Shown piece by piece: positions 1 to 64,000 of a stretch of 64,000 nt of DNA; the stretch's first letter is position 1, and the number at the start of each line of letters is the position of its first letter. The position numbers and the translations under genes were made by a program. The notes beneath the pieces were generated by a model that ran no database searches, was not told the origin of the DNA, and saw only the letters and a list, made by a program, of their open reading frames with translations. This stretch comes from Cellulophaga sp. HaHa_2_95 (lineage in GTDB: Bacteria; Bacteroidota; Bacteroidia; Flavobacteriales; Flavobacteriaceae): assembly GCF_019278565.1 (NCBI RefSeq), contig NZ_CP058988.1:4030001-4094000 (forward strand). Direction: 5' to 3'.

Positions 1-3000
1 GACCATTAGTACCTCCGGTAGGTAATTCTATTTCGTTTTGATCGTCTTTATCACCATCTACATAATTAACGGTGTAATTACCAGCAGTATCATCGGTTAC
101 AGAAATATCTCCTGTTCCAATTACAGTTTCTCTGTAATCAGATAAGTCAATTGCTGCTGCCGTTGGATCATTACTCAAAGTAAGGTTATCACCAGATAAA
201 CTTAAATCTTGAATTTCATTAGTTATGCTTGAATCTGCATCGCGAATGTCAATAGTGGTATCACTTCCTCTTTCTAAAGCTATATTTACTGTTTCATTCG
301 TAGTAACAACTGTACTACTGATACCTTGATTATCACTGCTATTTGTGGCTAAAGCTTCTATCGCTTCTTGTACATTGGCAGCTCCTAAAGAAGATGCAGC
401 ATCATCATAAGTGACTTCTGATGCATTTTGATCATCTGTACCATCAAAACTTGTGGTCGTATTATCTTCGGATACATAATCAAATATGCCATCTGAATTT
501 GCATCACTTAATGTAGTTACTGTTTCATTAATATTTACATCCGTAATTCCTGGCTCTGAAATCGTTGCTATAATATGTCCTGTTACCGTATTAGTGACAC
601 TAATATCATCATCCGATAAACTGGAAGCATCAATTAATTCCCAGGATCCTGAAGTAGCATTCCACTGCATTAATTGACCATCGGTAGTACCATCGGCTAA
701 TTTTGAAAGAGTAACGGCATTATCTGCTAATTGAGTAGCAGTAATTCCTCCATCAGAAACGCCTAATGTATAAGGTACTGCTTGAGAACCATCTCCAGAA
801 CGAGTTAAAGTTGTATTTGTAGCCCCAACAACCTCATTACCAACGATACCATCATTCTCTGTTACAGTAACTGATCCAAGATCAACTAATGTCCAAGTGG
901 ATGTTGCTCCATCCCATTGCATTACTTGCCCATCTAAAGTACCATTGGCTAATTTTTCTAAAGTAACTGCTGTATTTGCAATATCTGCACTTGCAATAGT
1001 ACCATCTACAATCTCTGTAGTTGTAATAGCATTATCTGCCATTTTTGCATTCGTAATAGCATTATCTGCTATCTCTAAAGTAACATCATTTAATGTTGAA
1101 TTGGCTCCACCAGAAACTACAATATCCGTAGAAGAAATTGTTCCATCACCTATTATATCTGTAGGATCTACTGTTACGGTATATTCCGTATTGTTGCCTG
1201 TTGTAGTATTCGTAATATTTACACCTGTTCCTTCTACAACTGAAGTTGTTTTTTGATTTGCGACTATTGTCGGTTCTAAATCTAACGCTGTAGAAGCTTC
1301 ACCATTTATGGTACTTACTAATTCGTTATTGGTATCTAAGGATAATTCATTACTATTTATAATAGCAACGCCCACACCAGTAACTCCATCTACAGTCGTA
1401 GATAACGTATTTACTGTACTTGTATTGGAAACCGTTGTTACTGGAACTAAAGTAGCTTTATCAATCCACTCTACAGCACCAGTTGCATCAGTAACCAATA
1501 CTTGGTCATTTCCTCCTGAAGAAATATCTTCTGTTAAAATTGTACCGTTTACTATGTTTTCTGTTTGAACAGCATTATCTGCTAACTTATCATTAGTCAC
1601 TGCATCTGATGCTAATTCTATAGTACCAACTGCTCCTGCAGTAATCTCTAAGGTGACATCTTTAAAAACTGAATCATCCCCTCCTGTTACGGTTAAGTCA
1701 TTAGATGAAATTGTACCATCTGCTATGGCTGCTTCATTTACTTCTAAGGCTCCCGTTAAAGTATTTTGAGATAAACCTGCTCCGGCTACATCTGAATTAA
1801 TTGTTGCTGCATTTACTGCATCTGCTGCGATATCTGAAGACTCTACTGCTCCTGCTGCTATTTTTCCTGTAGTGATGGCATCATCTGCAACGTCTAAAGT
1901 AACATCCTTAAATAAAGAATCATCTCCACCAGTTATATCAATTGTATTACCCGTAGATGATATTGTACCATCTGCTATGGCTGCTTCATTTACCTCTAAG
2001 GCTCCCGTTAAAGTATTTTGAGATAAACCTGCTCCGGCTACATCTGCATTAATTGTTCCTGCATTTACTGCATCTGCTGCGATATCTGAAGACTCTACGG
2101 CACCTGCTGCTATTTTTTCCGTAGTGATGGCATCATCTGCAACATCTAAAGTAACATCCTTAAATAAAGAATCATCTCCACCAGTTATATCAATTGTATT
2201 ATCCGTAGATGATATTGTACCATCTGCTATGGCTGCTTCATTTACCTCTAAGGCTCCCGTTAAAGTATTTTGAGATAAACCTGCTCCGGCTACATCTGCA
2301 TTAATTGTTCCTGCATTTACTGCATCTGCTGCGATATCAGCACTTGCAATAGTACGATCTACAATCTCTGTAGTTGTAATCGCATTATCTGCCATTTTTG
2401 CATTCGTAATAGCATTATCTGCTATCTCTAAAGTAACATCATTTAATGTTGAATTGGCTCCACCAGAAACTATAATATCCGTAGAAGAAATTGTTCCATC
2501 ACCTATTATATCTGTAGGATCTACTGTTACGGTATATTCCGTATTGTTGCCTGTTGTAGTATTCGTAATATTTACACCAGATCCTTCTACAACTGAAGTT
2601 GTTTTTTGATTTGCTACTATTGTCGGTTCTAAATCTAACGCTGTAGAAGCTTCACCATTTATGGTACTTACTAATTCATTATTGGTATCTAAGGATAATT
2701 CATTACTATTTATAATAGCAACGCCCGCACCAGTAACTCCATCTACAGTCGTAGTTAGTGTATTTACTGTACTTGTATTGGAAACCGTCGTTGCCGGAAC
2801 TAAAGTAGCTTTGTCTATCCACTCTACCGCTCCTGCAGCATTTGTAACCAACACGCGGTCATTTCCTCCTGAAGAGATATCTGTTGTTGCGATTGTACCA
2901 TCTAAAATTTCAAGTGTTGTAATTCCTCCCGTAGCTACGCCTAAGGTATAGGGACTAATTTCTGATCCTGCACCTGATCGTATTAAAGTGCCGTCAGTAG

Positions 3001-6000
3001 CATTGGTTACTTCATTACCTACAATTCCATCATTCTCTGTTACGGTAACTGATCCTAAATCTACTAATTCCCATGTTGAACTAGTATTATTCCATCTCAT
3101 TACTTGACCATCCGAATTACCATCAGCCAATTTTTCTAAAGTAACTGCTGTATCTGCAATATCTGCACTTGCAATAGTACCATCTACAATCTCTGTAGTG
3201 GTAATCGCATTATCTGCCATCTTTGCATTCGTAATAGCATTATCTGCTATCTCTAAAGTAACATCATTTAATGTTGAATTTACTCCACCAGAAACTACAA
3301 TATCCGTAGAAGAAATTGTTCCATCACCTATTATATCTGTAGGATCTACTGTAACGGTATATTCCGTATTGTTGCCTGTTGTAGTATTCGTAATATTTAC
3401 ACCTGTTCCTTCTACAACTGAAGTTGTTTTTTGATTTGCTACTATTGTCGGTTCTAAATCTAACGCTGTAGAAGCTTCACCATTTATGGTACTTACTAAT
3501 TCGTTATTGGTATCTAAGGATAATTCGTTACTATTTATAATAGCAACGCCCGCACCAGTAACCCCATCAACAGTCGTAGTTAATGTATTTACGGTACTAG
3601 TATTTGAAACCGTTGTCGCTGGAACTAAAGTAGCTTTATCTATCCACTCTACAGCTCCTGCAGCATTTGTAACCAATACGCGATCATTTCCTCCAGAAGC
3701 AATATCTTCCGTTAAAATTGTACCGTTTACTATGTTCTCTGTTTGAACAGCATTATCTGCTAACTTATCATTAGTCACTGCATCTGATGCTAATTTATCT
3801 GTTACAATAGCTAAGTCTTCTACCTTAAAAGGATCCGCTACAGTTCCTAAACCCGTAATAGTTACTTGATCGGCAATAGCATCAAAATCTGACTTATCAA
3901 TCCACTCTACAGCACCAGTTGCATCGGTAACCAATACTTGGTCATTTCCTCCTGAAGCAATATCTTCCGATAAAATTGTACCGTTTACTATGTTCTCTGT
4001 TTGAACAGCATTATCTGCTAACTTATCATTAGTCACTGCATCTGCAGCTAATTTATTTGTTACAATAGCTAAGTCTTCTACCTTAAAAGGATCTGCTACC
4101 GTTCCTAAACCCGTGATAGTTACTTGATCCGCAATAGCGTCAAAATCTGACTTATCAATCCATTCTACAGCACCAGTTGCATCGGTAACCAATACTTGGT
4201 CATTTCCTCCTGAAGCAATATCTTCCGTTAAAATTGTACCGTTTACTATGTTTTCTGTTTGAACAGCATTATCTGCTAACTTATCATTAGTCACTGCATC
4301 TGCTGCTAATTTATCTGTTACAATAGCTAAGTCTTCTACCTTAAAAGGATCTGCTACAGTTCCTAAACCCGTAATAGTTACTTGATCCGCAATAGCATCA
4401 AAATCTGACTTATTAATCCACTCTACTGCACCAGTTGCATCGGTAACCAATACTTGGTCATTTCCTCCTGAAGAAATATCTTCCGTTAAAATTGTACCGT
4501 TTACTATGTTTTCTGTTTGAACAGCATTATCCGCTAACTTATCATTAGTTACTGCATCTGCAGCTAATTTATCTGTTACAATAGCTAAGTCTTCTACCTT
4601 AAAAGGATCTGCTACAGTTCCTAAACCCGTAATAGTTACTTGATCAGCAATAGCATCAAAATCTGACTTATTAATCCACTCTACTGCACCAGTTGCATCG
4701 GTAACCAATACTTGGTCATTTCCTCCTGAAGCAATATCTTCCGTTAAAATTGTACCGTTTACTATGTTCTCTGTTTGAACAGCATTATCTGCTAACTTAT
4801 CATTAGTCACTGCATCTGCTGCTAATTTATCTGTTACAATAGCTAAGTCTTCTACCTTGAAAGGATCCGCTACCGTTCCTAAACCAGTAATAGTTACTTG
4901 ATCAGCAATAGCATCAAAATCTGACTTATCAATCCACTCTACAGCACCAGTTGCATCAGTAACCAATACTTGGTCATTTCCTCCTGAAGCAATATCTTCC
5001 GTTAAAATTGTACCGTTTACTATGTTCTCTGTTTGAACAGCATTATCTGCTAACTTATCATTAGTTACTGCATCTGCAGCTAATTTATTTGTTACAATAG
5101 CTAAGTCTTCTACCTTGAAAGGATCCGCTACAGTTCCTAGACCAGTAATAGTTACTTGATCGGCAATAGCATCAAAATCTGACTTATCAATCCACTCTAC
5201 AGCACCAATTGCATCGGTAACCAATACTTGGTCATTTCCTCCTGAAGCAATATCTTCCGTTAAAATTGTACCGTTTACTATGTTCTCTGTTTGAACAGCA
5301 TTATCCGCTAACTTTTCGTTAGTTACTGCATCTGCTGCTAATTTATCTGTTACAATAGCTAAGTCTTCTACCTTAAAAGGATCTGCTACAGTTCCTAAAC
5401 CCGTGATAGTTACTTGATCGGCAATAGCATCAAAATCTGACTTATCAATCCACTCTACAGCACCAGTTGCATCGGTAACCAATACTTGGTCATTTCCTCC
5501 TGAAGCAATATCTTCCGTTAAAATTGTACCGTTTACTATGTTCTCTGTTTGGACAGCATTATCCGCTAACTTATCATTAGTCACTGCATCTGCAGCTAAT
5601 TTATCTGTTACAATAGCTAAGTCTTCTACCTTAAAAGGATCCGCTACAGTTCCTAAACCAGTAATAGTTACTTGATCGGCAATAGCATCAAAGTCTGACT
5701 TATCAATCCACTCTACTGCACCAGTTGCATCGGTAACCAATACTTGGTCATTTCCTCCTGAAGCAATATCTTCCGTTAAAATTGTACCGTTTACTATGTT
5801 CTCTGTTTGAACAGCATTATCCGCTAACTTATCATTAGTCACTGCATCTGCTGCTAATTTACCTGTTACAATAGCTAAGTCTTCTACCTTAAAAGGATCC
5901 GCTACAGTTCCTAAACCCGTGATAGTTACTTGATCGGCAATAGCATCAAAATCTGACTTATCAATCCACTCTACTGCACCAGTTGCATCGGTAACCAATA

Positions 6001-6703
6001 CTTGGTCTACGCCACCTGAAGCAATATCTTCTATTAAAATTGTACCATTTACTATGTTTTCTGTTTGAACAGCATTATCTGCTAACTTTTCGTTAGTTAC
6101 TGCATCTGCTGCTAATTTATCTGTTACAATAGCTAAGTCTTCTACCTTAAAAGGATTTGCTACCGTTCCTAAACCTGTAATAGTTACTTGATCGGCAATA
6201 GCATCAAAATCTGACTTATCAATCCACTCTACCGCACCAGTTGCATCGGTAACCAATACTTGATCTACGCCACCTGAAATAATATCTACTTCAACATCTC
6301 CTAGTAAAGCATTAGCATCTCCTGAAATAGTAATTGTTCCATTTGGTGAAGTTATATTACCATCGCCTTGAAGTGTAGAAACATCAACACTTACAGTACC
6401 CCCATTTTCTAACTGTAGTGTTAATTGATTTGTAAGCTCATCAAAACTAAAGTCCTGAAGTTGTTGATCATCGGAAGAAGTTAACTCCCAAGAATTTCCA
6501 TCCCAAAAATAAATTGTTCCGGTATCTGTGTTTACATAAACATCGCCAATATCTGCTCCTGTTGGAGTTGTCATTCCTGGACTAGTGACATCTGTTCCGC
6601 TTAATACTTCACAATTACACTGATCTTCTAAAGTCACCGTAGTTTGCGAAATGGCAACAGTAGTCATTAATAGGAATACTAGTAAAAAGAAATTTTTAAT
6701 CAT
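1..6703 (-). CDS. Giant secreted repeat protein (5' part of gene; C-terminus beyond window)
   Basis: An uninterrupted reading frame runs from ATG at 6703-6701 to the left edge, so at least 2234 residues are present and the stop lies outside. The frame was checked at about 6200, 3480, 2000 and 20. The N-terminus (MIKNFFLLVFLLMTTVAIS, then QTT) looks like a Sec signal peptide. A short unique head (VYVNTDTGTIYFWDGNSWE-like) is followed by ten near-identical 86-residue units, each holding VTITGLGT, DKLAADAVTNEKLADNAV and DQVLVTDATGAVEW. The part at 1-3800 has longer mixed repeats with LADNAVT- and DVTLEIADNAIT-like stretches, which resemble the low-complexity repeats of phage tail fibres and bacterial surface proteins. 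No enzymatic domain is visible. Export is inferred from the signal peptide; whether a T9SS C-terminal domain exists cannot be seen. Probably a cell-surface or extracellular adhesin-like protein; function unknown. Confidence 0.85.
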   Translation of the reverse strand, partial: MIKNFFLLVFLLMTTVAISQTTVTLEDQCNCEVLSGTDVTSPGMTTPTGADIGDVYVNTDTGTIYFWDGNSWELTSSDDQQLQDFSFDELTNQLTLQLENGGTVSVDVSTLQGDGNITSPNGTITISGDANALLGDVEVDIISGGVDQVLVTDATGAVEWIDKSDFDAIADQVTITGLGTVANPFKVEDLAIVTDKLAADAVTNEKLADNAVQTENIVNGTILIEDIASGGVDQVLVTDATGAVEWIDKSDFDAIADQVTITGLGTVADPFKVEDLAIVTGKLAADAVTNDKLADNAVQTENIVNGTILTEDIASGGNDQVLVTDATGAVEWIDKSDFDAIADQVTITGLGTVADPFKVEDLAIVTDKLAADAVTNDKLADNAVQTENIVNGTILTEDIASGGNDQVLVTDATGAVEWIDKSDFDAIADQVTITGLGTVADPFKVEDLAIVTDKLAADAVTNEKLADNAVQTENIVNGTILTEDIASGGNDQVLVTDAIGAVEWIDKSDFDAIADQVTITGLGTVADPFKVEDLAIVTNKLAADAVTNDKLADNAVQTENIVNGTILTEDIASGGNDQVLVTDATGAVEWIDKSDFDAIADQVTITGLGTVADPFKVEDLAIVTDKLAADAVTNDKLADNAVQTENIVNGTILTEDIASGGNDQVLVTDATGAVEWINKSDFDAIADQVTITGLGTVADPFKVEDLAIVTDKLAADAVTNDKLADNAVQTENIVNGTILTEDISSGGNDQVLVTDATGAVEWINKSDFDAIADQVTITGLGTVADPFKVEDLAIVTDKLAADAVTNDKLADNAVQTENIVNGTILTEDIASGGNDQVLVTDATGAVEWIDKSDFDAIADQVTITGLGTVADPFKVEDLAIVTNKLAADAVTNDKLADNAVQTENIVNGTILSEDIASGGNDQVLVTDATGAVEWIDKSDFDAIADQVTITGLGTVADPFKVEDLAIVTDKLASDAVTNDKLADNAVQTENIVNGTILTEDIASGGNDRVLVTNAAGAVEWIDKATLVPATTVSNTSTVNTLTTTVDGVTGAGVAIINSNELSLDTNNELVSTINGEASTALDLEPTIVANQKTTSVVEGTGVNITNTTTGNNTEYTVTVDPTDIIGDGTISSTDIVVSGGVNSTLNDVTLEIADNAITNAKMADNAITTTEIVDGTIASADIADTAVTLEKLADGNSDGQVMRWNNTSSTWELVDLGSVTVTENDGIVGNEVTNATDGTLIRSGAGSEISPYTLGVATGGITTLEILDGTIATTDISSGGNDRVLVTNAAGAVEWIDKATLVPATTVSNTSTVNTLTTTVDGVTGAGVAIINSNELSLDTNNELVSTINGEASTALDLEPTIVANQKTTSVVEGSGVNITNTTTGNNTEYTVTVDPTDIIGDGTISSTDIIVSGGANSTLNDVTLEIADNAITNAKMADNAITTTEIVDRTIASADIAADAVNAGTINADVAGAGLSQNTLTGALEVNEAAIADGTISSTDNTIDITGGDDSLFKDVTLDVADDAITTEKIAAGAVESSDIAADAVNAGTINADVAGAGLSQNTLTGALEVNEAAIADGTISSTGNTIDITGGDDSLFKDVTLDVADDAITTGKIAAGAVESSDIAADAVNAATINSDVAGAGLSQNTLTGALEVNEAAIADGTISSNDLTVTGGDDSVFKDVTLEITAGAVGTIELASDAVTNDKLADNAVQTENIVNGTILTEDISSGGNDQVLVTDATGAVEWIDKATLVPVTTVSNTSTVNTLSTTVDGVTGVGVAIINSNELSLDTNNELVSTINGEASTALDLEPTIVANQKTTSVVEGTGVNITNTTTGNNTEYTVTVDPTDIIGDGTISSTDIVVSGGANSTLNDVTLEIADNAITNAKMADNAITTTEIVDGTIASADIANTAVTLEKLANGTLDGQVMQWDGATSTWTLVDLGSVTVTENDGIVGNEVVGATNTTLTRSGDGSQAVPYTLGVSDGGITATQLADNAVTLSKLADGTTDGQLMQWNATSGSWELIDASSLSDDDISVTNTVTGHIIATISEPGITDVNINETVTTLSDANSDGIFDYVSEDNTTTSFDGTDDQNASEVTYDDAASSLGAANVQEAIEALATNSSDNQGISSTVVTTNETVNIALERGSDTTIDIRDADSSITNEIQDLSLSGDNLTLSNDPTAAAIDLSDYRETVIGTGDISVTDDTAGNYTVNYVDGDKDDQNEIELPTGGTNG
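880..3760 (-). repeat. Higher-order in-frame repeats in the distal part of the giant surface gene
   Basis: A block around the marker CTGTTACGGTATATTCCG occurs at 1171 and 2524 and, with one change, at 3349. The spacings are 1353 and 825 bp, both multiples of three. Between the first two lie three shorter, roughly 250-bp units (for example the CATCTCCACC marker at 1921 and 2173, 252 bp apart). The pattern suggests duplication of composite modules rather than a simple array. Confidence 0.85.
3760..6290 (-). repeat. Ten tandem 258-bp repeats inside the giant surface gene
   Basis: The marker GACTTAT recurs at 3891, 4149, 4407, 4665, 4923, 5181, 5439, 5697, 5955 and 6213, an exact 258-bp period equal to 86 codons. 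Units differ by only a few bases each, mostly silent, so the array is recent or kept uniform by recombination. The reading frame is preserved through every copy. Confidence 0.95.
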
Positions 6704-6788
6704 GGGTGTGGGTTAACTTAAACTTTAATTGGGTACTTGTAAATAAGTAGGAGGACTACCAATAACTGATAGACACTTTTACTCTTTA

Positions 6789-6796
6789 CAAAATTA
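6789..6796 (-). promoter_or_regulatory. Possible -7 element for the giant surface gene
   Basis: On the minus strand this reads TAATTTTG, matching the Bacteroidota -7 consensus TAnnTTTG, about 86 bases before the ATG at 6703. No convincing TTG -33 element is seen at the usual distance, so the call is weak. The rest of 6704-6957 holds a GTAG-N5-CTAC inverted repeat (6747-6759) and otherwise nothing recognised. Confidence 0.3.
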
Positions 6797-6957
6797 ACAT
6801 TTGCTTATGCTAGGGGAAATAAATGTTGTGTATGTGTAAATTAGTAAGGTATAGCAAGTAATAATTGAGGTCTTGATTTTTAAAAAAGTGTATTTTATCG
6901 AACTCCTTAATGAAAACAGTGCTTGAGAAAGATTGAAATTTGCAGTAAACCAACTGA

Positions 6958-9900
6958 TTAGTTTGTTTTTACGCGATAGGTTATTCTTCTATTCGTAATT
7001 ACCGTGTAGTTTTTTATAATACTAAAAGGTGAGAATTCTGAAGTGGAATTTGAGATTGTAGCTGTTGACGTAATAAAATTACCCGCTGCAATCGTAAGCG
7101 GTCCAGTTATCACAAATTTAAATTTATTTGTAGTATCTGTATTACCATCTACATCTGTATAAGGACTTACTGCCGCAGATACATCTGCCGCAGAACCTTC
7201 AACTACGGTTGCTAAATAAATTTGTCCTTCTCCATAATCTGTAGTATATCCTAATTGATTATCTCCTGTAATAGCACTACCTTCATTAATATCTGTTAAA
7301 AATATTTCAATAGTAGCTCCTGGTCTTGACCAACCTTCTATAACTAAATTAGGTCCTGAAACAAATGCATTTGCAATTATTGGAAAATTCAGCAATCCGT
7401 TTGGCCCCGAATCTGCATCTGCAGCATCATTTATAGTGACTCCATCTCCTAATGCATTGGAAGCATCTAAATCAATACCTAAAGCATTCGCAGCCGTTCC
7501 ATTAGCAAAAATGGAATTTTGTGAAATTAAATTTCCAGACGTAGCTCCTCCAGAAATAACAATTCCGGAGCCACCATTAGAGGCTATTATATTTTTTGAA
7601 ATTTGAGAGTTATCACCATCTAGCTTAATTCCTGCATTTTCGATTACACCACTACATAGACCCCCATTTTGACCAGAATTTGTAATTGTATTTTCATTAA
7701 TCATTAGATTACCTACATAACCGCTAGCATCAATACCAAGTGCACCAGCTTTTTCAATTAAATTACCTGTAATGTTAATACCAGAACCATTTTGTATCTT
7801 TATATTATCAAAACAAGTTCCTGTGCCATTTGTCGTTATTTGATTGCCCTGAATTAACGTACTAGCACCTCCATTTATTAATATACCTGCATCCGACGTA
7901 GTAGCAATATAATTATCACGTATAACAATTTCACCACCAACAACTTCAACTCCATAATCAATATTCCCTGAATTATTACCTTGAGCGTTGACACCTATAA
8001 GGTTTTCTGCTACTAAAGCATCTCCTGAATTTATACGAATTCCAGCATTATTATTTGCATATATTGATACATTCCTAATTACTGTATTGAGCGCTTGAAT
8101 CCTTATTACATCTCCTGCATTTCTATGAATCTGAATTTCAGGATTGACAAAAGTTGTTAAGGTATTTGCAGAAACACCAACACTTGAGCCACCTGATCCA
8201 GTAGTTCCTATATTTGTATCTCCAGAATATGCTGTTTGCGTTCTTCCATCGATACTAGTATTATTATCTGTAATTACGGCTAAAGATTTAGCATTTGGAA
8301 TGAAGATATCAAAAATACCTGATGCATAATTTGTATCGGCGGTTCTACCCTGAACATCACCCACAGGAGGAATCATAAATATAGAAATATCTTCTCCTGA
8401 AATTGGATCAAAAATTGAATTTGGTAAAATATCTAAATTTGTTTCTCCTAGGGTATTTGAATTTATAATAAATTGATTTAAAGATCCTTGACCATCCTCA
8501 TTAGTATTGACTATTGTATTAAAATTAAAACCAAAATTCAAACCTACAATACCTTCGTTAGAAATATTTACAGTAGATACCGTTTTAGCATTATTTAGTG
8601 TACCTTCTCCTGAATCTGGAATGGAAGGATTTAAACCACCAATCCGATCTACACTAGTAAAACCAGTTATGGTTCCAAAATCCGAACGATATGTAGGTAC
8701 TCCAAAACAGTCACTGCAAGTTATTCCATTATCTCTCGTTGATTTTACAGTAGCATTTACAACTCTAACGAGATAATTACCATTGGCCATACCTCCAAAT
8801 ACATATTGGCCTTGATCATCTGTTGTTGCTATATCCACTAAAGTGTTGCTAGAATTATACAATTCTACCGTAACTCCCTCAATTAATTCTCCCGAAGAAG
8901 TTGCCAAGGATCTACCCACACCACCTCCATAATTTATGTCCTCATATACTTTTCCCGTAATAATATTGGATGGTACTTTCAATAGCACAGCATTCATAAT
9001 AACATAATCTTGTCCAACATTTACGGTAGTCGTAGCAGAACTTTCTCCTACCCCTATAAAAGTTGAAACATCAAAAGTATCTAAATCAAGTCCATAAGAA
9101 GTAGAATTATTTACAACTGGAAAAACTGTATTGTCAAAAATTGTTGAATTAAAAGGATTATTTTTAGTCACTCCATCATTATCTCCATCCCCTACTAAAC
9201 GATTTGCTCCTGAACTTGGAGTACTAAAGGTCAGAGATTCATTATTTGCTAAAGTATCATCGCCTTCCCAAGATAATACCGTGGTTTTAGCTCCTAATGA
9301 GCCTATTGAGTAAAAACCACTCAAGGTAAATGTGCTTGTAGCAATTCCTGAAGGATAATTAGCCCCACTATCTCCCTTGTATCCCTCGTACAAATTTATA
9401 GTTACTGCAGGTAATGAAGACTCTTGATAAAAAACCATCATTGACCATCCCCCCATAACAGTTGATGTAGCACAATAGTCACCACCATTATCAATTGTAA
9501 GACCTGAAAAATCAAAAACATTCGTTGAAGGTGAAGCAATATTTTCTACCAATGAAGTGACATCTGCAACATAGCCATAAAATTGTAAGTTAGCGCCATT
9601 AAAACTTAAAGCCGAGCCATATATTTTTGATGCTTTTACATTAACTCCCTCAAATATGACATTATCATCCGGTACTTGACTCGAGTGCGACCAATATAAA
9701 TATGCTTTATCTATCACTGCACCTGTAGGAATTGGAGAAAGCAATGTATTGGAAGATAAAGTAGTAATCGCACAAGCATTAGAATTATCTCCTGTCCTTA
9801 GTGATCCTCCAGTAGTTGAATAGTCATAGTAGCCATTAAATTCATCCATTAAAACTAATGGAGTGTTATTAGGTATAGGCACATCATTATCTGTTATCGT

Positions 9901-10665
9901 AATAGTTGCTGTTTTAGTATTTAAAGTTGCCCCTCCAGAAACATTGGAAAAATTAATAGTAAAGTCTTCTGTATTTTCACCATACTCATCATTTATTATC
10001 GGAACAGTTATTTGTAATGTCTGACCAGATGCTCCCGAAAACGATAAGCTGCCAGGGGTATTTGTAAAATCAATGCCATTAAGCGCTGAACCTTCTGCGG
10101 TAGAGTAATTAAAAGTAAAAGCAGAAGTATTTGCTCCAGAATAGGTAACATCAAAAATTGCATTTCCCACTTCTTCTACAACCGTGGTATTAGTTACGTT
10201 TATATTAATCATACAATAGCTTATGGCATCTACACTAAAAGAACTACCCGTACTAGAATTACCCCTAAATAAAAGATATTCAATAGTACGACTTGCGGTA
10301 TAGGTTACATCAAATGTTGAACCAAGTGGTGTATTTGTTGAAGTGTATTGTACCAAATTGTTATAACCAGCAGTTTCTTCATCTGAACTATATATCAATA
10401 AACCAGCGTTATTTGTATTTCTACGCAATCTGATGGTTATTCGAGTCCCTGCTAAAACTGGATTCGCTAAATGAACTACCAATTGAGAATTATTATTATT
10501 GAAAACAGTAAATTGATTATTTGCTGGTCCCAATATACTATTGGTATTAGTAATATTAGCAGCAAAACTAGTTGCTGTTGCATACTCACTACTTGGACAC
10601 TGTGCTTTTGCAATTTGTAGTGCCAAAAAAAACAGCACTAATGTTATTATTATTTTGTTAATCAC
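6958..10665 (-). CDS. Secreted Calx-beta / SdrD B-like / right-handed beta-helix surface protein
   Basis: No ATG exists near the 5' end. I chose GTG at 10665 because it gives a compact signal peptide (VINKIIITLVLFFLALQIAKA, Q next). A GTG at 10707 would add 14 hydrophobic residues and sits against a TAnnTTTG element at 10709-10716. The protein of about 1235 residues shows, in order: a Calx-beta type domain ending ATITITDND; a DUF3344-like module of about 300 residues with YLYWSHSS and a D-rich GDGDNDGV stretch; an SdrD B-like fold (ITGKVYEDINYGGG, DDQGQYVFGG) near residues 575-650; and many N/G-rich repeats of parallel beta-helix type (GNQITTNGTG, ENTITNSGQNG). No T9SS C-terminal domain is obvious; the end is RRITYRVKTN. 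Likely a large extracellular adhesin or structural protein; a polysaccharide-binding role is possible but not shown. Confidence 0.8.
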   Translation of the reverse strand: MINKIIITLVLFFLALQIAKAQCPSSEYATATSFAANITNTNSILGPANNQFTVFNNNNSQLVVHLANPVLAGTRITIRLRRNTNNAGLLIYSSDEETAGYNNLVQYTSTNTPLGSTFDVTYTASRTIEYLLFRGNSSTGSSFSVDAISYCMININVTNTTVVEEVGNAIFDVTYSGANTSAFTFNYSTAEGSALNGIDFTNTPGSLSFSGASGQTLQITVPIINDEYGENTEDFTINFSNVSGGATLNTKTATITITDNDVPIPNNTPLVLMDEFNGYYDYSTTGGSLRTGDNSNACAITTLSSNTLLSPIPTGAVIDKAYLYWSHSSQVPDDNVIFEGVNVKASKIYGSALSFNGANLQFYGYVADVTSLVENIASPSTNVFDFSGLTIDNGGDYCATSTVMGGWSMMVFYQESSLPAVTINLYEGYKGDSGANYPSGIATSTFTLSGFYSIGSLGAKTTVLSWEGDDTLANNESLTFSTPSSGANRLVGDGDNDGVTKNNPFNSTIFDNTVFPVVNNSTSYGLDLDTFDVSTFIGVGESSATTTVNVGQDYVIMNAVLLKVPSNIITGKVYEDINYGGGVGRSLATSSGELIEGVTVELYNSSNTLVDIATTDDQGQYVFGGMANGNYLVRVVNATVKSTRDNGITCSDCFGVPTYRSDFGTITGFTSVDRIGGLNPSIPDSGEGTLNNAKTVSTVNISNEGIVGLNFGFNFNTIVNTNEDGQGSLNQFIINSNTLGETNLDILPNSIFDPISGEDISIFMIPPVGDVQGRTADTNYASGIFDIFIPNAKSLAVITDNNTSIDGRTQTAYSGDTNIGTTGSGGSSVGVSANTLTTFVNPEIQIHRNAGDVIRIQALNTVIRNVSIYANNNAGIRINSGDALVAENLIGVNAQGNNSGNIDYGVEVVGGEIVIRDNYIATTSDAGILINGGASTLIQGNQITTNGTGTCFDNIKIQNGSGINITGNLIEKAGALGIDASGYVGNLMINENTITNSGQNGGLCSGVIENAGIKLDGDNSQISKNIIASNGGSGIVISGGATSGNLISQNSIFANGTAANALGIDLDASNALGDGVTINDAADADSGPNGLLNFPIIANAFVSGPNLVIEGWSRPGATIEIFLTDINEGSAITGDNQLGYTTDYGEGQIYLATVVEGSAADVSAAVSPYTDVDGNTDTTNKFKFVITGPLTIAAGNFITSTATISNSTSEFSPFSIIKNYTVITNRRITYRVKTN

Positions 10666-10708
10666 GATAAAAATTTTGGTTAGTGCTAGAATAAAGCTAT
10701 TCAACACC

Positions 10709-10716
10709 CAAAAATA
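10709..10716 (-). promoter_or_regulatory. Candidate -7 element (TATTTTTG) for the beta-helix protein gene
   Basis: The minus strand reads TATTTTTG, fitting TAnnTTTG. It would place the transcript start near 10702, about 37 bases before the GTG at 10665 and past the GTG at 10707, which favours the shorter start. A second TATTTTTG lies at 10781-10788. Each element sits next to a copy of GTAGGGATA (minus strand, 10719-10727 and 10773-10781). No clear -33 TTG accompanies either. Confidence 0.4.
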
Positions 10717-10861
10717 TGTATCCCTACGTCTGATTGGAAAATTTTGTTGTGTAGCTAGGCAAACTTGAAGTATATCCCTACAAAAATATTGTTAACGTAT
10801 TGTGCTACTTTGTTAAATAAACTCAAATTAAGTTAAAAATAAAGGTAATTCGGCATAAAGC

Positions 10862-10896
10862 AAAAAGGCAGCTACCTTTAGAGTAGCTGCCTTTTT
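10862..10896 (-). terminator. Rho-independent terminator after the adhesin-SprF-OmpA operon
   Basis: A perfect 14-bp inverted repeat (10862-10875 and 10883-10896, arm AAAAAGGCAGCTAC) encloses a 7-base loop, and the stem ends in a T run on the minus strand. It lies 20 bases past the stop codon of the OmpA-family gene. Confidence 0.9.
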
Positions 10897-10915
10897 AATA
10901 GTATTCTGAGGGTTA

Positions 10916-12856
10916 TTATTCTCTAATAATGAATTCTGATCTTCGATTTAAATCGTGCTCTTTAGAGGTACACCTAGAATTATTACCACAATTATTTACC
11001 AGCTTGGTTTCACCAAAACCTTCCCCTTCCAATCTGTCTTCAGAGATGCCTTTAGAAATCATATAACCGACAGTAGATTCTGCTCTTTTTTGAGACAACC
11101 ATAAGTTATAAGCGTCCTTACCACGACTATCCGTATGCGAATTAACTTTGATCTTCAAACTTGGATATTTCTCCATCGCTGCAATAACTTTCTGAATCTC
11201 AATTTCTGCATCTGGTCTAATATTATATTTATTAAGATCGAAATAGATGGTACTTAATTGTAACAACTTAGCTAAATCATCACCAAAACCACCAGAAACA
11301 TTATCACGTTCTAAGTAAAAATCGATCACTTTAGGTTCCCCATCAGACTCTCCCATATATTCTTCTGAAGGAATATAACCGTCTGTCATAGCACGAACAA
11401 AATTTCCTTGATCACAATCTATTACAATTTCATAGTAGCCGTTAGCATCCGTAAGCGTTTGTAAAATTTCAATATTATCTTCATTGATTACTTTCACCGT
11501 AGCCCCCACCAAAACTTGATTTGAGATTTTATCTCTTACAATACCTGAAATTTCTTGTCTACATTCTAACTGCAATGGGATGTTTTCTACAAAGCTATAG
11601 ATGTCATCATTCCCTAATCCCGTATCTCTATTTGATGCAAAATAACCTGTTCTATCTTCTTCATTAAAGATAAACGTAAAGTCATCTAACTGCCCGTTGA
11701 TAGGCTCACCAACATTTTTTACAGCTCCTGTATAGTCGTTGTCTCTAATTTTAGTCGCAAAAACGTCTAAACCTCCCAAACCTGGGTGACCTTCCGATGA
11801 AAAGTATAACACATCTTCACTAGTTACAAAAGGAAAAGTTTCTCTTGCCTCCGTATTTATAGTACTTCCTAAATTCTCCGGAGTACTAAAAGTTCTATCA
11901 TCATTAATAGTTACTTTAAAAATGTCTGATTCCCCTAGAGTACCAGGCATGTCTGATGCAAAATATAATGTTTTTTCATCAGGACTCAACGCCGGGTGCG
12001 CAACAGAATAGCTATCACTATTAAAAGGAAGTTCTTCTAAATACGCTACTATACTGTCTTGGATTATAGCCCTAAAAATCTTTAAACGAATTACGCCGTC
12101 TTCATCTTTTGTTGACTTACCTTCTTTAAAATTATTTCTCGTAAAGTATATAACACTACCATCTCTAGTTGCTGCCACTGTAGATTCATGTAGTCTGCTG
12201 TTAATATTTTTATTCATTTTAACAACGCTACCCATCGATAAGCTATCGGCATTCACTTTATAGATATCTAAGAAATCTTTAGAATTCCAGGTATGTCTAT
12301 ATCTCGCTAAGTTCCCTGTATCTCTATCTGATGAAAACAACAAACCTTCTTTGTAATATGCGGGTGCAAACTCTGAATAGACCGTGTTAAATTCAAAAGA
12401 ACCAATAGTATATCTTCCTGAGTTTTCTTTAATTTCTTTTCTATAATCTCTGTCTGCCGTAAAATTATTAGCTCTATAATCTCCAGAAGAAGTGATCTCC
12501 GAGAATTTTTTCATTAACTCATCTGCAGCTTCATATTCGCCTAAACTTCTTAAGGTTTGAGCATATCTAAAATAATAATCTGGAGTAACATCAGATTCAA
12601 ACTCTGTTACCAATCTCTTGTAAATTTCAGATGCATTTTTATAATCAGCATTGAAATAATAAGAGTTTCCTAGATTTTTTAAAAGTTCTGCAGATACAAA
12701 ACCTTTATCCAAAACTTTTTTATAAATATCTATCGCTGGACTAAATGAGAATTCATTGTATTTAGCATTAGCGCGTTCAAGACTTTTTTCTTGTGCGGAT
12801 AAACTTCCAATTGAAATAAGTAGTAGAACTACTGTAAAAAGTATTTTTCTAACCAT
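10916..12856 (-). CDS. TPR-PD40-OmpA family outer-membrane/periplasmic protein
   Basis: 646 residues with a signal peptide (MVRKILFTVVLLLISIGSLSA, Q next). TPR-like helices cover about 25-130. PD40/WD40-like beta-propeller repeats follow at about 200-425 (ALSPDEKTLYFASDMPG, DVLYFSSEGHPGLGG, TGYFASNRDTGLGNDDIY). A carboxypeptidase-regulatory-like fold (ISGIVRDKISNQVLVGATV) lies near 440-510. The C-terminal OmpA peptidoglycan-binding domain covers about 535-646 (IYFDLNKYNIRPDA, SHTDSRG, LNRRSEF). This domain order is typical of the OmpA-family partner encoded next to PorP/SprF and T9SS-secreted adhesins. It starts 9 bases after the SprF-like gene, so it is the last gene of that operon. It probably anchors the secretion or adhesin complex to peptidoglycan; that role is inferred. 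Confidence 0.9.
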   Translation of the reverse strand: MVRKILFTVVLLLISIGSLSAQEKSLERANAKYNEFSFSPAIDIYKKVLDKGFVSAELLKNLGNSYYFNADYKNASEIYKRLVTEFESDVTPDYYFRYAQTLRSLGEYEAADELMKKFSEITSSGDYRANNFTADRDYRKEIKENSGRYTIGSFEFNTVYSEFAPAYYKEGLLFSSDRDTGNLARYRHTWNSKDFLDIYKVNADSLSMGSVVKMNKNINSRLHESTVAATRDGSVIYFTRNNFKEGKSTKDEDGVIRLKIFRAIIQDSIVAYLEELPFNSDSYSVAHPALSPDEKTLYFASDMPGTLGESDIFKVTINDDRTFSTPENLGSTINTEARETFPFVTSEDVLYFSSEGHPGLGGLDVFATKIRDNDYTGAVKNVGEPINGQLDDFTFIFNEEDRTGYFASNRDTGLGNDDIYSFVENIPLQLECRQEISGIVRDKISNQVLVGATVKVINEDNIEILQTLTDANGYYEIVIDCDQGNFVRAMTDGYIPSEEYMGESDGEPKVIDFYLERDNVSGGFGDDLAKLLQLSTIYFDLNKYNIRPDAEIEIQKVIAAMEKYPSLKIKVNSHTDSRGKDAYNLWLSQKRAESTVGYMISKGISEDRLEGEGFGETKLVNNCGNNSRCTSKEHDLNRRSEFIIRE

Positions 12857-12865
12857 AATTGTAAT

Positions 12866-13816
12866 TTAGAAGAAACGTGGTGACACTAATTTTTGGAATG
12901 ACTTCATTAGCTCATATCTCAAAAAGATTTCAAAAGAACCATCATTAAATCTTGTAGAACCTAACTCCGTTGTTTCCTTATCATAAGCCAATCCAATCAT
13001 GAACTGATCAGATATTTGAAAACCTGCCATAGCACTTACAGCCGCATCCCATCTATATGCAGCACCGAATGTAAATTTTTCGTTGTACATAAAGTTCGCA
13101 GATAAATCTACTTGCAATGGTGCACCACCAACTACTTTCGTTAAAAGTGCAGGCTTAAATTTGAATTCACTTGATAAATCAAAAACATATCCCGTAATGG
13201 CGTAAAAGTTAATACGTTCTTGCGCTAAAAAAGTGATAGAATTTGATTCTCTTGCTGAATTATCAAAGTGATCTGTTTCCAATAAATTTGGAGCAGATAA
13301 GCCTAAATAGAATTTATCGGTATGGTAATAAGCTCCTATTCCAAAATTTGGAGAAAACTTATTTTCTATATTATCTCCTGAAACAGCCTCACTATCAAAA
13401 TTTCTAAGCTTATTGAAGTCTAAATTCAACAGGTTACCCCCAGCTTTTAAACCAAAAGATAATTTTGCAGTTTGTGACACATCAATTGTGTACGATATAA
13501 CTCCATCAAAATAGGTTTCTTGAACGGTACCATTACCTATCTCATCATTTACTATAGATACACCGTACCCTAATCTACTATTTCTAATAGGGGAATGTAA
13601 ATTTAATGTTTGTGAGGTTGGCGAACCATCTAAACCTACCCATTGCGATCTATACAAAGCTGTAACACTCAATTGGCCACGAGATCCTGCGTAAGCAGGG
13701 TTTACACTCATGGTATTGAACATATACTGGGTATATTGAGCATCTTGCTGCGCATTTGCGCTATCAAAGAATAGGGATGCTAATACTATCGGTACTAAAA
13801 AAATTAATTTATTCAT
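12866..13816 (-). CDS. PorP/SprF family type IX secretion outer-membrane protein
   Basis: 316 residues from ATG at 13816. An in-frame TTG at 13834 would add MRTLYI before the signal peptide, so the ATG is preferred. The signal peptide is MNKLIFLVPIVLASLFFDSANA. The mature start QQDAQYTQYMFNTMSVNPAYAG is the hallmark of the PorP/SprF family, followed by alternating beta-strand segments (YRSQWVGLDGSP, FGIGAYYHTDKFYLGLSAP) to the end. Family members are outer-membrane beta-barrels. SprF in Flavobacterium johnsoniae is needed for secretion of the adhesin SprB, which carries a type B C-terminal domain. The gene lies 23 bases after an adhesin gene with just such a domain, so it is probably its dedicated secretion partner. 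Confidence 0.92.
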   Translation of the reverse strand: MNKLIFLVPIVLASLFFDSANAQQDAQYTQYMFNTMSVNPAYAGSRGQLSVTALYRSQWVGLDGSPTSQTLNLHSPIRNSRLGYGVSIVNDEIGNGTVQETYFDGVISYTIDVSQTAKLSFGLKAGGNLLNLDFNKLRNFDSEAVSGDNIENKFSPNFGIGAYYHTDKFYLGLSAPNLLETDHFDNSARESNSITFLAQERINFYAITGYVFDLSSEFKFKPALLTKVVGGAPLQVDLSANFMYNEKFTFGAAYRWDAAVSAMAGFQISDQFMIGLAYDKETTELGSTRFNDGSFEIFLRYELMKSFQKLVSPRFF

Positions 13817-13839
13817 AATATATAGTGTTCTCAATACTA

Positions 13840-16800
13840 TTATTTACTTACATAGATATAACCACTATCGGTTACTCCTTTATTGTTAATATCTTCATAT
13901 GTGAATATATAGAAATATACTCCTGATGGTAAATACTGTTCTTTAGAAACAGTAGATCTACCGTTTGAACGCCCGTCAAATACATTGTTCTGGTTATTAT
14001 ACCCTTCACCTTCGTACACAGCTATTCCCCATCGATTGAATATTTTAAGTGAATTATTAAATGCTGTATCCACATTTCTAATGAATAAGAAATCATTCTT
14101 ACCATCACCATTAGGAGTTACCATTTGGTTCACCTCAATTTTAGCGTCTTCTTCAATATCATCAATAGGATCTAAATAATCAGGAGTACCATCACCGTCA
14201 GTATCATCATTGGTTGGGTCACCATCACCATTTGCATCTTCATCTGGAGTATTGATGCCGTCACCATCGTCATCTAAATCTCTATAGTTAACATCTTCTG
14301 TTCCGTCTGTATCTGGTAAATCATTTGCTGGATCGTTGATCTCATCATTAACATCAAAACCATCATTTACATCTGATCCTTCGTAACCATCATCTAAACC
14401 ATCACCGTCAGTATCTACACCTGTGTAGGTTTGATCTGGAATACCATCAAAGTTAAAATCGTTTCCTTCATTGTTATCTGGAACTGAATCGTTATCAGAA
14501 TCTAAATCGATATAATCTGGAGTATCCTCACCATCATGATTGTTTGGTGTTAATCCATCAGGATAAGCACTATTCAATCCGTTGTTGGCAGCATATGTAG
14601 CCTCGTCATCTTCATTAGGTGCTATATACCCTTCTGTTGTTTGCGCTTCTACGTTATCTGGAATACCGTCATTATCAGCATCAATATCTAAATGATTTGG
14701 AATACCATCACCATCTGTATCGGTTGGATCTGTTAATGGATCATTATCTCCATCTACATTCGCATCTTCTACTGTATCTAAGATACCATCATTATCATCA
14801 TCTACATCTGTTGCATCTGGAACACCATCACCGTCAGTATCCGTACCATTATTATCTGTAGGATCTAAATAATCTGGAGTACCATCACCGTCAGTATCAT
14901 CATTGGTTGGATCACCATCACCATCTGCATCTTCATCTGGAGTATTGATGCCGTCACCATCGTCATCTAAATCTCTATAGTTAACATCTTCCGTTCCGTC
15001 TGTATCTGGTAAATCATTTGCTGGATCGTTGATCTCATCATTAACATCAAAACCATCATTTACATCTGATCCTTCGTAACCATCATCTAAACCATCACCG
15101 TCAGTATCTACCCCTGTGTAGGTTTGATCTGGAATACCATCAAAGTTAAAATCGTTTCCTTCATTATTATCTGGAACTGAATCGTTATCAGAATCTAAGT
15201 CCGTATAATCTGGAGTATCCTCACCATCATGATTGTTTGGTGTTAATCCATCAGGATAAGCACTATTCAATCCGTTGTTGGCAGCATATGTAGCCTCGTC
15301 ATCTTCATTAGGTGCTATATACCCTTCTGTTGTTTGCGCTTCTACGTTATCTGGAATACCGTCATTATCAGCATCAATATCTAAATGATTTGGAATACCA
15401 TCGCCATCTGTATCGGTTGGATCTGTTAATGGATCATTATCTCCATCTACATTCGCATCTTCTACTGTATCTAAGATACCATCATTATCATCATCTACAT
15501 CTGTTGCATCTGGAACACCATCACCGTCTGTATCCGTACCATTATCATCGGTAGGATCTAAATAATCTGGAGTACCGTCACCGTCTGTATCATCATTGGT
15601 TGGATCACCATCACCATCTGCATCTTCATCTGGAGTATTAATACCGTCACCATCGTCATCTAAATCTCTATAGTTAACATCTTCTGTTCCGTCTGTATCT
15701 GGTAAATCATTTGCTGGATCGTTGATCTCATCATTAACATCAAAACCATCATTTACATCTGATCCTTCGTAACCATCATCTAAACCATCACCATCGGTAT
15801 CTACTCCTGTGTAGGTTTGATCTGGAATACCATCAAAGTTAAAATCGTTTCCTTCATTATTATCTGGAACTGAATCGTTATCAGAATCTAAATCGATATA
15901 ATCTGGAGTATCCTCACCATCATGATTGTTTGGTGTTAATCCATCAGGATAAGCACTATTCAATCCGTTGTTGGCAGCATATGTAGCCTCGTCATCTTCA
16001 TTAGGTGCAATATACCCTTCTGTGGTTTGCGCTTCTACGTTATCTGGAATACCGTCATTATCTGCATCAATATCTAAATGATTTGGAATACCATCACCAT
16101 CTGTATCGGTTGGATCTGTTAATGGATCATTATCTCCATCTACATTCGCATCTTCTACTGTATCTAAAATACCATCGTTGTCATCATCTAAATCTGTGGC
16201 ATCTGGAACACCATCTCCGTCAGTATCCGTACCATTATCATCGGTAGGATCTAAATAATCTGGAGTACCATCACCATCTGTATCATCATTGGTTGGGTCA
16301 CCATCACCATCTGCATCTTCATCTGGCGTATTGATGCCGTCACCATCGTCATCTAAATCTCTATAGTTAACATCTTCTGTACCATCTGTATCCGGTAAGT
16401 CGTTTGCTGGATCATTGATCTCATCATTAACATCAAAACCATCATTTACATCTGATCCTTCGTAACCATCATCCAAACCATCACCATCGGTATCTACACC
16501 TGTGTAGGTTTGATCTGGAACACCGTTAAAATCAAAATCGTTTCCTTCATTATTATCTGGAACTGAATCGTTATCAGAATCTAAGTCCGTATAATCTGGA
16601 GTATCCTCACCATCATGATTGTTTGGTGTTAATCCATCAGGATAAGCACTATTCAATCCGTTGTTGGCAGCATATGTAGCCTCGTCATCTTCATTAGGTG
16701 CAATATACCCTTCTGTGGTTTGCGCTTCTACGTTATCTGGAATACCGTCATTATCAGCATCAATATCAAAATGATTTGGAATACCATCACCATCTGTATC

Positions 16801-19653
16801 GGTTGGATCTGTTAATGGATCATTATCTCCATCTACATTCGCATCTTCTACTGTATCTAAAATACCATCGTTGTCATCATCTAAATCTGTGGCATCTGGA
16901 ACACCATCTCCGTCAGTATCCGTACCATTATCATCGGTAGGATCTAAATAATCTGGAGTACCATCACCATCTGTATCATCATTGGTTGGGTCACCATCAC
17001 CATCTGCATCTTCATCTGGCGTATTGATGCCGTCACCATCGTCATCTAAATCTCTATAGTTAACATCTTCTGTACCATCTGTATCTGGTAAATCATTTGC
17101 TGGATCATTGATCTCATCATTAACATCAAAACCATCATTTACATCTGATCCTTCGTAACCATCATCCAAACCATCACCATCGGTATCTACACCTGTGTAG
17201 GTTTGATCTGGAACACCGTTAAAATCAAAATCGTTTCCTTCATTATTATCTGGAACTGAATCGTTATCAGAATCTAAGTCCGTATAATCTGGAGTATCTG
17301 TTCCGTCTGTATTTACTGGAGTTAAACCTTGGTTACCAGAACCTTCGTATGCATCATCCAATCCATCCATATCAGAATCGTTTCCGCTTGGTGCTATATA
17401 ACCATCCGTAGGCTGTGCTTCTACGTTATCTGGAATACCGTCATTATCAGCATCAATATCTAAATGATTTGGAATACCATCGCCATCTGTATCTGCTGGA
17501 TCAGTTAACGGATCATTATCTCCGTCCGTATTTGGATCTTCTACAACATCTAAAATACCATCGTTGTCATCATCTAAATCTGTAGCATCTGGAACACCAT
17601 CACCATCGGTATCTATTCCATCTGTAGGATCTAAATAATCTGGAGTACCGTCACCGTCTGTATCATCATTGGTTGGATCACCATCACCATCTGCATCTTC
17701 ATCTGGCGTATTGATGCCGTCACCATCGTCATCTAAATCTCTATAGTTGACATCTTCTGTACCATCTGTATCTGGTAAATCATTTGCTGGATCATTGATC
17801 TCATCATTAACATCAAAACCATCATTTACATCTGATCCTTCGTAACCATCATCCAAACCATCACCATCGGTATCTACACCTGTGTAGGTTTGATCTGGAA
17901 CACCGTTAAAATCAAAATCGTTTCCTTCATTATTATCTGGAACTGAATCGTTATCAGAATCTAAGTCCGTATAATCTGGAGTATCTGTTCCGTCTGTATT
18001 TACTGGAGTTAAACCTTGGTTACCAGAACCTTCGTATGCATCATCCAATCCATCCATATCAGAATCGTTTCCGCTTGGTGCTATATAACCATCCGTAGGC
18101 TGTGCTTCTACGTTATCTGGAATACCGTCATTATCAGCATCAATATCTAAATGATTTGGAATACCATCGCCATCTGTATCTGCTGGATCTGTTAATGGAT
18201 CATTATCTCCGTCCGTATTTGGATCTTCTACAACATCTAAAATACCATCGTTGTCATCATCTAAATCTGTAGCATCTGGAACACCATCACCATCGGTATC
18301 TATTCCATCTGTAGGATCTAAATAATCTGGAGTACCGTCACCGTCTGTATCATCATTGGTTGGATCACCATCACCATCTGCATCTTCATCTGGAGTATTA
18401 ATACCGTCACCATCGTCATCTAAATCTCTATAGTTAACATCTTCTGTACCGTCTGTATCAGGTAAGTCGTTCGCAGGATCATTGATCTCATCGTTTATAT
18501 CAAAACCATCATTTACATCTGATCCTTCATAACCATCATCTAAACCATCACCATCGGTATCTACACCTGTGTACGTTTGATCTGGAACACCGTTAAAATC
18601 AAAATCGTTTCCTTCGTTATTATCTGGAACTGAATCGTTATCAGAATCTAAGTCCGTATAATCTGGAGTATCTGTTCCGTCTGTATTTACTGGAGTTAAA
18701 CCTTGGTTACCAGAACCTTCGTATGCATCATCCAATCCATCCATATCAGAATCGTTTCCGCTTGGCGCTATATAACCATCCGTAGGCTGTGCTTCTACGT
18801 TATCTGGAATACCATCATTATCAGCATCAATATCCCTAAAATCTGGATTTGTATCGGTATCTGTGTTTTTTGGCGTTAAGCCTTCTCCTGAACCAGGAGT
18901 ATTTTCATAATGATCATCCAATCCGTTGCCATCGCTATCAATACCACATACTGGCGTATAACTTGATGGAGTCTGAGCTTCTACATTGTCAAGAATACCA
19001 TCGTTATCAGAATCTATATCTCTATAGTCTGGAACTTTATCGCCGTCTGTATCTACTGGAGTTAAACCTGAACCTGAATAATTTTCATAATGATCATCTA
19101 AACCATTCCCATTTGCATCTAAAAGACATGGTTTGATGTAATTTGAAGAATTCTGTGCCTCTACATTATCTAAGATGCCGTCATTATCAGAATCAATATC
19201 TAAATAATCTGGTATACCGTCACCATCTGTGTCAATCGGAGTCAAACCTTGTTTAGGACAATGCTCATAAGCATCATCTAAACCGTTCATATCTTTATCT
19301 ACTCCTATTGCCGGAATAAAACCAGTAGTCGTTTGCGCTTCTACATTATCTAAAATTCCGTCGTTATCAGAATCAACATCTAAATAATCTGGAACACCAT
19401 CGCCATCAGTATCTCTAGAGCCGTAAGGGCTATAACCCTCTACCGTATCTAGGATACCATCATTATCATCATCAATGTCTTTTGAATCAGGAATCTTATC
19501 TCCATCAGAATCCACAAAGTAAACTGCGAAATCCAAGCCTCTACTATAACCACTAAATGAAGTTAAAGCAGTAAATGCTAAAAGTATAAGAAAGAATTTA
19601 TAGGAAAATTTCTGTACTGTCCTAAAAATATTCGTTAAAGTAAAAATATCCAT
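13840..19653 (-). CDS. T9SS-secreted adhesin with thrombospondin type 3-like Ca-binding repeats and gliding-type C-terminal domain
   Basis: 1937 residues. A long N-terminal signal region (about 1-42, hydrophobic [16 protein letters not shown]) is followed by about 1800 residues of Asp-rich repeats such as [19 protein letters not shown]. Their spacing of D, N and G residues is that of TSP3/calcium-binding loops. The last ~95 residues ([41 protein letters not shown]) form a type B T9SS / gliding-motility-associated C-terminal domain. The family pattern is export by T9SS with a partner SprF, which is encoded next door, as is an OmpA-family gene. The product is therefore very likely a SprB-like cell-surface adhesin. 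Codon-level repeats are almost identical between units. Which surface it binds cannot be told. Confidence 0.92.
14160..18850 (-). repeat. Six to seven long tandem repeats (687-693 bp) in the adhesin gene
   Basis: The marker CTATAG (codons for the [10 protein letters not shown] motif) occurs at 14282, 14975, 15668, 16361, 17054, 17741 and 18428. The spacings are 693 four times and then 687 twice, equal to 231 and 229 codons. The shift reflects two versions of one segment: [18 protein letters not shown] in the N-terminal copies and [18 protein letters not shown] in the C-terminal copies. Near identity at DNA level makes the array prone to copy-number change and misassembly. Confidence 0.93.
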
Positions 19654-19899
19654 ATGTGTTAGTTTATAGTTGAACTAATCACCATGGCTTAAGGTTAGTA
19701 AATTTTAGTAAGAAGATGGGGTCTTCTGGTCTTTAGAATTATGGTGCAAGATATAGCTTATAAATATAACTGATAAACGACAACAAGCACTAACTCTCTT
19801 AAATCTTTAAACGGCAAATATACTCGATGTAATGCACAAACCTAAATATATTGAACTGATTTAGATACGGATTAACGATAAATATAGACGTCGGGTAAT

Positions 19900-19917
19900 T
19901 TCCTACAAATGTAGGAA
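19900..19917. promoter_or_regulatory. Inverted repeat with embedded TACATTTG in the adhesin/prfC divergent region
   Basis: A perfect 8-bp inverted repeat, TTCCTACA-AA-TGTAGGAA, lies in the 416-base gap between the adhesin operon and prfC. Read on the minus strand it contains TACATTTG, a match to the -7 consensus, about 245 bases before the adhesin ATG. A second minus-strand match, TATATTTG, lies at 19815-19822. It could be an operator or promoter of the adhesin operon. No regulator is identified and no well-spaced -33 TTG was found. The remainder of 19654-20069 shows no gene. Confidence 0.4.
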
Positions 19918-20047
19918 TTATACCGTTTATCGATGATATTAACAATTTTAAATATTGAAAATCAGCACTTTAATGTTTTTGAAAATCATAAAAAAAAGCT
20001 AAATTTTTTTAATTATTTTTAAAAAGAAGCATCAATGAATTTTATCC

Positions 20048-20055
20048 TATTTTTG
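20048..20055 (+). promoter_or_regulatory. Candidate prfC -7 element TATTTTTG
   Basis: TATTTTTG matches TAnnTTTG and ends 14 bases before the prfC ATG, implying a leader of only about 8-10 bases. There is no clear TTG at -33. Confidence 0.4.
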
Positions 20056-20069
20056 CAAAAACATTGAAT

Positions 20070-21659
20070 ATGAGTTTTGAAAAGGAAATTCAAAGAAGAA
20101 GAACATTTGGTATCATTTCGCATCCAGATGCAGGAAAAACCACACTAACAGAGAAATTACTTTTATTTGGTGGTGCCATTCAAGAAGCTGGCGCTGTAAA
20201 AAACAATAAAATAAAGAAAGGAGCTACGAGTGATTTCATGGAAATTGAAAGACAACGTGGAATCTCTGTTGCTACTTCTGTTTTAGCCTTTATATATAAG
20301 GACAAAAAAATAAATATTCTTGATACTCCTGGGCACAAGGATTTTGCAGAAGATACTTTTAGAACTCTAACAGCTGTAGACAGTGTTATTGTTGTTATTG
20401 ATGTTGCGAAAGGTGTGGAGGAGCAAACAGAAAAACTTGTAGAAGTATGTAGAATGCGTAATATCCCTATGATTGTGTTCATAAACAAAATGGACCGTGA
20501 GGGTAAAGATGCTTTTGATTTACTGGATGAAGTAGAACAAAAATTAGGTTTAAAAGTTACCCCTCTAAGTTTCCCTATTGGTATGGGATACGATTTTAAG
20601 GGAATCTATAATATATACGAAAAGAACATCAATTTATTTAGTGGTGATAGTAAGAAAAACATTGAAGATGTTATTGCTTTTGACAATATAGATAATCCAG
20701 AGTTAGAAAATACTATCGGAACAAAAGCAGCAACAGATTTAAGGGAAAATTTAGAATTAGTTCATGGTGTTTACCCAGAATTTGACCGAGAGGCTTATCT
20801 AGAAGGAAATTTACAACCTGTGTTTTTCGGATCTGCTTTGAATAATTTTGGCGTTAGAGAGCTTTTAGATTGCTTTGTAGATATTGCTCCTACTCCAAGA
20901 CCGAAAATGGCAGAAGAACGCTTAGTAAAAGCGAATGAAAAAGGATTTACTGGTTTTGTCTTTAAAATTCACGCCAATATGGACCCTAAGCACAGAGACC
21001 GATTGGCTTTTATTAAAATTGTATCAGGTACTTTTGAAAGAAATACCCCTTACCTTCATGTACGCCATAATAAGAAATTAAAATTCTCTAGTCCGAATGC
21101 TTTTTTTGCCGAAAAAAAAGAGATTGTAGACATTTCATATCCTGGAGATATTGTAGGCTTACACGATACCGGGAACTTTAAAATTGGAGATACTCTTACT
21201 GAGGGAGAAGAACTCCATTACAAAGGAATACCAAGTTTCTCTCCAGAACATTTTAGGTATATTAATAATGCTGATCCTTTAAAATCAAAACAATTATTTA
21301 AAGGAATAGATCAATTAATGGACGAGGGTGTTGCACAGTTATTTACGCTAGAATTAAATGGGCGTAAAATAATTGGTACTGTTGGAGCTCTTCAATATGA
21401 AGTTATCCAATACCGTCTAGAACACGAATACGGTGCCAAATGTACCTATGAGAACTTCCCCGTGTATAAAGCCTGCTGGTTAGCTCCAAAAGATCCTAAA
21501 AATGACGAATTCAAAGAATTTAAGCGTGTAAAGCAGAAATTTCTAGCAAAAGATAAAAGAGGGCAATTAGTATTTCTTGCTGATTCTCAATTCTCATTGC
21601 AGATGACACAACAAAAATATCCAAGTGTGGTACTGAAATTTACTTCTGAATTTGAATAA
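20070..21659 (+). CDS. prfC: Peptide chain release factor 3 (RF3)
   Basis: 529 residues from the ATG at 20070. An upstream in-frame TTG at 20064 adds only two residues and is not needed. RF3 is the ribosomal GTPase that recycles RF1/RF2 after termination. The GTPase motifs are clear: P-loop SHPDAGKT at about 17-24, the switch region around [19 protein letters not shown], and NKMD. A domain II segment ([20 protein letters not shown]) and the RF3 C-terminal domain ([21 protein letters not shown]) follow. The length matches the family. It stands alone between the divergent adhesin operon and the convergent RNA polymerase block. Confidence 0.97.
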
Positions 21660-21674
21660 TAAAGTTATTAAATA

Positions 21675-21708
21675 AAAAAATCCCGTGATTTACATCACGG
21701 GATTTTTT
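21675..21708. terminator. Bidirectional terminator between prfC and the rpoBC block
   Basis: Nine perfect GC-rich pairs (TCCCGTGAT / ATCACGGGA) around a TTAC loop are flanked by six A and six T, so the hairpin has a T tract on either strand. It sits 15 bases after prfC and just past the DUF3467 gene, serving both convergent transcripts. Confidence 0.93.
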
Positions 21709-21712
21709 GTTT

Positions 21713-22018
21713 TTATGCTTCTCCAGTTGGTCCAAAATTAATTGGAATTGAAGGCTGCTCGTAATCTTTAATAGTTCCATGAGCGCTTTCGAACCTTTTG
21801 ACATTATCATTCAATGCTTTCAGGAACTTTTTAGCATGCTGCGGAGTAAGAACAATTCTACTCTTCACTTTTGCTTTAGGTGCCCCGGGCATCATACTAA
21901 TAAAATCAACTACAAATTCTGAGACAGAGTGGTTAATGATTGCTAAATTAGAATAAATTCCTTCAGCTGTTTTTTCATCTAACTCTATATTAATTTGCTT
22001 TTGGTTTTGATCACTCAT
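21713..22018 (-). CDS. DUF3467 domain-containing protein
   Basis: 101 residues, acidic and soluble, with no signal peptide. The family features are an N-terminal QKQINIELDEKTAEGIYSNL, a central FVVDFISMMPGAPKAKVKSRIVLTP and a C-terminal KKFLKALNDNVKRFE helix. The function of DUF3467 is not known. It directly follows rpoC (16 bases) and ends the RNA polymerase transcription unit. This position is common in Bacteroidota and suggests a link to transcription, but that is inference only. Confidence 0.9.
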   Translation of the reverse strand: MSDQNQKQINIELDEKTAEGIYSNLAIINHSVSEFVVDFISMMPGAPKAKVKSRIVLTPQHAKKFLKALNDNVKRFESAHGTIKDYEQPSIPINFGPTGEA

Positions 22019-22034
22019 AAATAGACTATTACTT

Positions 22035-25000
22035 TTAGAATTTAAACTCTTCTTTACGAGCCATTATCTCATCATACTCTTCTTTAGATCCTACGATAAT
22101 ACTATCGTAATCTCTCATTCCTGTTCCTGCAGGTATTTTATGACCTACAATAACATTCTCTTTCAATCCTTCTAAATCATCAACCTTACCAGCTACTGCT
22201 GCTTCGTTCAACACTTTAGTTGTCTCTTGGAAAGAAGCTGCTGATATAAACGATTTCGTCTGAAGTGAAGCACGAGTAATACCCTGAAGTATTGGCGTTG
22301 CTGTAGCAGCAATTGCATCTCTAGACTCTACTAAAGCTTTATCATTTCTTCTCAATACAGAGTTTTCATCTCTTAATTGGCGTGCTGTAATAATTTGACC
22401 CGCTTTTAAGTTTTCAGAATCTCCTGTTTCAACCACCACTTTTTTACCGAACATTCCATCATTTTCTGTAATGAAATCATCTTTATGTGCTAATTGGTTT
22501 TCTAGGAAGATAGTATCTCCTGGATCCTGAATTCTTACTTTACGCATCATTTGACGTACAACTACCTCAAAATGCTTATCATTAATTTTCACCCCTTGCA
22601 AACGATATACTTCTTGAACTTCGTTTACTAAGTACTGTTGTACTGCAGATGGGCCTTTGATTTTTAATATATCTTCCGGAGTTATAGAACCATCAGAAAG
22701 TGGCATACCAGCACGAACGTAATCATTCTCTTGTACTAATATCTGATTAGAAAGCTTTACTAAATACTTTTTAACCTCACCTAATTTAGACTCTATTATA
22801 ATCTCACGGTTACCTCTTTTTATTTTACCAAAAGAAACAACACCATCAATCTCTGAAACAACAGCTGGGTTAGAAGGGTTACGAGCTTCAAACAACTCAG
22901 TAACTCTTGGAAGACCACCCGTAATATCCCCAGATTTTGCAGATTTACGTGGTATCTTAACTAAGATCTTACCTTCTTTAACATCTTCGCCATTATCTAC
23001 CATAATGTGTGAACCTACGGGCAAGTTGTATGAACGTAATACTTCATCCTTATTATTTTTAATAAGTAATGTTGGTATTAATTTCTTGTTTCTAGATTCA
23101 GAAATTACTTTCTCTTGGAAACCTGTTTGCTCATCAATTTCTACTTGGTATGTTATCCCTTGATCAATATTCTCGTAAGCAATTTTACCAGGGAATTCTG
23201 TAACAATAACACCGTTATATGGATCCCACTGACAAATTACATCGTCTTTGGCAACCTTAGCTCCATTTTTGATAAACAATTGAGAACCATAAGGAATGTT
23301 ATTTGTACTTAAAGTAATACCTGTTTTAGCATCTACTACTTTAATTTCAGAAGTTCGTGAAATTACGATCTCCGCATCTTTACCCTCACCATCTTTAGCC
23401 GTTACAGTTCTTAAATCTTCAATTTCAGCAATACCACCAAATTTAGCAGAAAGCTTATTATCTTCAGAAATGTTACCCGCAATACCACCTACGTGGAAGG
23501 TACGTAATGTTAACTGTGTACCTGGTTCACCAATAGATTGTGCAGCAACTACACCTACAGCTTCACCTCTTTGTACCATTTTATTGGTAGATAGGTTTCT
23601 TCCGTAACATTTACCACAAATACCTTTTGATGCCTCACATGTTAATGCTGAACGTACTTCAATTTTATCAACTGGAGACGCTTCAACTAATCTAACATCT
23701 ACTTCTAATATTTCTTGACCAGCTCTAAGAATTAATTCTTCCGTTAAAGGATTGTATACATCATGTAAAGAAACTCTACCTAATATACGTTCTCCTAAAG
23801 ATTCTACAATCTCTTCGTTTTTCTTTAAAGCTTCTACTTCAATACCTCTTAATGTACCACAGTCTTCTGTGTTGATAATCACATCTTGTGAAACATCAAC
23901 CAAACGACGTGTTAAGTACCCAGCATCCGCAGTTTTTAATGCCGTATCCGCAAGTCCTTTACGTGCACCGTGAGTAGAGATAAAGTATTCAAGAATTGAA
24001 AGACCTTCCTTAAAGTTAGAAAGAATCGGGTTTTCAATAATTTCACCACCACCTGCAGTAGATTTCTTAGGTTTCGCCATTAATCCACGCATACCTGTTA
24101 ACTGACGGATTTGCTCTTTAGAACCCCTCGCACCAGAATCAAGCATCATATACACAGAGTTGAACCCTTGTTGATCTTCACGAATACGCTTCATCGCTAA
24201 TTCAGTCAACTGTGAGTTGGTAGATGTCCAAACATCAATTACTTGGTTATAACGCTCGTTGTTAGTAATAAGACCCATATTATAGTTGGCCATAATACCC
24301 TCAACTTGTCCGTTAGCATCAGCAATCATTTCATGCTTTTCAGGTGGAATAATAATATCTCCTAAACTGAATGAAAGACCACCTTTGAAAGCGAACTCAT
24401 ATCCCATTGTTTTAATCTTATCCAAGAAATCAGCCGTAGTAGGTACATCTGTAGCCTCTAAAATTCCACCAATAATATCTCTTAAAGATTTTTTATTTAA
24501 TACATCATTGATATATCCCGCTTTTTCTGGCACCATTCTATTAAATAGAACTCTACCTACTGTAGTTGGGATAATTTGAAATACTAATTCTCCTGCTTCG
24601 TTAAAGTGTTTTGCTCTAACTTTAACTCCTGCATTTAAGTCTACCATTCCTTCGTTATGAGCAATAACAACCTCTTCCGCAGAATAGAAAGTTAATCCTT
24701 CACCTTTAACAGGCACTTCTGGAGTAGACTTACGTTCTTTGGTCATGTAATACAGACCCAAGACCATATCCTGAGATGGTACCGTAATTGGAGAACCATT
24801 TGCAGGGTTTAATATGTTATGCGAAGCCAACATTAACAATTGACATTCCAAAATTGCTTCTGGACCTAATGGTAAGTGAACCGCCATTTGATCCCCATCA
24901 AAATCCGCATTAAATGCAGTACATACCAATGGGTGTAAACGAATCGCTTTACCTTCAATTAATTTAGGTTGGAACGCTTGGATACCTAAACGGTGTAATG

Positions 25001-26333
25001 TAGGAGCCCTGTTTAATAATACTGGGTGACCTTTCAATACATTTTCCAAGATATCCCAAACTACAGGCTCTTTTTTATCTATAATTTTCTTAGCAGACTT
25101 AACTGTTTTTACAATACCTCTTTCAATCAGCTTACGGATCACGAAAGGCTTGTAAAGTTCTGCAGCCATATCTTTTGGAAGACCACATTCAAAAAGTCTT
25201 AATTCCGGTCCTACAACAATTACTGAACGTGCTGAATAATCTACACGCTTACCCAATAAGTTTTGACGGAAGCGACCTTGCTTACCTTTTAATGAATCTG
25301 AAAGTGACTTCAAAGGTCTGTTAGATTCTGTTTTAACAGCAGAAGCTTTTCTTGTGTTATCGAATAAAGAATCTACAGATTCTTGAAGCATACGCTTCTC
25401 GTTTCTAAGAATAACTTCTGGAGCTTTAATCTCTACCAACCTTTTTAAACGGTTGTTACGAATAATAACTCTTCTGTAAAGGTCATTTAAATCTGAAGTC
25501 GCAAAACGACCTCCATCTAAAGGTACAAGAGGGCGTAATTCCGGTGGAATAACTGGGATTACTTTCATAATCATCCACTCTGGTCTATTCTCTCTATTCT
25601 CTTGAGACTCTCTTAAAGACTCAACAACTTGAAGTCTTTTTAAAGCCTCCGTTTTACGTTGTTTAGACGTTTCTGTATTTGCTTTATGTCTCAATTCATA
25701 AGAAAGCACATCTAAATCGATACGTGCTAAAATATCTATTAAACACTCGGCACCCATCTTAGCGATAAACTTGTTAGGGTCTGAATCTTCTAAATATTGA
25801 TTTTCTACTGGAACTGATTCTAGTATATTCAAATACTCCTCTTCAGTTAAGAAATCCATTTTATTGATTTCTTCCCCTTCAGGACCTTTTGCAATACCTG
25901 CTTGAATTACGACATAACGCTCATAATAGATGATCATGTCTAATTTCTTAGAAGGTAATCCTAATAAGTATCCAATTTTATTTGGTAAAGAACGGAAATA
26001 CCAAATGTGAGCAACAGGAACAACTAAGTTAATGTGACCTACACGATCTCTACGTACTTTCTTTTCGGTAACTTCTACCCCACAACGATCACAAACGATA
26101 CCACGGTAACGAATTCTCTTATACTTACCACAAGCACATTCATAATCTTTAACTGGGCCAAATATACGCTCACAAAAAAGACCGTCACGCTCTGGTTTGT
26201 GCGTTCTATAGTTTATAGTTTCAGGCTTTAAAACTTCTCCTCTTGACTCTGCCAGAATAGATTCTGGTGATGCCAATCCTATTGAAATTTTATCGAACCT
26301 TTTTATTGTGTTATTATCTCTTTGTCTAGCCAT
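22035..26333 (-). CDS. rpoC: DNA-directed RNA polymerase subunit beta'
   Basis: 1432 residues, full length for the phylum. The N-terminal zinc-binding site shows Cys66, Cys68, Cys81 and Cys84 (ECACGK, CDRCG). The catalytic magnesium loop [12 protein letters not shown] is at about 473. The second zinc site ([16 protein letters not shown]) and the trigger-loop region ([21 protein letters not shown], split here as [11 protein letters not shown] and [10 protein letters not shown]) lie further on. The subunit forms half of the active-site cleft of the polymerase. It starts 65 bases after rpoB with no terminator between, so the two are co-transcribed. Confidence 0.98.
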
Positions 26334-26398
26334 AACAATATGGTGATGATAAATTAAAATTGTTTTACTAAATAGTGTCTCTCAAAAACCTATTCTTA

Positions 26399-29300
26399 CT
26401 ACTCTTCCAGTCTAATATCTAAACCTAATCCCTTAAGTTCATGCATTAATACGTTGAAAGATTCTGGTAAACCAGGTTCTGGCATTGTCTCTCCTTTTAC
26501 GATAGCTTCATACGTCTTAGCTCTACCAACAACATCATCAGATTTAACTGTTAATATTTCTCGTAAAGTTGCAGATGCACCATATGCTTCAAGTGCCCAA
26601 ACTTCCATCTCTCCAAAACGCTGACCACCAAATTGTGCTTTACCACCTAATGGTTGTTGTGTAATTAATGAGTATGGTCCGATTGAACGAGCATGCATCT
26701 TATCATCTACCATGTGACCTAATTTCAGCATGTAAATAACACCTACTGTTGCTGGTTGATCAAAACGTTGACCCGTACCGCCATCATAAAGGTACGTATG
26801 TCCAAATCTAGGAATACCAGCTTCGTCTGTATATTCATTGATCTGATCAAGACTAGCTCCATCAAAAATTGGTGTTGCATATTTCTTCCCTAATTTAAGA
26901 CCTGCCCAACCAAGAACAGTTTCATAAATCTGACCAATGTTCATACGAGAAGGTACCCCTAATGGGTTCAACACGATATCTACTGGTGTACCATCTGCTA
27001 AGAAAGGCATATCTTCATGACGTACAATCCTAGAAACAATACCCTTGTTTCCGTGACGACCCGCCATCTTATCACCAACTTTTAATTTACGTTTTTTAGC
27101 AACATAAACTTTCGCTAATTTCATAATACCTGCTGGTAATTCATCACCTACAGAGATGGTAAACTTATCTCTTCTTAGGTTACCCTGAAGGTCATTAAGC
27201 TTAATCTTATAGTTGTGTAATAAATCAGTAACTAGGTTATTGTTATCTTTATCTGTTGTCCAACTTCCTCCCACTAAGTGAGCAAAATCATCAACAGCGT
27301 TAAGCATTTTCATGGTGTATTTCTTTCCTTTTGGAAGTACTTCTTCACCAAGGTCATTTAATACCCCTTGAGAAGTTTTACCATTTACTAGGTTAAATAA
27401 TTTCTCAACTAAAATATCTTTTAATTGTTGGAATTTAACCTCGTATTCTAATTCTAATTTAGAAATTGCTTCTTTATCTTCCGAACGTTTTCTCTTATCT
27501 TTTATAGAACGAGAGAATAATTTCTTATCAATTACCACACCTCTTAATGATGGTGAAGCTTTTAAAGATGCATCTTTTACATCACCCGCTTTATCACCAA
27601 AAATAGCACGAAGTAATTTTTCTTCTGGAGTAGGGTCAGACTCTCCTTTAGGAGTAATCTTACCAATTAGAATGTCGCCAGGTTTTACTTCAGCACCAAT
27701 TCTAATCATACCATTTTCATCTAAGTCTTTAGTAGCCTCTTCAGAAACGTTAGGAATATCGTTAGTTAGTTCTTCTGCACCTAATTTAGTATCTCTAACC
27801 TCTAAAGAATACTCATCTACGTGAATAGACGTAAAGATATCTTCACGGACTACTTTTTCAGAAATTACGATAGCATCCTCAAAGTTATAACCTTTCCATG
27901 GCATGAAGGCCACCTTTAGGTTTCTACCTAAAGCTAACTCACCATTTTCAGTTGCATATCCTTCACAAAGGACTTGCCCTTTCTTAACTTTATCTCCTTT
28001 TCTTACGATTGGTTTTAAGTTAATGCTAGTACCTTGATTTGTTTTTCTGAATTTAACAAGTTCATAAGTTTTAGAATCATCTTCAAAACTTACTAGACGT
28101 TCTTCTTCTGTTCTATCATACTTAATAGTAATCATCAAAGAATCTACATACTGAATAACTCCATCTCCTTCAGCATTTATTAATACCCTAGAATCAGAAG
28201 CTACTTGACGCTCTAATCCAGTACCAACGATTGGTGCTTGAGGCTTCAATAAAGGAACTGCTTGACGCATCATGTTTGACCCCATCAATGCTCTGTTCGC
28301 ATCATCATGCTCCAAGAAAGGAATAAGTGATGCAGAAATAGATGCAATTTGATTAGGCGCAACATCGGTATATTGAATTTCTGAAGGATCTACTACTGGG
28401 AAATCTCCTTCTTCTCTTGCAATAACTTTCTCTGCAGTAATATTACCTTCGCCATCCATTGGAATGTTTGCCTGAGCAATTTTCATTCCTTCTTCTTCCT
28501 CTGCGCTTAAGTAACCAAAGTTTTCAATATCAACTTTACCATTCTCAACTTTTCTATATGGAGTCTCCAAGAAGCCCATAGAGTTAACTTTAGAAAAAAC
28601 GGCTAATGAAGAAATCAAACCAATGTTTGGACCTTCTGGTGTTTCGATAGGACAAAGTCTACCATAGTGTGTATAGTGAACATCACGTACCTCGAAACCT
28701 GCTCTTTCTCTTGATAAACCACCTGGTCCAAGAGCAGATAATCTTCTCTTGTGTGTAATCTCAGCTAATGGATTCGTTTGATCCATAAATTGAGATAACT
28801 GGTTAGTACCAAAGAAAGAATTAATTACTGAAGACAAGGTCTTAGCGTTAATTAAATCGATAGGGGTAAACACTTCGTTGTCACGTACATTCATACGTTC
28901 CCGAATAGTTCTAGCCATACGAGCTAAACCAACACCAAATTGCTGTGAAAGTTGTTCACCTACAGTTCTAACACGACGGTTAGACAAGTGATCAATATCA
29001 TCAATTTCAGCTTTTGAGTTAATCAACTCAATTAAATACTTAATAATAGTTATGATATCTTCTTTAGTCAAGACTTGCTTGTCCATTCCAATATCTAAAC
29101 CTAATTTTTTATTCATTCTATAACGACCAACTTCACCTAAGTTGTAACGTTGATCAGAAAAGAATAATTTATCAATAATACCTCTTGCTGTTTCCTCATC
29201 TGGCGGCTCAGCATTACGTAATTGACGGTATATGTGCTCTACTGCTTCTTTCTCAGAATTAGTAGGATCTTTTTGTAATGTATTGTGTATAATACCATAA

Positions 29301-30208
29301 TCAGATTGCGCAGCACTTTCTTTATGTAATAGAACAGTTTTTACATCAGCATCTACAATTTGCTCAATATGTTCTTTTTCTAAGATAGTATCACGATCTA
29401 ATACGATTTCATTTCTTTCAATAGATACTACTTCGCCAGTATCTTCATCTACGAAATCTTCATGCCAAGTATTTAATACTCTTGCCGCTAATTTACGACC
29501 TAGCACTTTTTTAAGTCCTGCCACAGAAACCTTAACCTCCTCAGAAAGGTCAAAAATCTCTAAGATATCCTTATCACTTTCAAAACCAATAGCTCTAAAA
29601 AGTGTAGTAACAGGTAATTTTTTCTTTCTATCAATGTAAGCGTACATAACGCCATTGATATCAGTTGCAAATTCTATCCAAGAACCTTTAAAAGGTATAA
29701 CTCTTGCAGAATATAGTTTTGTTCCATTTGCGTGGAATGATTGTCCAAAGAATACACCTGGCGATCTATGTAATTGAGATACAACAACACGCTCAGCACC
29801 GTTTATAACAAAGGTACCACTTGGTGTCATGTAAGGGATAGTCCCTAAATATACATCCTGAACAATAGTTTCGAAATCCTCATGTTCCGGATCAGTACAA
29901 TATAATTTTAATCTTGCTTTTAGCGGAACGCTATGGGTAAGACCACGCTCTATACACTCTTGTATAGAATAACGAGGAGGATCAATAAAATAATCAAGAA
30001 ACTCTAATACGAACTGATTTCTAGTATCTGTAATAGGAAAATTTTCTTGAAATGTATTATATAGTCCTTCATCTCCCCTTTCGTCAGATTTAGTTTCTAG
30101 TTGAAAAAAATCTTGAAACGACTTAACCTGAATGTCCAAGAAATCCGGATAGCTCGGAATGTTCTTAGCGGATGCGAAATTTATTCTTTCAGTCTGATTT
30201 GTAATCAT
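26399..30208 (-). CDS. rpoB: DNA-directed RNA polymerase subunit beta
   Basis: 1269 residues from ATG at 30208; a TTG one codon upstream is also open. The rifampicin-pocket region ([20 protein letters not shown]), the conserved [11 protein letters not shown], the KGYNFEDAI motif with its catalytic lysine, and the C-terminal [20 protein letters not shown] are intact. The pocket residues look like the sensitive wild type (DQTN, HKRR, no obvious change). It makes up half of the catalytic cleft with rpoC. An inverted repeat in the rplL-rpoB gap may modulate its expression. Confidence 0.98.
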
Positions 30209-30279
30209 CAATGGACAAAATTTTGATTATGAATACTTACTCTATAATTGCATGGAGCTCAAGGCTACATACATAAATA

Positions 30280-30317
30280 GGTTTAGGTCTAGACACGAAA
30301 GTGAATAGACCTAAACC
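30280..30317 (-). promoter_or_regulatory. Hairpin in the rplL-rpoB spacer, possible attenuator
   Basis: A perfect 12-bp inverted repeat (GGTTTAGGTCTA at 30280-30291, TAGACCTAAACC at 30306-30317) encloses a 14-base loop that can itself pair CAC with GTG. Only a weak U-rich stretch follows on the minus strand, so it looks like a leaky attenuator or processing site rather than a full stop. It separates ribosomal protein genes from rpoBC. Confidence 0.55.
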
Positions 30318-30339
30318 AAAAATATTATGGTTGCTTCTA

Positions 30340-30714
30340 CTATTTAAGCTCAACTTCTGCTCCAGCTTCTTCTAATGACTTTTGAATTCCTTCAGCTTCA
30401 TCTTTAGAGATACCTTCTTTGATAGCTTTTGGTGCGCTATCAACGATATCTTTAGCTTCTTTTAAACCTAAACCAGTTAATTCTTTAACCAATTTAACAA
30501 CTGCTAACTTAGAAGCACCAGCTGCTTTTAAGATCACATCAAATTCAGTTTTTTCTTCAGCAGCAGCAGCATCTCCACCACCTCCAGCAGCAACTGCAAC
30601 AGCAGCAGCAGCAGGCTCGATACCGTACTCATCTTTTAATATATTAGCTAATTCATTAACTTCTTTTACTGTTAAGTTAACTAATTGTTCTGCGAAATCT
30701 TTTAAATCTGCCAT
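30340..30714 (-). CDS. rplL: 50S ribosomal protein bL12 (L7/L12)
   Basis: 124 residues. It has an N-terminal dimerisation helix ([19 protein letters not shown]), an Ala/Gly-rich hinge ([18 protein letters not shown]) and the C-terminal factor-binding domain ([33 protein letters not shown]). The protein forms the mobile stalk that recruits translational GTPases. It follows rplJ by 53 bases in the rplKAJL cluster. Confidence 0.97.
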
Positions 30715-30767
30715 TTTTCTATCGTTTAATAAATTTTTAAAATATAATTGTTTTTAGTGCGTACGTG

Positions 30768-31286
30768 TTATTTCTCTGATAAAGTTTTAAGAATACCAGC
30801 GATTTTACCACCACCAGACTTAAGACCAGAAATAACATTCTTAGCCGGAGACTGAAGTAATGATATAATATCACCAATAACTTCTTCTTTAGATTTGATA
30901 TTAACTAAAGCCTCTAATTGATCATCACCAATATAAACTGCTTCTTCTACAAAAGCACCTTTTAATAATGGCTTATCTTTAGTTTTAGCTCTAAAAGCTT
31001 TTATCAATTTTGCAGGACCGTTACCGGTTTCTGCAAACATTAAAGAAGTACTACCTTTAAGAACATCGGTAAGATCTCCGAAGTCTTTATCAGAAGCATT
31101 CATTGCTTTTTCAAGCAATGTATTTTTAACAACAGCTAATTTAATATTTGCTTTAAAACAAGCTCTTCTTAAATCTGAAGTTGTTACTGCGTCTAAACCA
31201 GATATGTCTGCTAAGTACACTGTACTTGCATTACCTAATTGTGCAGTTAAATCTTCTATTACGTTTAATTTTTCTTCTCTTGTCAT
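30768..31286 (-). CDS. rplJ: 50S ribosomal protein uL10
   Basis: 172 residues, the usual length. The N-terminal rRNA-binding domain is recognisable (MTREEKLNVIEDLTAQL, TSDLRRACFKANIKLAVVKN). The C-terminal helix that carries the bL12 dimers follows. It forms the stalk base. The gene lies 11 bases after rplA and just before rplL. Confidence 0.96.
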   Translation of the reverse strand: MTREEKLNVIEDLTAQLGNASTVYLADISGLDAVTTSDLRRACFKANIKLAVVKNTLLEKAMNASDKDFGDLTDVLKGSTSLMFAETGNGPAKLIKAFRAKTKDKPLLKGAFVEEAVYIGDDQLEALVNIKSKEEVIGDIISLLQSPAKNVISGLKSGGGKIAGILKTLSEK

Positions 31287-31297
31287 CTTAATACGAA

Positions 31298-31987
31298 TTA
31301 AACTGATTTAGTATCTAATTGCAAACTAGGACTCATAGTACTAGACATGAAAATACTCTTAATATAAACACCCTTAGATGCAGTTGGTTTCAACTTATTT
31401 AATGTATCAATAAGTTCTTTTGCATTTTCATGGATTTTATCCGCAGAAAATGAAACTTTTCCAATTGCAGCATGAACGATACCAGTTTTATCAACTTTAA
31501 AGTCAATTTTACCAGCTTTAACTTCAGCTACAGCCTTAGCCACATCCATAGTTACCGTTCCTGTTTTAGGGTTAGGCATTAAACCTCTAGGACCTAATAC
31601 TCTACCTAAAGGACCTAATTTACCCATAACACTTGGCATAGTGATGATTACATCAACATCTGTCCAACCGCCTTTGATTTTATCTAGATACTCATCTAAA
31701 CCTACAAAATCAGCACCAGCTTCTTTAGCCTCTGCTTCTTTATCTGGAGTTACCAAAGCAAGAACTTTTACATCCTTACCTGTACCGTGAGGTAAAGTAA
31801 CTACACCACGCACCATTTGATTCGCTTTTCTAGGATCAACTCCTAAACGAACAGCGATTTCAACAGACGCATCAAATTTTGCTTTTGTGATTTCTTTTAC
31901 TAAAGCTGACCCTTCAGATAGTGAATAGATTTTATTCTTATCAATCTTAGAAAGCGCTTCTTTTTGATTTTTTGTTAATTTTGCCAT
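31298..31987 (-). CDS. rplA: 50S ribosomal protein uL1
   Basis: 229 residues. Typical uL1 signatures include [19 protein letters not shown], the [19 protein letters not shown] motif and [19 protein letters not shown]. It binds 23S rRNA at the mobile L1 stalk near the E site and in many bacteria represses its own operon. It follows rplK by 18 bases. Confidence 0.97.
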
Positions 31988-32005
31988 TATTTTGCTTTTA
32001 AGATA

Positions 32006-32443
32006 TTAAAAAGGTCTTGTTCCTGAAACCTTTAAACCCATAGATCTTGCAGTTCCAGCAATCATACTCATCGCTGATTCAACTGTAAATGCATTAAGAT
32101 CTACCATCTTATCTTCAGCGATAGTCTTAATTTGATCCCAAGATACGTTTCCGTTTTTAACTCGGTTAGGTTCACCAGATCCTTTTTTAATCTTAGCCGC
32201 TTCCATAAGCTGAACTGCCGCCGGCGGTGTCTTTACAACGAAGTCAAACGACTTATCCTTGTATACGGTGATAGCAACAGGTAAAACTTTACCTTGTTTG
32301 TCCTGTGTACGTGCATTAAATTGCTTACAGAACTCCATGATGTTAACACCGGCAGCACCTAAAGCGGGTCCAACCGGTGGCGACGGATTCGCTGCACCTC
32401 CCCTAACTTGTAGTTTAACTACTTTACTAATTTCTTTTGCCAT
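32006..32443 (-). CDS. rplK: 50S ribosomal protein uL11
   Basis: 145 residues. The N-terminal proline-rich segment [20 protein letters not shown] and the C-terminal RNA-binding part ([25 protein letters not shown]) are characteristic. It sits at the stalk base of the GTPase centre. It is first of the rplKAJL group, 65 bases after nusG. Confidence 0.97.
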
Positions 32444-32508
32444 TGTCTTAAATTAAATTAAATTGTGTCAATTGGAAGCAACACAATTTTTATGTAACAG
32501 TTCTAAAT

Positions 32509-33060
32509 TTATACTTTTTCAACTTGCATATAACTTAGTTCTAATGGAGTTTTTCTTCCGAAAATCTTCACCATAACCTCAAGCTTACGCTTCTCTTCGT
32601 TAACCTTCTCAACAGTTCCATTAAACCCATTAAAAGGACCATCAATAACCTTAACTGTTTCACCCATCACATATGGAATAGCAACATTATCTGTTGTTAC
32701 CGTTAATTCATCAACTTTACCTAACATTCTATTAACTTCAGTTTTTCTCAATGGAACAGGATCACCTCCTTTAGTTTCACCCAGAAAACCTATTACGTTA
32801 GTAATAGAACGTATAATATGCGCAACTTCACCTCCCAGGTTAGCTTTTACCATAATGTAACCAGGAAAGTAAACTCTTTCTTTATTTACTTTCTTTCCAT
32901 TACGGATTTGAATTACCTTTTCAGTAGGCACTAAAACCTCATCCAAGTAATCACCAAAACCCAAACGAGCTACCTCTGATTCGATGTAACCCTTAATCTT
33001 GTTTTCCTGACCACTTACAGCCCTAACTACATACCACTTCTTATCCAATACTTCTGACAT
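32509..33060 (-). CDS. nusG: Transcription termination/antitermination protein NusG
   Basis: 183 residues. The NGN domain (KWYVVRAVSGQENKIKGYIE, RVYFPGYIMVKANLGGEVAH) is followed by a KOW domain (GETVKVIDGPFNGFNGTVEK). NusG binds the polymerase clamp and couples transcription to Rho or to the ribosome. It lies 9 bases after secE, the standard secE-nusG pair. Confidence 0.97.
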   Translation of the reverse strand: MSEVLDKKWYVVRAVSGQENKIKGYIESEVARLGFGDYLDEVLVPTEKVIQIRNGKKVNKERVYFPGYIMVKANLGGEVAHIIRSITNVIGFLGETKGGDPVPLRKTEVNRMLGKVDELTVTTDNVAIPYVMGETVKVIDGPFNGFNGTVEKVNEEKRKLEVMVKIFGRKTPLELSYMQVEKV

Positions 33061-33069
33061 AGGTGTTTC

Positions 33070-33258
33070 TTAATTTATTAATTTCTTAAAATAGATATCA
33101 ATTAACCAACTAAAAAGACTATCTACACCCCAAGTCGCCAAAGCAAACAAAATAGAAAAAACAGCAACAATTACCATCAAATTTGAAGCCTCAGCTTTTG
33201 AAGGTAATGTTATATTGGTTCTAAGTTCTTCTACGGATTCCTTGATATATGTTAACAT
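33070..33258 (-). CDS. secE: Preprotein translocase subunit SecE
   Basis: 62 residues, the short single-span form. An amphipathic N-terminal helix (IKESVEELRTNITLPSKAEA) precedes one membrane segment (LMVIVAVFSILFALATWGVD) and a short tail. It is an essential part of the SecYEG channel. Position between tRNA-Trp and nusG is the conserved context. Confidence 0.94.
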   Translation of the reverse strand: MLTYIKESVEELRTNITLPSKAEASNLMVIVAVFSILFALATWGVDSLFSWLIDIYFKKLIN

Positions 33259-33330
33259 GCTGCGAAAGATTTACTATTATAATTCTATAGGTTCTAACCA
33301 ATTTCTCGCTTAATAACCTTTCTTTAATCG

Positions 33331-33403
33331 CACGGGAGGAGAGACTCGAACTCCCGACACCTGGTTTTGGAGACCAGTGCTCTACCAACTGAGCTACACC
33401 CGT
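33331..33403 (-). tRNA. tRNA-Trp (CCA anticodon)
   Basis: The 73-base cloverleaf folds with a 7-bp acceptor (one T-T mismatch), D arm GCTC/GAGC, anticodon stem CTGGT/ACCAG with loop CTCCAAA (anticodon CCA), and T arm GGGAG/CTCTC with loop TTCGAGT. CCA is not encoded. It lies between tuf and secE, a conserved place. Confidence 0.97.
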
Positions 33404-33485
33404 ATATATTTACATCGAAAGGTATCCGTTAGTAACGGACACCCTTGATGAAAATACTTTTATTTATATACTATACTGTAATGAA

Positions 33486-34673
33486 TTAATCAGTAATCTC
33501 AGTTACTTGACCTGCACCTACAGTTCTACCACCTTCACGGATAGCGAAACGTAAACCTACACTCAATGCAATTGGAGATAATAATTCAACATTAATAGTA
33601 AGGTTATCACCTGGCATAACCATCTCAACACCATCAGGAAGATTAATTGTTCCTGTAACATCAGTTGTTCTTACGTAGAACTGAGGACGGTAGTTATTAT
33701 GGAATGGCGTGTGACGACCACCTTCTTCTTTTTTAAGAACGTAAACCTCAGCCTTAAATTTAGCATGCGGCTTAACAGAACCCGGCTTACAGATTACCAT
33801 ACCTCTTTTGATTTGAGATTTTTCAATACCTCTCAACAAAAGACCTACGTTATCACCAGCTTCACCTCTATCTAATATCTTACGGAACATCTCTACTCCA
33901 GTTACTGTAGAATTTAACTTCTCAGCACCCATACCAATAATCTCAACAGGATCACCAGTGTTAGCTACTCCAGTTTCAATACGACCAGTAGCAACAGTAC
34001 CACGACCCGTAATTGTAAACACGTCTTCAACTGGCATTAAGAAATCTTTTTCAACATCTCTCTTTGGCAATTCGATCCAAGAATCAACAGCTTCCATTAA
34101 AGACATAACTGTATCAACCCATTTTTGCTCACCATTTAAAGCTCCTAAAGCAGAACCTGCTATAACAGGACCATTATCACCATCATACTCATAGAAAGAA
34201 AGTAATTCTCTAACTTCCATTTCAACAAGCTCTAATAACTCCTCATCATCAACCATATCCACTTTATTCATGAATACAACCATCCTAGGAATACCAACCT
34301 GGCGACCTAAAAGGATATGCTCACGTGTTTGTGGCATTGGACCATCTGTAGCAGCAACAACAAGAATAGCACCATCCATCTGAGCAGCACCAGTTACCAT
34401 GTTCTTTACGTAATCCGCGTGACCTGGACAGTCAACGTGAGCATAGTGACGGTTAGCTGTAGAATATTCTACGTGAGATGTATTAATAGTGATTCCTCTT
34501 TCTTTTTCTTCTGGTGCATTATCAATTGAGTCAAAACTTCTCAATTCAGACAATCCTGCGTTTGCTAAAACTGTTGTAATAGCGGCAGTCAATGTAGTTT
34601 TACCGTGATCTACGTGTCCAATAGTACCGATATTTAAGTGCGGTTTAGAACGATCAAATGTTGCCTTAGCCAT
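33486..34673 (-). CDS. tuf: Elongation factor Tu
   Basis: 395 residues. The GTPase P-loop GHVDHGKT is at 19-26, DCPGHADY follows, and NKVDMVD is at about 136. Domains II and III are complete ([27 protein letters not shown] at the end). It delivers aminoacyl-tRNA to the ribosome. It is embedded among four upstream tRNA genes and one downstream, with no promoter seen in the short spacers, so it is probably transcribed from the promoter at 35290-35320. Confidence 0.98.
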
Positions 34674-34727
34674 GTTTATTGAATTTTAATCTTAGTTTAT
34701 ATTAGTGTACAATTTATGTCTTATTTG

Positions 34728-34799
34728 AGCCAATGATGAGATTTGAACTCATGACCTCTTCCTTACCAAGGAAACGCTCTACCCCTGAGCTACACCGGC
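34728..34799 (-). tRNA. tRNA-Thr (GGT anticodon)
   Basis: 72 bases. Acceptor GCCGGTG pairs with CATTGGC (two G-T pairs), anticodon stem TTTCC/GGAAG with loop TTGGTAA gives anticodon GGT, and T loop is TTCAAAT. It is 54 bases upstream of tuf. Confidence 0.96.
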
Positions 34800-34881
34800 C
34801 TATCTGAGTTCATAATCCAAATACTAAAAAAGAAGATCAAAACCCAAAAAAAACAACCTTTTAAACTCAAGGTTTTATTAG

Positions 34882-34954
34882 AGCGAGAGACCGGGTTCGA
34901 ACCGGCGACATTCAGCTTGGAAGGCTGACGCTCTACCAACTGAGCTACTCTCGC
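34882..34954 (-). tRNA. tRNA-Gly (TCC anticodon)
   Basis: 73 bases. Acceptor GCGAGAG/CTCTCGC is perfect. Anticodon stem TCAGC/GCTGA carries loop CTTCCAA, anticodon TCC. T arm GCCGG/CCGGT with loop TTCGAAC. Confidence 0.97.
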
Positions 34955-35057
34955 AATTATTTTGCTAATCTTATAGATTAACAATATTTCAACATTTCAA
35001 ATTTAAGAACAATTTTTTCAAATCACCCTTAATTACTTTAAAAAAAATTCTTTAAAG

Positions 35058-35139
<82 letters not shown>

Positions 35140-35164
35140 AAACCATTATTTTAAAGAACTTAAG

Positions 35165-35238
35165 AGCCGATAGAGGGACTCGAACCCACGACCTGCTGAT
35201 TACAAATCAGCTGCTCTAGCCAGCTGAGCTACATCGGC
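35165..35238 (-). tRNA. tRNA-Thr (TGT anticodon)
   Basis: 74 bases. Acceptor GCCGATG/TATCGGC, anticodon stem GCTGA/TCAGC with loop TTTGTAA (anticodon TGT), T loop TTCGAGT. It is the first gene of the tRNA-tuf transcription unit. Confidence 0.97.
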
Positions 35239-35289
35239 TTTTTATTACTTTTTTTTGGCTTAAAAAAAGCCCGCTTTTCTAACGGACTG

Positions 35290-35320
35290 CAAATGTAGAT
35301 ATATTTTTAGTTATTCAAAA
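35290..35320 (-). promoter_or_regulatory. Promoter of the tRNA-tuf-secE-nusG unit
   Basis: On the minus strand TTTTG (35316-35320), an 18-base spacer and TACATTTG (35290-35297) match the Bacteroidota TTG / TAnnTTTG promoter closely. The predicted start near 35284 is about 45 bases before the first tRNA. Confidence 0.75.
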
Positions 35321-35337
35321 TGTTTTTCAAGAAAATT

Positions 35338-35603
35338 TTAATTTTTTTTTGATTTTTTTTCTTCACCACTCACCACAACCCTTCCCAACCAATCACCAAC
35401 CACACTAACCACCCATTCAAAAGACTTAAACTTCCAGATTACAATAAATTCATTTTTAGGTAGATACAATTTAAGCGCCATAATTTTAGTGTAATCAAAA
35501 CTCGATTTTCGATCTTTTAAACAAGCCACAAAAGAAATTTTTAAATTATTTCCCTACCGGAATTAATTTAATTAATTTCAAGATAAAAATATTAGATTTT
35601 CAC
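35338..35603 (-). pseudogene. Probable decayed hpf/raiA (ribosome hibernation promoting factor)
   Basis: This 450-base gap between xerC and the tRNAs is where relatives carry hpf. A GTG-started open frame (35529-35338, 63 codons) translates to LKLYLPKNEFIVIWKFKSFE and on to a basic tail EEKKSKKN. It can be laid without gaps over the C-terminal half of HPF as I recall it (pattern KL.xP.N-D/E ... K-S/T-FE ... D..L). Upstream the frame meets TAG, and only scraps such as KLIKLI in another frame echo the N-terminal half. A GTG-AAA-ATC-TAA at 35603 could be the old start. The sequence is very AT-rich with long T/A runs. The match is from memory of the family and conserved position, not from a search. 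If wrong, this stretch is simply non-coding. Confidence 0.5.
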
Positions 35604-35689
35604 CTGTGCTATAGTTTTCCGTTCAAATTTTCTTTTGCCACTGCCCAAAAGGGAGTTCTAAAAATTAAAAAAAAATACTTAGCGAAAAA

Positions 35690-36580
35690 TTAATTCTTAT
35701 TTCGCGGATGAGCTCTTAAGTGTACTTTTTTCAACTCAGCAATACTATTGTGAGTATATACTTGAGTAGAAGCCAAGCTAGCGTGCCCCAATAATTCTTT
35801 TACCGAATTTAAATCTGCCCCTTTATTTAACAAGTGTGTTGCAAAGGTATGACGCAATATATGAGGACTTCTCTTTACCTTACTAGATACTAAGCCAAAA
35901 TAATGATTTATAATTCTATAAACTAAGGTCTCATAAATCTTGGTTCCAGATTTAAGCAAAAAAACAAAGTCACTAGACTCCTTCACAACTACCGTACTCC
36001 GAATCCGGAAATACGCTTCAAATAACACCAGCAAAGGATCCACCAATGGAATAATCCGCTCTTTATTTCTTTTCCCTAGTACTTTAATTGTTTTCTGCCG
36101 CAAATCAACATTAGAAACCTTCATCATTATTAACTCTATGCGCCGTATACCTGTCGCATACAAAAGTTCTATAATCAGTTTATCCCTAAACCCTTCAAAA
36201 TCATCAGAAAAAGATAACGCATTTAACACCTCTTGCATCTCTGCCTCCGAAAAGGGAATTTCAATTTTTTTTGCTGTTTTTAATGCTTTGTGTTTCGCTA
36301 AAGGATTAACACCTATAGTTTCTATCTTTAATAAAAACTTATAATAAGCCTTTAAAGACGAAATTTTTCTATTAATCGTCCGGTTCGTAATCCCTGCATC
36401 AACCAAAGCCACAATCCAATTTCTAATAATCACATAAGAAACATGATCGATAACCTCTTCAGAACATTCATTCTTACAAAACAATGCAAACTCAACCAGA
36501 TCATTCTCATAAGCTTTTACCGTATTCAAAGAATACTTCTTCTCAAGAGTTAGGTACGCAATAAAAGCTGCTTCAGACAT
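35690..36580 (-). CDS. xerC: Tyrosine recombinase, XerC/XerD type
   Basis: 296 residues, the size of chromosomal Xer proteins rather than most phage integrases. An N-terminal SAM-like core-binding domain covers 1-85 (LTLEKKYSLNTVKAYENDLVEF begins it). The catalytic set is complete: Arg146/147 in ATGIRRIEL, Lys170 in VLGKRNKERIIP, His240 and Arg243 in PHILRHTFATHL, His266 in LGHASL, and nucleophile Tyr275 in STQVYTH. Xer proteins resolve chromosome dimers at dif. The placement next to rpsU and the tRNA-tuf operon is conserved in Flavobacteriaceae, so this is a housekeeping gene, not a mobile element. Whether it is the C or D partner is uncertain. Confidence 0.88.
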   Translation of the reverse strand: MSEAAFIAYLTLEKKYSLNTVKAYENDLVEFALFCKNECSEEVIDHVSYVIIRNWIVALVDAGITNRTINRKISSLKAYYKFLLKIETIGVNPLAKHKALKTAKKIEIPFSEAEMQEVLNALSFSDDFEGFRDKLIIELLYATGIRRIELIMMKVSNVDLRQKTIKVLGKRNKERIIPLVDPLLVLFEAYFRIRSTVVVKESSDFVFLLKSGTKIYETLVYRIINHYFGLVSSKVKRSPHILRHTFATHLLNKGADLNSVKELLGHASLASTQVYTHNSIAELKKVHLRAHPRNKN

Positions 36581-36626
36581 CTATCAAAATTACAAAAGTT
36601 AAGATACATTATCACTTAAAATGAAG

Positions 36627-36660
36627 AACAAAAAAAAGCCTTGCAATAAATTGCAAGGCT
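36627..36660 (-). terminator. Terminator after rpsU
   Basis: A perfect 10-bp stem (AGCCTTGCAA at 36637-36646, TTGCAAGGCT at 36651-36660) with loop TAAA is followed on the minus strand by a T tract. It lies 26 bases past the rpsU stop, separating rpsU from xerC. Confidence 0.9.
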
Positions 36661-36685
36661 ATACTATATTATAAACATAGAGCTA

Positions 36686-36880
36686 TTAAATCTCCTCTTG
36701 ATCTCTCAAGCCTTGAATATAATGCGCTTTTTGCATCTGCGCTCTACGTGCCACTGATGGCTTCGTAAACTGCTGACGTTTTCTTAATTGACGCATTGTT
36801 CCAGTTCTATCGAACTTACGCTTGAAACGCTTCAATGCTCTATCTATGTTTTCTCCTTCTTTTATCGGTATAATTAACAT
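36686..36880 (-). CDS. rpsU: 30S ribosomal protein bS21
   Basis: 64 residues: MLIIPIKEGENIDRALKRFK, then RKFDRTGTMRQLRKRQQF and KPSVARRAQM. In Bacteroidota ribosomes, bS21 with bS18 and bS6 sequesters the 3' end of 16S rRNA, so most mRNAs lack a Shine-Dalgarno. This gene is the exception in the window: AGGAGG sits 9 bases before its ATG. Its own promoter (36916-36945) and terminator make it a monocistronic unit. Confidence 0.96.
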   Translation of the reverse strand: MLIIPIKEGENIDRALKRFKRKFDRTGTMRQLRKRQQFTKPSVARRAQMQKAHYIQGLRDQEEI

Positions 36881-36889
36881 GGGCTACAA

Positions 36890-36895
36890 CCTCCT
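36890..36895 (-). promoter_or_regulatory. Strong Shine-Dalgarno of rpsU
   Basis: AGGAGG on the minus strand, extended to AGAGGAGGT, is spaced 9 bases from the ATG at 36880. I saw no comparable element at the other protein genes inspected here. In this phylum rpsU mRNA is known to keep an SD, which fits feedback by bS21 on its own translation. Confidence 0.85.
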
Positions 36896-36915
36896 CTCTT
36901 TAGTGATTAAGGCTG

Positions 36916-36945
36916 CAAATATATAAACTATTCTCTAACTAGCAA
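36916..36945 (-). promoter_or_regulatory. rpsU promoter
   Basis: On the minus strand TTG (36943-36945), a 19-base spacer and TATATTTG (36916-36923) match the phylum consensus. The start would be near 36910, giving a leader of about 30 bases that includes the Shine-Dalgarno. Confidence 0.7.
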
Positions 36946-37011
36946 CCCATCCTTAGAAAAATCAATAAAATTAAAACTATACTACTGAAAACCAGCATAA
37001 TAAAAAAGGTG

Positions 37012-38184
37012 CTATTCTACCTTAGTCGTTTTATATTCCTTCTTATCTATAATTATCTTCGCTAAAATTTCTTTTAAGATTTCAGAAGTTCCTCCGCCAA
37101 TTGGCCCCAAACGACTATCACGAAGTAACCTTGCTAATGGATAATCTTCCATATATCCATAGCCTCCTAAAAATTGTAAGCAATCATAAATTACAACATC
37201 TGCCATTTTGGTAGACTTTAACTTAGAAATAGTAGCCTCCTTAACTACGTATTCTCCTTTGTTTAACCTATAAGCTACTAAATAATTGTACTCTCGACAC
37301 ATTTCCATATCTGCTTGCAACTCTACAAATCGATGACGTAAGGCCTGATACTTATTAATAGTCTTACCAAAAGCTTGTCTTTCTGCCATGTACTGCAAGG
37401 TGTAATCTAATGCGTATTCTGCCCTAGCATGAGCATTAATCCCCATAACCAAACGCTCTAAAGCAAAGTGTTCCATAATATACGAAAAACCTTTACCTTC
37501 TTCTCCCATTAAATTTGCAGCAGGAATAGTTACATTATCAAAAGCAATCTCTCCTGTATCTGATGCACGCCAGCCCAATTTATTTAATTTGGTTGCCGTT
37601 ACTCCAGGCACTTTTTTGTCTACTAAAAAGATACTTATTCCTTTATTTCCTAACTCCGGACTAGTTTTTGCCGCAACGATCATATAATCACAATAGACCC
37701 CGTTAGTTATAAATGTTTTTGATCCATTTATAACATACGTATCTCCTTTCTTTTCTGCCGTTGTTCGCATTCCGGCAACATCGCTACCGCCAAATGGTTC
37801 TGAAATACACAAGCAACCTATTTTTTCCCCTAGTACACTAGGCGCTAAATACTCCTTTTTTAATAGATCACCTGCTTCTTTATTCAAATGCGTCATTGCA
37901 AGATAGGCGTGCGCCCACATTGCAGCCGCAAAACCACCTGAATTAATTTTTTGAAGTTCCTCTAGAAGAATAACAGTATAAAATAAATCTAATTCTAAAC
38001 CACCATCTTTTTCTGGTGTGGCTAGACCGAAATACCCCATTTCCCCAAACTTAGCCCAAATAAAACGTTCTATAGTACCTGTACTCTCCCATTTCTCAAT
38101 ATGGGGAACGACTTCTTTCTTTAAAAAACTTTTGAGACTTTCCCTAAACAACTGATGCTCTTCTGTGAAGTACATACTTTTCAT
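37012..38184 (-). CDS. Acyl-CoA dehydrogenase family protein
   Basis: 390 residues, full length. The N-terminal helical domain (MYFTEEHQLFRESLKSFLKK), the substrate/FAD loop CLCISEPFGGSDVAGMRTTA and the C-terminal FAD-binding segments (FALERLVMGINAHARAEYAL; FLGGYGYMEDYPLARLLRD) are present. The putative catalytic base is in the RLGPIGGGTSEILKEILAK loop, where the conserved GTSEI glutamate is visible. It catalyses alpha,beta-desaturation of an acyl-CoA with electrons passed to ETF. The exact acyl chain cannot be told, and no other beta-oxidation gene is adjacent. Confidence 0.93.
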   Translation of the reverse strand: MKSMYFTEEHQLFRESLKSFLKKEVVPHIEKWESTGTIERFIWAKFGEMGYFGLATPEKDGGLELDLFYTVILLEELQKINSGGFAAAMWAHAYLAMTHLNKEAGDLLKKEYLAPSVLGEKIGCLCISEPFGGSDVAGMRTTAEKKGDTYVINGSKTFITNGVYCDYMIVAAKTSPELGNKGISIFLVDKKVPGVTATKLNKLGWRASDTGEIAFDNVTIPAANLMGEEGKGFSYIMEHFALERLVMGINAHARAEYALDYTLQYMAERQAFGKTINKYQALRHRFVELQADMEMCREYNYLVAYRLNKGEYVVKEATISKLKSTKMADVVIYDCLQFLGGYGYMEDYPLARLLRDSRLGPIGGGTSEILKEILAKIIIDKKEYKTTKVE

Positions 38185-38270
38185 CTATATATTTTTTTTG
38201 AAAATTAATTTTTAAGATGAAAACACCATTCATCTGACTAGCAAATAATGGCATTTTCCATAGCTTTTTT

Positions 38271-39152
38271 TTACAATAACAAATATAAAGATATTCTATT
38301 GATTTTTTCGGAAGGAAAACCCTCTATATTTTTTAATTCCTCAAAAGAATGAATACCCTTATTTTCTTCCCGATACACAACAATGGCCTTAGAAACTGTA
38401 TAATTCAAATAAACTAATTGTGCCATTTCTGAGGCCGAAGCAGTATTAACATTGATCTTATTAATGAGCGGCGGAATCAACACTTTAAACTTCTTTGTTA
38501 TTCTTTGAACTACAGCAGGCTCTAAACCATAGACTTCTGACACTTGTTCATCATCCACAAAACCTCCTAATCTGTCCCTGAATTTTACAATCCGGGCAGA
38601 AAGCTTATCTCCCACCCCGTTCACCTCTTTTAACTCCAATGCCGTTGCTAAATTAATGTCTTTGACATGAACCACATTTGTTTTAAAACTCCCTTCAGAA
38701 TCTTGTACTAATAAACTATTTGAAGTCTTCGCTTTTTTTACCCAATTCGGAAATTTGAAATAGGGTGAGATTTTATCTAATAAAGAATCTGACACCAAAG
38801 TTACCTTTTGAAAATCTTGAACTGAATTGATAAATTTATCTGCAGCTCTAAACTGATGTAACCGATCAATTTCTATGACAGACAAACCTAGGGTATATCC
38901 TTTATAATCTGTAATGTAGTTAGGGTTGAAGGGATAAATAACAAGAGTACCTTTTTGGCTTGCGGATTTCTTAAGTGCATCTATTTGAGCTTGCGTGGCC
39001 TCATCAACCTTTAAAAGCTTTGCTGAATGGTTATTTACTGCTTTAGAATACACAAGATAACTCACTTGAAGCGCAACAATTATAAGAAGTAAAAAGAAAA
39101 TCCCACTTCGTTCCTGTTTTGAGAACTTGAAGTGGGATTTAAATGAATTCAT
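38271..39152 (-). CDS. Membrane-anchored helix-hairpin-helix (ComEA-like) protein
   Basis: 293 residues. A short basic N-terminus (FKFSKQERSG) and one membrane span at about 17-36 (IFFLLLIIVALQVSYLVYSK) put the rest outside the inner membrane. At least two HhH motifs follow: DINLATALELKEVNGVGDKL near 164-183, and KINVNTASASEMAQLVYLNY with EELKNIEGFP near the C-terminus. HhH domains bind DNA non-specifically, and ComEA proteins take part in DNA uptake. A role in DNA uptake is possible but not shown. It starts 11 bases after the AGCS symporter gene, so they are likely co-transcribed. Confidence 0.85.
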   Translation of the reverse strand: MNSFKSHFKFSKQERSGIFFLLLIIVALQVSYLVYSKAVNNHSAKLLKVDEATQAQIDALKKSASQKGTLVIYPFNPNYITDYKGYTLGLSVIEIDRLHQFRAADKFINSVQDFQKVTLVSDSLLDKISPYFKFPNWVKKAKTSNSLLVQDSEGSFKTNVVHVKDINLATALELKEVNGVGDKLSARIVKFRDRLGGFVDDEQVSEVYGLEPAVVQRITKKFKVLIPPLINKINVNTASASEMAQLVYLNYTVSKAIVVYREENKGIHSFEELKNIEGFPSEKINRISLYLLL

Positions 39153-39163
39153 AAGAATACTAT

Positions 39164-40873
39164 TTAGTTATCTATAGCATCATACTTTAACTTGATAGCA
39201 TCAAGATATCTTTTAAGTTGCTTTTTAACTACTGGGAAAAGGAAAAATAATCCTACCATATTAGGAAAAACCATGGCAAAAATCATTGCATCTGAGAATG
39301 CCCATATAGAACCCATACTTGCAGCAGCACCAATTACTACAAACGTTAAAAATAAAAATTTATAGGTTAAATCTGCCGCTTTACCTCTACCGAATAAAAA
39401 CTTCCAAGATTGCAGTCCGTAATAAGACCAAGAAATCATAGTTGATACTGCAAATAACACTACCGCTATTGTTAAGAAAACATTAGAGTAAGGAATGTAA
39501 GCAGCAAAAGCTTTAGCGGTAATACCAGCTCCTTGAACAACATCTGCCCCTATCTGAACTGCACCACTACCATCTGTACTAACATCTAAACCATATTCAA
39601 AATATCCGCCAAAGTTGAAGATAACAATTACTAAAGCCGTCATCGTACAAATTAACACGGTATCTATAAAAGGCTCTAACAAAGCTACTAAACCTTCACT
39701 TGCTGAATATTTTGTTCTTACTGCAGAGTGAGCAATAGAGGCAGAACCTGCACCGGCTTCGTTAGAGAATGCTGCTCTTTTAAACCCTACTAATAACACA
39801 CCAATCACCCCACCAACTCCAATGGCTTTAGGATTAAATGCTTCTGTAACGATTAAAGCAACCGCATCATCAATTAAATTGAAATTAGCAAAAATGATGT
39901 ATAAACATGCTACTACATACATAATAGCCATAAAAGGAACTACTTTTTCAGTTACCTGAGCAATCCTCTTAATACCTCCTATTATAATTATACCTACTAA
40001 AATTGCAAGTCCCAAACCAACAATAGCTCCTGCCGCTGTACTCTGCCAGTTAAATAATTCTTTTAATACAATAGTTGCTTGATTAGATTGCGCAGCGTTA
40101 CCACCACCAAAAGAGCCTCCAATACAGAAAACAGCAAAGATTACCGCAGCAACTTTACCTAATTTTTGAAATCCTCTTTCCTTTAATCCTTTGCTCAAAT
40201 AATACATAGGACCTCCGTAAACCGTTCCATCTTCTCCGACATCACGATATTGAACCCCTAAAGTACATTCTACAAATTTTGTAGACATCCCTAAAAGACC
40301 ACAAACAATCATCCAAAATGTAGCCCCAGGACCCCCTAATGCAATGGCTAATGCAACCCCTGCAATGTTACCATTACCAACAGTACCAGATACTGCCGTT
40401 GCAAGTGCCTGAAAGTGACTTACTTCTCCGTCTGAACTTTCATCTCTAATGGTATCTATAATATCTCCGTTTACTGCTAAATCATCTTCTAAGCCTACTA
40501 AATGCTCTTCTATATCTACGTTAGATAAATCTTGACCTTGAGCAATACCGTCTTCACCGTATAATTCTTTTGCTCCATGTTTTTCAATATCTTCATACTT
40601 ACCTCTTACCGTATTAATAGCTTTTCCGAAAAACCTAACATTAGGAAATCCAAAATAGATGGTAAAAAACAAAGCACTTGCTACTAACAGAACTAAAACA
40701 AAAGGAATATCTGGATCATGCCAAACATTGAAGAAAATTACTGCGGAAAAGAAATCGGAAATAGGCTTAAATGCTTCATCAATTTTTTCATCTAATCCTT
40801 TTTCCACTACCTCTTGAGAAAAGGTAAAAATAGGCGCCATTAATGCAAACAGCGTAAGAAGTCTATACTTCAT
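39164..40873 (-). CDS. Alanine/glycine:cation symporter family (AGCS) transporter
   Basis: 569 residues. A signal-like N-terminus (MKYRLLTLFALMAPIFTFS) and about 100 extra residues with an acidic loop (VDIEEHLVGLEDDLAVNGD) precede the AGCS core. The core carries the family motif GTVGNGNIAGVALAIALGGP, VGVQ-like TLGVQYRD with GTVYGGPMYYL, and KRAAFSNEAGAGSASIAHSA. About ten membrane spans are visible. Such proteins import alanine or glycine with Na+ in the inner membrane. The N-terminal extension is longer than in the textbook members. Substrate is inferred from the family. Confidence 0.92.
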   Translation of the reverse strand: MKYRLLTLFALMAPIFTFSQEVVEKGLDEKIDEAFKPISDFFSAVIFFNVWHDPDIPFVLVLLVASALFFTIYFGFPNVRFFGKAINTVRGKYEDIEKHGAKELYGEDGIAQGQDLSNVDIEEHLVGLEDDLAVNGDIIDTIRDESSDGEVSHFQALATAVSGTVGNGNIAGVALAIALGGPGATFWMIVCGLLGMSTKFVECTLGVQYRDVGEDGTVYGGPMYYLSKGLKERGFQKLGKVAAVIFAVFCIGGSFGGGNAAQSNQATIVLKELFNWQSTAAGAIVGLGLAILVGIIIIGGIKRIAQVTEKVVPFMAIMYVVACLYIIFANFNLIDDAVALIVTEAFNPKAIGVGGVIGVLLVGFKRAAFSNEAGAGSASIAHSAVRTKYSASEGLVALLEPFIDTVLICTMTALVIVIFNFGGYFEYGLDVSTDGSGAVQIGADVVQGAGITAKAFAAYIPYSNVFLTIAVVLFAVSTMISWSYYGLQSWKFLFGRGKAADLTYKFLFLTFVVIGAAASMGSIWAFSDAMIFAMVFPNMVGLFFLFPVVKKQLKRYLDAIKLKYDAIDN

Positions 40874-40961
40874 AATATGTAAATTTGTTTTATAATTAGT
40901 CTAGTCGTCAGCAATATCTTAAAAAAAAACAACGCAATCAAGGAATATTATTTAAATCTCT

Positions 40962-41969
40962 TTAAACGATATGAAACATTTCGTTCAGTTTTCTGATTTG
41001 CTCCGGCCTTCCCAATACAATTACCTTACTTTTTGGTTGCAGTTGCAAATCTGCTTCAGGATTAATTATATAGTCGCCTTCTGGTGATATATACCCTATA
41101 ATTGTACAGCCTGTTTTTCTTCTTAGATCAAGATCACGAAGCGAATTACACTCCATTTGATCCGTAAAATCTTCTATAGAAACCTCTTCTAAGTTAGTGG
41201 TATGTCCACCTTCAACAGAAAGCTTGTCCATAAAGGTGATTAAATCTGGCATCACCACCAAAGAGGCCATATGATCTCCACCAATTTTATCTGGCATGAT
41301 CACTTTATTAGCCCCAGCCAACATTAATTTCTTTTGAGAATTTAATAAAGAAGCTCTACTGATGATAAAAAGATCTTTATTTAATTGTCTTGAAGATAGC
41401 ACTACAAATAAATTGGTAGCATCATCCGGCAAAGCAGTAATTAAAAACTTTGCGCGCTCTATTCCCGCTTCCATTAATATTTCGTCATCATTTGCATCGC
41501 CTTCTATGAAAAGTATATTTTCTTCAAAGCGCTCTATAATCTCTTTATCCTTTTCTATAATTACAAACGGACGCTTATAAGCTTTTAAACGTTCTGCTGC
41601 TTGCGTACCATTTCTGCCATAACCACAAACAATAACATGATCTGTAAGACTATTAATTTTAGATTTCACTTTTTTCTTTTTTAATATTTGAAGCGAATTT
41701 CTACCTAAAACATATTCGGTTATTACCGATATAGCAAAGGCAAATATAAAAACGCTTGAAACGATTAATGATATGGTAAAAAATTTAGATTGCGCATCTA
41801 ATGGTCGCACTTCGGAAAACCCTACAGTGGTCACTGTAATTATGGTCATGTAAATGGCATCTACCCAATCATAATTTGAAATATAACGATACCCTAAAAT
41901 TCCAAACAGCAATACAGCTGTCATTAGAAATATTGCTAAATATATTTTAGATCTAAAAAGTCTAAGCAT
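40962..41969 (-). CDS. Ion channel (two-span K+ channel) with TrkA-N/RCK domain
   Basis: 335 residues. Two membrane spans (about 9-27 and 65-87) flank a pore helix and a filter reading TVTTVGFSEV at 45-54. The RCK_N nucleotide-binding fold begins HVIVCGYGRNGTQAAERL near 110, and a TrkA-C domain ends the protein (GCTIIGYISPEGDYIINPEA, KVIVLGRPEQI). Architecture is that of MthK/YugO-like ligand-gated K+ channels. The filter has FSE instead of the usual YGD, so K+ selectivity is inferred rather than certain. It starts 3 bases after the PspC gene. Confidence 0.88.
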   Translation of the reverse strand: MLRLFRSKIYLAIFLMTAVLLFGILGYRYISNYDWVDAIYMTIITVTTVGFSEVRPLDAQSKFFTISLIVSSVFIFAFAISVITEYVLGRNSLQILKKKKVKSKINSLTDHVIVCGYGRNGTQAAERLKAYKRPFVIIEKDKEIIERFEENILFIEGDANDDEILMEAGIERAKFLITALPDDATNLFVVLSSRQLNKDLFIISRASLLNSQKKLMLAGANKVIMPDKIGGDHMASLVVMPDLITFMDKLSVEGGHTTNLEEVSIEDFTDQMECNSLRDLDLRRKTGCTIIGYISPEGDYIINPEADLQLQPKSKVIVLGRPEQIRKLNEMFHIV

Positions 41970-41972
41970 AGG

Positions 41973-42200
41973 TCACAGGTCAAAGACTGACGTTCTCTTG
42001 GTATATATTAAATCTTTAATTTTTAACCAAAAGGCTACAAATAAATATAAGGCAAAACCAAAACCAAGGGTTACAAAGGTTAAATAAATAAAAGATGTTC
42101 TCACTACACGAATACGAATTCCTAAACGTTCCGCTATACGCCTACATACTTCAAAACCATGCTTTTGAAAAAAGTATAATAATTGATATAAGAAATTCAT
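41973..42200 (-). CDS. PspC domain-containing small membrane protein
   Basis: 75 residues. The N-terminal part FEVCRRIAERLGIRIRVVRT is the PspC signature, followed by one membrane span (SFIYLTFVTLGFGFALYLFV). PspC proteins regulate the phage-shock response in enterobacteria; here no pspA-like gene is near. It sits 9 bases after DUF2851 and 3 before the channel gene, forming a three-gene unit. Confidence 0.85.
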   Translation of the reverse strand: MNFLYQLLYFFQKHGFEVCRRIAERLGIRIRVVRTSFIYLTFVTLGFGFALYLFVAFWLKIKDLIYTKRTSVFDL

Positions 42201-42209
42201 GTGTTAAAA

Positions 42210-43490
42210 TTAGGCATTTCCTTTTAATAAACTATTACCTACTGCACATTGCAAGCATTTATTTTTCAAACAATAATTAGTATACAATTGCAGCAAAGAC
42301 TGACTTTCCATAGCATTATGAGCCGAGATTTTGAGATTATTAAAATTTTCTATAATCGAATTATCTTCTTTTTTGATACCTATTATAATAGGTATTAAAT
42401 TACTTTCAATCTCTTTTCCATGGTATTGCGCATGACAGAACTTAAGTGGCAATATCGTATTTATAATCAAAAGATCTATAAATTTCTTAGTAAGTTTCTT
42501 TTTACTTTTTTTAGATTCTTTTGCAAACGTATAATGGGTATCCCAATACTCACTGGCCGATACGCTGAATATACCGTAAAGTTCTTCTATGGAAGTGGCA
42601 TCTATAAGCCGACGAAATAAGTTATTTTGCCCTGCGTATAAATGTGAAAATTGTGACAATCTAATGGTTGGAAAATTGGGTGGTCTCAATTTAAAAAATG
42701 CAGGCCTTACTGCATTTGAGTCCTCACATTGAAATTTACGCTTCACATACTGATATTCATCTTTTAATTCCCTAAAATAAAGATCTGTATTGTTTTCGTC
42801 TAACAAGCCTGCATGACCAAATAACAAACTTTCCAATTGCAAGGTATTTGCTCCTATTTTACGTACAGAAGTGAAATCTACACTTTGAGCCAAACTTAAA
42901 AAGGCATCTCCATTTATTTTTAATCCGAAATTTTTTAACAACAGCACAAACAATACTTCTTCCCAATTGTTCTTAGACTTTTTTAAAAGACTTAGAATTA
43001 AGGTCGATTTTTCTTCTAATCGCTCAAAATACATCCTGTCTAACCAGTTTTTTAAAACAAAACTATCTAAACCCGTAATTTGCTTTTCACAGTTAATAAA
43101 ACGTTTTCCACTTTTTGAAAATAGCGCCTCATAAGCTTTAATCAATTTTGGAGATAAATAAGTTTTAAGCGCTAAAGTTGGTATTGGAATATTATCTTTT
43201 CTATGAACTGTAGCATCATCTTCCCATACTACATGCAAAATAACCGTATCATAGTTCTCATCTTGTTCGTGGTTATGTGCATACCAATCAGACGATTTTA
43301 TATGTATCTCTACATTGCCGGCCCATAGTTGACTTCCTATTCTAATTTGGGCATTAAAAAAATCTGGACCTGCAAGATGATTATGAGTTCCTACTTGAAC
43401 TATTTCAATAGCCTCCCCACTCGTACTTACCAAGTTGGTTATTGGAAGTTTCTTATGTTTCCATATAAAATGCAAAAAGTCTTCGCGCAT
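42210..43490 (-). CDS. DUF2851 family protein
   Basis: 426 residues, soluble, no signal peptide. The conserved N-terminal block is present (EDFLHFIWKHKKLPI; GTHNHLAGPDFFNAQIRIG; WAGNVEIHIKSSDWYAHNHE). A C-terminal KNKCLQCAVGNSLLKG stretch has two cysteines. The family is common in Bacteroidota but has no established function. It begins a tight operon with PspC and the K+ channel. Confidence 0.88.
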   Translation of the reverse strand: MREDFLHFIWKHKKLPITNLVSTSGEAIEIVQVGTHNHLAGPDFFNAQIRIGSQLWAGNVEIHIKSSDWYAHNHEQDENYDTVILHVVWEDDATVHRKDNIPIPTLALKTYLSPKLIKAYEALFSKSGKRFINCEKQITGLDSFVLKNWLDRMYFERLEEKSTLILSLLKKSKNNWEEVLFVLLLKNFGLKINGDAFLSLAQSVDFTSVRKIGANTLQLESLLFGHAGLLDENNTDLYFRELKDEYQYVKRKFQCEDSNAVRPAFFKLRPPNFPTIRLSQFSHLYAGQNNLFRRLIDATSIEELYGIFSVSASEYWDTHYTFAKESKKSKKKLTKKFIDLLIINTILPLKFCHAQYHGKEIESNLIPIIIGIKKEDNSIIENFNNLKISAHNAMESQSLLQLYTNYCLKNKCLQCAVGNSLLKGNA

Positions 43491-43535
43491 GTAATCATAT
43501 CATTAACAAGGCATAAGATAGTAAATAAAAGCAAA

Positions 43536-43574
43536 AAAGACCGTACTGCTCATATAATCAGCAGTACGATCTTT
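43536..43574 (-). terminator. Terminator after the rhodanese gene
   Basis: A 15-bp stem (43536-43550 with 43560-43574, core CGTACTGCT/AGCAGTACG) has one C-A mismatch and a 9-base loop. On the minus strand it ends in a T run. It lies 39 bases past the rhodanese stop and before DUF2851. Confidence 0.85.
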
Positions 43575-43613
43575 CCTTTATATAAAATAAGATTCTAGGT
43601 AATTCTATAGGAT

Positions 43614-43925
43614 TTACTCAACAACCTCACCTTCCCAATTCATGAAACCACCTAATAAATTATAAGCATTTTCAAATCCTACACTATTCATGATAGCACA
43701 TGCTTGTCCGCTTCTTGCTCCAGAACGACAATACACATAGTAACTTTTATTTTTGTCAAGTTTTTCAATTTCATCTAAAAAACCTTGCCCTAAATGAATA
43801 TCTATATTTGTAGCCTCTGGAATGTAACCGCCTTCTACTTCTTCAGGTGTACGCACATCTAAAATAAAAGCATTGCCATCATTGTTTAGTTGCTCTACCC
43901 ATTCTTCTTGTGATAAATCTGCCAT
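43614..43925 (-). CDS. Single-domain rhodanese
   Basis: 103 residues from ATG at 43925 (MADLSQEEW). An in-frame TTG at 43952 would add nine residues without need. It has AFILDVRTPEEVEGGYIPEA and the active-site loop YCRSGARSG with Cys66. Rhodaneses carry persulfide sulfur on this cysteine. There is no signal peptide, so it is cytoplasmic. Substrate unknown. The gene is monocistronic. Confidence 0.93.
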   Translation of the reverse strand: MADLSQEEWVEQLNNDGNAFILDVRTPEEVEGGYIPEATNIDIHLGQGFLDEIEKLDKNKSYYVYCRSGARSGQACAIMNSVGFENAYNLLGGFMNWEGEVVE

Positions 43926-44054
43926 TTCTTTATGTATTTTTAAGTTCTCCAAAAATAGTGCATTATTTAAATAAAACCTTACACTAGGCCTAGAGATTAG
44001 AACCTACAATTTAATACTCTCAACGAAAAGTATTCAACCAATGTTTTAAAAAGA

Positions 44055-44170
44055 AGCATGTAGATTTCTAAAAGCTATCTAAATTGTCTTACCAAAGCCA
44101 CCAAATAGGGAACGATAAAAAAAACATCAGAAATTGCCGTACTTGTGTTTATAGTCTACCAACCATAACC
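44055..44170 (-). pseudogene. Decayed fragment of a second toxin-like gene
   Basis: Minus-strand translation from 44170 gives GYGW, a TAG stop, then TINTSTAISDVFFIV. The intact toxin candidate upstream reads DYGWGVLNTGMAISDVFLVK at residues 251-270. At DNA level two shared words (15 bases at 44124-44138 and 45038-45052; 10 bases at 44159-44168 and 45073-45082) are each separated by exactly 20 bases, so the two regions align without gaps. Only about 40 codons remain. It lies 13 bases past the immunity candidate. Confidence 0.65.
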
Positions 44171-44183
44171 CTAAGGTTAAAAA

Positions 44184-44621
44184 TTACTTAATTTTAGCAT
44201 CGAAGACACGCATAACCTCTTTATATGTTTTTGCCTCATCTAAGAATTCTTGTATAATATTTACGGGACCAAGTGGAAGCCATTTTTTTGGTTTCTTTTT
44301 TATAATTTCCATAATAGTTGTTTTTAGCTCAGATACACTCATGAAACCAACTTCATCTTCAACAACAGATTCAACATAAACCATCTTAGTTAAATATACA
44401 ATACTATACCATAAACTAATTCCACCTGTTTGTTTCTTGCGTATTTGAGTATAAACATTTCCTTGCGAATCTATGATGACAACATTTTTTTGATATGTTT
44501 TGACGTGCTTTTTATCTCTTAAAAAAGATTCTGCTGCAATTCTTTTTTTTCTAATATAGACACCAATATCGCCTGTCATATGATTCACATATAAAGCTGG
44601 GAACACTATACTATTATTCAT
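44184..44621 (-). CDS. Hypothetical protein, candidate immunity protein
   Basis: 145 residues from ATG at 44621; a GTG at 44666 is possible but would overlap the upstream gene by 53 bases. The ATG overlaps the stop of the upstream gene (ATGAATAA), so translation is probably coupled. The sequence is soluble, mixed alpha/beta, with a basic KKKPKKWLPLGPVNIIQ segment and no signal peptide. I do not recognise the family. Placement directly after a protein with a nuclease-toxin-like C-terminus suggests an immunity protein. That is inference from gene order only. Confidence 0.75.
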   Translation of the reverse strand: MNNSIVFPALYVNHMTGDIGVYIRKKRIAAESFLRDKKHVKTYQKNVVIIDSQGNVYTQIRKKQTGGISLWYSIVYLTKMVYVESVVEDEVGFMSVSELKTTIMEIIKKKPKKWLPLGPVNIIQEFLDEAKTYKEVMRVFDAKIK

Positions 44622-45834
44622 CCCTCTCGATATTTTGATATAAACGACCACCTGTCGAAATTCCACCTAATCTAAACCACCATGGGGTTGAAGATATAGG
44701 ATAAGCTAATTTCCAGTAAATTATGCGTGGTAATTCTTCACTAGGAAAAGCATTCCCATGCCCCCAACGCATGTGGCTTGCATTACTGCCAAAACGTTTT
44801 AAATTCCAGGTCTGATTGCCTATCTGCTTTAGCAAAGGTTGTCGTTCCATTAATTCTTGACTTATCGCCCAATGATGTTTTTTTCCACTCATATCAACAC
44901 CCAATCGTTTCCATCTTGCAACGCTTGCACCATATTCATGCGACATTCCGTAACCAAAGTACCGCTTAGCGCCACCAACTACACCTTTTGACAAAACAGC
45001 TTTCCCTAAACCGCTAAATACAGACTTCACCAAAAACACATCAGAAATTGCCATCCCAGTATTCAACACTCCCCAACCATAATCACCATCTTGAAAATCA
45101 TAATAAGCCTGTTTACCAGAGCCCCAAATAGGTGCAAATGATTCTCCTGTGCCAACTTCAGGAAAACGTTTTGTATCAAAATTCGTCCCTGGGCCTCCAA
45201 AAATAGTCATATTCATATCACTGTGATGAATGGCAATTACCGCTTCTTTATACCCATCTCCTTGTTGAGGGTATAGATTCGCATTAGGATGCTTTACTCG
45301 TATTTTTAATAAACTTTTATAGGCTTCCTTTATGTACCGTGGTGTTCTATTGCCAATAATGATATCTCCGTTAGGGTTATATATGTTATTGTAAACATCA
45401 TAATATAATTCTTCTCTGTAGTCCCAAAAGTATTCTTTATCCTCTACTTTAATTCCATAAACTGCCCCATCATCATTAAAATAAGAAATTTCACCTTTAG
45501 GCACATATACAATACCCCCATTAGGAGTTTTATAAAACTTATTTACAACTAAGGCATGATTAAAAGCTTTTGCCCATTTTGCATTGAAATAATTACTCGC
45601 AAGATCCAATGCCCCCTTTTTATTTTGAAAATTTGTCTTATTTGAAAAATAAATAATATTACCTGCTTTTCTTGCATAATTACTTATTAAAAGATTCATT
45701 CTTAAAGTAGTATTTTCTACTTTTTCATTGTCTTTGAGAGCATTTATCGCATGTTTAACACTACTATCTAATTGCTTCTTTAACGGTCTTTTTAATAACT
45801 GTAATTTGGTATTATGATTATAAGATTTTTCCAT
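44614..45834 (-). CDS. Putative polymorphic toxin with HNH-type nuclease-like C-terminal domain
   Basis: 406 residues, no signal peptide, no T9SS C-terminal domain and no RHS or PAAR repeats. The N-terminal 240 residues are not recognised. Residues 250-300 (DYGWGVLNTGMAISDVFLVK and a Gly-rich stretch) resemble linker or pre-toxin regions. The C-terminus holds KKHHWAISQ (His320, His321), IGNQTWNLKRF (339-349), His354 and RWGHG (356-360). This is close to the HHW...KNQPWN...HG pattern of HNH/EndoVII-like toxin domains found at RHS C-termini. I infer a DNase or RNase effector whose partner is the overlapping downstream gene. The export route is unknown. It could instead be a domesticated or defective effector. 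Confidence 0.65.
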   Translation of the reverse strand: MEKSYNHNTKLQLLKRPLKKQLDSSVKHAINALKDNEKVENTTLRMNLLISNYARKAGNIIYFSNKTNFQNKKGALDLASNYFNAKWAKAFNHALVVNKFYKTPNGGIVYVPKGEISYFNDDGAVYGIKVEDKEYFWDYREELYYDVYNNIYNPNGDIIIGNRTPRYIKEAYKSLLKIRVKHPNANLYPQQGDGYKEAVIAIHHSDMNMTIFGGPGTNFDTKRFPEVGTGESFAPIWGSGKQAYYDFQDGDYGWGVLNTGMAISDVFLVKSVFSGLGKAVLSKGVVGGAKRYFGYGMSHEYGASVARWKRLGVDMSGKKHHWAISQELMERQPLLKQIGNQTWNLKRFGSNASHMRWGHGNAFPSEELPRIIYWKLAYPISSTPWWFRLGGISTGGRLYQNIERDE

Positions 45835-46076
45835 TTATTGAGGGATTAATAAGTATTTTCATTGACAGAATTTAGTATCTATTTATGATTTACTAAAAAT
45901 AAGTTTCATTTTCGGCAAATCAACTTCAAGTTACTAAATAATTGTATTTAGAAATTATTTTTGAATATATTTTCGACACAATACATTTTTGATTCATGCA
46001 ATTATTAATATATTTTATTTTATTAACTCTCAAAATTTACAAAATTGTATTCTGGCTTGACCCAAAATATAAATCT

Positions 46077-46091
46077 ATTGTTTCAAACAAT
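46077..46091. promoter_or_regulatory. Inverted repeat ATTGTTT-C-AAACAAT upstream of marR
   Basis: A perfect 7+1+7 palindrome lies about 50 bases upstream of the marR -7 element in the 323-base AT-rich gap 45835-46157. It may be an operator. The rest of the gap shows no ORF of note. Confidence 0.4.
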
Positions 46092-46127
46092 TAACAAATA
46101 ATTAATAACTACATCAAAAAATAAACA

Positions 46128-46144
46128 TACATTTGTATATACAA
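46128..46144 (+). promoter_or_regulatory. marR -7 element overlapped by a palindromic operator candidate
   Basis: TACATTTG (46128-46135) matches the -7 consensus. It overlaps the perfect palindrome TTGTATATACAA (46133-46144), 13 bases before the marR ATG. A MarR-family dimer bound there would cover the promoter, consistent with autoregulation of marR-nitroreductase-YceI. No -33 TTG is obvious. Confidence 0.6.
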
Positions 46145-46157
46145 TTATTGTACAGAC

Positions 46158-46604
46158 ATGAATGTAGAAGCCATCATAAAAACAGAAAAAGAAATTCCTT
46201 TACGCCAAAGGACTCTTATTCATTTAAATCTAGTAAGTAATAAGGTAACGGAGATTACTACAAATAAGCTAAAACCTTTTGATGTTTCGCTTCAGCAATT
46301 TAATGTTTTAAGGATTTTAAGAGGTCAAAAAGGTAAAGCTGCCAATTTGAGTACACTTAATGACCGTATGGTTACTAAAATGAGTAATACCACTAGACTT
46401 GTTGATAAGCTAATAACTAAAGGGTATGTATTACGCACTGCTTGTGAAAGCAACCGCAGAAAAGTAGAGATCTACATTACGGAATCGGGTTTAGACGCTT
46501 TATTGCAAATGGATAAAGCAATGCAAAGTGCAGACGAGACTATTCTTGAGAAATTTACAAACGAAGACTTACTAGTATTGAATAAATTATTTGATAAATT
46601 TTAA
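46158..46604 (+). CDS. MarR family transcriptional regulator
   Basis: 148 residues. A winged helix-turn-helix core is visible: VSLQQFNVLRILRGQKGKAA, LNDRMVTKMSNTTRLVDKLI as recognition region, and the wing VLRTACESNRRKVEIYITE. MarR proteins are dimeric repressors released by small ligands or oxidation; the one cysteine near the wing could be redox-sensitive, which is a guess. The gene leads a tight cluster with a nitroreductase (8-base gap) and YceI, and a palindrome overlaps its promoter. Confidence 0.93.
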   Translation: MNVEAIIKTEKEIPLRQRTLIHLNLVSNKVTEITTNKLKPFDVSLQQFNVLRILRGQKGKAANLSTLNDRMVTKMSNTTRLVDKLITKGYVLRTACESNRRKVEIYITESGLDALLQMDKAMQSADETILEKFTNEDLLVLNKLFDKF

Positions 46605-46612
46605 AATAACAC

Positions 46613-47245
46613 ATGAACAATTATATTGACAACTTAAACTGGCGTTACGCCACCAAAAAATTTGATGCTACAAAAAAGGTTTCAAAAGAAGATTTTGAAA
46701 CTATATTAGAAGCCGCATCCTTAACAGCATCTTCTTATGGGCTACAACCTTACAAAATACTTGTAATAGAAGATCCTACTATCCGTGAACAATTAAAACC
46801 ATTTGCATGGGGACAATCTCAAATTACGGATGCTACTTATTTAATAGCATTTGTGCATGACACCAGCTTTAATGAAGCATTAATAGACAGCCATTTAAAG
46901 GATATAAGTGAAATCAGAGGTATCCCTTCTGAAGCATTAGCCGGTTATTCAGATTTCATGAAATCTAAACTAATGCCTTTATCTGATGAAACTAAAGCTG
47001 TCTGGGCAGCTAAACAAACTTATATTACACTAGGAAATGTATTATCTGCTGCGGCTGATCTAAAAATTGACACTTGCCCTATGGAGGGTTTTGAGCCTGC
47101 TGAGTTCAATAAAATTTTAGGCTTAGACGCTCAAAATTTAAACACTTCTTTACTGGTATCCATTGGATACCGAGCAGAAGACGATGACACTCAGCATTAT
47201 AAAAAAGTTAGAAAATCTAAAGAAAAATTAATTCAATACATATAA
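46613..47245 (+). CDS. Nitroreductase family NAD(P)H-dependent oxidoreductase
   Basis: 210 residues. The NfsB-like fold is recognisable: the N-terminal LNWRYATKKFDATKKVS with the FMN-phosphate-binding Arg/Lys residues, AASLTASSYGLQPYKILV, and near the end CPMEGFEPAEFNKILGLDA and VSIGYRAEDD. Such flavoproteins reduce nitro compounds or quinones. Its place behind a MarR regulator suggests induction by an electrophile or quinone; that is inferred. Confidence 0.93.
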   Translation: MNNYIDNLNWRYATKKFDATKKVSKEDFETILEAASLTASSYGLQPYKILVIEDPTIREQLKPFAWGQSQITDATYLIAFVHDTSFNEALIDSHLKDISEIRGIPSEALAGYSDFMKSKLMPLSDETKAVWAAKQTYITLGNVLSAAADLKIDTCPMEGFEPAEFNKILGLDAQNLNTSLLVSIGYRAEDDDTQHYKKVRKSKEKLIQYI

Positions 47246-47277
47246 ACAACTATTACTAATTACTTAATTTTTAAAAC

Positions 47278-47862
47278 ATGAAAAAAAATATTTTAAGTGC
47301 CGTATTTGCAATCGTAATAGCTACCGCTGCAACAGCAGGAGTAAACCCAATAGATGGTGAAAAGAAAGCCGTTAAAACAAAAGAGAGTACTGTAACTTGG
47401 AAAGGGTACAAATTTGCAGGATCTCATGAAGGTAAGATTGCTTTACAGTCCGGAGAATTACTATTTGAAGGTGATAAATTAACAGGCGGTGAATTTGTTG
47501 TAGATATGGCAAGTATTACGGTTGGAGATTTGGCTGCTGGTCAAGGAAAAGAAAAATTAGAAGGCCACCTAAAAGCTGATGACTTTTTTGGAACTGAAAA
47601 TTACGCAACATCAAAATTAGTTTTTACGAGCGTAAAAGCAACTGGTAAAAATTCTTATGATGTTACTGGAGATTTAACCATTAAAGGCATTACAAAAGCA
47701 GTTACTTTTGACATCTCTGTATATGGTAGCAAAGCAACAGCTACTTTAAAGGTAGATAGAACTAACTATGATATACACTATGGCTCTACAAATTTCACAG
47801 ATACTTTAAAGGATAAAGCTATTTATGATGAATTTGACTTAGTGGTTGATTTACAGTTTTAA
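47278..47862 (+). CDS. YceI family periplasmic protein
   Basis: 194 residues with a signal peptide (KKNILSAVFAIVIATAATAG). The YceI lipocalin-like barrel follows: STVTWKGYKFAGSHEGKIAL, FVVDMASITVGDL, GHLKADDFFGTENYATSKLV and GDLTIKGITKAVTFDI. Members bind isoprenoid quinones or similar amphiphiles. It lies 32 bases after the nitroreductase and ends at a terminator, so it is the last gene of the marR unit. Confidence 0.92.
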   Translation: MKKNILSAVFAIVIATAATAGVNPIDGEKKAVKTKESTVTWKGYKFAGSHEGKIALQSGELLFEGDKLTGGEFVVDMASITVGDLAAGQGKEKLEGHLKADDFFGTENYATSKLVFTSVKATGKNSYDVTGDLTIKGITKAVTFDISVYGSKATATLKVDRTNYDIHYGSTNFTDTLKDKAIYDEFDLVVDLQF

Positions 47863-47881
47863 TTCACTAAAAAAAATAACA

Positions 47882-47918
47882 AAACCCCATTGTACTGTTA
47901 ATTCGTATAATGGGGTTT
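47882..47918 (+). terminator. Terminator after the YceI gene
   Basis: A 10-bp stem (AAACCCCATT at 47882-47891, AATGGGGTTT at 47909-47918) with a 17-base loop is followed by ATTTTTTT. It ends the marR-nitroreductase-YceI transcript 20 bases before the trp promoter begins. Confidence 0.88.
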
Positions 47919-47938
47919 ATTTTTTTACACAATGCTGT

Positions 47939-47968
47939 TTGAAATCTTAAAAATGATTTCTATCTTTG
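47939..47968 (+). promoter_or_regulatory. trp operon promoter
   Basis: TTG (47939-47941; TTTG with the preceding base), a 19-base spacer and TATCTTTG (47961-47968) match the phylum consensus on both elements. The predicted start at about 47973-47975 coincides with the first codon of the leader peptide, so the transcript is leaderless or nearly so. Confidence 0.75.
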
Positions 47969-47974
47969 AAGTCA

Positions 47975-48031
47975 ATGAAAAATTTAACTGTAAATACTTG
48001 GTGGTGGAATAACTTACGAAAAAACGCGTGA
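47975..48031 (+). CDS. trpL: trp operon leader peptide
   Basis: An 18-residue ORF, MKNLTVNTWWWNNLRKNA, has three consecutive Trp codons (TGG TGG TGG at 47999-48007). It sits between a good promoter and a terminator hairpin in front of trpE. This is the layout of ribosome-mediated attenuation: low charged tRNA-Trp stalls the ribosome at the Trp codons and prevents the terminator from forming. The Trp codons can pair (TGGTG with CACCA near 48038) as a pause-type hairpin. I could not identify a strong antiterminator by eye. Confidence 0.85.
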   Translation: MKNLTVNTWWWNNLRKNA

Positions 48032-48059
48032 GCATAGCACCATTGTATTCAATTTATAT

Positions 48060-48093
48060 AAGGCTTGTCATCACGACAAGCCTTACTTATTTT
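48060..48093 (+). terminator. trp attenuator
   Basis: A perfect 10-bp stem (AAGGCTTGTC at 48060-48069, GACAAGCCTT at 48075-48084) with loop ATCAC is followed by ACTTATTTT. It lies 28 bases after the leader peptide stop and 20 bases before trpE. Its position between leader and first structural gene makes it the attenuator rather than an end-of-gene terminator. Confidence 0.85.
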
Positions 48094-48104
48094 ATAGCAT
48101 TAAC

Positions 48105-49502
48105 ATGACGTACAAACTACATACCCATTACAAAAAAATACTTGCTGATACCATTACACCAGTAAGCGTATACCTTAAAATTCGCGATCGCTTTCCTAAC
48201 AGTATACTACTAGAAGGAAGCGATTACCATGCTAATGACAACAGTTTCTCTTATATCTGCTGCAATCCTATTGCATCTATTAAAGTAGAAAACGAAAGTA
48301 TCACCCAGCAGTTCCCAGATGGTAAGGTTGAAGAAATAGCTATTGATGCTTCTACGGATGTAGTAAGTATCATTGAAAATTACAGCAAGCGATTTATTGC
48401 CGATGAGAACGATTTTAAATTTATTGACAACGGCCTCTTTGGTTATATGGCATATGATGCGGTTCGGTACTTTGAGGATGTAAAGGTTTCTAAAAAAGAA
48501 AACTCTGTTGCTATCCCAGATATCTACTATGCGGTATACAAAAATATCATCGCTATAAATCATTTTAAAAATGAAGCGTATATTTTTTCTAACTGTTATG
48601 AGTCTGAAAGTAATGTATCTGAAATAGAGCAGATATTAAATGTAAAGAATTTTGCTTCTTATAACTTTACCCTAGATGGTGCAGTTGCTTCAAATTTAGA
48701 AGACGATGATTTTAAAGAACATGTAAAACTGGCTAAAAAGCACTGCCAAAGAGGAGATGTTTTTCAACTAGTATTATCACGTCGTTTTTCCCAAGGGTTT
48801 AAAGGTGATGAATTTAATGTTTATAGAGCGCTGCGCTCTATCAATCCATCACCGTACTTATTCTATTTTGATTATGGCGATTTTAAAATATTCGGAAGTT
48901 CTCCAGAAGCACAATTAGTCGTTAAAGATGGTGCTGCAGAAATTCATCCAATTGCAGGCACATTTAAACGTACCGGCGATGATGAAAAAGATGCGATTAT
49001 CGCAAAAGAATTGACGGAGGATGACAAAGAAAATAGTGAGCATGTGATGCTCGTAGACTTAGCGCGAAATGACTTGAGTCGTAATGGAAATATGGTGAGA
49101 GTAACCAACTACCGCGAAGTACAATTCTTTTCGCATGTGATACACCTAGTATCTAAAGTGGTGGGACAAAAGAAAAAAGACATCCCTACGATGAAAGTAG
49201 TTGCAGATACTTTTCCTGCAGGTACGCTAAGTGGTGCGCCCAAACATATGGCCATGCAATTGATAGAAAAATACGAAAAAACAAGCAGAGGCTATTATGG
49301 TGGTGCTATAGGTTTTATGGATTTTAACGGGAATTTTAATCATGCCATTATGATTAGAACCTTCCTTAGCAAAAATCATAGCTTACATTACCAAGCTGGA
49401 GCAGGTATTGTTGCTGCCTCTAACCCTGAAGACGAATTACAAGAGACCTATAATAAACTTGGTGCTTTAACAAAAGCACTTGAAATTGCTGAGACCATAT
49501 AA
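48105..49502 (+). CDS. trpE: Anthranilate synthase component I
   Basis: 465 residues. It shows the chorismate-binding fold: CQRGDVFQLVLSRRFSQGF, SPSPYLFYFDYGDFKIFGSS-like region (INPSPYLFYFD, FGSSPEAQLVVK), IHPIAGTFKRTGDDEKDAII and the TFPAGTLSGAPKHMAMQLIE block. It converts chorismate with ammonia from TrpG into anthranilate. The N-terminal part likely binds Trp for feedback inhibition. It begins the structural trp genes, and its end is 2 bases from trpG. PabB is excluded by the complete trp context. Confidence 0.96.
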   Translation: MTYKLHTHYKKILADTITPVSVYLKIRDRFPNSILLEGSDYHANDNSFSYICCNPIASIKVENESITQQFPDGKVEEIAIDASTDVVSIIENYSKRFIADENDFKFIDNGLFGYMAYDAVRYFEDVKVSKKENSVAIPDIYYAVYKNIIAINHFKNEAYIFSNCYESESNVSEIEQILNVKNFASYNFTLDGAVASNLEDDDFKEHVKLAKKHCQRGDVFQLVLSRRFSQGFKGDEFNVYRALRSINPSPYLFYFDYGDFKIFGSSPEAQLVVKDGAAEIHPIAGTFKRTGDDEKDAIIAKELTEDDKENSEHVMLVDLARNDLSRNGNMVRVTNYREVQFFSHVIHLVSKVVGQKKKDIPTMKVVADTFPAGTLSGAPKHMAMQLIEKYEKTSRGYYGGAIGFMDFNGNFNHAIMIRTFLSKNHSLHYQAGAGIVAASNPEDELQETYNKLGALTKALEIAETI

Positions 49503-49504
49503 TC

Positions 49505-50071
49505 ATGAAGAAAATTTTAGTTATAGATAATTACGATAGCTTCACCTATAATCTAGTTCATTACTTAGAAGACCTAGATTGCGAAGTGGTTGTAAAAAGA
49601 AACGATCAACTTTCTTTAGAAGAGGTTGATGCTTTTGAATACATTGTTCTTTCCCCAGGACCAGGGATCCCAGAAGAGGCAGGTTTATTAAAAGATATTA
49701 TTAGAACCTACGCCCCTACAAAGAAAATTTTTGGTGTTTGCTTAGGGCAACAAGCGATTGCCGAAGTCTTCGGTGGCTCATTAATTAACCTTGAGCAGGT
49801 TTATCATGGTATTGCTACGCCTATTTCTATCACGCAAGAAGATACTATTTTTAAAGATTTACCGACAGAAATAAAAGTGGGTCGCTACCATTCTTGGGTC
49901 GTAAACCCTAAAGAATTACCCAACTCTTTGATCGCTACATCTTTTGATGTAAACGGACAAATAATGTCATTGCGCCATACCACATATGATGTATCCGCAG
50001 TACAATTTCATCCAGAGTCTGTATTGACTCCCGACGGGAAAAAGATATTACAGAATTGGTTACTATCTTAG
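49505..50071 (+). CDS. trpG: Anthranilate synthase component II (glutamine amidotransferase)
   Basis: 188 residues, class I amidotransferase. It starts ILVIDNYDSFTYNLVHYLED. The oxyanion region LSPGPGIPEEAG precedes nucleophile Cys79 in GVCLGQQAIAEVFGG, and the His/Glu pair lies in VQFHPESVLTP near 170. It supplies ammonia to TrpE. In some bacteria the same subunit also serves PabB; that cannot be judged here. Confidence 0.96.
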   Translation: MKKILVIDNYDSFTYNLVHYLEDLDCEVVVKRNDQLSLEEVDAFEYIVLSPGPGIPEEAGLLKDIIRTYAPTKKIFGVCLGQQAIAEVFGGSLINLEQVYHGIATPISITQEDTIFKDLPTEIKVGRYHSWVVNPKELPNSLIATSFDVNGQIMSLRHTTYDVSAVQFHPESVLTPDGKKILQNWLLS

Positions 50072-50164
50072 GCTAGAAAAGAAACACATAATTTTAGGAG
50101 GACCAAAAAATAAAGTAATAACACACTAAAAACCGCTCTAGTTTAGAACGGTAAAGAGGCGATT

Positions 50165-51160
50165 ATGAAAGATATATTAAACAGACTAATTAATCACGAT
50201 GTACTGCCTAAAGCAGATGCCAAGCAGGTATTGGTTAACATTGCAAAAGGAGATTACAACACCAGTCAGATTGCTGCTTTTTTAACGGTATATATGATGC
50301 GAAGTGTCACTATAGAAGAACTAGAAGGCTTTCGTGATGCCTTGCTAGAGCTTTGTTTAGCGGTAGATTTATCTGCCTATAATCCAGTAGACTTATGCGG
50401 TACTGGTGGTGATGGTAAAGATACTTTTAACATCTCTACACTAGCTTCTTTCGTTACTGCAGGTGCTGGTATTAAAGTGACCAAACATGGTAATTATGGT
50501 GTGTCTTCAAAATGCGGAAGCAGTAATGTCATGGAATTTTTAGGCATCAAATTTAGTAGTGATGCTGGCTTTTTAGAAAAAAGTATTGATGAGGCCGGAA
50601 TTTGCGTTTTACACGCTCCCCTATTTCACCCAGCCATGAAAAATGTAGCTCCCATCCGAAAAGAACTAGCGGTTAAAACATTTTTCAATATGTTAGGGCC
50701 TATGGTAAACCCTGCCTTCCCAAAGAACCAAATGGTAGGTGTTTTTAATCTAGAACTGGCTAGAATGTATGGATACCTTTATCAGAATACAGATAAAAAT
50801 TTCACTGTACTTCATGCCTTAGATGGGTATGATGAAATTTCACTAACCGGAAATACAAAAACTATATCCAACACTACAGAAAGCATGCTTAAGCCTTCAG
50901 ATTTTGGCGTGCGTGCTGTTACCATGCAAGAAATTGCAGGGGGAGAAAGTATTGAAGCATCTGCTCAAATATTTTTAAATATTTTACAAGGAAAAGGTAC
51001 AGAAGCTCAAATTAATGTGGTGTGTGCTAATGCCGGAATGGCCATTGCTACGGTTGACAGTTTAACGCCTATGCAAGGTTTTGAAAGAGCAAAAGAATCA
51101 TTAGTAAGCGGAAAAGGATTAGCCGCTTTAAAAAAACTACAAGCATTGAGCGCCTTATAA
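50165..51160 (+). CDS. trpD: Anthranilate phosphoribosyltransferase
   Basis: 331 residues. The PRPP-binding loop LCGTGGDGKDTFNIST is at about 78-93, followed by KHGNYGVSSKCGSSNVMEFL and the domain HPAMKNVAPIRKELAVKTFF. It transfers phosphoribose to anthranilate. The 93-base gap after trpG is the largest inside the operon apart from trpF-trpB. It holds an imperfect inverted repeat (ACCG...CGGT near 50131-50151), with no T tract to make a terminator. Confidence 0.96.
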   Translation: MKDILNRLINHDVLPKADAKQVLVNIAKGDYNTSQIAAFLTVYMMRSVTIEELEGFRDALLELCLAVDLSAYNPVDLCGTGGDGKDTFNISTLASFVTAGAGIKVTKHGNYGVSSKCGSSNVMEFLGIKFSSDAGFLEKSIDEAGICVLHAPLFHPAMKNVAPIRKELAVKTFFNMLGPMVNPAFPKNQMVGVFNLELARMYGYLYQNTDKNFTVLHALDGYDEISLTGNTKTISNTTESMLKPSDFGVRAVTMQEIAGGESIEASAQIFLNILQGKGTEAQINVVCANAGMAIATVDSLTPMQGFERAKESLVSGKGLAALKKLQALSAL

Positions 51161-51168
51161 AGAATAAG

Positions 51169-51957
51169 ATGAACATATTAGATAAAATAGTAATAGACAA
51201 ACGCAAAGAGGTAATCCTTAGAAAGTCTTTAATTCCAATAAAGCAATTAGAGCAATCGGTTTTATTTGATAGACCTGAAAATTCTCTAGCAATTGCACTA
51301 CGCAATAGTGCCTCTGGCATCATTGCAGAACACAAAAGAAGATCGCCTTCTAAATCAGAAATTAATCAAAGTTTAAATGTGCAAGATGTTGCTACGGGCT
51401 ATGAAGATGCAGGAGTGTGTGGCATGTCTGTTTTAACCGATGCCAAATATTTTGGTGGTTCGCTAGATGATCTTCTCATTGCAAGAGCAGCTACTAAGTT
51501 TCCATTACTGCGTAAAGAATTTATCATAGATGAATACCAACTTTTAGAAGCAAAAGCATACGGGGCAGATGTAATTTTATTGATTGCTGCTATTTTATCT
51601 AAAGAAGAAATTAAAAATCTTTCTGAGTTTGCAAAAAGCCTAAAACTAAATGTACTATTAGAGGTTCATAATGAAGAAGAGTTACAGAAATCTATCATGC
51701 CAAGCTTAGATATGTTAGGCGTAAACAATAGAAACTTAAAGACGTTTGACGTAAGCCTTGAAACCAGTAAAGCACTTTCTACCTTAATTCCTGATGATTT
51801 TATAAAAGTTTCTGAAAGCGGAATTAGTTCTATTGCTGCTATTCAAGATTTGAAAAACTATGGATACCAAGGTTTTTTAATTGGTGAAAATTTTATGAAA
51901 ACGGATGCTCCTGGAGCTCATGCCAAAAAATTTATTGAACAATTAGAAGCGAAATAA
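51169..51957 (+). CDS. trpC: Indole-3-glycerol phosphate synthase
   Basis: 262 residues, a TIM barrel. The catalytic and phosphate-binding signatures are present: IIAEHKRRSPSKSEINQSL with the catalytic Lys, SVLTDAKYFGGSLDDL, LRKEFIIDEYQLLEAKAYGA, LLEVHNEEEL, GVNNRNLKTF and SESGISS. It closes the pyrrole ring to give indole-3-glycerol phosphate. It is separate from trpF here, not fused as in E. coli; the spacer to trpF is 7 bases. Confidence 0.97.
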   Translation: MNILDKIVIDKRKEVILRKSLIPIKQLEQSVLFDRPENSLAIALRNSASGIIAEHKRRSPSKSEINQSLNVQDVATGYEDAGVCGMSVLTDAKYFGGSLDDLLIARAATKFPLLRKEFIIDEYQLLEAKAYGADVILLIAAILSKEEIKNLSEFAKSLKLNVLLEVHNEEELQKSIMPSLDMLGVNNRNLKTFDVSLETSKALSTLIPDDFIKVSESGISSIAAIQDLKNYGYQGFLIGENFMKTDAPGAHAKKFIEQLEAK

Positions 51958-51964
51958 TATAAAA

Positions 51965-52648
51965 ATGACGGCAGATAAATACACCATATCAGACAACACA
52001 CCGACCACTTTAGAGCATCATCATTTAAAGTTAAAAATTTGCGGGATGAAATTTAATACCGCTAATGTTGCTGCGTTGCAACCTGATTATTTAGGATTTA
52101 TCTTTTGGGAACCTTCTAAAAGAAATTTTGAAGGCCCACTGGAAGCAATTCCACATCACATTAAAAAAGTGGGGGTATTTGTTGATGCTACTATCGAAGA
52201 AATTTCTCGTAAAGTTGAAGATTATAAGTTACTGGCTGTGCAGCTTCATGGTCATGAATCTCCTGAATTTTGCGAAGCATTAAAAGCAAAAATTAGCACC
52301 ATTCAAATCATTAAAGTTTTCTCTATCAAAGACGAATTTAATTTTGAAGCTTTAGAAGCCTATGAAGAGGTCGCAGATTTCTTTTTATTTGACACCAAAG
52401 GAAAACTTCCAGGAGGAAATGGCTATACTTTTAATTGGGATGTATTGAATAATTACCCTTCTAAAAAAACCTATTTTCTAAGTGGCGGTATTGGTCTTGA
52501 AGAAGTAAGTAAGCTAGAAGCCTTTTTAAAGATACCCGCTTCAAAATATTGCCATGCTATAGATGTTAATAGCAAATTTGAAACATCACCTGGCCTTAAG
52601 GATATAGACCGCTTAGAACAATTGATAAAAAATTTGAAAAAGAACTAA
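51965..52648 (+). CDS. trpF: Phosphoribosylanthranilate isomerase
   Basis: 227 residues. The barrel start LKLKICGMKFNTANVAAL holds the catalytic Cys, then PDYLGFIFWEPSKRNF, KVGVFVDATIEEI and LFDTKGKLPGGNGYTFNWD with the catalytic Asp. About 21 residues (MTADKYTISDNTPTTLEHHH) precede the usual start, and no nearer ATG exists, so the extension appears real. It isomerises phosphoribosylanthranilate to CdRP. Confidence 0.95.
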   Translation: MTADKYTISDNTPTTLEHHHLKLKICGMKFNTANVAALQPDYLGFIFWEPSKRNFEGPLEAIPHHIKKVGVFVDATIEEISRKVEDYKLLAVQLHGHESPEFCEALKAKISTIQIIKVFSIKDEFNFEALEAYEEVADFFLFDTKGKLPGGNGYTFNWDVLNNYPSKKTYFLSGGIGLEEVSKLEAFLKIPASKYCHAIDVNSKFETSPGLKDIDRLEQLIKNLKKN

Positions 52649-52724
52649 AATACATTGGAATCTTAAGCATTCTATTACGACTAAAAAGAGAATACTTTTT
52701 ATTTCTTACAAAATACTAATTCAC

Positions 52725-53906
52725 ATGAATTATAACGCAACTGAAAAAGGATACTACGGAGAATTTGGTGGAGCATACATCCCAGAAATGCTATACCCAA
52801 ACGTGGAAGAGTTACGCCAGAACTACCTTAAAGTAATGGCTGAACCGGACTTTAAAAAAGAATTTGATCAGCTTCTAAAAGATTACGTCGGCAGACCTTC
52901 TCCATTATACTTTGCTAAACGACTTTCAGAAAAATACAATACGAAAGTATATTTAAAGCGTGAAGACCTGAACCATACTGGAGCTCACAAAGTAAATAAT
53001 ACGATTGGCCAAATATTAATGGCTAAGCGTCTTAAAAAAACTAGGATTATTGCTGAAACTGGCGCAGGACAACACGGAGTAGCAACGGCAACCGTTTGCG
53101 CATTAATGGGCATGAAATGCGTGGTATATATGGGGGAAATAGATATTGCACGCCAAGCACCCAACGTAGCACGCATGAAAATGCTAGGTGCCGAAGTTAG
53201 GCCCGCCTTATCTGGCAGTAGAACCCTAAAGGATGCTACTAATGAAGCCATCCGGGACTGGATTAATAATCCCGTAGACACCCATTATATTATAGGTTCT
53301 GCTATAGGTCCACACCCGTACCCTGATATGGTCACGCGTTTCCAATCTATTATTTCTGAAGAAATAAAATGGCAACTAAAAGAAAAAGAAGGACGCGAAA
53401 ATCCTGATTATGTTGTAGCTTGTATAGGTGGCGGTAGTAATGCTGCAGGTACATATTATCATTTTTTACACGAACCAGAAGTAGGTATCATTGCGGTAGA
53501 AGCAGCTGGTAAAGGTGTAAATTCTGGCGAAAGCGCTGCAACTTCAGCCTTAGGAAAAGAAGGTGTAATCCATGGTTGTAAAACTTTATTAATGCAAACT
53601 AATGACGGACAAATTACAGAACCGTATTCTATCTCCGCAGGATTAGATTATCCGGGAGTAGGACCTTTGCATGCTCACCTCTATACCTCTGGTCGCGGAG
53701 AATTTTATTCTGCCACAGATGATGAAGCTATGCATTCTGGCTTAGAATTAACGCAATTAGAAGGTATTATTCCTGCTATAGAAACGAGTCATGCTCTAGC
53801 CATCTTTAAACATAAGACCTTTAAACCAGACGATGTTGTTGTTATTAGTTTATCTGGTCGTGGAGATAAAGATTTAGATAATTATATAAAATATTTCAAT
53901 TTGTAA
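52725..53906 (+). CDS. trpB: Tryptophan synthase beta chain
   Basis: 393 residues. The PLP lysine is Lys89 in LNHTGAHKVNNTIGQIL, the phosphate loop is ACIGGGSNAAGTYYHF, and the monovalent-cation/active-site region GLDYPGVGPLHAHLYTSGRG is intact. It condenses indole with serine, receiving indole from TrpA by tunnel. It is the canonical TrpB1 type by length and by pairing with trpA 13 bases downstream. Confidence 0.98.
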   Translation: MNYNATEKGYYGEFGGAYIPEMLYPNVEELRQNYLKVMAEPDFKKEFDQLLKDYVGRPSPLYFAKRLSEKYNTKVYLKREDLNHTGAHKVNNTIGQILMAKRLKKTRIIAETGAGQHGVATATVCALMGMKCVVYMGEIDIARQAPNVARMKMLGAEVRPALSGSRTLKDATNEAIRDWINNPVDTHYIIGSAIGPHPYPDMVTRFQSIISEEIKWQLKEKEGRENPDYVVACIGGGSNAAGTYYHFLHEPEVGIIAVEAAGKGVNSGESAATSALGKEGVIHGCKTLLMQTNDGQITEPYSISAGLDYPGVGPLHAHLYTSGRGEFYSATDDEAMHSGLELTQLEGIIPAIETSHALAIFKHKTFKPDDVVVISLSGRGDKDLDNYIKYFNL

Positions 53907-53919
53907 AAAAATAGTATCA

Positions 53920-54681
53920 ATGAACAGAATAAATCAAAAAATGCAAGAGGACAAAAAACTCTTGTCTATCTATTTTACTGCAGGATACCCATCTTTAAAT
54001 GATACCGTAAAAGTGATTCAAGATTTAGAGGCGAGCGGTATTGACATGATTGAAATAGGATTGCCTTTTAGCGACCCTCTGGCAGATGGACCTACCATTC
54101 AAAACAGTTCTACAGCTGCATTGAAAAATGGGATGACCACAACTATTCTCTTTGAGCAATTGAAAGACATCCGGAAATCGGTATCCATTCCCTTAATCTT
54201 AATGGGCTATTTTAACCCGATGTTGCAATACGGTGTAGAAGCCTTTTGTAAGAAATGTGCAGAAATAGGGATTGATGGGCTAATTATGCCAGATTTACCG
54301 CTAGATGTGTATCAAGACGAATATGAAGCTATTTTCAAGAAATATGATTTAAAAAATATCTTCCTAATTACGCCACAAACAAGTGATGCCCGCATTCTAC
54401 AAATTGATGCTGCTTCTGATGCCTTTATTTATATGGTGAGTACTGCAAGTGTTACAGGGTCAAAGTCTGGCTTTGGCGAAGAACAAACTTCCTATTTTAA
54501 TCGTATTGCTGCTATGAACCTTAAAAACCCTCAGATAGTAGGTTTCGGGATTAATAACTCAAGTACTTTTAAGCAAGCTACAACACATGCTAAAGGTGCT
54601 ATTATTGGTTCTGCCTTTATAAAGCATCTTACAGAACATGGCGTAGCTACTATTCCTGAGTTTGTAAAGGAAATTAGATAG
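53920..54681 (+). CDS. trpA: Tryptophan synthase alpha chain
   Basis: 253 residues. The catalytic Glu45 and Asp56 sit in DMIEIGLPFSDPLADGPTIQ. The flexible loop and phosphate-binding strands follow (FIYMVSTASVTGSKSGFG, VGFGINNSSTFKQA, IIGSAFIKHL). It cleaves indole-3-glycerol phosphate and feeds indole to TrpB. Last enzyme of the operon. Confidence 0.97.
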   Translation: MNRINQKMQEDKKLLSIYFTAGYPSLNDTVKVIQDLEASGIDMIEIGLPFSDPLADGPTIQNSSTAALKNGMTTTILFEQLKDIRKSVSIPLILMGYFNPMLQYGVEAFCKKCAEIGIDGLIMPDLPLDVYQDEYEAIFKKYDLKNIFLITPQTSDARILQIDAASDAFIYMVSTASVTGSKSGFGEEQTSYFNRIAAMNLKNPQIVGFGINNSSTFKQATTHAKGAIIGSAFIKHLTEHGVATIPEFVKEIR

Positions 54682-54689
54682 CTAATAGC

Positions 54690-54920
54690 ATGAAAGAATT
54701 TTTAAACAGTTGGAAGCTAATCTTATTAGCATGTTTCACATTAGGTTTAGCTCCGTTTTTTCCTGAACCACATCTATGGGGTAAATTAAAATGGATTGCT
54801 GGCGGAGCTACAGGAATGAATTTTCAGGACTGGTTTGATGTACTCTTACACGGTTTTCCTTTTTTACTTTTACTACGATTAATGGTGGTGAAGCTATGGA
54901 AGAAACAGGACGTTAAATAA
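54690..54920 (+). CDS. Small hypothetical membrane protein at the end of the trp operon
   Basis: 76 residues. Two hydrophobic segments are visible: WKLILLACFTLGLAPFFPEP near 7-26 and VLLHGFPFLLLLRLMVVKLW near 51-70. The sequence between has Gly-rich WIAGGATGMNFQDWFD. Similar proteins seem common in Flavobacteriaceae, but I do not know a function. It starts 8 bases after trpA and is probably co-transcribed by read-through; no terminator is seen between them. Confidence 0.8.
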   Translation: MKEFLNSWKLILLACFTLGLAPFFPEPHLWGKLKWIAGGATGMNFQDWFDVLLHGFPFLLLLRLMVVKLWKKQDVK

Positions 54921-54985
54921 AGCTGTTTTCTAATATAAAATCGATACATTTAATCTTACTTTTCAATAGAAATCAAAACAAGAGA

Positions 54986-56482
54986 ATGAAGAAGATTATA
55001 ATTTGCCTTTTAGCTATGGCAAGTGTAGCAATCAACGCGCAAGAAAAAGCCCAGTTAGAATCACAAATTAGACATAGCATTGATGAAATCAGAGATTTTG
55101 TTTCCATACCTAATAATGCTAGTGATCACGCAGACATCAATAGGAACTTAACTTGGCTAACGAAAAAATTTACGGAAAGAGGGTTCAATACATCTGTACT
55201 ACCCACTTCAGGAGAATCTTTATTTTTTGCCACCCTTCCCATCATAGATGGCAAGCCAACAATTCTTTTCTACATGCATTTTGACGGGCAGCCTGTAGAT
55301 GCCTCTAAATGGGATCAAAAAAATCCCTATCAAGTGGTCTTAAAATCTCCAGAAGGCGATACATTTAAAAATGAATTATTTGAAGATTTAAATACTAATT
55401 TAAATGAGGAATGGCGTTTATTTGGTAGATCTACTTCAGATGACAAAGGTCCGATTGTCCTGTTACTAAACGCTTTTGATTTGTTAAAGAAGAACAATGC
55501 GACCCTTCCTTTTAATGTCAAAATTATTTTAGATAGCGAAGAAGAAAACGGCAGCAAGCCACTTCCTAATGCCGTCAAAGAATATAGAGAATTATTAGAG
55601 GCCGACTTTTTGATTATTAATGATGGTCCCGTTCACAGTTCTGGGAAACCTACAATTGTTTATGGTTGTAGAGGAATAACAACAATGAGCCTTACTACAT
55701 ACGGTCCTATAAAACCTCAACATAGCGGGCATTATGGCAACTACGCTCCTAACCCAGGTTTTCAGCTTTCAAAATTATTAGCAAGTATGAAAGACAAAGA
55801 TGGGAAGGTTACTATAGATGGGTATTATGATGGCATTACCTTTAATGAAGAAACCATGGTTATTTTAAAAAATGTTCCTGATGATGCTGCAAACATCAAT
55901 AAAAATTTACAAATAAAAGCTCCTGAAAAAGTAGGCTCTTTTTATCAAGAGGCATTACAATATCCATCCTTAAACATTAGAGGCTTGTCTTCTGGATGGG
56001 TGGGTGAAGAAGCCAGAACAATTGTACCTGGGAGTGCTACAGCAGAATTAGATTTACGTCTTGTTCCTGAGTCTGACGGAACTCGGTTAAAATCTCTCGT
56101 AAAAAAACATATTGAAGCACAAGGGTATTTTGTAACCACAAAGGAACCTACCACAGAAGAACGCCTTAAACATGACCGTGTTATTAAAATTACAGAAAGT
56201 GGTGTTACCGATGCATTTAGAACAGACCTCAACAATACCTATGGTAACTTTATTCTAAATACATTACAAAAACAATTTCAAGAAGACGTGGTTCAAATTC
56301 GTATTATGGGTGGTACAGTACCTATTGCCCCTTTTATTAATGAATTAAAAATTCCTGCATTTATTGTACCTATGGTCAACCCAGACAACAATCAACATAG
56401 CCCTAATGAAAATTTAAAAATCAGTCAGATAGGTTACGGCATTCGTACTTTTTACAGCCTGTTATCTACTCCCTTAGAATAG
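54986..56482 (+). CDS. M20 family metallopeptidase, exported
   Basis: 498 residues with a signal peptide (MKKIIICLLAMASVAINA, Q next). Zinc-site motifs of the M20 family are present: His98 and Asp100 in FYMHFDGQPVD, GRSTSDDKGP near 142 with the bridging Asp, and the catalytic Glu pair in LDSEEENGS near 187. A dimerisation domain follows (GWVGEEARTIVPGSATAELD) and a C-terminal zinc ligand probably lies in NQHSPNEN. Such enzymes are dipeptidases or carboxypeptidases; here it would act in the periplasm or outer membrane. Substrate not determined. Confidence 0.93.
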   Translation: MKKIIICLLAMASVAINAQEKAQLESQIRHSIDEIRDFVSIPNNASDHADINRNLTWLTKKFTERGFNTSVLPTSGESLFFATLPIIDGKPTILFYMHFDGQPVDASKWDQKNPYQVVLKSPEGDTFKNELFEDLNTNLNEEWRLFGRSTSDDKGPIVLLLNAFDLLKKNNATLPFNVKIILDSEEENGSKPLPNAVKEYRELLEADFLIINDGPVHSSGKPTIVYGCRGITTMSLTTYGPIKPQHSGHYGNYAPNPGFQLSKLLASMKDKDGKVTIDGYYDGITFNEETMVILKNVPDDAANINKNLQIKAPEKVGSFYQEALQYPSLNIRGLSSGWVGEEARTIVPGSATAELDLRLVPESDGTRLKSLVKKHIEAQGYFVTTKEPTTEERLKHDRVIKITESGVTDAFRTDLNNTYGNFILNTLQKQFQEDVVQIRIMGGTVPIAPFINELKIPAFIVPMVNPDNNQHSPNENLKISQIGYGIRTFYSLLSTPLE

Positions 56483-56588
56483 TTACTTACTAGTTTAACA
56501 AGGCACTAACAAAGCTTTACAATAGTCTTAACGGAGAAATATTATCCCTTTTTATAACTTGTAGTTGAACATAAAAAAAGAAAAAAAT

Positions 56589-56729
56589 ATGGGAATTATA
56601 GATGATAAGAGACTTAAAAGAAAAGTAGAACAAACGAATCCGACAAACCCTACAGGGAACACAAATCAAACTACGAACTCGTTTGATATTGAAAAGGACA
56701 CTATAAAAGATCAGCAAAACAAAAAATAA
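56589..56729 (+). CDS. Small ORF, 46 residues, unknown
   Basis: ATG at 56589 opens a 46-codon frame: MGIIDDKRLKRKVEQTNPTN, then a Thr/Asn-rich stretch and FDIEKDTIKDQQNKK. It is very hydrophilic, without signal peptide or membrane span. A strong terminator begins 20 bases after its stop and no other gene could own that terminator on this strand except the M20 gene 107 bases upstream. Support is therefore context plus a clean frame. It may be a real small protein or a chance ORF in the M20 3' UTR. Confidence 0.5.
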   Translation: MGIIDDKRLKRKVEQTNPTNPTGNTNQTTNSFDIEKDTIKDQQNKK

Positions 56730-56748
56730 TAGTTGTTTAGTTTGTTTT

Positions 56749-56786
56749 AAAAAGCCGCAAATTCAGAATTGAATTTGGGGCTTTTT
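56749..56786 (+). terminator. Terminator after the M20 gene and small ORF
   Basis: A 17-position stem with a single central G-G mismatch (AAAAAGCC/GGCTTTTT and CAAATTCA/TGAATTTG) has a 4-base loop and is followed by T residues. Confidence 0.9.
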
Positions 56787-56908
56787 TTATGCGAGCCTTA
56801 CAAAGGCTATTACAAATATCCCGAAAGTATCACAGTAAGTTTAACTCGGTGTGATTTTATTACCGAATAGGTTCACTTCATTTGTATAAACCTAAAAAGT
56901 TCAGAAAA

Positions 56909-58330
56909 ATGAAAAAAATCTATTTAATTACAAGTATGATTCTCGCCTTAGCATTTACTAGTTGCGATGACGATGATGACAATCAAGAAGTACAAATAAT
57001 CCCAGCAGCTGGAACTATTGCTGGTGGCCCTTTTACCTTTTGCGTAGACGGTGTTGCAGATATGGTAAGCGGTATTACTATAGACGATTCTAGTGCTATA
57101 GGCGCAAATAGCACATGGGTTATAACAGATGACCAAGGAAACATCCTAGGATTGCCACCTACATTAACTGATGTAGAAGGTGTGAATTTTGATGATGCTG
57201 GAGCTGGAGTATGTTTTATCTGGTACCTACGTTTTGAAGATGGTTTAGTAGGCGCAGAGGTAGGAATGAATACGTCTAATTTAGATGGAACATTTGATCT
57301 TTCTAATTCAATACAAGTGACTAGAAATAAAACAAATGCAGGAATATTAACTGGCGGACCTTATGAATTTACTGTAGACGGGACACCGGATATGGTTACC
57401 GGATTAAGTTTGGATAGCAGTGATGCTAGTGGAAGTAATAGCACCTATGTAATTACAGATGCAGATGGAAATATCTTAGGAATGCCTCCTACCTTAGAAG
57501 CATTGGAAGGTGTAGATTTTGATGGCGCTGGCGCTGGTGTTTGCTTAATTTGGTATTTACGTTACGAAGATGGTTTAGTAGGTGCAGAAGTGGGCATGAA
57601 CGCAAATGATCTAGATGGTTGCTTTAGTCTTTCAAATTCAGTTACAGTAACTAGATTACAAGGAGCTAATGCAGGGACAATTGCAGGAGGTCCTTACGAT
57701 TTTTGTATTGATGGAACTGCTGATATGGTTTCAGGAATTTCTTTAGATAGTGCAAATACCTCTGGTGACAATAGTACTTGGGTAATTACGGATGATCAAG
57801 GAAATATCTTGGGATTACCACCAACATTAGATGCTGTTGAAGGTGTAGATTTTGACGGTGCTGGTGCTGGCGTTTGCTTAATATGGTACTTACGTTACAA
57901 TGGTAATATTACCGGAGCTGAAGTAGGGATGAATGCAAATGAATTAGCAGGAGATTATGACCTTTCTAACGCGTTAACTGTAACAAGGAGCAAAACTGAA
58001 GCAGGAGTACTTTCTGGCGGTCCTTATAACTTTACTATTGACGGGACATCAGATTTTGTATCTGGGATTACTCTAGATAATACGAATGTTAGCGGATCAT
58101 TAAGTACTTATGTAATAACAGATGCAGATGGAAATATCCTAGGAATGCCTCCTACTTTAGAAGCTGTTGAAGGTGTAGATTTTGATGGCGCAGGAGTTGG
58201 CGTATGTTTAATCTGGTATTTACGTTATGAAGACGGATTAACAGGTGCCGAAGTAGGGATGAATGCAAATGACCTAGCAGGTTGTTTTGATTTATCAAAT
58301 GCGATTACTGTAAACAGAACAATGCCTTAA
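56909..58330 (+). CDS. Surface lipoprotein with four ~110-residue tandem repeats
   Basis: 473 residues from ATG at 56909; an upstream TTG at 56882 would only lengthen the signal peptide. The lipobox LAFTSC is at about 14-19 and the residues right after the cysteine are DDDDDN. An acidic run at this place is a lipoprotein export signal for surface display in Bacteroidota. Four repeats follow, each with GGP(F/Y), DGxxDMVSG, VITD-DGNILG-PPTL, EGVDFDGAGAGVCLIWYLR and GAEVGMN. Repeats 1 and 3 share TWVITDDQGNILGLPP, and 2 and 4 share TYVITDADGNILGMPP, so a two-repeat unit was duplicated. Paired cysteines may form disulfides. Function unknown. The stop overlaps the convergent UDG-like gene by four bases. 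Confidence 0.87.
   Translation: MKKIYLITSMILALAFTSCDDDDDNQEVQIIPAAGTIAGGPFTFCVDGVADMVSGITIDDSSAIGANSTWVITDDQGNILGLPPTLTDVEGVNFDDAGAGVCFIWYLRFEDGLVGAEVGMNTSNLDGTFDLSNSIQVTRNKTNAGILTGGPYEFTVDGTPDMVTGLSLDSSDASGSNSTYVITDADGNILGMPPTLEALEGVDFDGAGAGVCLIWYLRYEDGLVGAEVGMNANDLDGCFSLSNSVTVTRLQGANAGTIAGGPYDFCIDGTADMVSGISLDSANTSGDNSTWVITDDQGNILGLPPTLDAVEGVDFDGAGAGVCLIWYLRYNGNITGAEVGMNANELAGDYDLSNALTVTRSKTEAGVLSGGPYNFTIDGTSDFVSGITLDNTNVSGSLSTYVITDADGNILGMPPTLEAVEGVDFDGAGVGVCLIWYLRYEDGLTGAEVGMNANDLAGCFDLSNAITVNRTMP
56909..58330 (+). repeat. A-B-A-B tandem repeats of ~330 bp in the lipoprotein gene
   Basis: GGP(F/Y) markers occur near 57025, 57354, 57687 and 58016, about 329-333 bases apart. DNA identity between units is moderate, lower than in the two giant surface genes, so the duplication is older. 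Confidence 0.8.
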
Positions 58331-58995
58331 ATATTGTTTTTTAAAAATTGTCTATACTGTAAAACCCGGAAATCAATAGTATTGAATTCCGGGTTTTTAC
58401 TTTTCATCATTTTATAAGCATCCAACCCACCTACAGCTCTATTGGCTGCTCCAGAAGGCGCTGTCAAGGATACTGTTTTTATACACCTATCCCCTAGTTG
58501 AAATTGATGAATGCGAGGCACAATATCAGACAAAACTTTAAGTTGAATGTTTTGTTCTTTTAAATGCTTTCTGAATAAATATTCTGGTCCATTTTTACTA
58601 TTACCTCCTGTAAATAATAAGGTATTTATAGTAGGGTATTGTTTTAGATACCCAATAACATTTCGCAATTGTATGTTTTGCATTCCTAGATCAGAAGCAT
58701 CAATCTTAATACGCTCTGCACTTTCAACAATATCACAAATACCTATTTTCTCACGTTTTAAAAACTCCTTTCGCTGAACTATAGCGGCATCAGAGGTTTC
58801 GAATAATAAATTCAAATCAAAAATTTGATTTATAATAGGCCACAATTGTCCGTCTCTACTTCCATAACAAAAATTTACATCTCCTTCTTTTAAATCTCCC
58901 GTGGTAAATCTTGGCGGTGGCAAAGTGCCTACAATTAATTTTGTGGCTTCTTGAAATAGAAAAGGTGTGTAGGGATGCGTGTGAAGGAATATCAT
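58327..58995 (-). CDS. Uracil-DNA glycosylase superfamily protein
   Basis: 222 residues. The N-terminal LIVGTLPPPRFTTGDLKEGD followed by NFCYGSRDGQLWPII corresponds to motif A of UDG-like folds (G-T-x-P-P). Near the C-terminus TVSLTAPSGAANRAVGG would be the second active-site motif (in place of HPSPLS). KIGICDIVESAERIKIDASD between them fits the family. Such proteins are annotated as UDG-family in flavobacteria. Whether it removes uracil, hypoxanthine or something else is unknown. Translation is coupled to the upstream TPR gene by an ATGA overlap (58992-58995). Confidence 0.78.
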   Translation of the reverse strand: MIFLHTHPYTPFLFQEATKLIVGTLPPPRFTTGDLKEGDVNFCYGSRDGQLWPIINQIFDLNLLFETSDAAIVQRKEFLKREKIGICDIVESAERIKIDASDLGMQNIQLRNVIGYLKQYPTINTLLFTGGNSKNGPEYLFRKHLKEQNIQLKVLSDIVPRIHQFQLGDRCIKTVSLTAPSGAANRAVGGLDAYKMMKSKNPEFNTIDFRVLQYRQFLKNNI

Positions 58996-59717
58996 GTTAT
59001 ATTATTTAATAGTTCTTTCGCAGCTTTAAACATAGACTTGTGCTGTTTATAATTTGGCCTCGACATATGTTCTGATTCACTCAAAATTTCGTTCAACAGT
59101 ATTTTAGCTTCTGATTTTTTCATATTTCGCATATAAAACCTAGACAATTCTAAGCGCTCAAAATAGTTAGAATAAGGTGCATCGAACTGAGAAAACAACC
59201 TTTCGGCTTCGTTGATGTTCCCTAGTTTTTCGATGGATAGACTATAATAATATAAACCTTCTGACTTTCTAAATTTACTATCCTCCTTAATTCTTTGTGC
59301 ATAGGATATGGCTTGCTCATAATCCCCTAATAAGTAATTTGTTTTTATTAATTTTAAAATTACGTAATAATCGTTGACAAAAACATCCTTTAATGATCCC
59401 TCATAATTCTCTACTGCTTTCTCGTACTTTTCATGATCTAAATATGCATCAGCGAGGGCTATTTGATTTTTAAATGTATTTGAAAATTTAAACTTCTTTT
59501 CTAAATCCGTAATCCTCTTCGTTGGATTAATAACCGAAGTCAATCCTTCCTGAACTACATCTAAATCTCTCTTTGTAAACACATTCAAAATTAGATACGA
59601 CAAAGCCCCAAAGATTGGAAGAAAAATTATTGCCATAATCCAGTAATACGAATTGCGGTTTGTATAACAATGGTAAACACAGAAAATCTGCAAAGCGATA
59701 CCTAAAAAATATAACAT
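58992..59717 (-). CDS. Membrane-anchored TPR protein
   Basis: 241 residues. The N-terminus has two short membrane spans (MLYFLGIALQIFCVYHCYTN; YYWIMAIIFLPIFGALSYLI), an arrangement like the PLDc_N anchor. Helical TPR-type repeats follow from about residue 75 (NQIALADAYLDHEKYEKAVE; KTNYLLGDYEQAISYAQRIK; SLSIEKLGNINEAERLFSQF). TPRs mediate protein contacts. Partner unknown. It overlaps the UDG-like gene by 4 bases. Confidence 0.82.
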   Translation of the reverse strand: MLYFLGIALQIFCVYHCYTNRNSYYWIMAIIFLPIFGALSYLILNVFTKRDLDVVQEGLTSVINPTKRITDLEKKFKFSNTFKNQIALADAYLDHEKYEKAVENYEGSLKDVFVNDYYVILKLIKTNYLLGDYEQAISYAQRIKEDSKFRKSEGLYYYSLSIEKLGNINEAERLFSQFDAPYSNYFERLELSRFYMRNMKKSEAKILLNEILSESEHMSRPNYKQHKSMFKAAKELLNNIT

Positions 59718-59771
59718 TCTTTAACCCAATTAAGTTATTGACTATTGCCTAAATTATATAATTTTTGACAA

Positions 59772-59806
59772 AAAAACCTGTATCCCTTTAAAGAATACAG
59801 GTTTTT
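59772..59806 (-). terminator. Terminator after ppc
   Basis: A 12-bp stem (AAAAACCTGTAT at 59772-59783, ATACAGGTTTTT at 59795-59806) with an 11-base loop ends in a T run on the minus strand, 24 bases past the ppc stop. Confidence 0.9.
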
Positions 59807-59830
59807 ATATGAAACTATAATTTGTGATTT

Positions 59831-62377
59831 TTATGCTGAATTACGACTCGCATTAATATTACCATAAAGTGAACGCGTTACTATCTTTTCATACAATTCT
59901 TTCATTGGAGAATCTTCTCCAATTTTCTGTAAAGCATACTGCTGAATAACCAGTAACGGTAATACGATATTCTCACGTATTTTAATAGATTCTCTTGAAA
60001 GTGCTTCTTGCTCCATAAGAATTTCCATTCCCGAAATTTCTAAAAGCATTTCTTTAGATAAGTCATACTCATTTTTCAAAATTATCCAGAAATCGCCATA
60101 CTCTTCATCATCTCTCATGTAGGCTGTTAATTCAAAATAACATTTAGATAAAGCCATCATACTATTAGACATTAAAGCTCTAAAAACAGGTACCTTTTCA
60201 TACAAGTTTTTCACCTCCTCCATTTTACCTTTGTCTTTCATGGTTTTAATAGCAGTCCCTAAACCAAAATATCCTGGAACGTTTTGCTTTAACTGACTCC
60301 ATGAACCTACAAAAGAAATTGCTCTAAGATCCGAAAGCTCTAATTTTGCTTTATTACCACGTTTCCCTGGTCTACTCCCAATATTAGCTTTAGTATAATA
60401 TTTAAGCGTACTCATATTCTCTAAGTACGGCATAAATTTATCATGATGCTTCAGCGCATCATACTTCTCAAAACTCAATTCAGAAAGTTGCTCTATTAAC
60501 GTTCTTTGATTTTCAGTAATGACATTTTCATCACCATAAAAACTATTAGACAAACCTGCTGTTAAAAGCTGCTCGCAATTATAAACAAACTGTTCTTTAG
60601 TACCATAGGTACTGGTAATAGTTTGTCCTTGTATCGTTAATTGTATTTCATTATTAGCAATGTCTTTAGTCTGCGCTGCATAAAAACGATGTGTTTTTCC
60701 TCCTCCACGTGCTGGTGGGCCACCACGACCATCAAAGAATATTGCTTTGATATTATTCTTAGCACAAACACCAGACAAACTTTCTTTAGTTTTTAAGATA
60801 GACCAGTTGGCTTTTAAATAGCCCCCATCTTTAGTTCCATCAGAAAAACCTAACATCATCGTTTGTTTTTCTGAACGCTGCCTTACGTGTGCCATATACT
60901 CTGGCATATCAAACAACTGTTGCATGATAGCTTCAGAATCTTCCATACCTTTCATGGTTTCAAAAAGCGGAACAATATCAAAAGATATTTCTTTCGCATT
61001 CCAACCACACCATCTAAACAATGCAAATACAAATAACACAGAAAATATATCTTCAGAATTACTTATAATATATCGGTTACACCCTTCTTCTCCATTCTTT
61101 TCTTGAATAGATTTTAGTTGTAAAATATTCTTAATTGTTTCTTGAGTAATTTCCTCATTGTAATCGAAGACCTTTAAACTAAGCTTTTCATTCAATAGAA
61201 TATCAATTAATTCTTTTTCTGAAAGCTCATCTAAACGCTCTTTAATTAAACCATTTCTAGTTAAGATTTCTGTAATTACGGTGACATGCATGCTATGATC
61301 TTGACGAATATCAAGGGTAGCAAAATGCGTTTTAAAGATTTTTACTTTATCAATGAAATAATCTAATTCTTCTAAATATAAAGAATGATATCTTTCTACT
61401 AACACCGCTCTTATTTGCGTAAGCGGTCCTATAATGTCCTGATAACCAACCTGCTTTTCCGGGTTAAACATTGCCGTATACAAATTAGCTCTAAGCTTGT
61501 TTATATCTTCTTGAAGTCCGCTAAACGTAAGTTTCTGCTGTAGTTTCTTCAAATCGTTATAGTAACATTTCATCAACGTTACGCGCAATTCATCTGCCAC
61601 ATCATTGGTAATTTCTGCTGTAACAAATGGATTACCATCACGATCACCCCCAGGCCAGAACCCTAGTTTCATGATATTGTAATTCTCAAACTCAGCGTTA
61701 TTTATATTACTTTTTAAATAAGCGTATAGCTCCCCTACAGCATCATAATATACGTTACGTAAAATGTAAATAATATTTTTGGCTTCATCTAAAGGTGTTG
61801 GCTTCTTTGAGTTAATTAAAGACGTAAGCCCTAACTGCTGTAAGGTAACATCTATATCATCTATTTTATCTCCTAAAATAAGAGTTCTTAATTCTGCAAT
61901 AATATCTAAAACTGCTGGAGTATAAAACTGTGTTGGGTGTGCCGTTAATACTAAACGTGCACTAAAATTAGACAGATGGTCCGATATTTTATCCCAGCTT
62001 TTATTCTTATCTACAAGTTCAAAATAATCTTTAATCGCTAAATTATTGCTATGCTTATATATTTTTGGAAACGCAGCATCTTCTACACTATCATATAAAA
62101 CCACTTGACGTTCTACATACTGAATAATGCGAAACATAAAATCAATACGCTCTTTCTCTGAATCTATGGCCATAAAATTCTCAAAGAAAGCTTCTAAAAT
62201 TTCTTTAGGATTTTGTCCTGATTTTAATCCCTTTTGACATTGGTCTAACATCAACGGAATAACCATACCCACATTTTCTATATTTCGGTATGGTAAGTTT
62301 AAAAACAAACTGTTGTAAACATTAAACTTATTGTTTACCGACTTCTTAAATTCTTCTAACCGCTGTACTTGTTTCAT
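59831..62377 (-). CDS. ppc: Phosphoenolpyruvate carboxylase
   Basis: 848 residues, slightly shorter than the E. coli enzyme. It converts PEP and bicarbonate to oxaloacetate. The catalytic motifs are VLTAHPTQF near 146, FWPGGDRDGNPFVTAE near 240, LGFSDGTKDGGYLKANW near 511, FFDGRGGPPARGGGKTH near 547 and IGSRPGKRG near 671. The C-terminus ends NINASRNSA rather than the NTG of many homologues, a variant of the usual terminal motif. It lies just downstream of a pyruvate carboxylase gene with a terminator between, so the two anaplerotic genes are adjacent but separate units. Confidence 0.95.
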   Translation of the reverse strand: MKQVQRLEEFKKSVNNKFNVYNSLFLNLPYRNIENVGMVIPLMLDQCQKGLKSGQNPKEILEAFFENFMAIDSEKERIDFMFRIIQYVERQVVLYDSVEDAAFPKIYKHSNNLAIKDYFELVDKNKSWDKISDHLSNFSARLVLTAHPTQFYTPAVLDIIAELRTLILGDKIDDIDVTLQQLGLTSLINSKKPTPLDEAKNIIYILRNVYYDAVGELYAYLKSNINNAEFENYNIMKLGFWPGGDRDGNPFVTAEITNDVADELRVTLMKCYYNDLKKLQQKLTFSGLQEDINKLRANLYTAMFNPEKQVGYQDIIGPLTQIRAVLVERYHSLYLEELDYFIDKVKIFKTHFATLDIRQDHSMHVTVITEILTRNGLIKERLDELSEKELIDILLNEKLSLKVFDYNEEITQETIKNILQLKSIQEKNGEEGCNRYIISNSEDIFSVLFVFALFRWCGWNAKEISFDIVPLFETMKGMEDSEAIMQQLFDMPEYMAHVRQRSEKQTMMLGFSDGTKDGGYLKANWSILKTKESLSGVCAKNNIKAIFFDGRGGPPARGGGKTHRFYAAQTKDIANNEIQLTIQGQTITSTYGTKEQFVYNCEQLLTAGLSNSFYGDENVITENQRTLIEQLSELSFEKYDALKHHDKFMPYLENMSTLKYYTKANIGSRPGKRGNKAKLELSDLRAISFVGSWSQLKQNVPGYFGLGTAIKTMKDKGKMEEVKNLYEKVPVFRALMSNSMMALSKCYFELTAYMRDDEEYGDFWIILKNEYDLSKEMLLEISGMEILMEQEALSRESIKIRENIVLPLLVIQQYALQKIGEDSPMKELYEKIVTRSLYGNINASRNSA

Positions 62378-62458
62378 ATTTTATAGCTAACTAAACGTAA
62401 AATTCTTCTTGTTCTATAGTTGAAATCTGATAGTATACCTAGACGTCAGACTCAAAAA

Positions 62459-62487
62459 TTCCCTTTAGCTAAAGTAGCTAAAGGGAA
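62459..62487 (-). terminator. Terminator after pyruvate carboxylase
   Basis: A perfect 13-bp stem (TTCCCTTTAGCTA at 62459-62471, TAGCTAAAGGGAA at 62475-62487) with loop AAG is followed on the minus strand by TTTTT. It is 21 bases past the stop of the gene. Confidence 0.92.
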
Positions 62488-62508
62488 GTATACTTTTTAC
62501 TTAATTTT

Positions 62509-64000
62509 TTATTTTAACGTTACTACCAAATCCTCAGAATTAACCAATGAACCTCCTGATAAATGAACGCTTTCTACCACGCCTTCCTCTGTTGCAGTAA
62601 CCGTCGTTTCCATTTTCATGGCTTCGATGACAAACAAAGGTTGGTTTCGTTTTATTTCTTGTCCTTTCTTCACCAAAACAGTAGATAATAAACCTTGCAA
62701 AGGTGCACCAATTTGCTTGTCATTAGCCCCATCTGCCTTGGTATTTTCTATTTTAGTAACTTTCACGGCGGTATCTTTAATGACTACATTACGCAATTGC
62801 CCATTTACTTTAAAATAGATGCTTACATTCCCCGATTCATCTGGCTCACCCTTTAACATTAATGAGATAAGGACATTCTTACCACGATCTAACTCTACCA
62901 TAATCTCTTCTCCTATTTCCATACCGTAGAAGAAATTTTTAGTAGGTATATTCATTACATTACCATATTTTACGTGGTTATTGTAGGCATCTGTAAATAC
63001 CTTTGGATACAATTTGTAAGATAAGAAATCTGTAATTTCAAGCGCCCTACCCATGCCTTTATTGAACTTTCGTTTAAAGGACTTGAATTCCTTGTCAAAA
63101 TCTATAGGTTCTAAATGCGCATTAGGTCTTTCGGTATATGGAATTTCATCTTTCAGAATAATTTTCTGTAATGCTTTTGGGAAACCTCCGACAGGTTGTC
63201 CTAAGTCTCCTCTAAAGAAACTTTTTACAGATTCAGGAAATGAAATATCCTCTCCTTTCGTCAATACATCATCTACCGTTAGACTATTACTAATCATATA
63301 TTGCGCCATATCACCCACTACTTTAGAGCTAGGCGTTACTTTGATAACATCGCCAAAGAGTTGGTTAACTTCTCCGTACATTTTAGTAATCTCTGGGAAT
63401 TTATCTTCCAAACCTAAAGCAATAGCTTGCCCTTTTAAGTTGGAGTATTGCCCCCCAGGAATTTCATGGTTATACACCTCTCCTGTTCCAGATTTTAATC
63501 CAGATTCAAACGTGTAATAATAATTACGAACCGTTTCCCAGTAATTAGAATACGCCGCTAATTTTGCCGTATTCATGGTATTCGCTCTTTCTGTAAAACG
63601 AAGCATCTCTACTACCGAATTAAAATTGGGCTGTGAAGTTAATCCAGACAAACCTCCTAGAGCTACATCGACCACATCTACACCTGCTTCTATTGCTTTT
63701 AAATACATAGCGGCTTGCGTAGAAGACGTATCATGTGTATGTAAATGAATTGGTATATTAATTTCTGATTTTAGTGCGGAAATTAATTCGTACGCGGCAT
63801 ACGGTTTTAACAAACCGGCCATATCTTTCACTCCCAATATATGAGCACCAGCATTTTCAATATCTTTAGCTAACTGCACATAATATTTCAGATCATATTT
63901 GGTTTTAGAGGCATCTAAAATATCGCCCGTATAACAAATAGACCCTTCTGCTAAACCACCCGTTTTTGTTCGCACATGCTCTATACAAGGCGCAATAGAT
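62509..64000 (-). CDS. pyc: Pyruvate carboxylase, C-terminal part (5' end beyond window)
   Basis: The frame is open to the right edge (upstream codons read SIAPCIEH before VRTKTGG), so only the last ~497 residues are in the window. Carboxyltransferase-domain motifs are clear: GGLAEGSICYTGDI, LGVKDMAGLLKPYAAYELI, IPIHLHTHDTSSTQAAMYL and GVDVVDVALGGLSGLTSQPN. A PYC-OADA domain follows, and the C-terminal biotinyl domain has the biotin lysine in FVIEAMKMETTVTATEEG. The arrangement is that of single-chain pyruvate carboxylase, which makes oxaloacetate from pyruvate; the biotin carboxylase part is expected beyond 64000. Oxaloacetate decarboxylase alpha is less likely without a membrane partner gene here. 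Confidence 0.92.
   Translation of the reverse strand, partial: SIAPCIEHVRTKTGGLAEGSICYTGDILDASKTKYDLKYYVQLAKDIENAGAHILGVKDMAGLLKPYAAYELISALKSEINIPIHLHTHDTSSTQAAMYLKAIEAGVDVVDVALGGLSGLTSQPNFNSVVEMLRFTERANTMNTAKLAAYSNYWETVRNYYYTFESGLKSGTGEVYNHEIPGGQYSNLKGQAIALGLEDKFPEITKMYGEVNQLFGDVIKVTPSSKVVGDMAQYMISNSLTVDDVLTKGEDISFPESVKSFFRGDLGQPVGGFPKALQKIILKDEIPYTERPNAHLEPIDFDKEFKSFKRKFNKGMGRALEITDFLSYKLYPKVFTDAYNNHVKYGNVMNIPTKNFFYGMEIGEEIMVELDRGKNVLISLMLKGEPDESGNVSIYFKVNGQLRNVVIKDTAVKVTKIENTKADGANDKQIGAPLQGLLSTVLVKKGQEIKRNQPLFVIEAMKMETTVTATEEGVVESVHLSGGSLVNSEDLVVTLK

Follow-up and report, generated by a model that had tools for sequence, protein, structure and literature searches.

A probable trp attenuator of the Bacteroid-trp type in Cellulophaga with a predicted near-leaderless leader peptide and a candidate antiterminator

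Introduction

In Escherichia coli trpL (Rfam RF00513), the Trp codons of a short leader ORF are combined with alternative 1:2, 2:3 and 3:4 structures and with a stop codon that adjoins region 2, and the leader has a 5′ UTR and a ribosome-binding site. A further trp leader is known from the alphaproteobacterium Sinorhizobium meliloti. Its trpL/rnTrpL transcript is reported to begin at the ATG of the leader ORF, which encodes a 14-aa peptide, so leaderless trp attenuators already exist (PMC7298713). In the Bacteroidota, whose mRNAs are described as being without Shine-Dalgarno sequences (PMC6847099), the Bacteroid-trp motif (Rfam RF01692) was catalogued by Weinberg et al. 2010 (PMC2864571). It has been noted before the Flavobacterium psychrophilum trp operon (PMC6414381), and in that species transcript start mapping, combined with structure, gave “strong clues” that amino-acid operons are attenuated through leader peptides (PMC9723704). 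The RF01692 listing and the F. psychrophilum reports mean that this kind of attenuator is not new. The accessible portions of the two F. psychrophilum reports mention neither leaderless leader peptides nor an antiterminator (PMC6414381, PMC9723704), and a literature search covering titles and abstract openings, with most subscription papers outside its scope, found no leaderless attenuator leader in the Bacteroidota.

Here we describe the trp leader of the marine bacterium Cellulophaga sp. HaHa_2_95 within a 64-kb stretch (4030001–4094000) of its one-contig genome; the whole of this stretch we call the window, and its coordinates are used throughout. We are confident, if short of certain, that this leader is a ribosome-mediated transcription attenuator orthologous to RF01692, in which transcription would start near the leader AUG and region 2 would act as the antiterminator strand. 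It follows the logic of E. coli trpL and, if its predicted near-leaderless start is right, it would be like S. meliloti trpL in description. The mechanism itself is known; what is added is the predicted location of the antiterminator and a predicted near-leaderless start across a clade.

Anatomy and family membership of the trp leader

The following features were assigned between the gene upstream of the trp promoter and the end of the trp operon:

47278–47862: YceI-family gene (Pfam), upstream of the trp promoter
47882–47926, + strand: terminator-like hairpin with T tail, read by eye, between the YceI-family gene and the trp promoter
47938–47941, + strand: −33-like element TTTG, from the sequence
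47961–47968, + strand: −7 element TATCTTTG, from the sequence, 19 nt after TTTG
47973–47974, + strand: predicted transcript start, from the 4–5 nt between −7 element and start described for Flavobacterium johnsoniae (PMC6847099)
47975–48031, + strand: trpL leader ORF of 18 codons, MKNLTVNTWWWNNLRKNA, with its ATG at 47975, from sequence and comparison
47999–48007, + strand: three consecutive Trp codons (TGG TGG TGG), from the sequence
47993–48049, + strand: predicted 1:2 (protector) structure, from the fold and the Rfam consensus stem
47993–47997 with 48045–48049, 48000–48006 with 48038–48044, and inner hairpin 48013–48018 with 48027–48032, + strand: predicted pairs of the 1:2 structure, from the fold
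48027–48038, + strand: candidate 5′ strand of the antiterminator (region 2), which includes the leader stop TGA at 48029–48031
48063–48075, + strand: candidate antiterminator 3′ strand, from the fold and from co-variation of its loop part
48059–48085, + strand: intrinsic terminator, arms 48059–48069 and 48075–48085 (11 bp), loop 48070–48074 (5 nt)
48086–48095, + strand: T-rich terminator tail CTTATTTTAT, from the terminator scan
48105–54681, + strand: trpE, trpG, trpD, trpC, trpF, trpB and trpA, ORFs named from Pfam families and gene order

The ATG of trpE is placed at 48105 by both the ORF list and Pfam. The hairpin at 47882–47926 is not in the output of the terminator scan, which had a loop limit of 8. 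A preliminary description of this DNA had pointed to a consensus promoter, an 18-residue ORF with three consecutive Trp codons and a terminator hairpin before trpE, and all three stand: the promoter is read as the Bacteroidota arrangement TTTG-N19-TATCTTTG at 47938–47968, with a −7 box spacing that is kept in relatives, the ORF occupies 47975–48031 with TGG x3 at 47999–48007, and the 11-bp hairpin with its T-rich tail lies at 48059–48085, between the leader ORF and the first gene. Folding of the leader as a whole (47973–48104) gave a z of −4.55. The window also holds a tRNA-Trp (CCA) gene at 33330–33403 on the minus strand, with Thr, Gly, Tyr and Thr tRNA genes nearby.

At default cut-offs, an Rfam search of the window returned five tRNAs only, the trp leader being without a match. 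A permissive search matched RF01692 at 47954–48069 with an E of 1e-4 and 46.2 bits, below the curated cut-off of 49, and by cut-off alone the Cellulophaga copy is a predicted RF01692 orthologue just below threshold. Ten of the 20 relatives tested reach 49 bits, among them a locus from the same genus (L005) at 50.5. Like the family, the Cellulophaga leader has a Trp-codon ORF and a stem directly upstream of Bacteroidota trp genes (here trpE at 48105), the short ORF with its consecutive Trp codons falling in the 5′ strand of the model, and it aligns over model positions 1–131; a Bacteroid-trp element likewise lies upstream of trp in F. psychrophilum (PMC6414381). Unlike the Cellulophaga leader as read here, the model stops at the terminator 5′ arm GGCUUGUC, without the terminator loop or the antiterminator, and its alignment, which begins at 47954, has its first ~19 bases ahead of the predicted Cellulophaga transcript start.

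A survey of 198 genomes of the phylum, with strict filters through which weak matches are lost, found RF01692 in 18 at E ≤ 0.001 (that of Cellulophaga included), 15 of them over the cut-off and all 18 Flavobacteriaceae. The family is not confined to the Flavobacteriaceae, since one of 14 control genomes, Bacteroides ihuae, also gave a match over the cut-off. The window has no match to RF00513 (Trp_leader), so the Cellulophaga leader was not assigned to that family. Among 20 relatives a single sub-threshold RF00513 match was seen, at 463–570 of L053, a Flavobacteriaceae genome (31.6 vs 41 bits).

Conservation of the leader peptide and of promoter spacing

Two partly overlapping sets of trpE loci were compared. 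A trpE search in 100 genomes gave 98 matches at E ≤ 0.001, and the 74 at ~1e-130 or better were taken as orthologues (L001–L074), weaker, paralogue-like matches being excluded. The second set comprises the best 80 of 584 confirmed trpE relatives, on titled genome contigs of which many bear the titles of uncultured bacteria; among these best 80, Cellulophaga baltica DSM 24729 has the nearest named trpE (99%). The preliminary description had suggested comparing trpE upstream regions, and that comparison bore it out, for a WWW leader lies upstream of trpE in all 80 of the best 80 of 584 loci. Of the 74 orthologues, 70 have a leader that contains WW, which is extended to WWW in 62 (including L031, which has a TTG start), and no WW leader was found in L069, L071, L072 and L073. 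The first Trp codon is preceded by 8 codons in 77 and by 7 codons in 3 of the best 80 of 584, and by 7–9 codons in 42 of the 45 ATG-started leaders of the more distant orthologues L025–L074. With 7–8 codons so constant before the first Trp codon, the leader start codon is firmly placed.

Where does the transcript begin relative to this codon? The gap between the TATCTTTG box and the leader ATG is 6 in Cellulophaga sp. HaHa_2_95 and, with 4–5 nt from −7 element to start as at probable promoters of F. johnsoniae, it predicts a 5′ UTR of 1–2 nt; RNA polymerase thus probably starts 1–2 nt before the leader AUG, as judged from the promoter consensus. In F. psychrophilum the box is placed at −12 to −5 (PMC9723704). 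Little weight is given to the TTTG at 47938–47941, because F. johnsoniae promoters show only a weak −33 motif (PMC6847099). Nor did we use the match to a generic sigma-70 model as promoter evidence; it reaches only 9/12 at the trp promoter, and 7 such sites occurred in 901 bases vs 3.9 expected by chance.

The spacing counts that follow come from kindred genomes that are not independent samples, take no account of phylogeny and cannot be added across the two locus sets, which share genomes. A perfect TAnnTTTG box stands at a gap of 3–8 from the leader ATG, corresponding to a predicted 5′ UTR of about 0–4 nt, in 77 of the best 80 of 584 loci, the exceptions being L096 (one-mismatch box, gap 4), L084 (gap 28) and L095 (gap 30). 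Gaps were measured from the promoter-proximal in-frame ATG, which gives 5–7 for five Arenibacter loci, Aurantibacter and L112. Near relatives (L001–L024) have a gap of 3–8 in 23 of 24, with a one-mismatch box at gap 4 in L014. For the 50 distant loci (L025–L074) the gap is 3–8 in 12, 9–13 in 7, 14–21 in 17 and above 21 in 1, while a perfect box is absent in 8 and an ATG-started WW ORF in 5. As a genome baseline we took a 464-kb sample (the window and 20 other stretches) in which 185 ORFs, 120 aa or longer and with uncurated starts, have at least 60 nt of intergenic sequence upstream: a perfect box lies within 150 nt upstream of 39, at a gap of 4–8 in 5 of these 39, and the median gap is 25. 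A near-leaderless trpL start is therefore supported by the conserved promoter-to-ATG spacing. The preliminary description had gone further, proposing a leader without any 5′ UTR; the near-leaderless part of that claim is backed by the spacing in relatives, but the predicted start is at 47973–47974 and not on the ATG.

Could the same attenuator have a real 5′ UTR, its main start lying upstream or the TATCTTTG box being unused, so that the leader would not be leaderless at all? Leadered versions do occur in other genera of the family, namely the 17 distant loci with gaps of 14–21, and published transcript maps are mostly leadered, with leaders of >10 nt in 87% of transcripts from probable promoters in F. 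johnsoniae (PMC6847099) and a median UTR of 24 nt, with 5.5% leaderless mRNAs, in F. psychrophilum (PMC9723704); UTRs of <10 nt make up ~3.7% in Bacteroides thetaiotaomicron (PMC7366714). Yet the terminator-like hairpin and its T tail end 11 nt upstream of TTTG, the 3–8 nt box spacing is kept in 77 of the best 80 of 584 loci, and in 77 of the same 80 it is the proximal ATG that gives exactly 8 codons before WWW. We consider a real 5′ UTR unlikely on these grounds and retain the near-leaderless start.

The terminator and a candidate antiterminator

The terminator hairpin alone folds with −16.0 kcal/mol, a value matched by none of 200 shuffles, its arm shows unusual conservation, reading GGCTTGTC in 48 of the 49 loci L001–L049, and scanning of 69 loci placed a terminator after the leader in 66. 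The predicted 1:2 structure folds with −16.6 kcal/mol; 2 of 200 shuffles did as well. A stem of this type is also present in the RF01692 consensus. Co-variation did not support the 1:2 helix in divergent loci, where 3,646 of 20,000 permutations were as good in an ungapped test, a test that is weak because the segments overlap and the stems are bulged.

A competing structure had been sought by folding, as the preliminary description proposed, and a candidate emerged that pairs 48027–48038 with 48063–48075 and whose loop part co-varies. The region of the leader stop codon, often UCGUGA (UGA being the stop), can pair with UCACGA, a sequence that spans the terminator loop and the start of the 3′ arm. 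In Cellulophaga the predicted pairs are 48027–48031 with 48071–48075 (loop and first 3′-arm base), 48032–48034 with 48066–48068, and 48036–48038 with 48063–48065. Compared with shuffled sequences, the helix between stop region and terminator loop reaches p ≤ 0.05 at 57 of the 66 loci. The nine that do not reach p 0.05 are L001, L003, L052, L054, L060, L063, L064, L065 and L070; the first of these is Cellulophaga sp. HaHa_2_95 itself, whose 5-bp loop helix is borderline (shuffle p 0.055).

Support for this pairing can be found in its co-variation. In 16 loci without the CACGA loop, a set that omits L041 (full loop UUCACGA) and L025 (CACGA kept), pairing of each locus with its own loop had a mean score of 14.0 vs 8.7 (sd 0.9) when loops were swapped, and 0 of 20,000 permutations were as good. 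The same figure, 0 of 20,000, was obtained with one locus per distinct loop (n=13), and the outcome did not change with 18 loci and 15 distinct loops once L041 and L025 were included. Taken singly, L025, L054, L063, L064, L065 and L070 give little or no support, at least 3 of the 16–17 foreign loops being as good as their own. Pairings that have changed and have been kept include UCGCAAU/AUUGCGA in L048, UCGCGA/UCGCGA in L051, GGAUUC/GAAUCC in L053, GAGAAG/CUUCUC in L060 and L068, and GUUGGUG/CACCAGC in L074.

The RNA beyond a ribosome stalled at the last Trp codon was folded, up to and including the third 3′-arm base. The antiterminator domain of the Cellulophaga locus then reached −10.6 kcal/mol, a value that 18 of 200 shuffles equalled or bettered, and the terminator 5′ arm was also engaged; inspection by eye showed such engagement in the majority of the 66 loci. 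With the 3′ arm included, the terminator is favoured at equilibrium (−18.1), and antitermination must then be kinetic, taking place during RNA synthesis. The antiterminator is accordingly readable in the predicted folds as the stop-codon region 48027–48038 paired with the terminator 5′ arm and loop at 48063–48075, an alternative that, from the predicted structure and the co-variation, would be exclusive with the terminator. Unlike in E. coli trpL, the best co-varying pairs of this candidate antiterminator involve the terminator loop.

The same pairing could instead be seen as a pseudoknot, or as a site for a trans-acting or protein partner, that aids termination, and both the position of the co-varying part, in the terminator loop and the first base or bases of the 3′ arm, and the unusual conservation of the GGCTTGTC arm would suit such a role. 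We rate it as quite improbable. The loop helix directly abuts the 3′ arm, with zero nt separating them, and helix geometry suggests that the full stem and the loop helix could hardly coexist; the 5′ arm is engaged too, both in the Cellulophaga fold and, as judged by eye, in the majority of the 66; and region 2 would be exposed only while a ribosome waits at the Trp codons, when termination would be senseless. We therefore continue with region 2 as the candidate antiterminator strand.

Proposed mechanism

From the observed anatomy and conservation, the co-variation of region 2 with the loop and the short spacing between promoter and ATG, we infer how the leader could respond to tryptophan, and very probably it regulates trp transcription according to tryptophan supply. 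If transcription starts 1–2 nt before the AUG, then, logically, the ribosome must load onto a bare 5′ end. The leading edge of the ribosome is taken as lying ~12 nt beyond the A site. When charged tRNA-Trp is ample, the ribosome would arrive at the stop codon (48029–48031) and cover region 2, blocking the antiterminator, so that the terminator at 48059–48085 would end transcription. When charged tRNA-Trp is scarce, the ribosome would pause at 47999–48007, the 1:2 structure would be broken and region 2 (48027–48038) would be left free to capture the terminator 5′ arm and loop as they emerge from the polymerase, and transcription would proceed into trpE. Were no ribosome to load, region 2 would be hidden by the 1:2 structure and the terminator would form. 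The predicted outcomes are thus read-through for a ribosome stalled at Trp, termination for one at the stop codon and termination with no ribosome. The classical ribosome-mediated attenuation proposed earlier for this locus agrees with the comparative tests, the one exception being the 1:2 helix, for which permutation in divergent loci gave no support.

That the WWW ORF is a functional translated small protein, with attenuation secondary, seems to us hardly credible: flanking residues are kept in many loci (N-T before WWW, N-L-R after it), but these residues coincide with the RNA pairing segments AAUAC and CUUACG, the C-terminal part and the stop position beyond WWW vary between genera, and at 66 of the 69 loci a terminator lies downstream.

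Leader peptides of other amino-acid operons

Leaders of the same general form occur elsewhere in the Cellulophaga sp. HaHa_2_95 genome. Its his operon (L173) has the leader MKNTTTHHHHFYTCFQAR, with HHHH, before hisG, at a gap of 7 from a one-mismatch box. An IIILL-rich leader peptide precedes ilvD (L174) and an FFFYFFF leader precedes the prephenate dehydratase gene (L177), and each of these three leaders precedes a terminator-like hairpin (by eye).

Across 30 his loci, an HHH leader was found in 29, with a gap of 6–8 in 22 and of 15–20 in 7; the boxes were perfect in 5 of the 29 and had one mismatch in 24. Trp and his gaps could be set side by side in 29 related genomes, counted here with kinship ignored, as were the his and ilv loci: both were short in 22 and both long in 6, so that 28 of the 29 were concordant and one (G026) was discordant, the gap of 17 of the TTG-started L031 trp leader being used in this comparison. 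Among 18 ilv loci (L208–L225), an Ile/Leu/Val-rich leader ORF was found in 10, none by the criterion used in 7, and L224 was left out; the 10 leaders have short gaps, all with one-mismatch boxes, and at the ilv locus of the Cellulophaga genome itself (L208) the one-mismatch box, at gap 4, has a rival in TAGGTTTG at gap 30. Since most his boxes and all the short-gap ilv boxes have one mismatch and the ilv survey is patchy, his and ilv back the trp result weakly. For the Phe-rich leader at the prephenate dehydratase gene the box has one mismatch and the gap is 18 (by eye), so a near-leaderless start is not universal among leaders.

Implications

What do these leaders have in common beyond the single locus? 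On balance we favour the view that Cellulophaga, Maribacter, Zobellia, Arenibacter, Flagellimonas and near relatives carry attenuator leader peptides (for trp, for his at least in Cellulophaga and a few near genera, and perhaps for ilv) on mRNAs with a 5′ UTR of 0–4 nt, in a phylum that is normally leadered without Shine-Dalgarno sequences, and that other genera of the family have the same leaders on UTRs of ~10–17 nt. These would form a natural leaderless/leadered pair of one device, with an antiterminator that nucleates on the terminator loop. Because predicted UTR length varies between genera and the number of codons before Trp is constant, the effect of the UTR on attenuation is comparable in such natural pairs. 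The leader would thereby provide a specific, testable example of leaderless translation under a demand for speed in the Bacteroidota, with their mRNAs without Shine-Dalgarno sequences (PMC6847099), and a mapped antiterminator would complete the RF01692 model, which now ends at the terminator 5′ arm.

Variant arrangements at other trpE loci

Several trpE loci depart from the simple arrangement. In L069 and L071, from reduced genomes of ~0.6 Mb, a TATATTTG box and a GAGGCTTGTC hairpin are retained before trpE and the WW leader ORF was not found; their trp leader may be a decaying attenuator. At 8 of the best 80 of 584 loci (L078, L110, L116, L120, L126, L140, L146 and L153) the trp attenuator is separated from trpE by extra sequence. 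It holds an ORF of at least 60 aa in 7 of the 8, that of L110, the one compared with Pfam, being GIY-YIG, and none that long in L153; an ORF in this position would be Trp-controlled. Tandem trp attenuators precede trpE in L058 (at −283 and −150 relative to the trpE start) and L059 (−297 and −149), each unit consisting of a WWW leader ORF and its own terminator-like hairpin.
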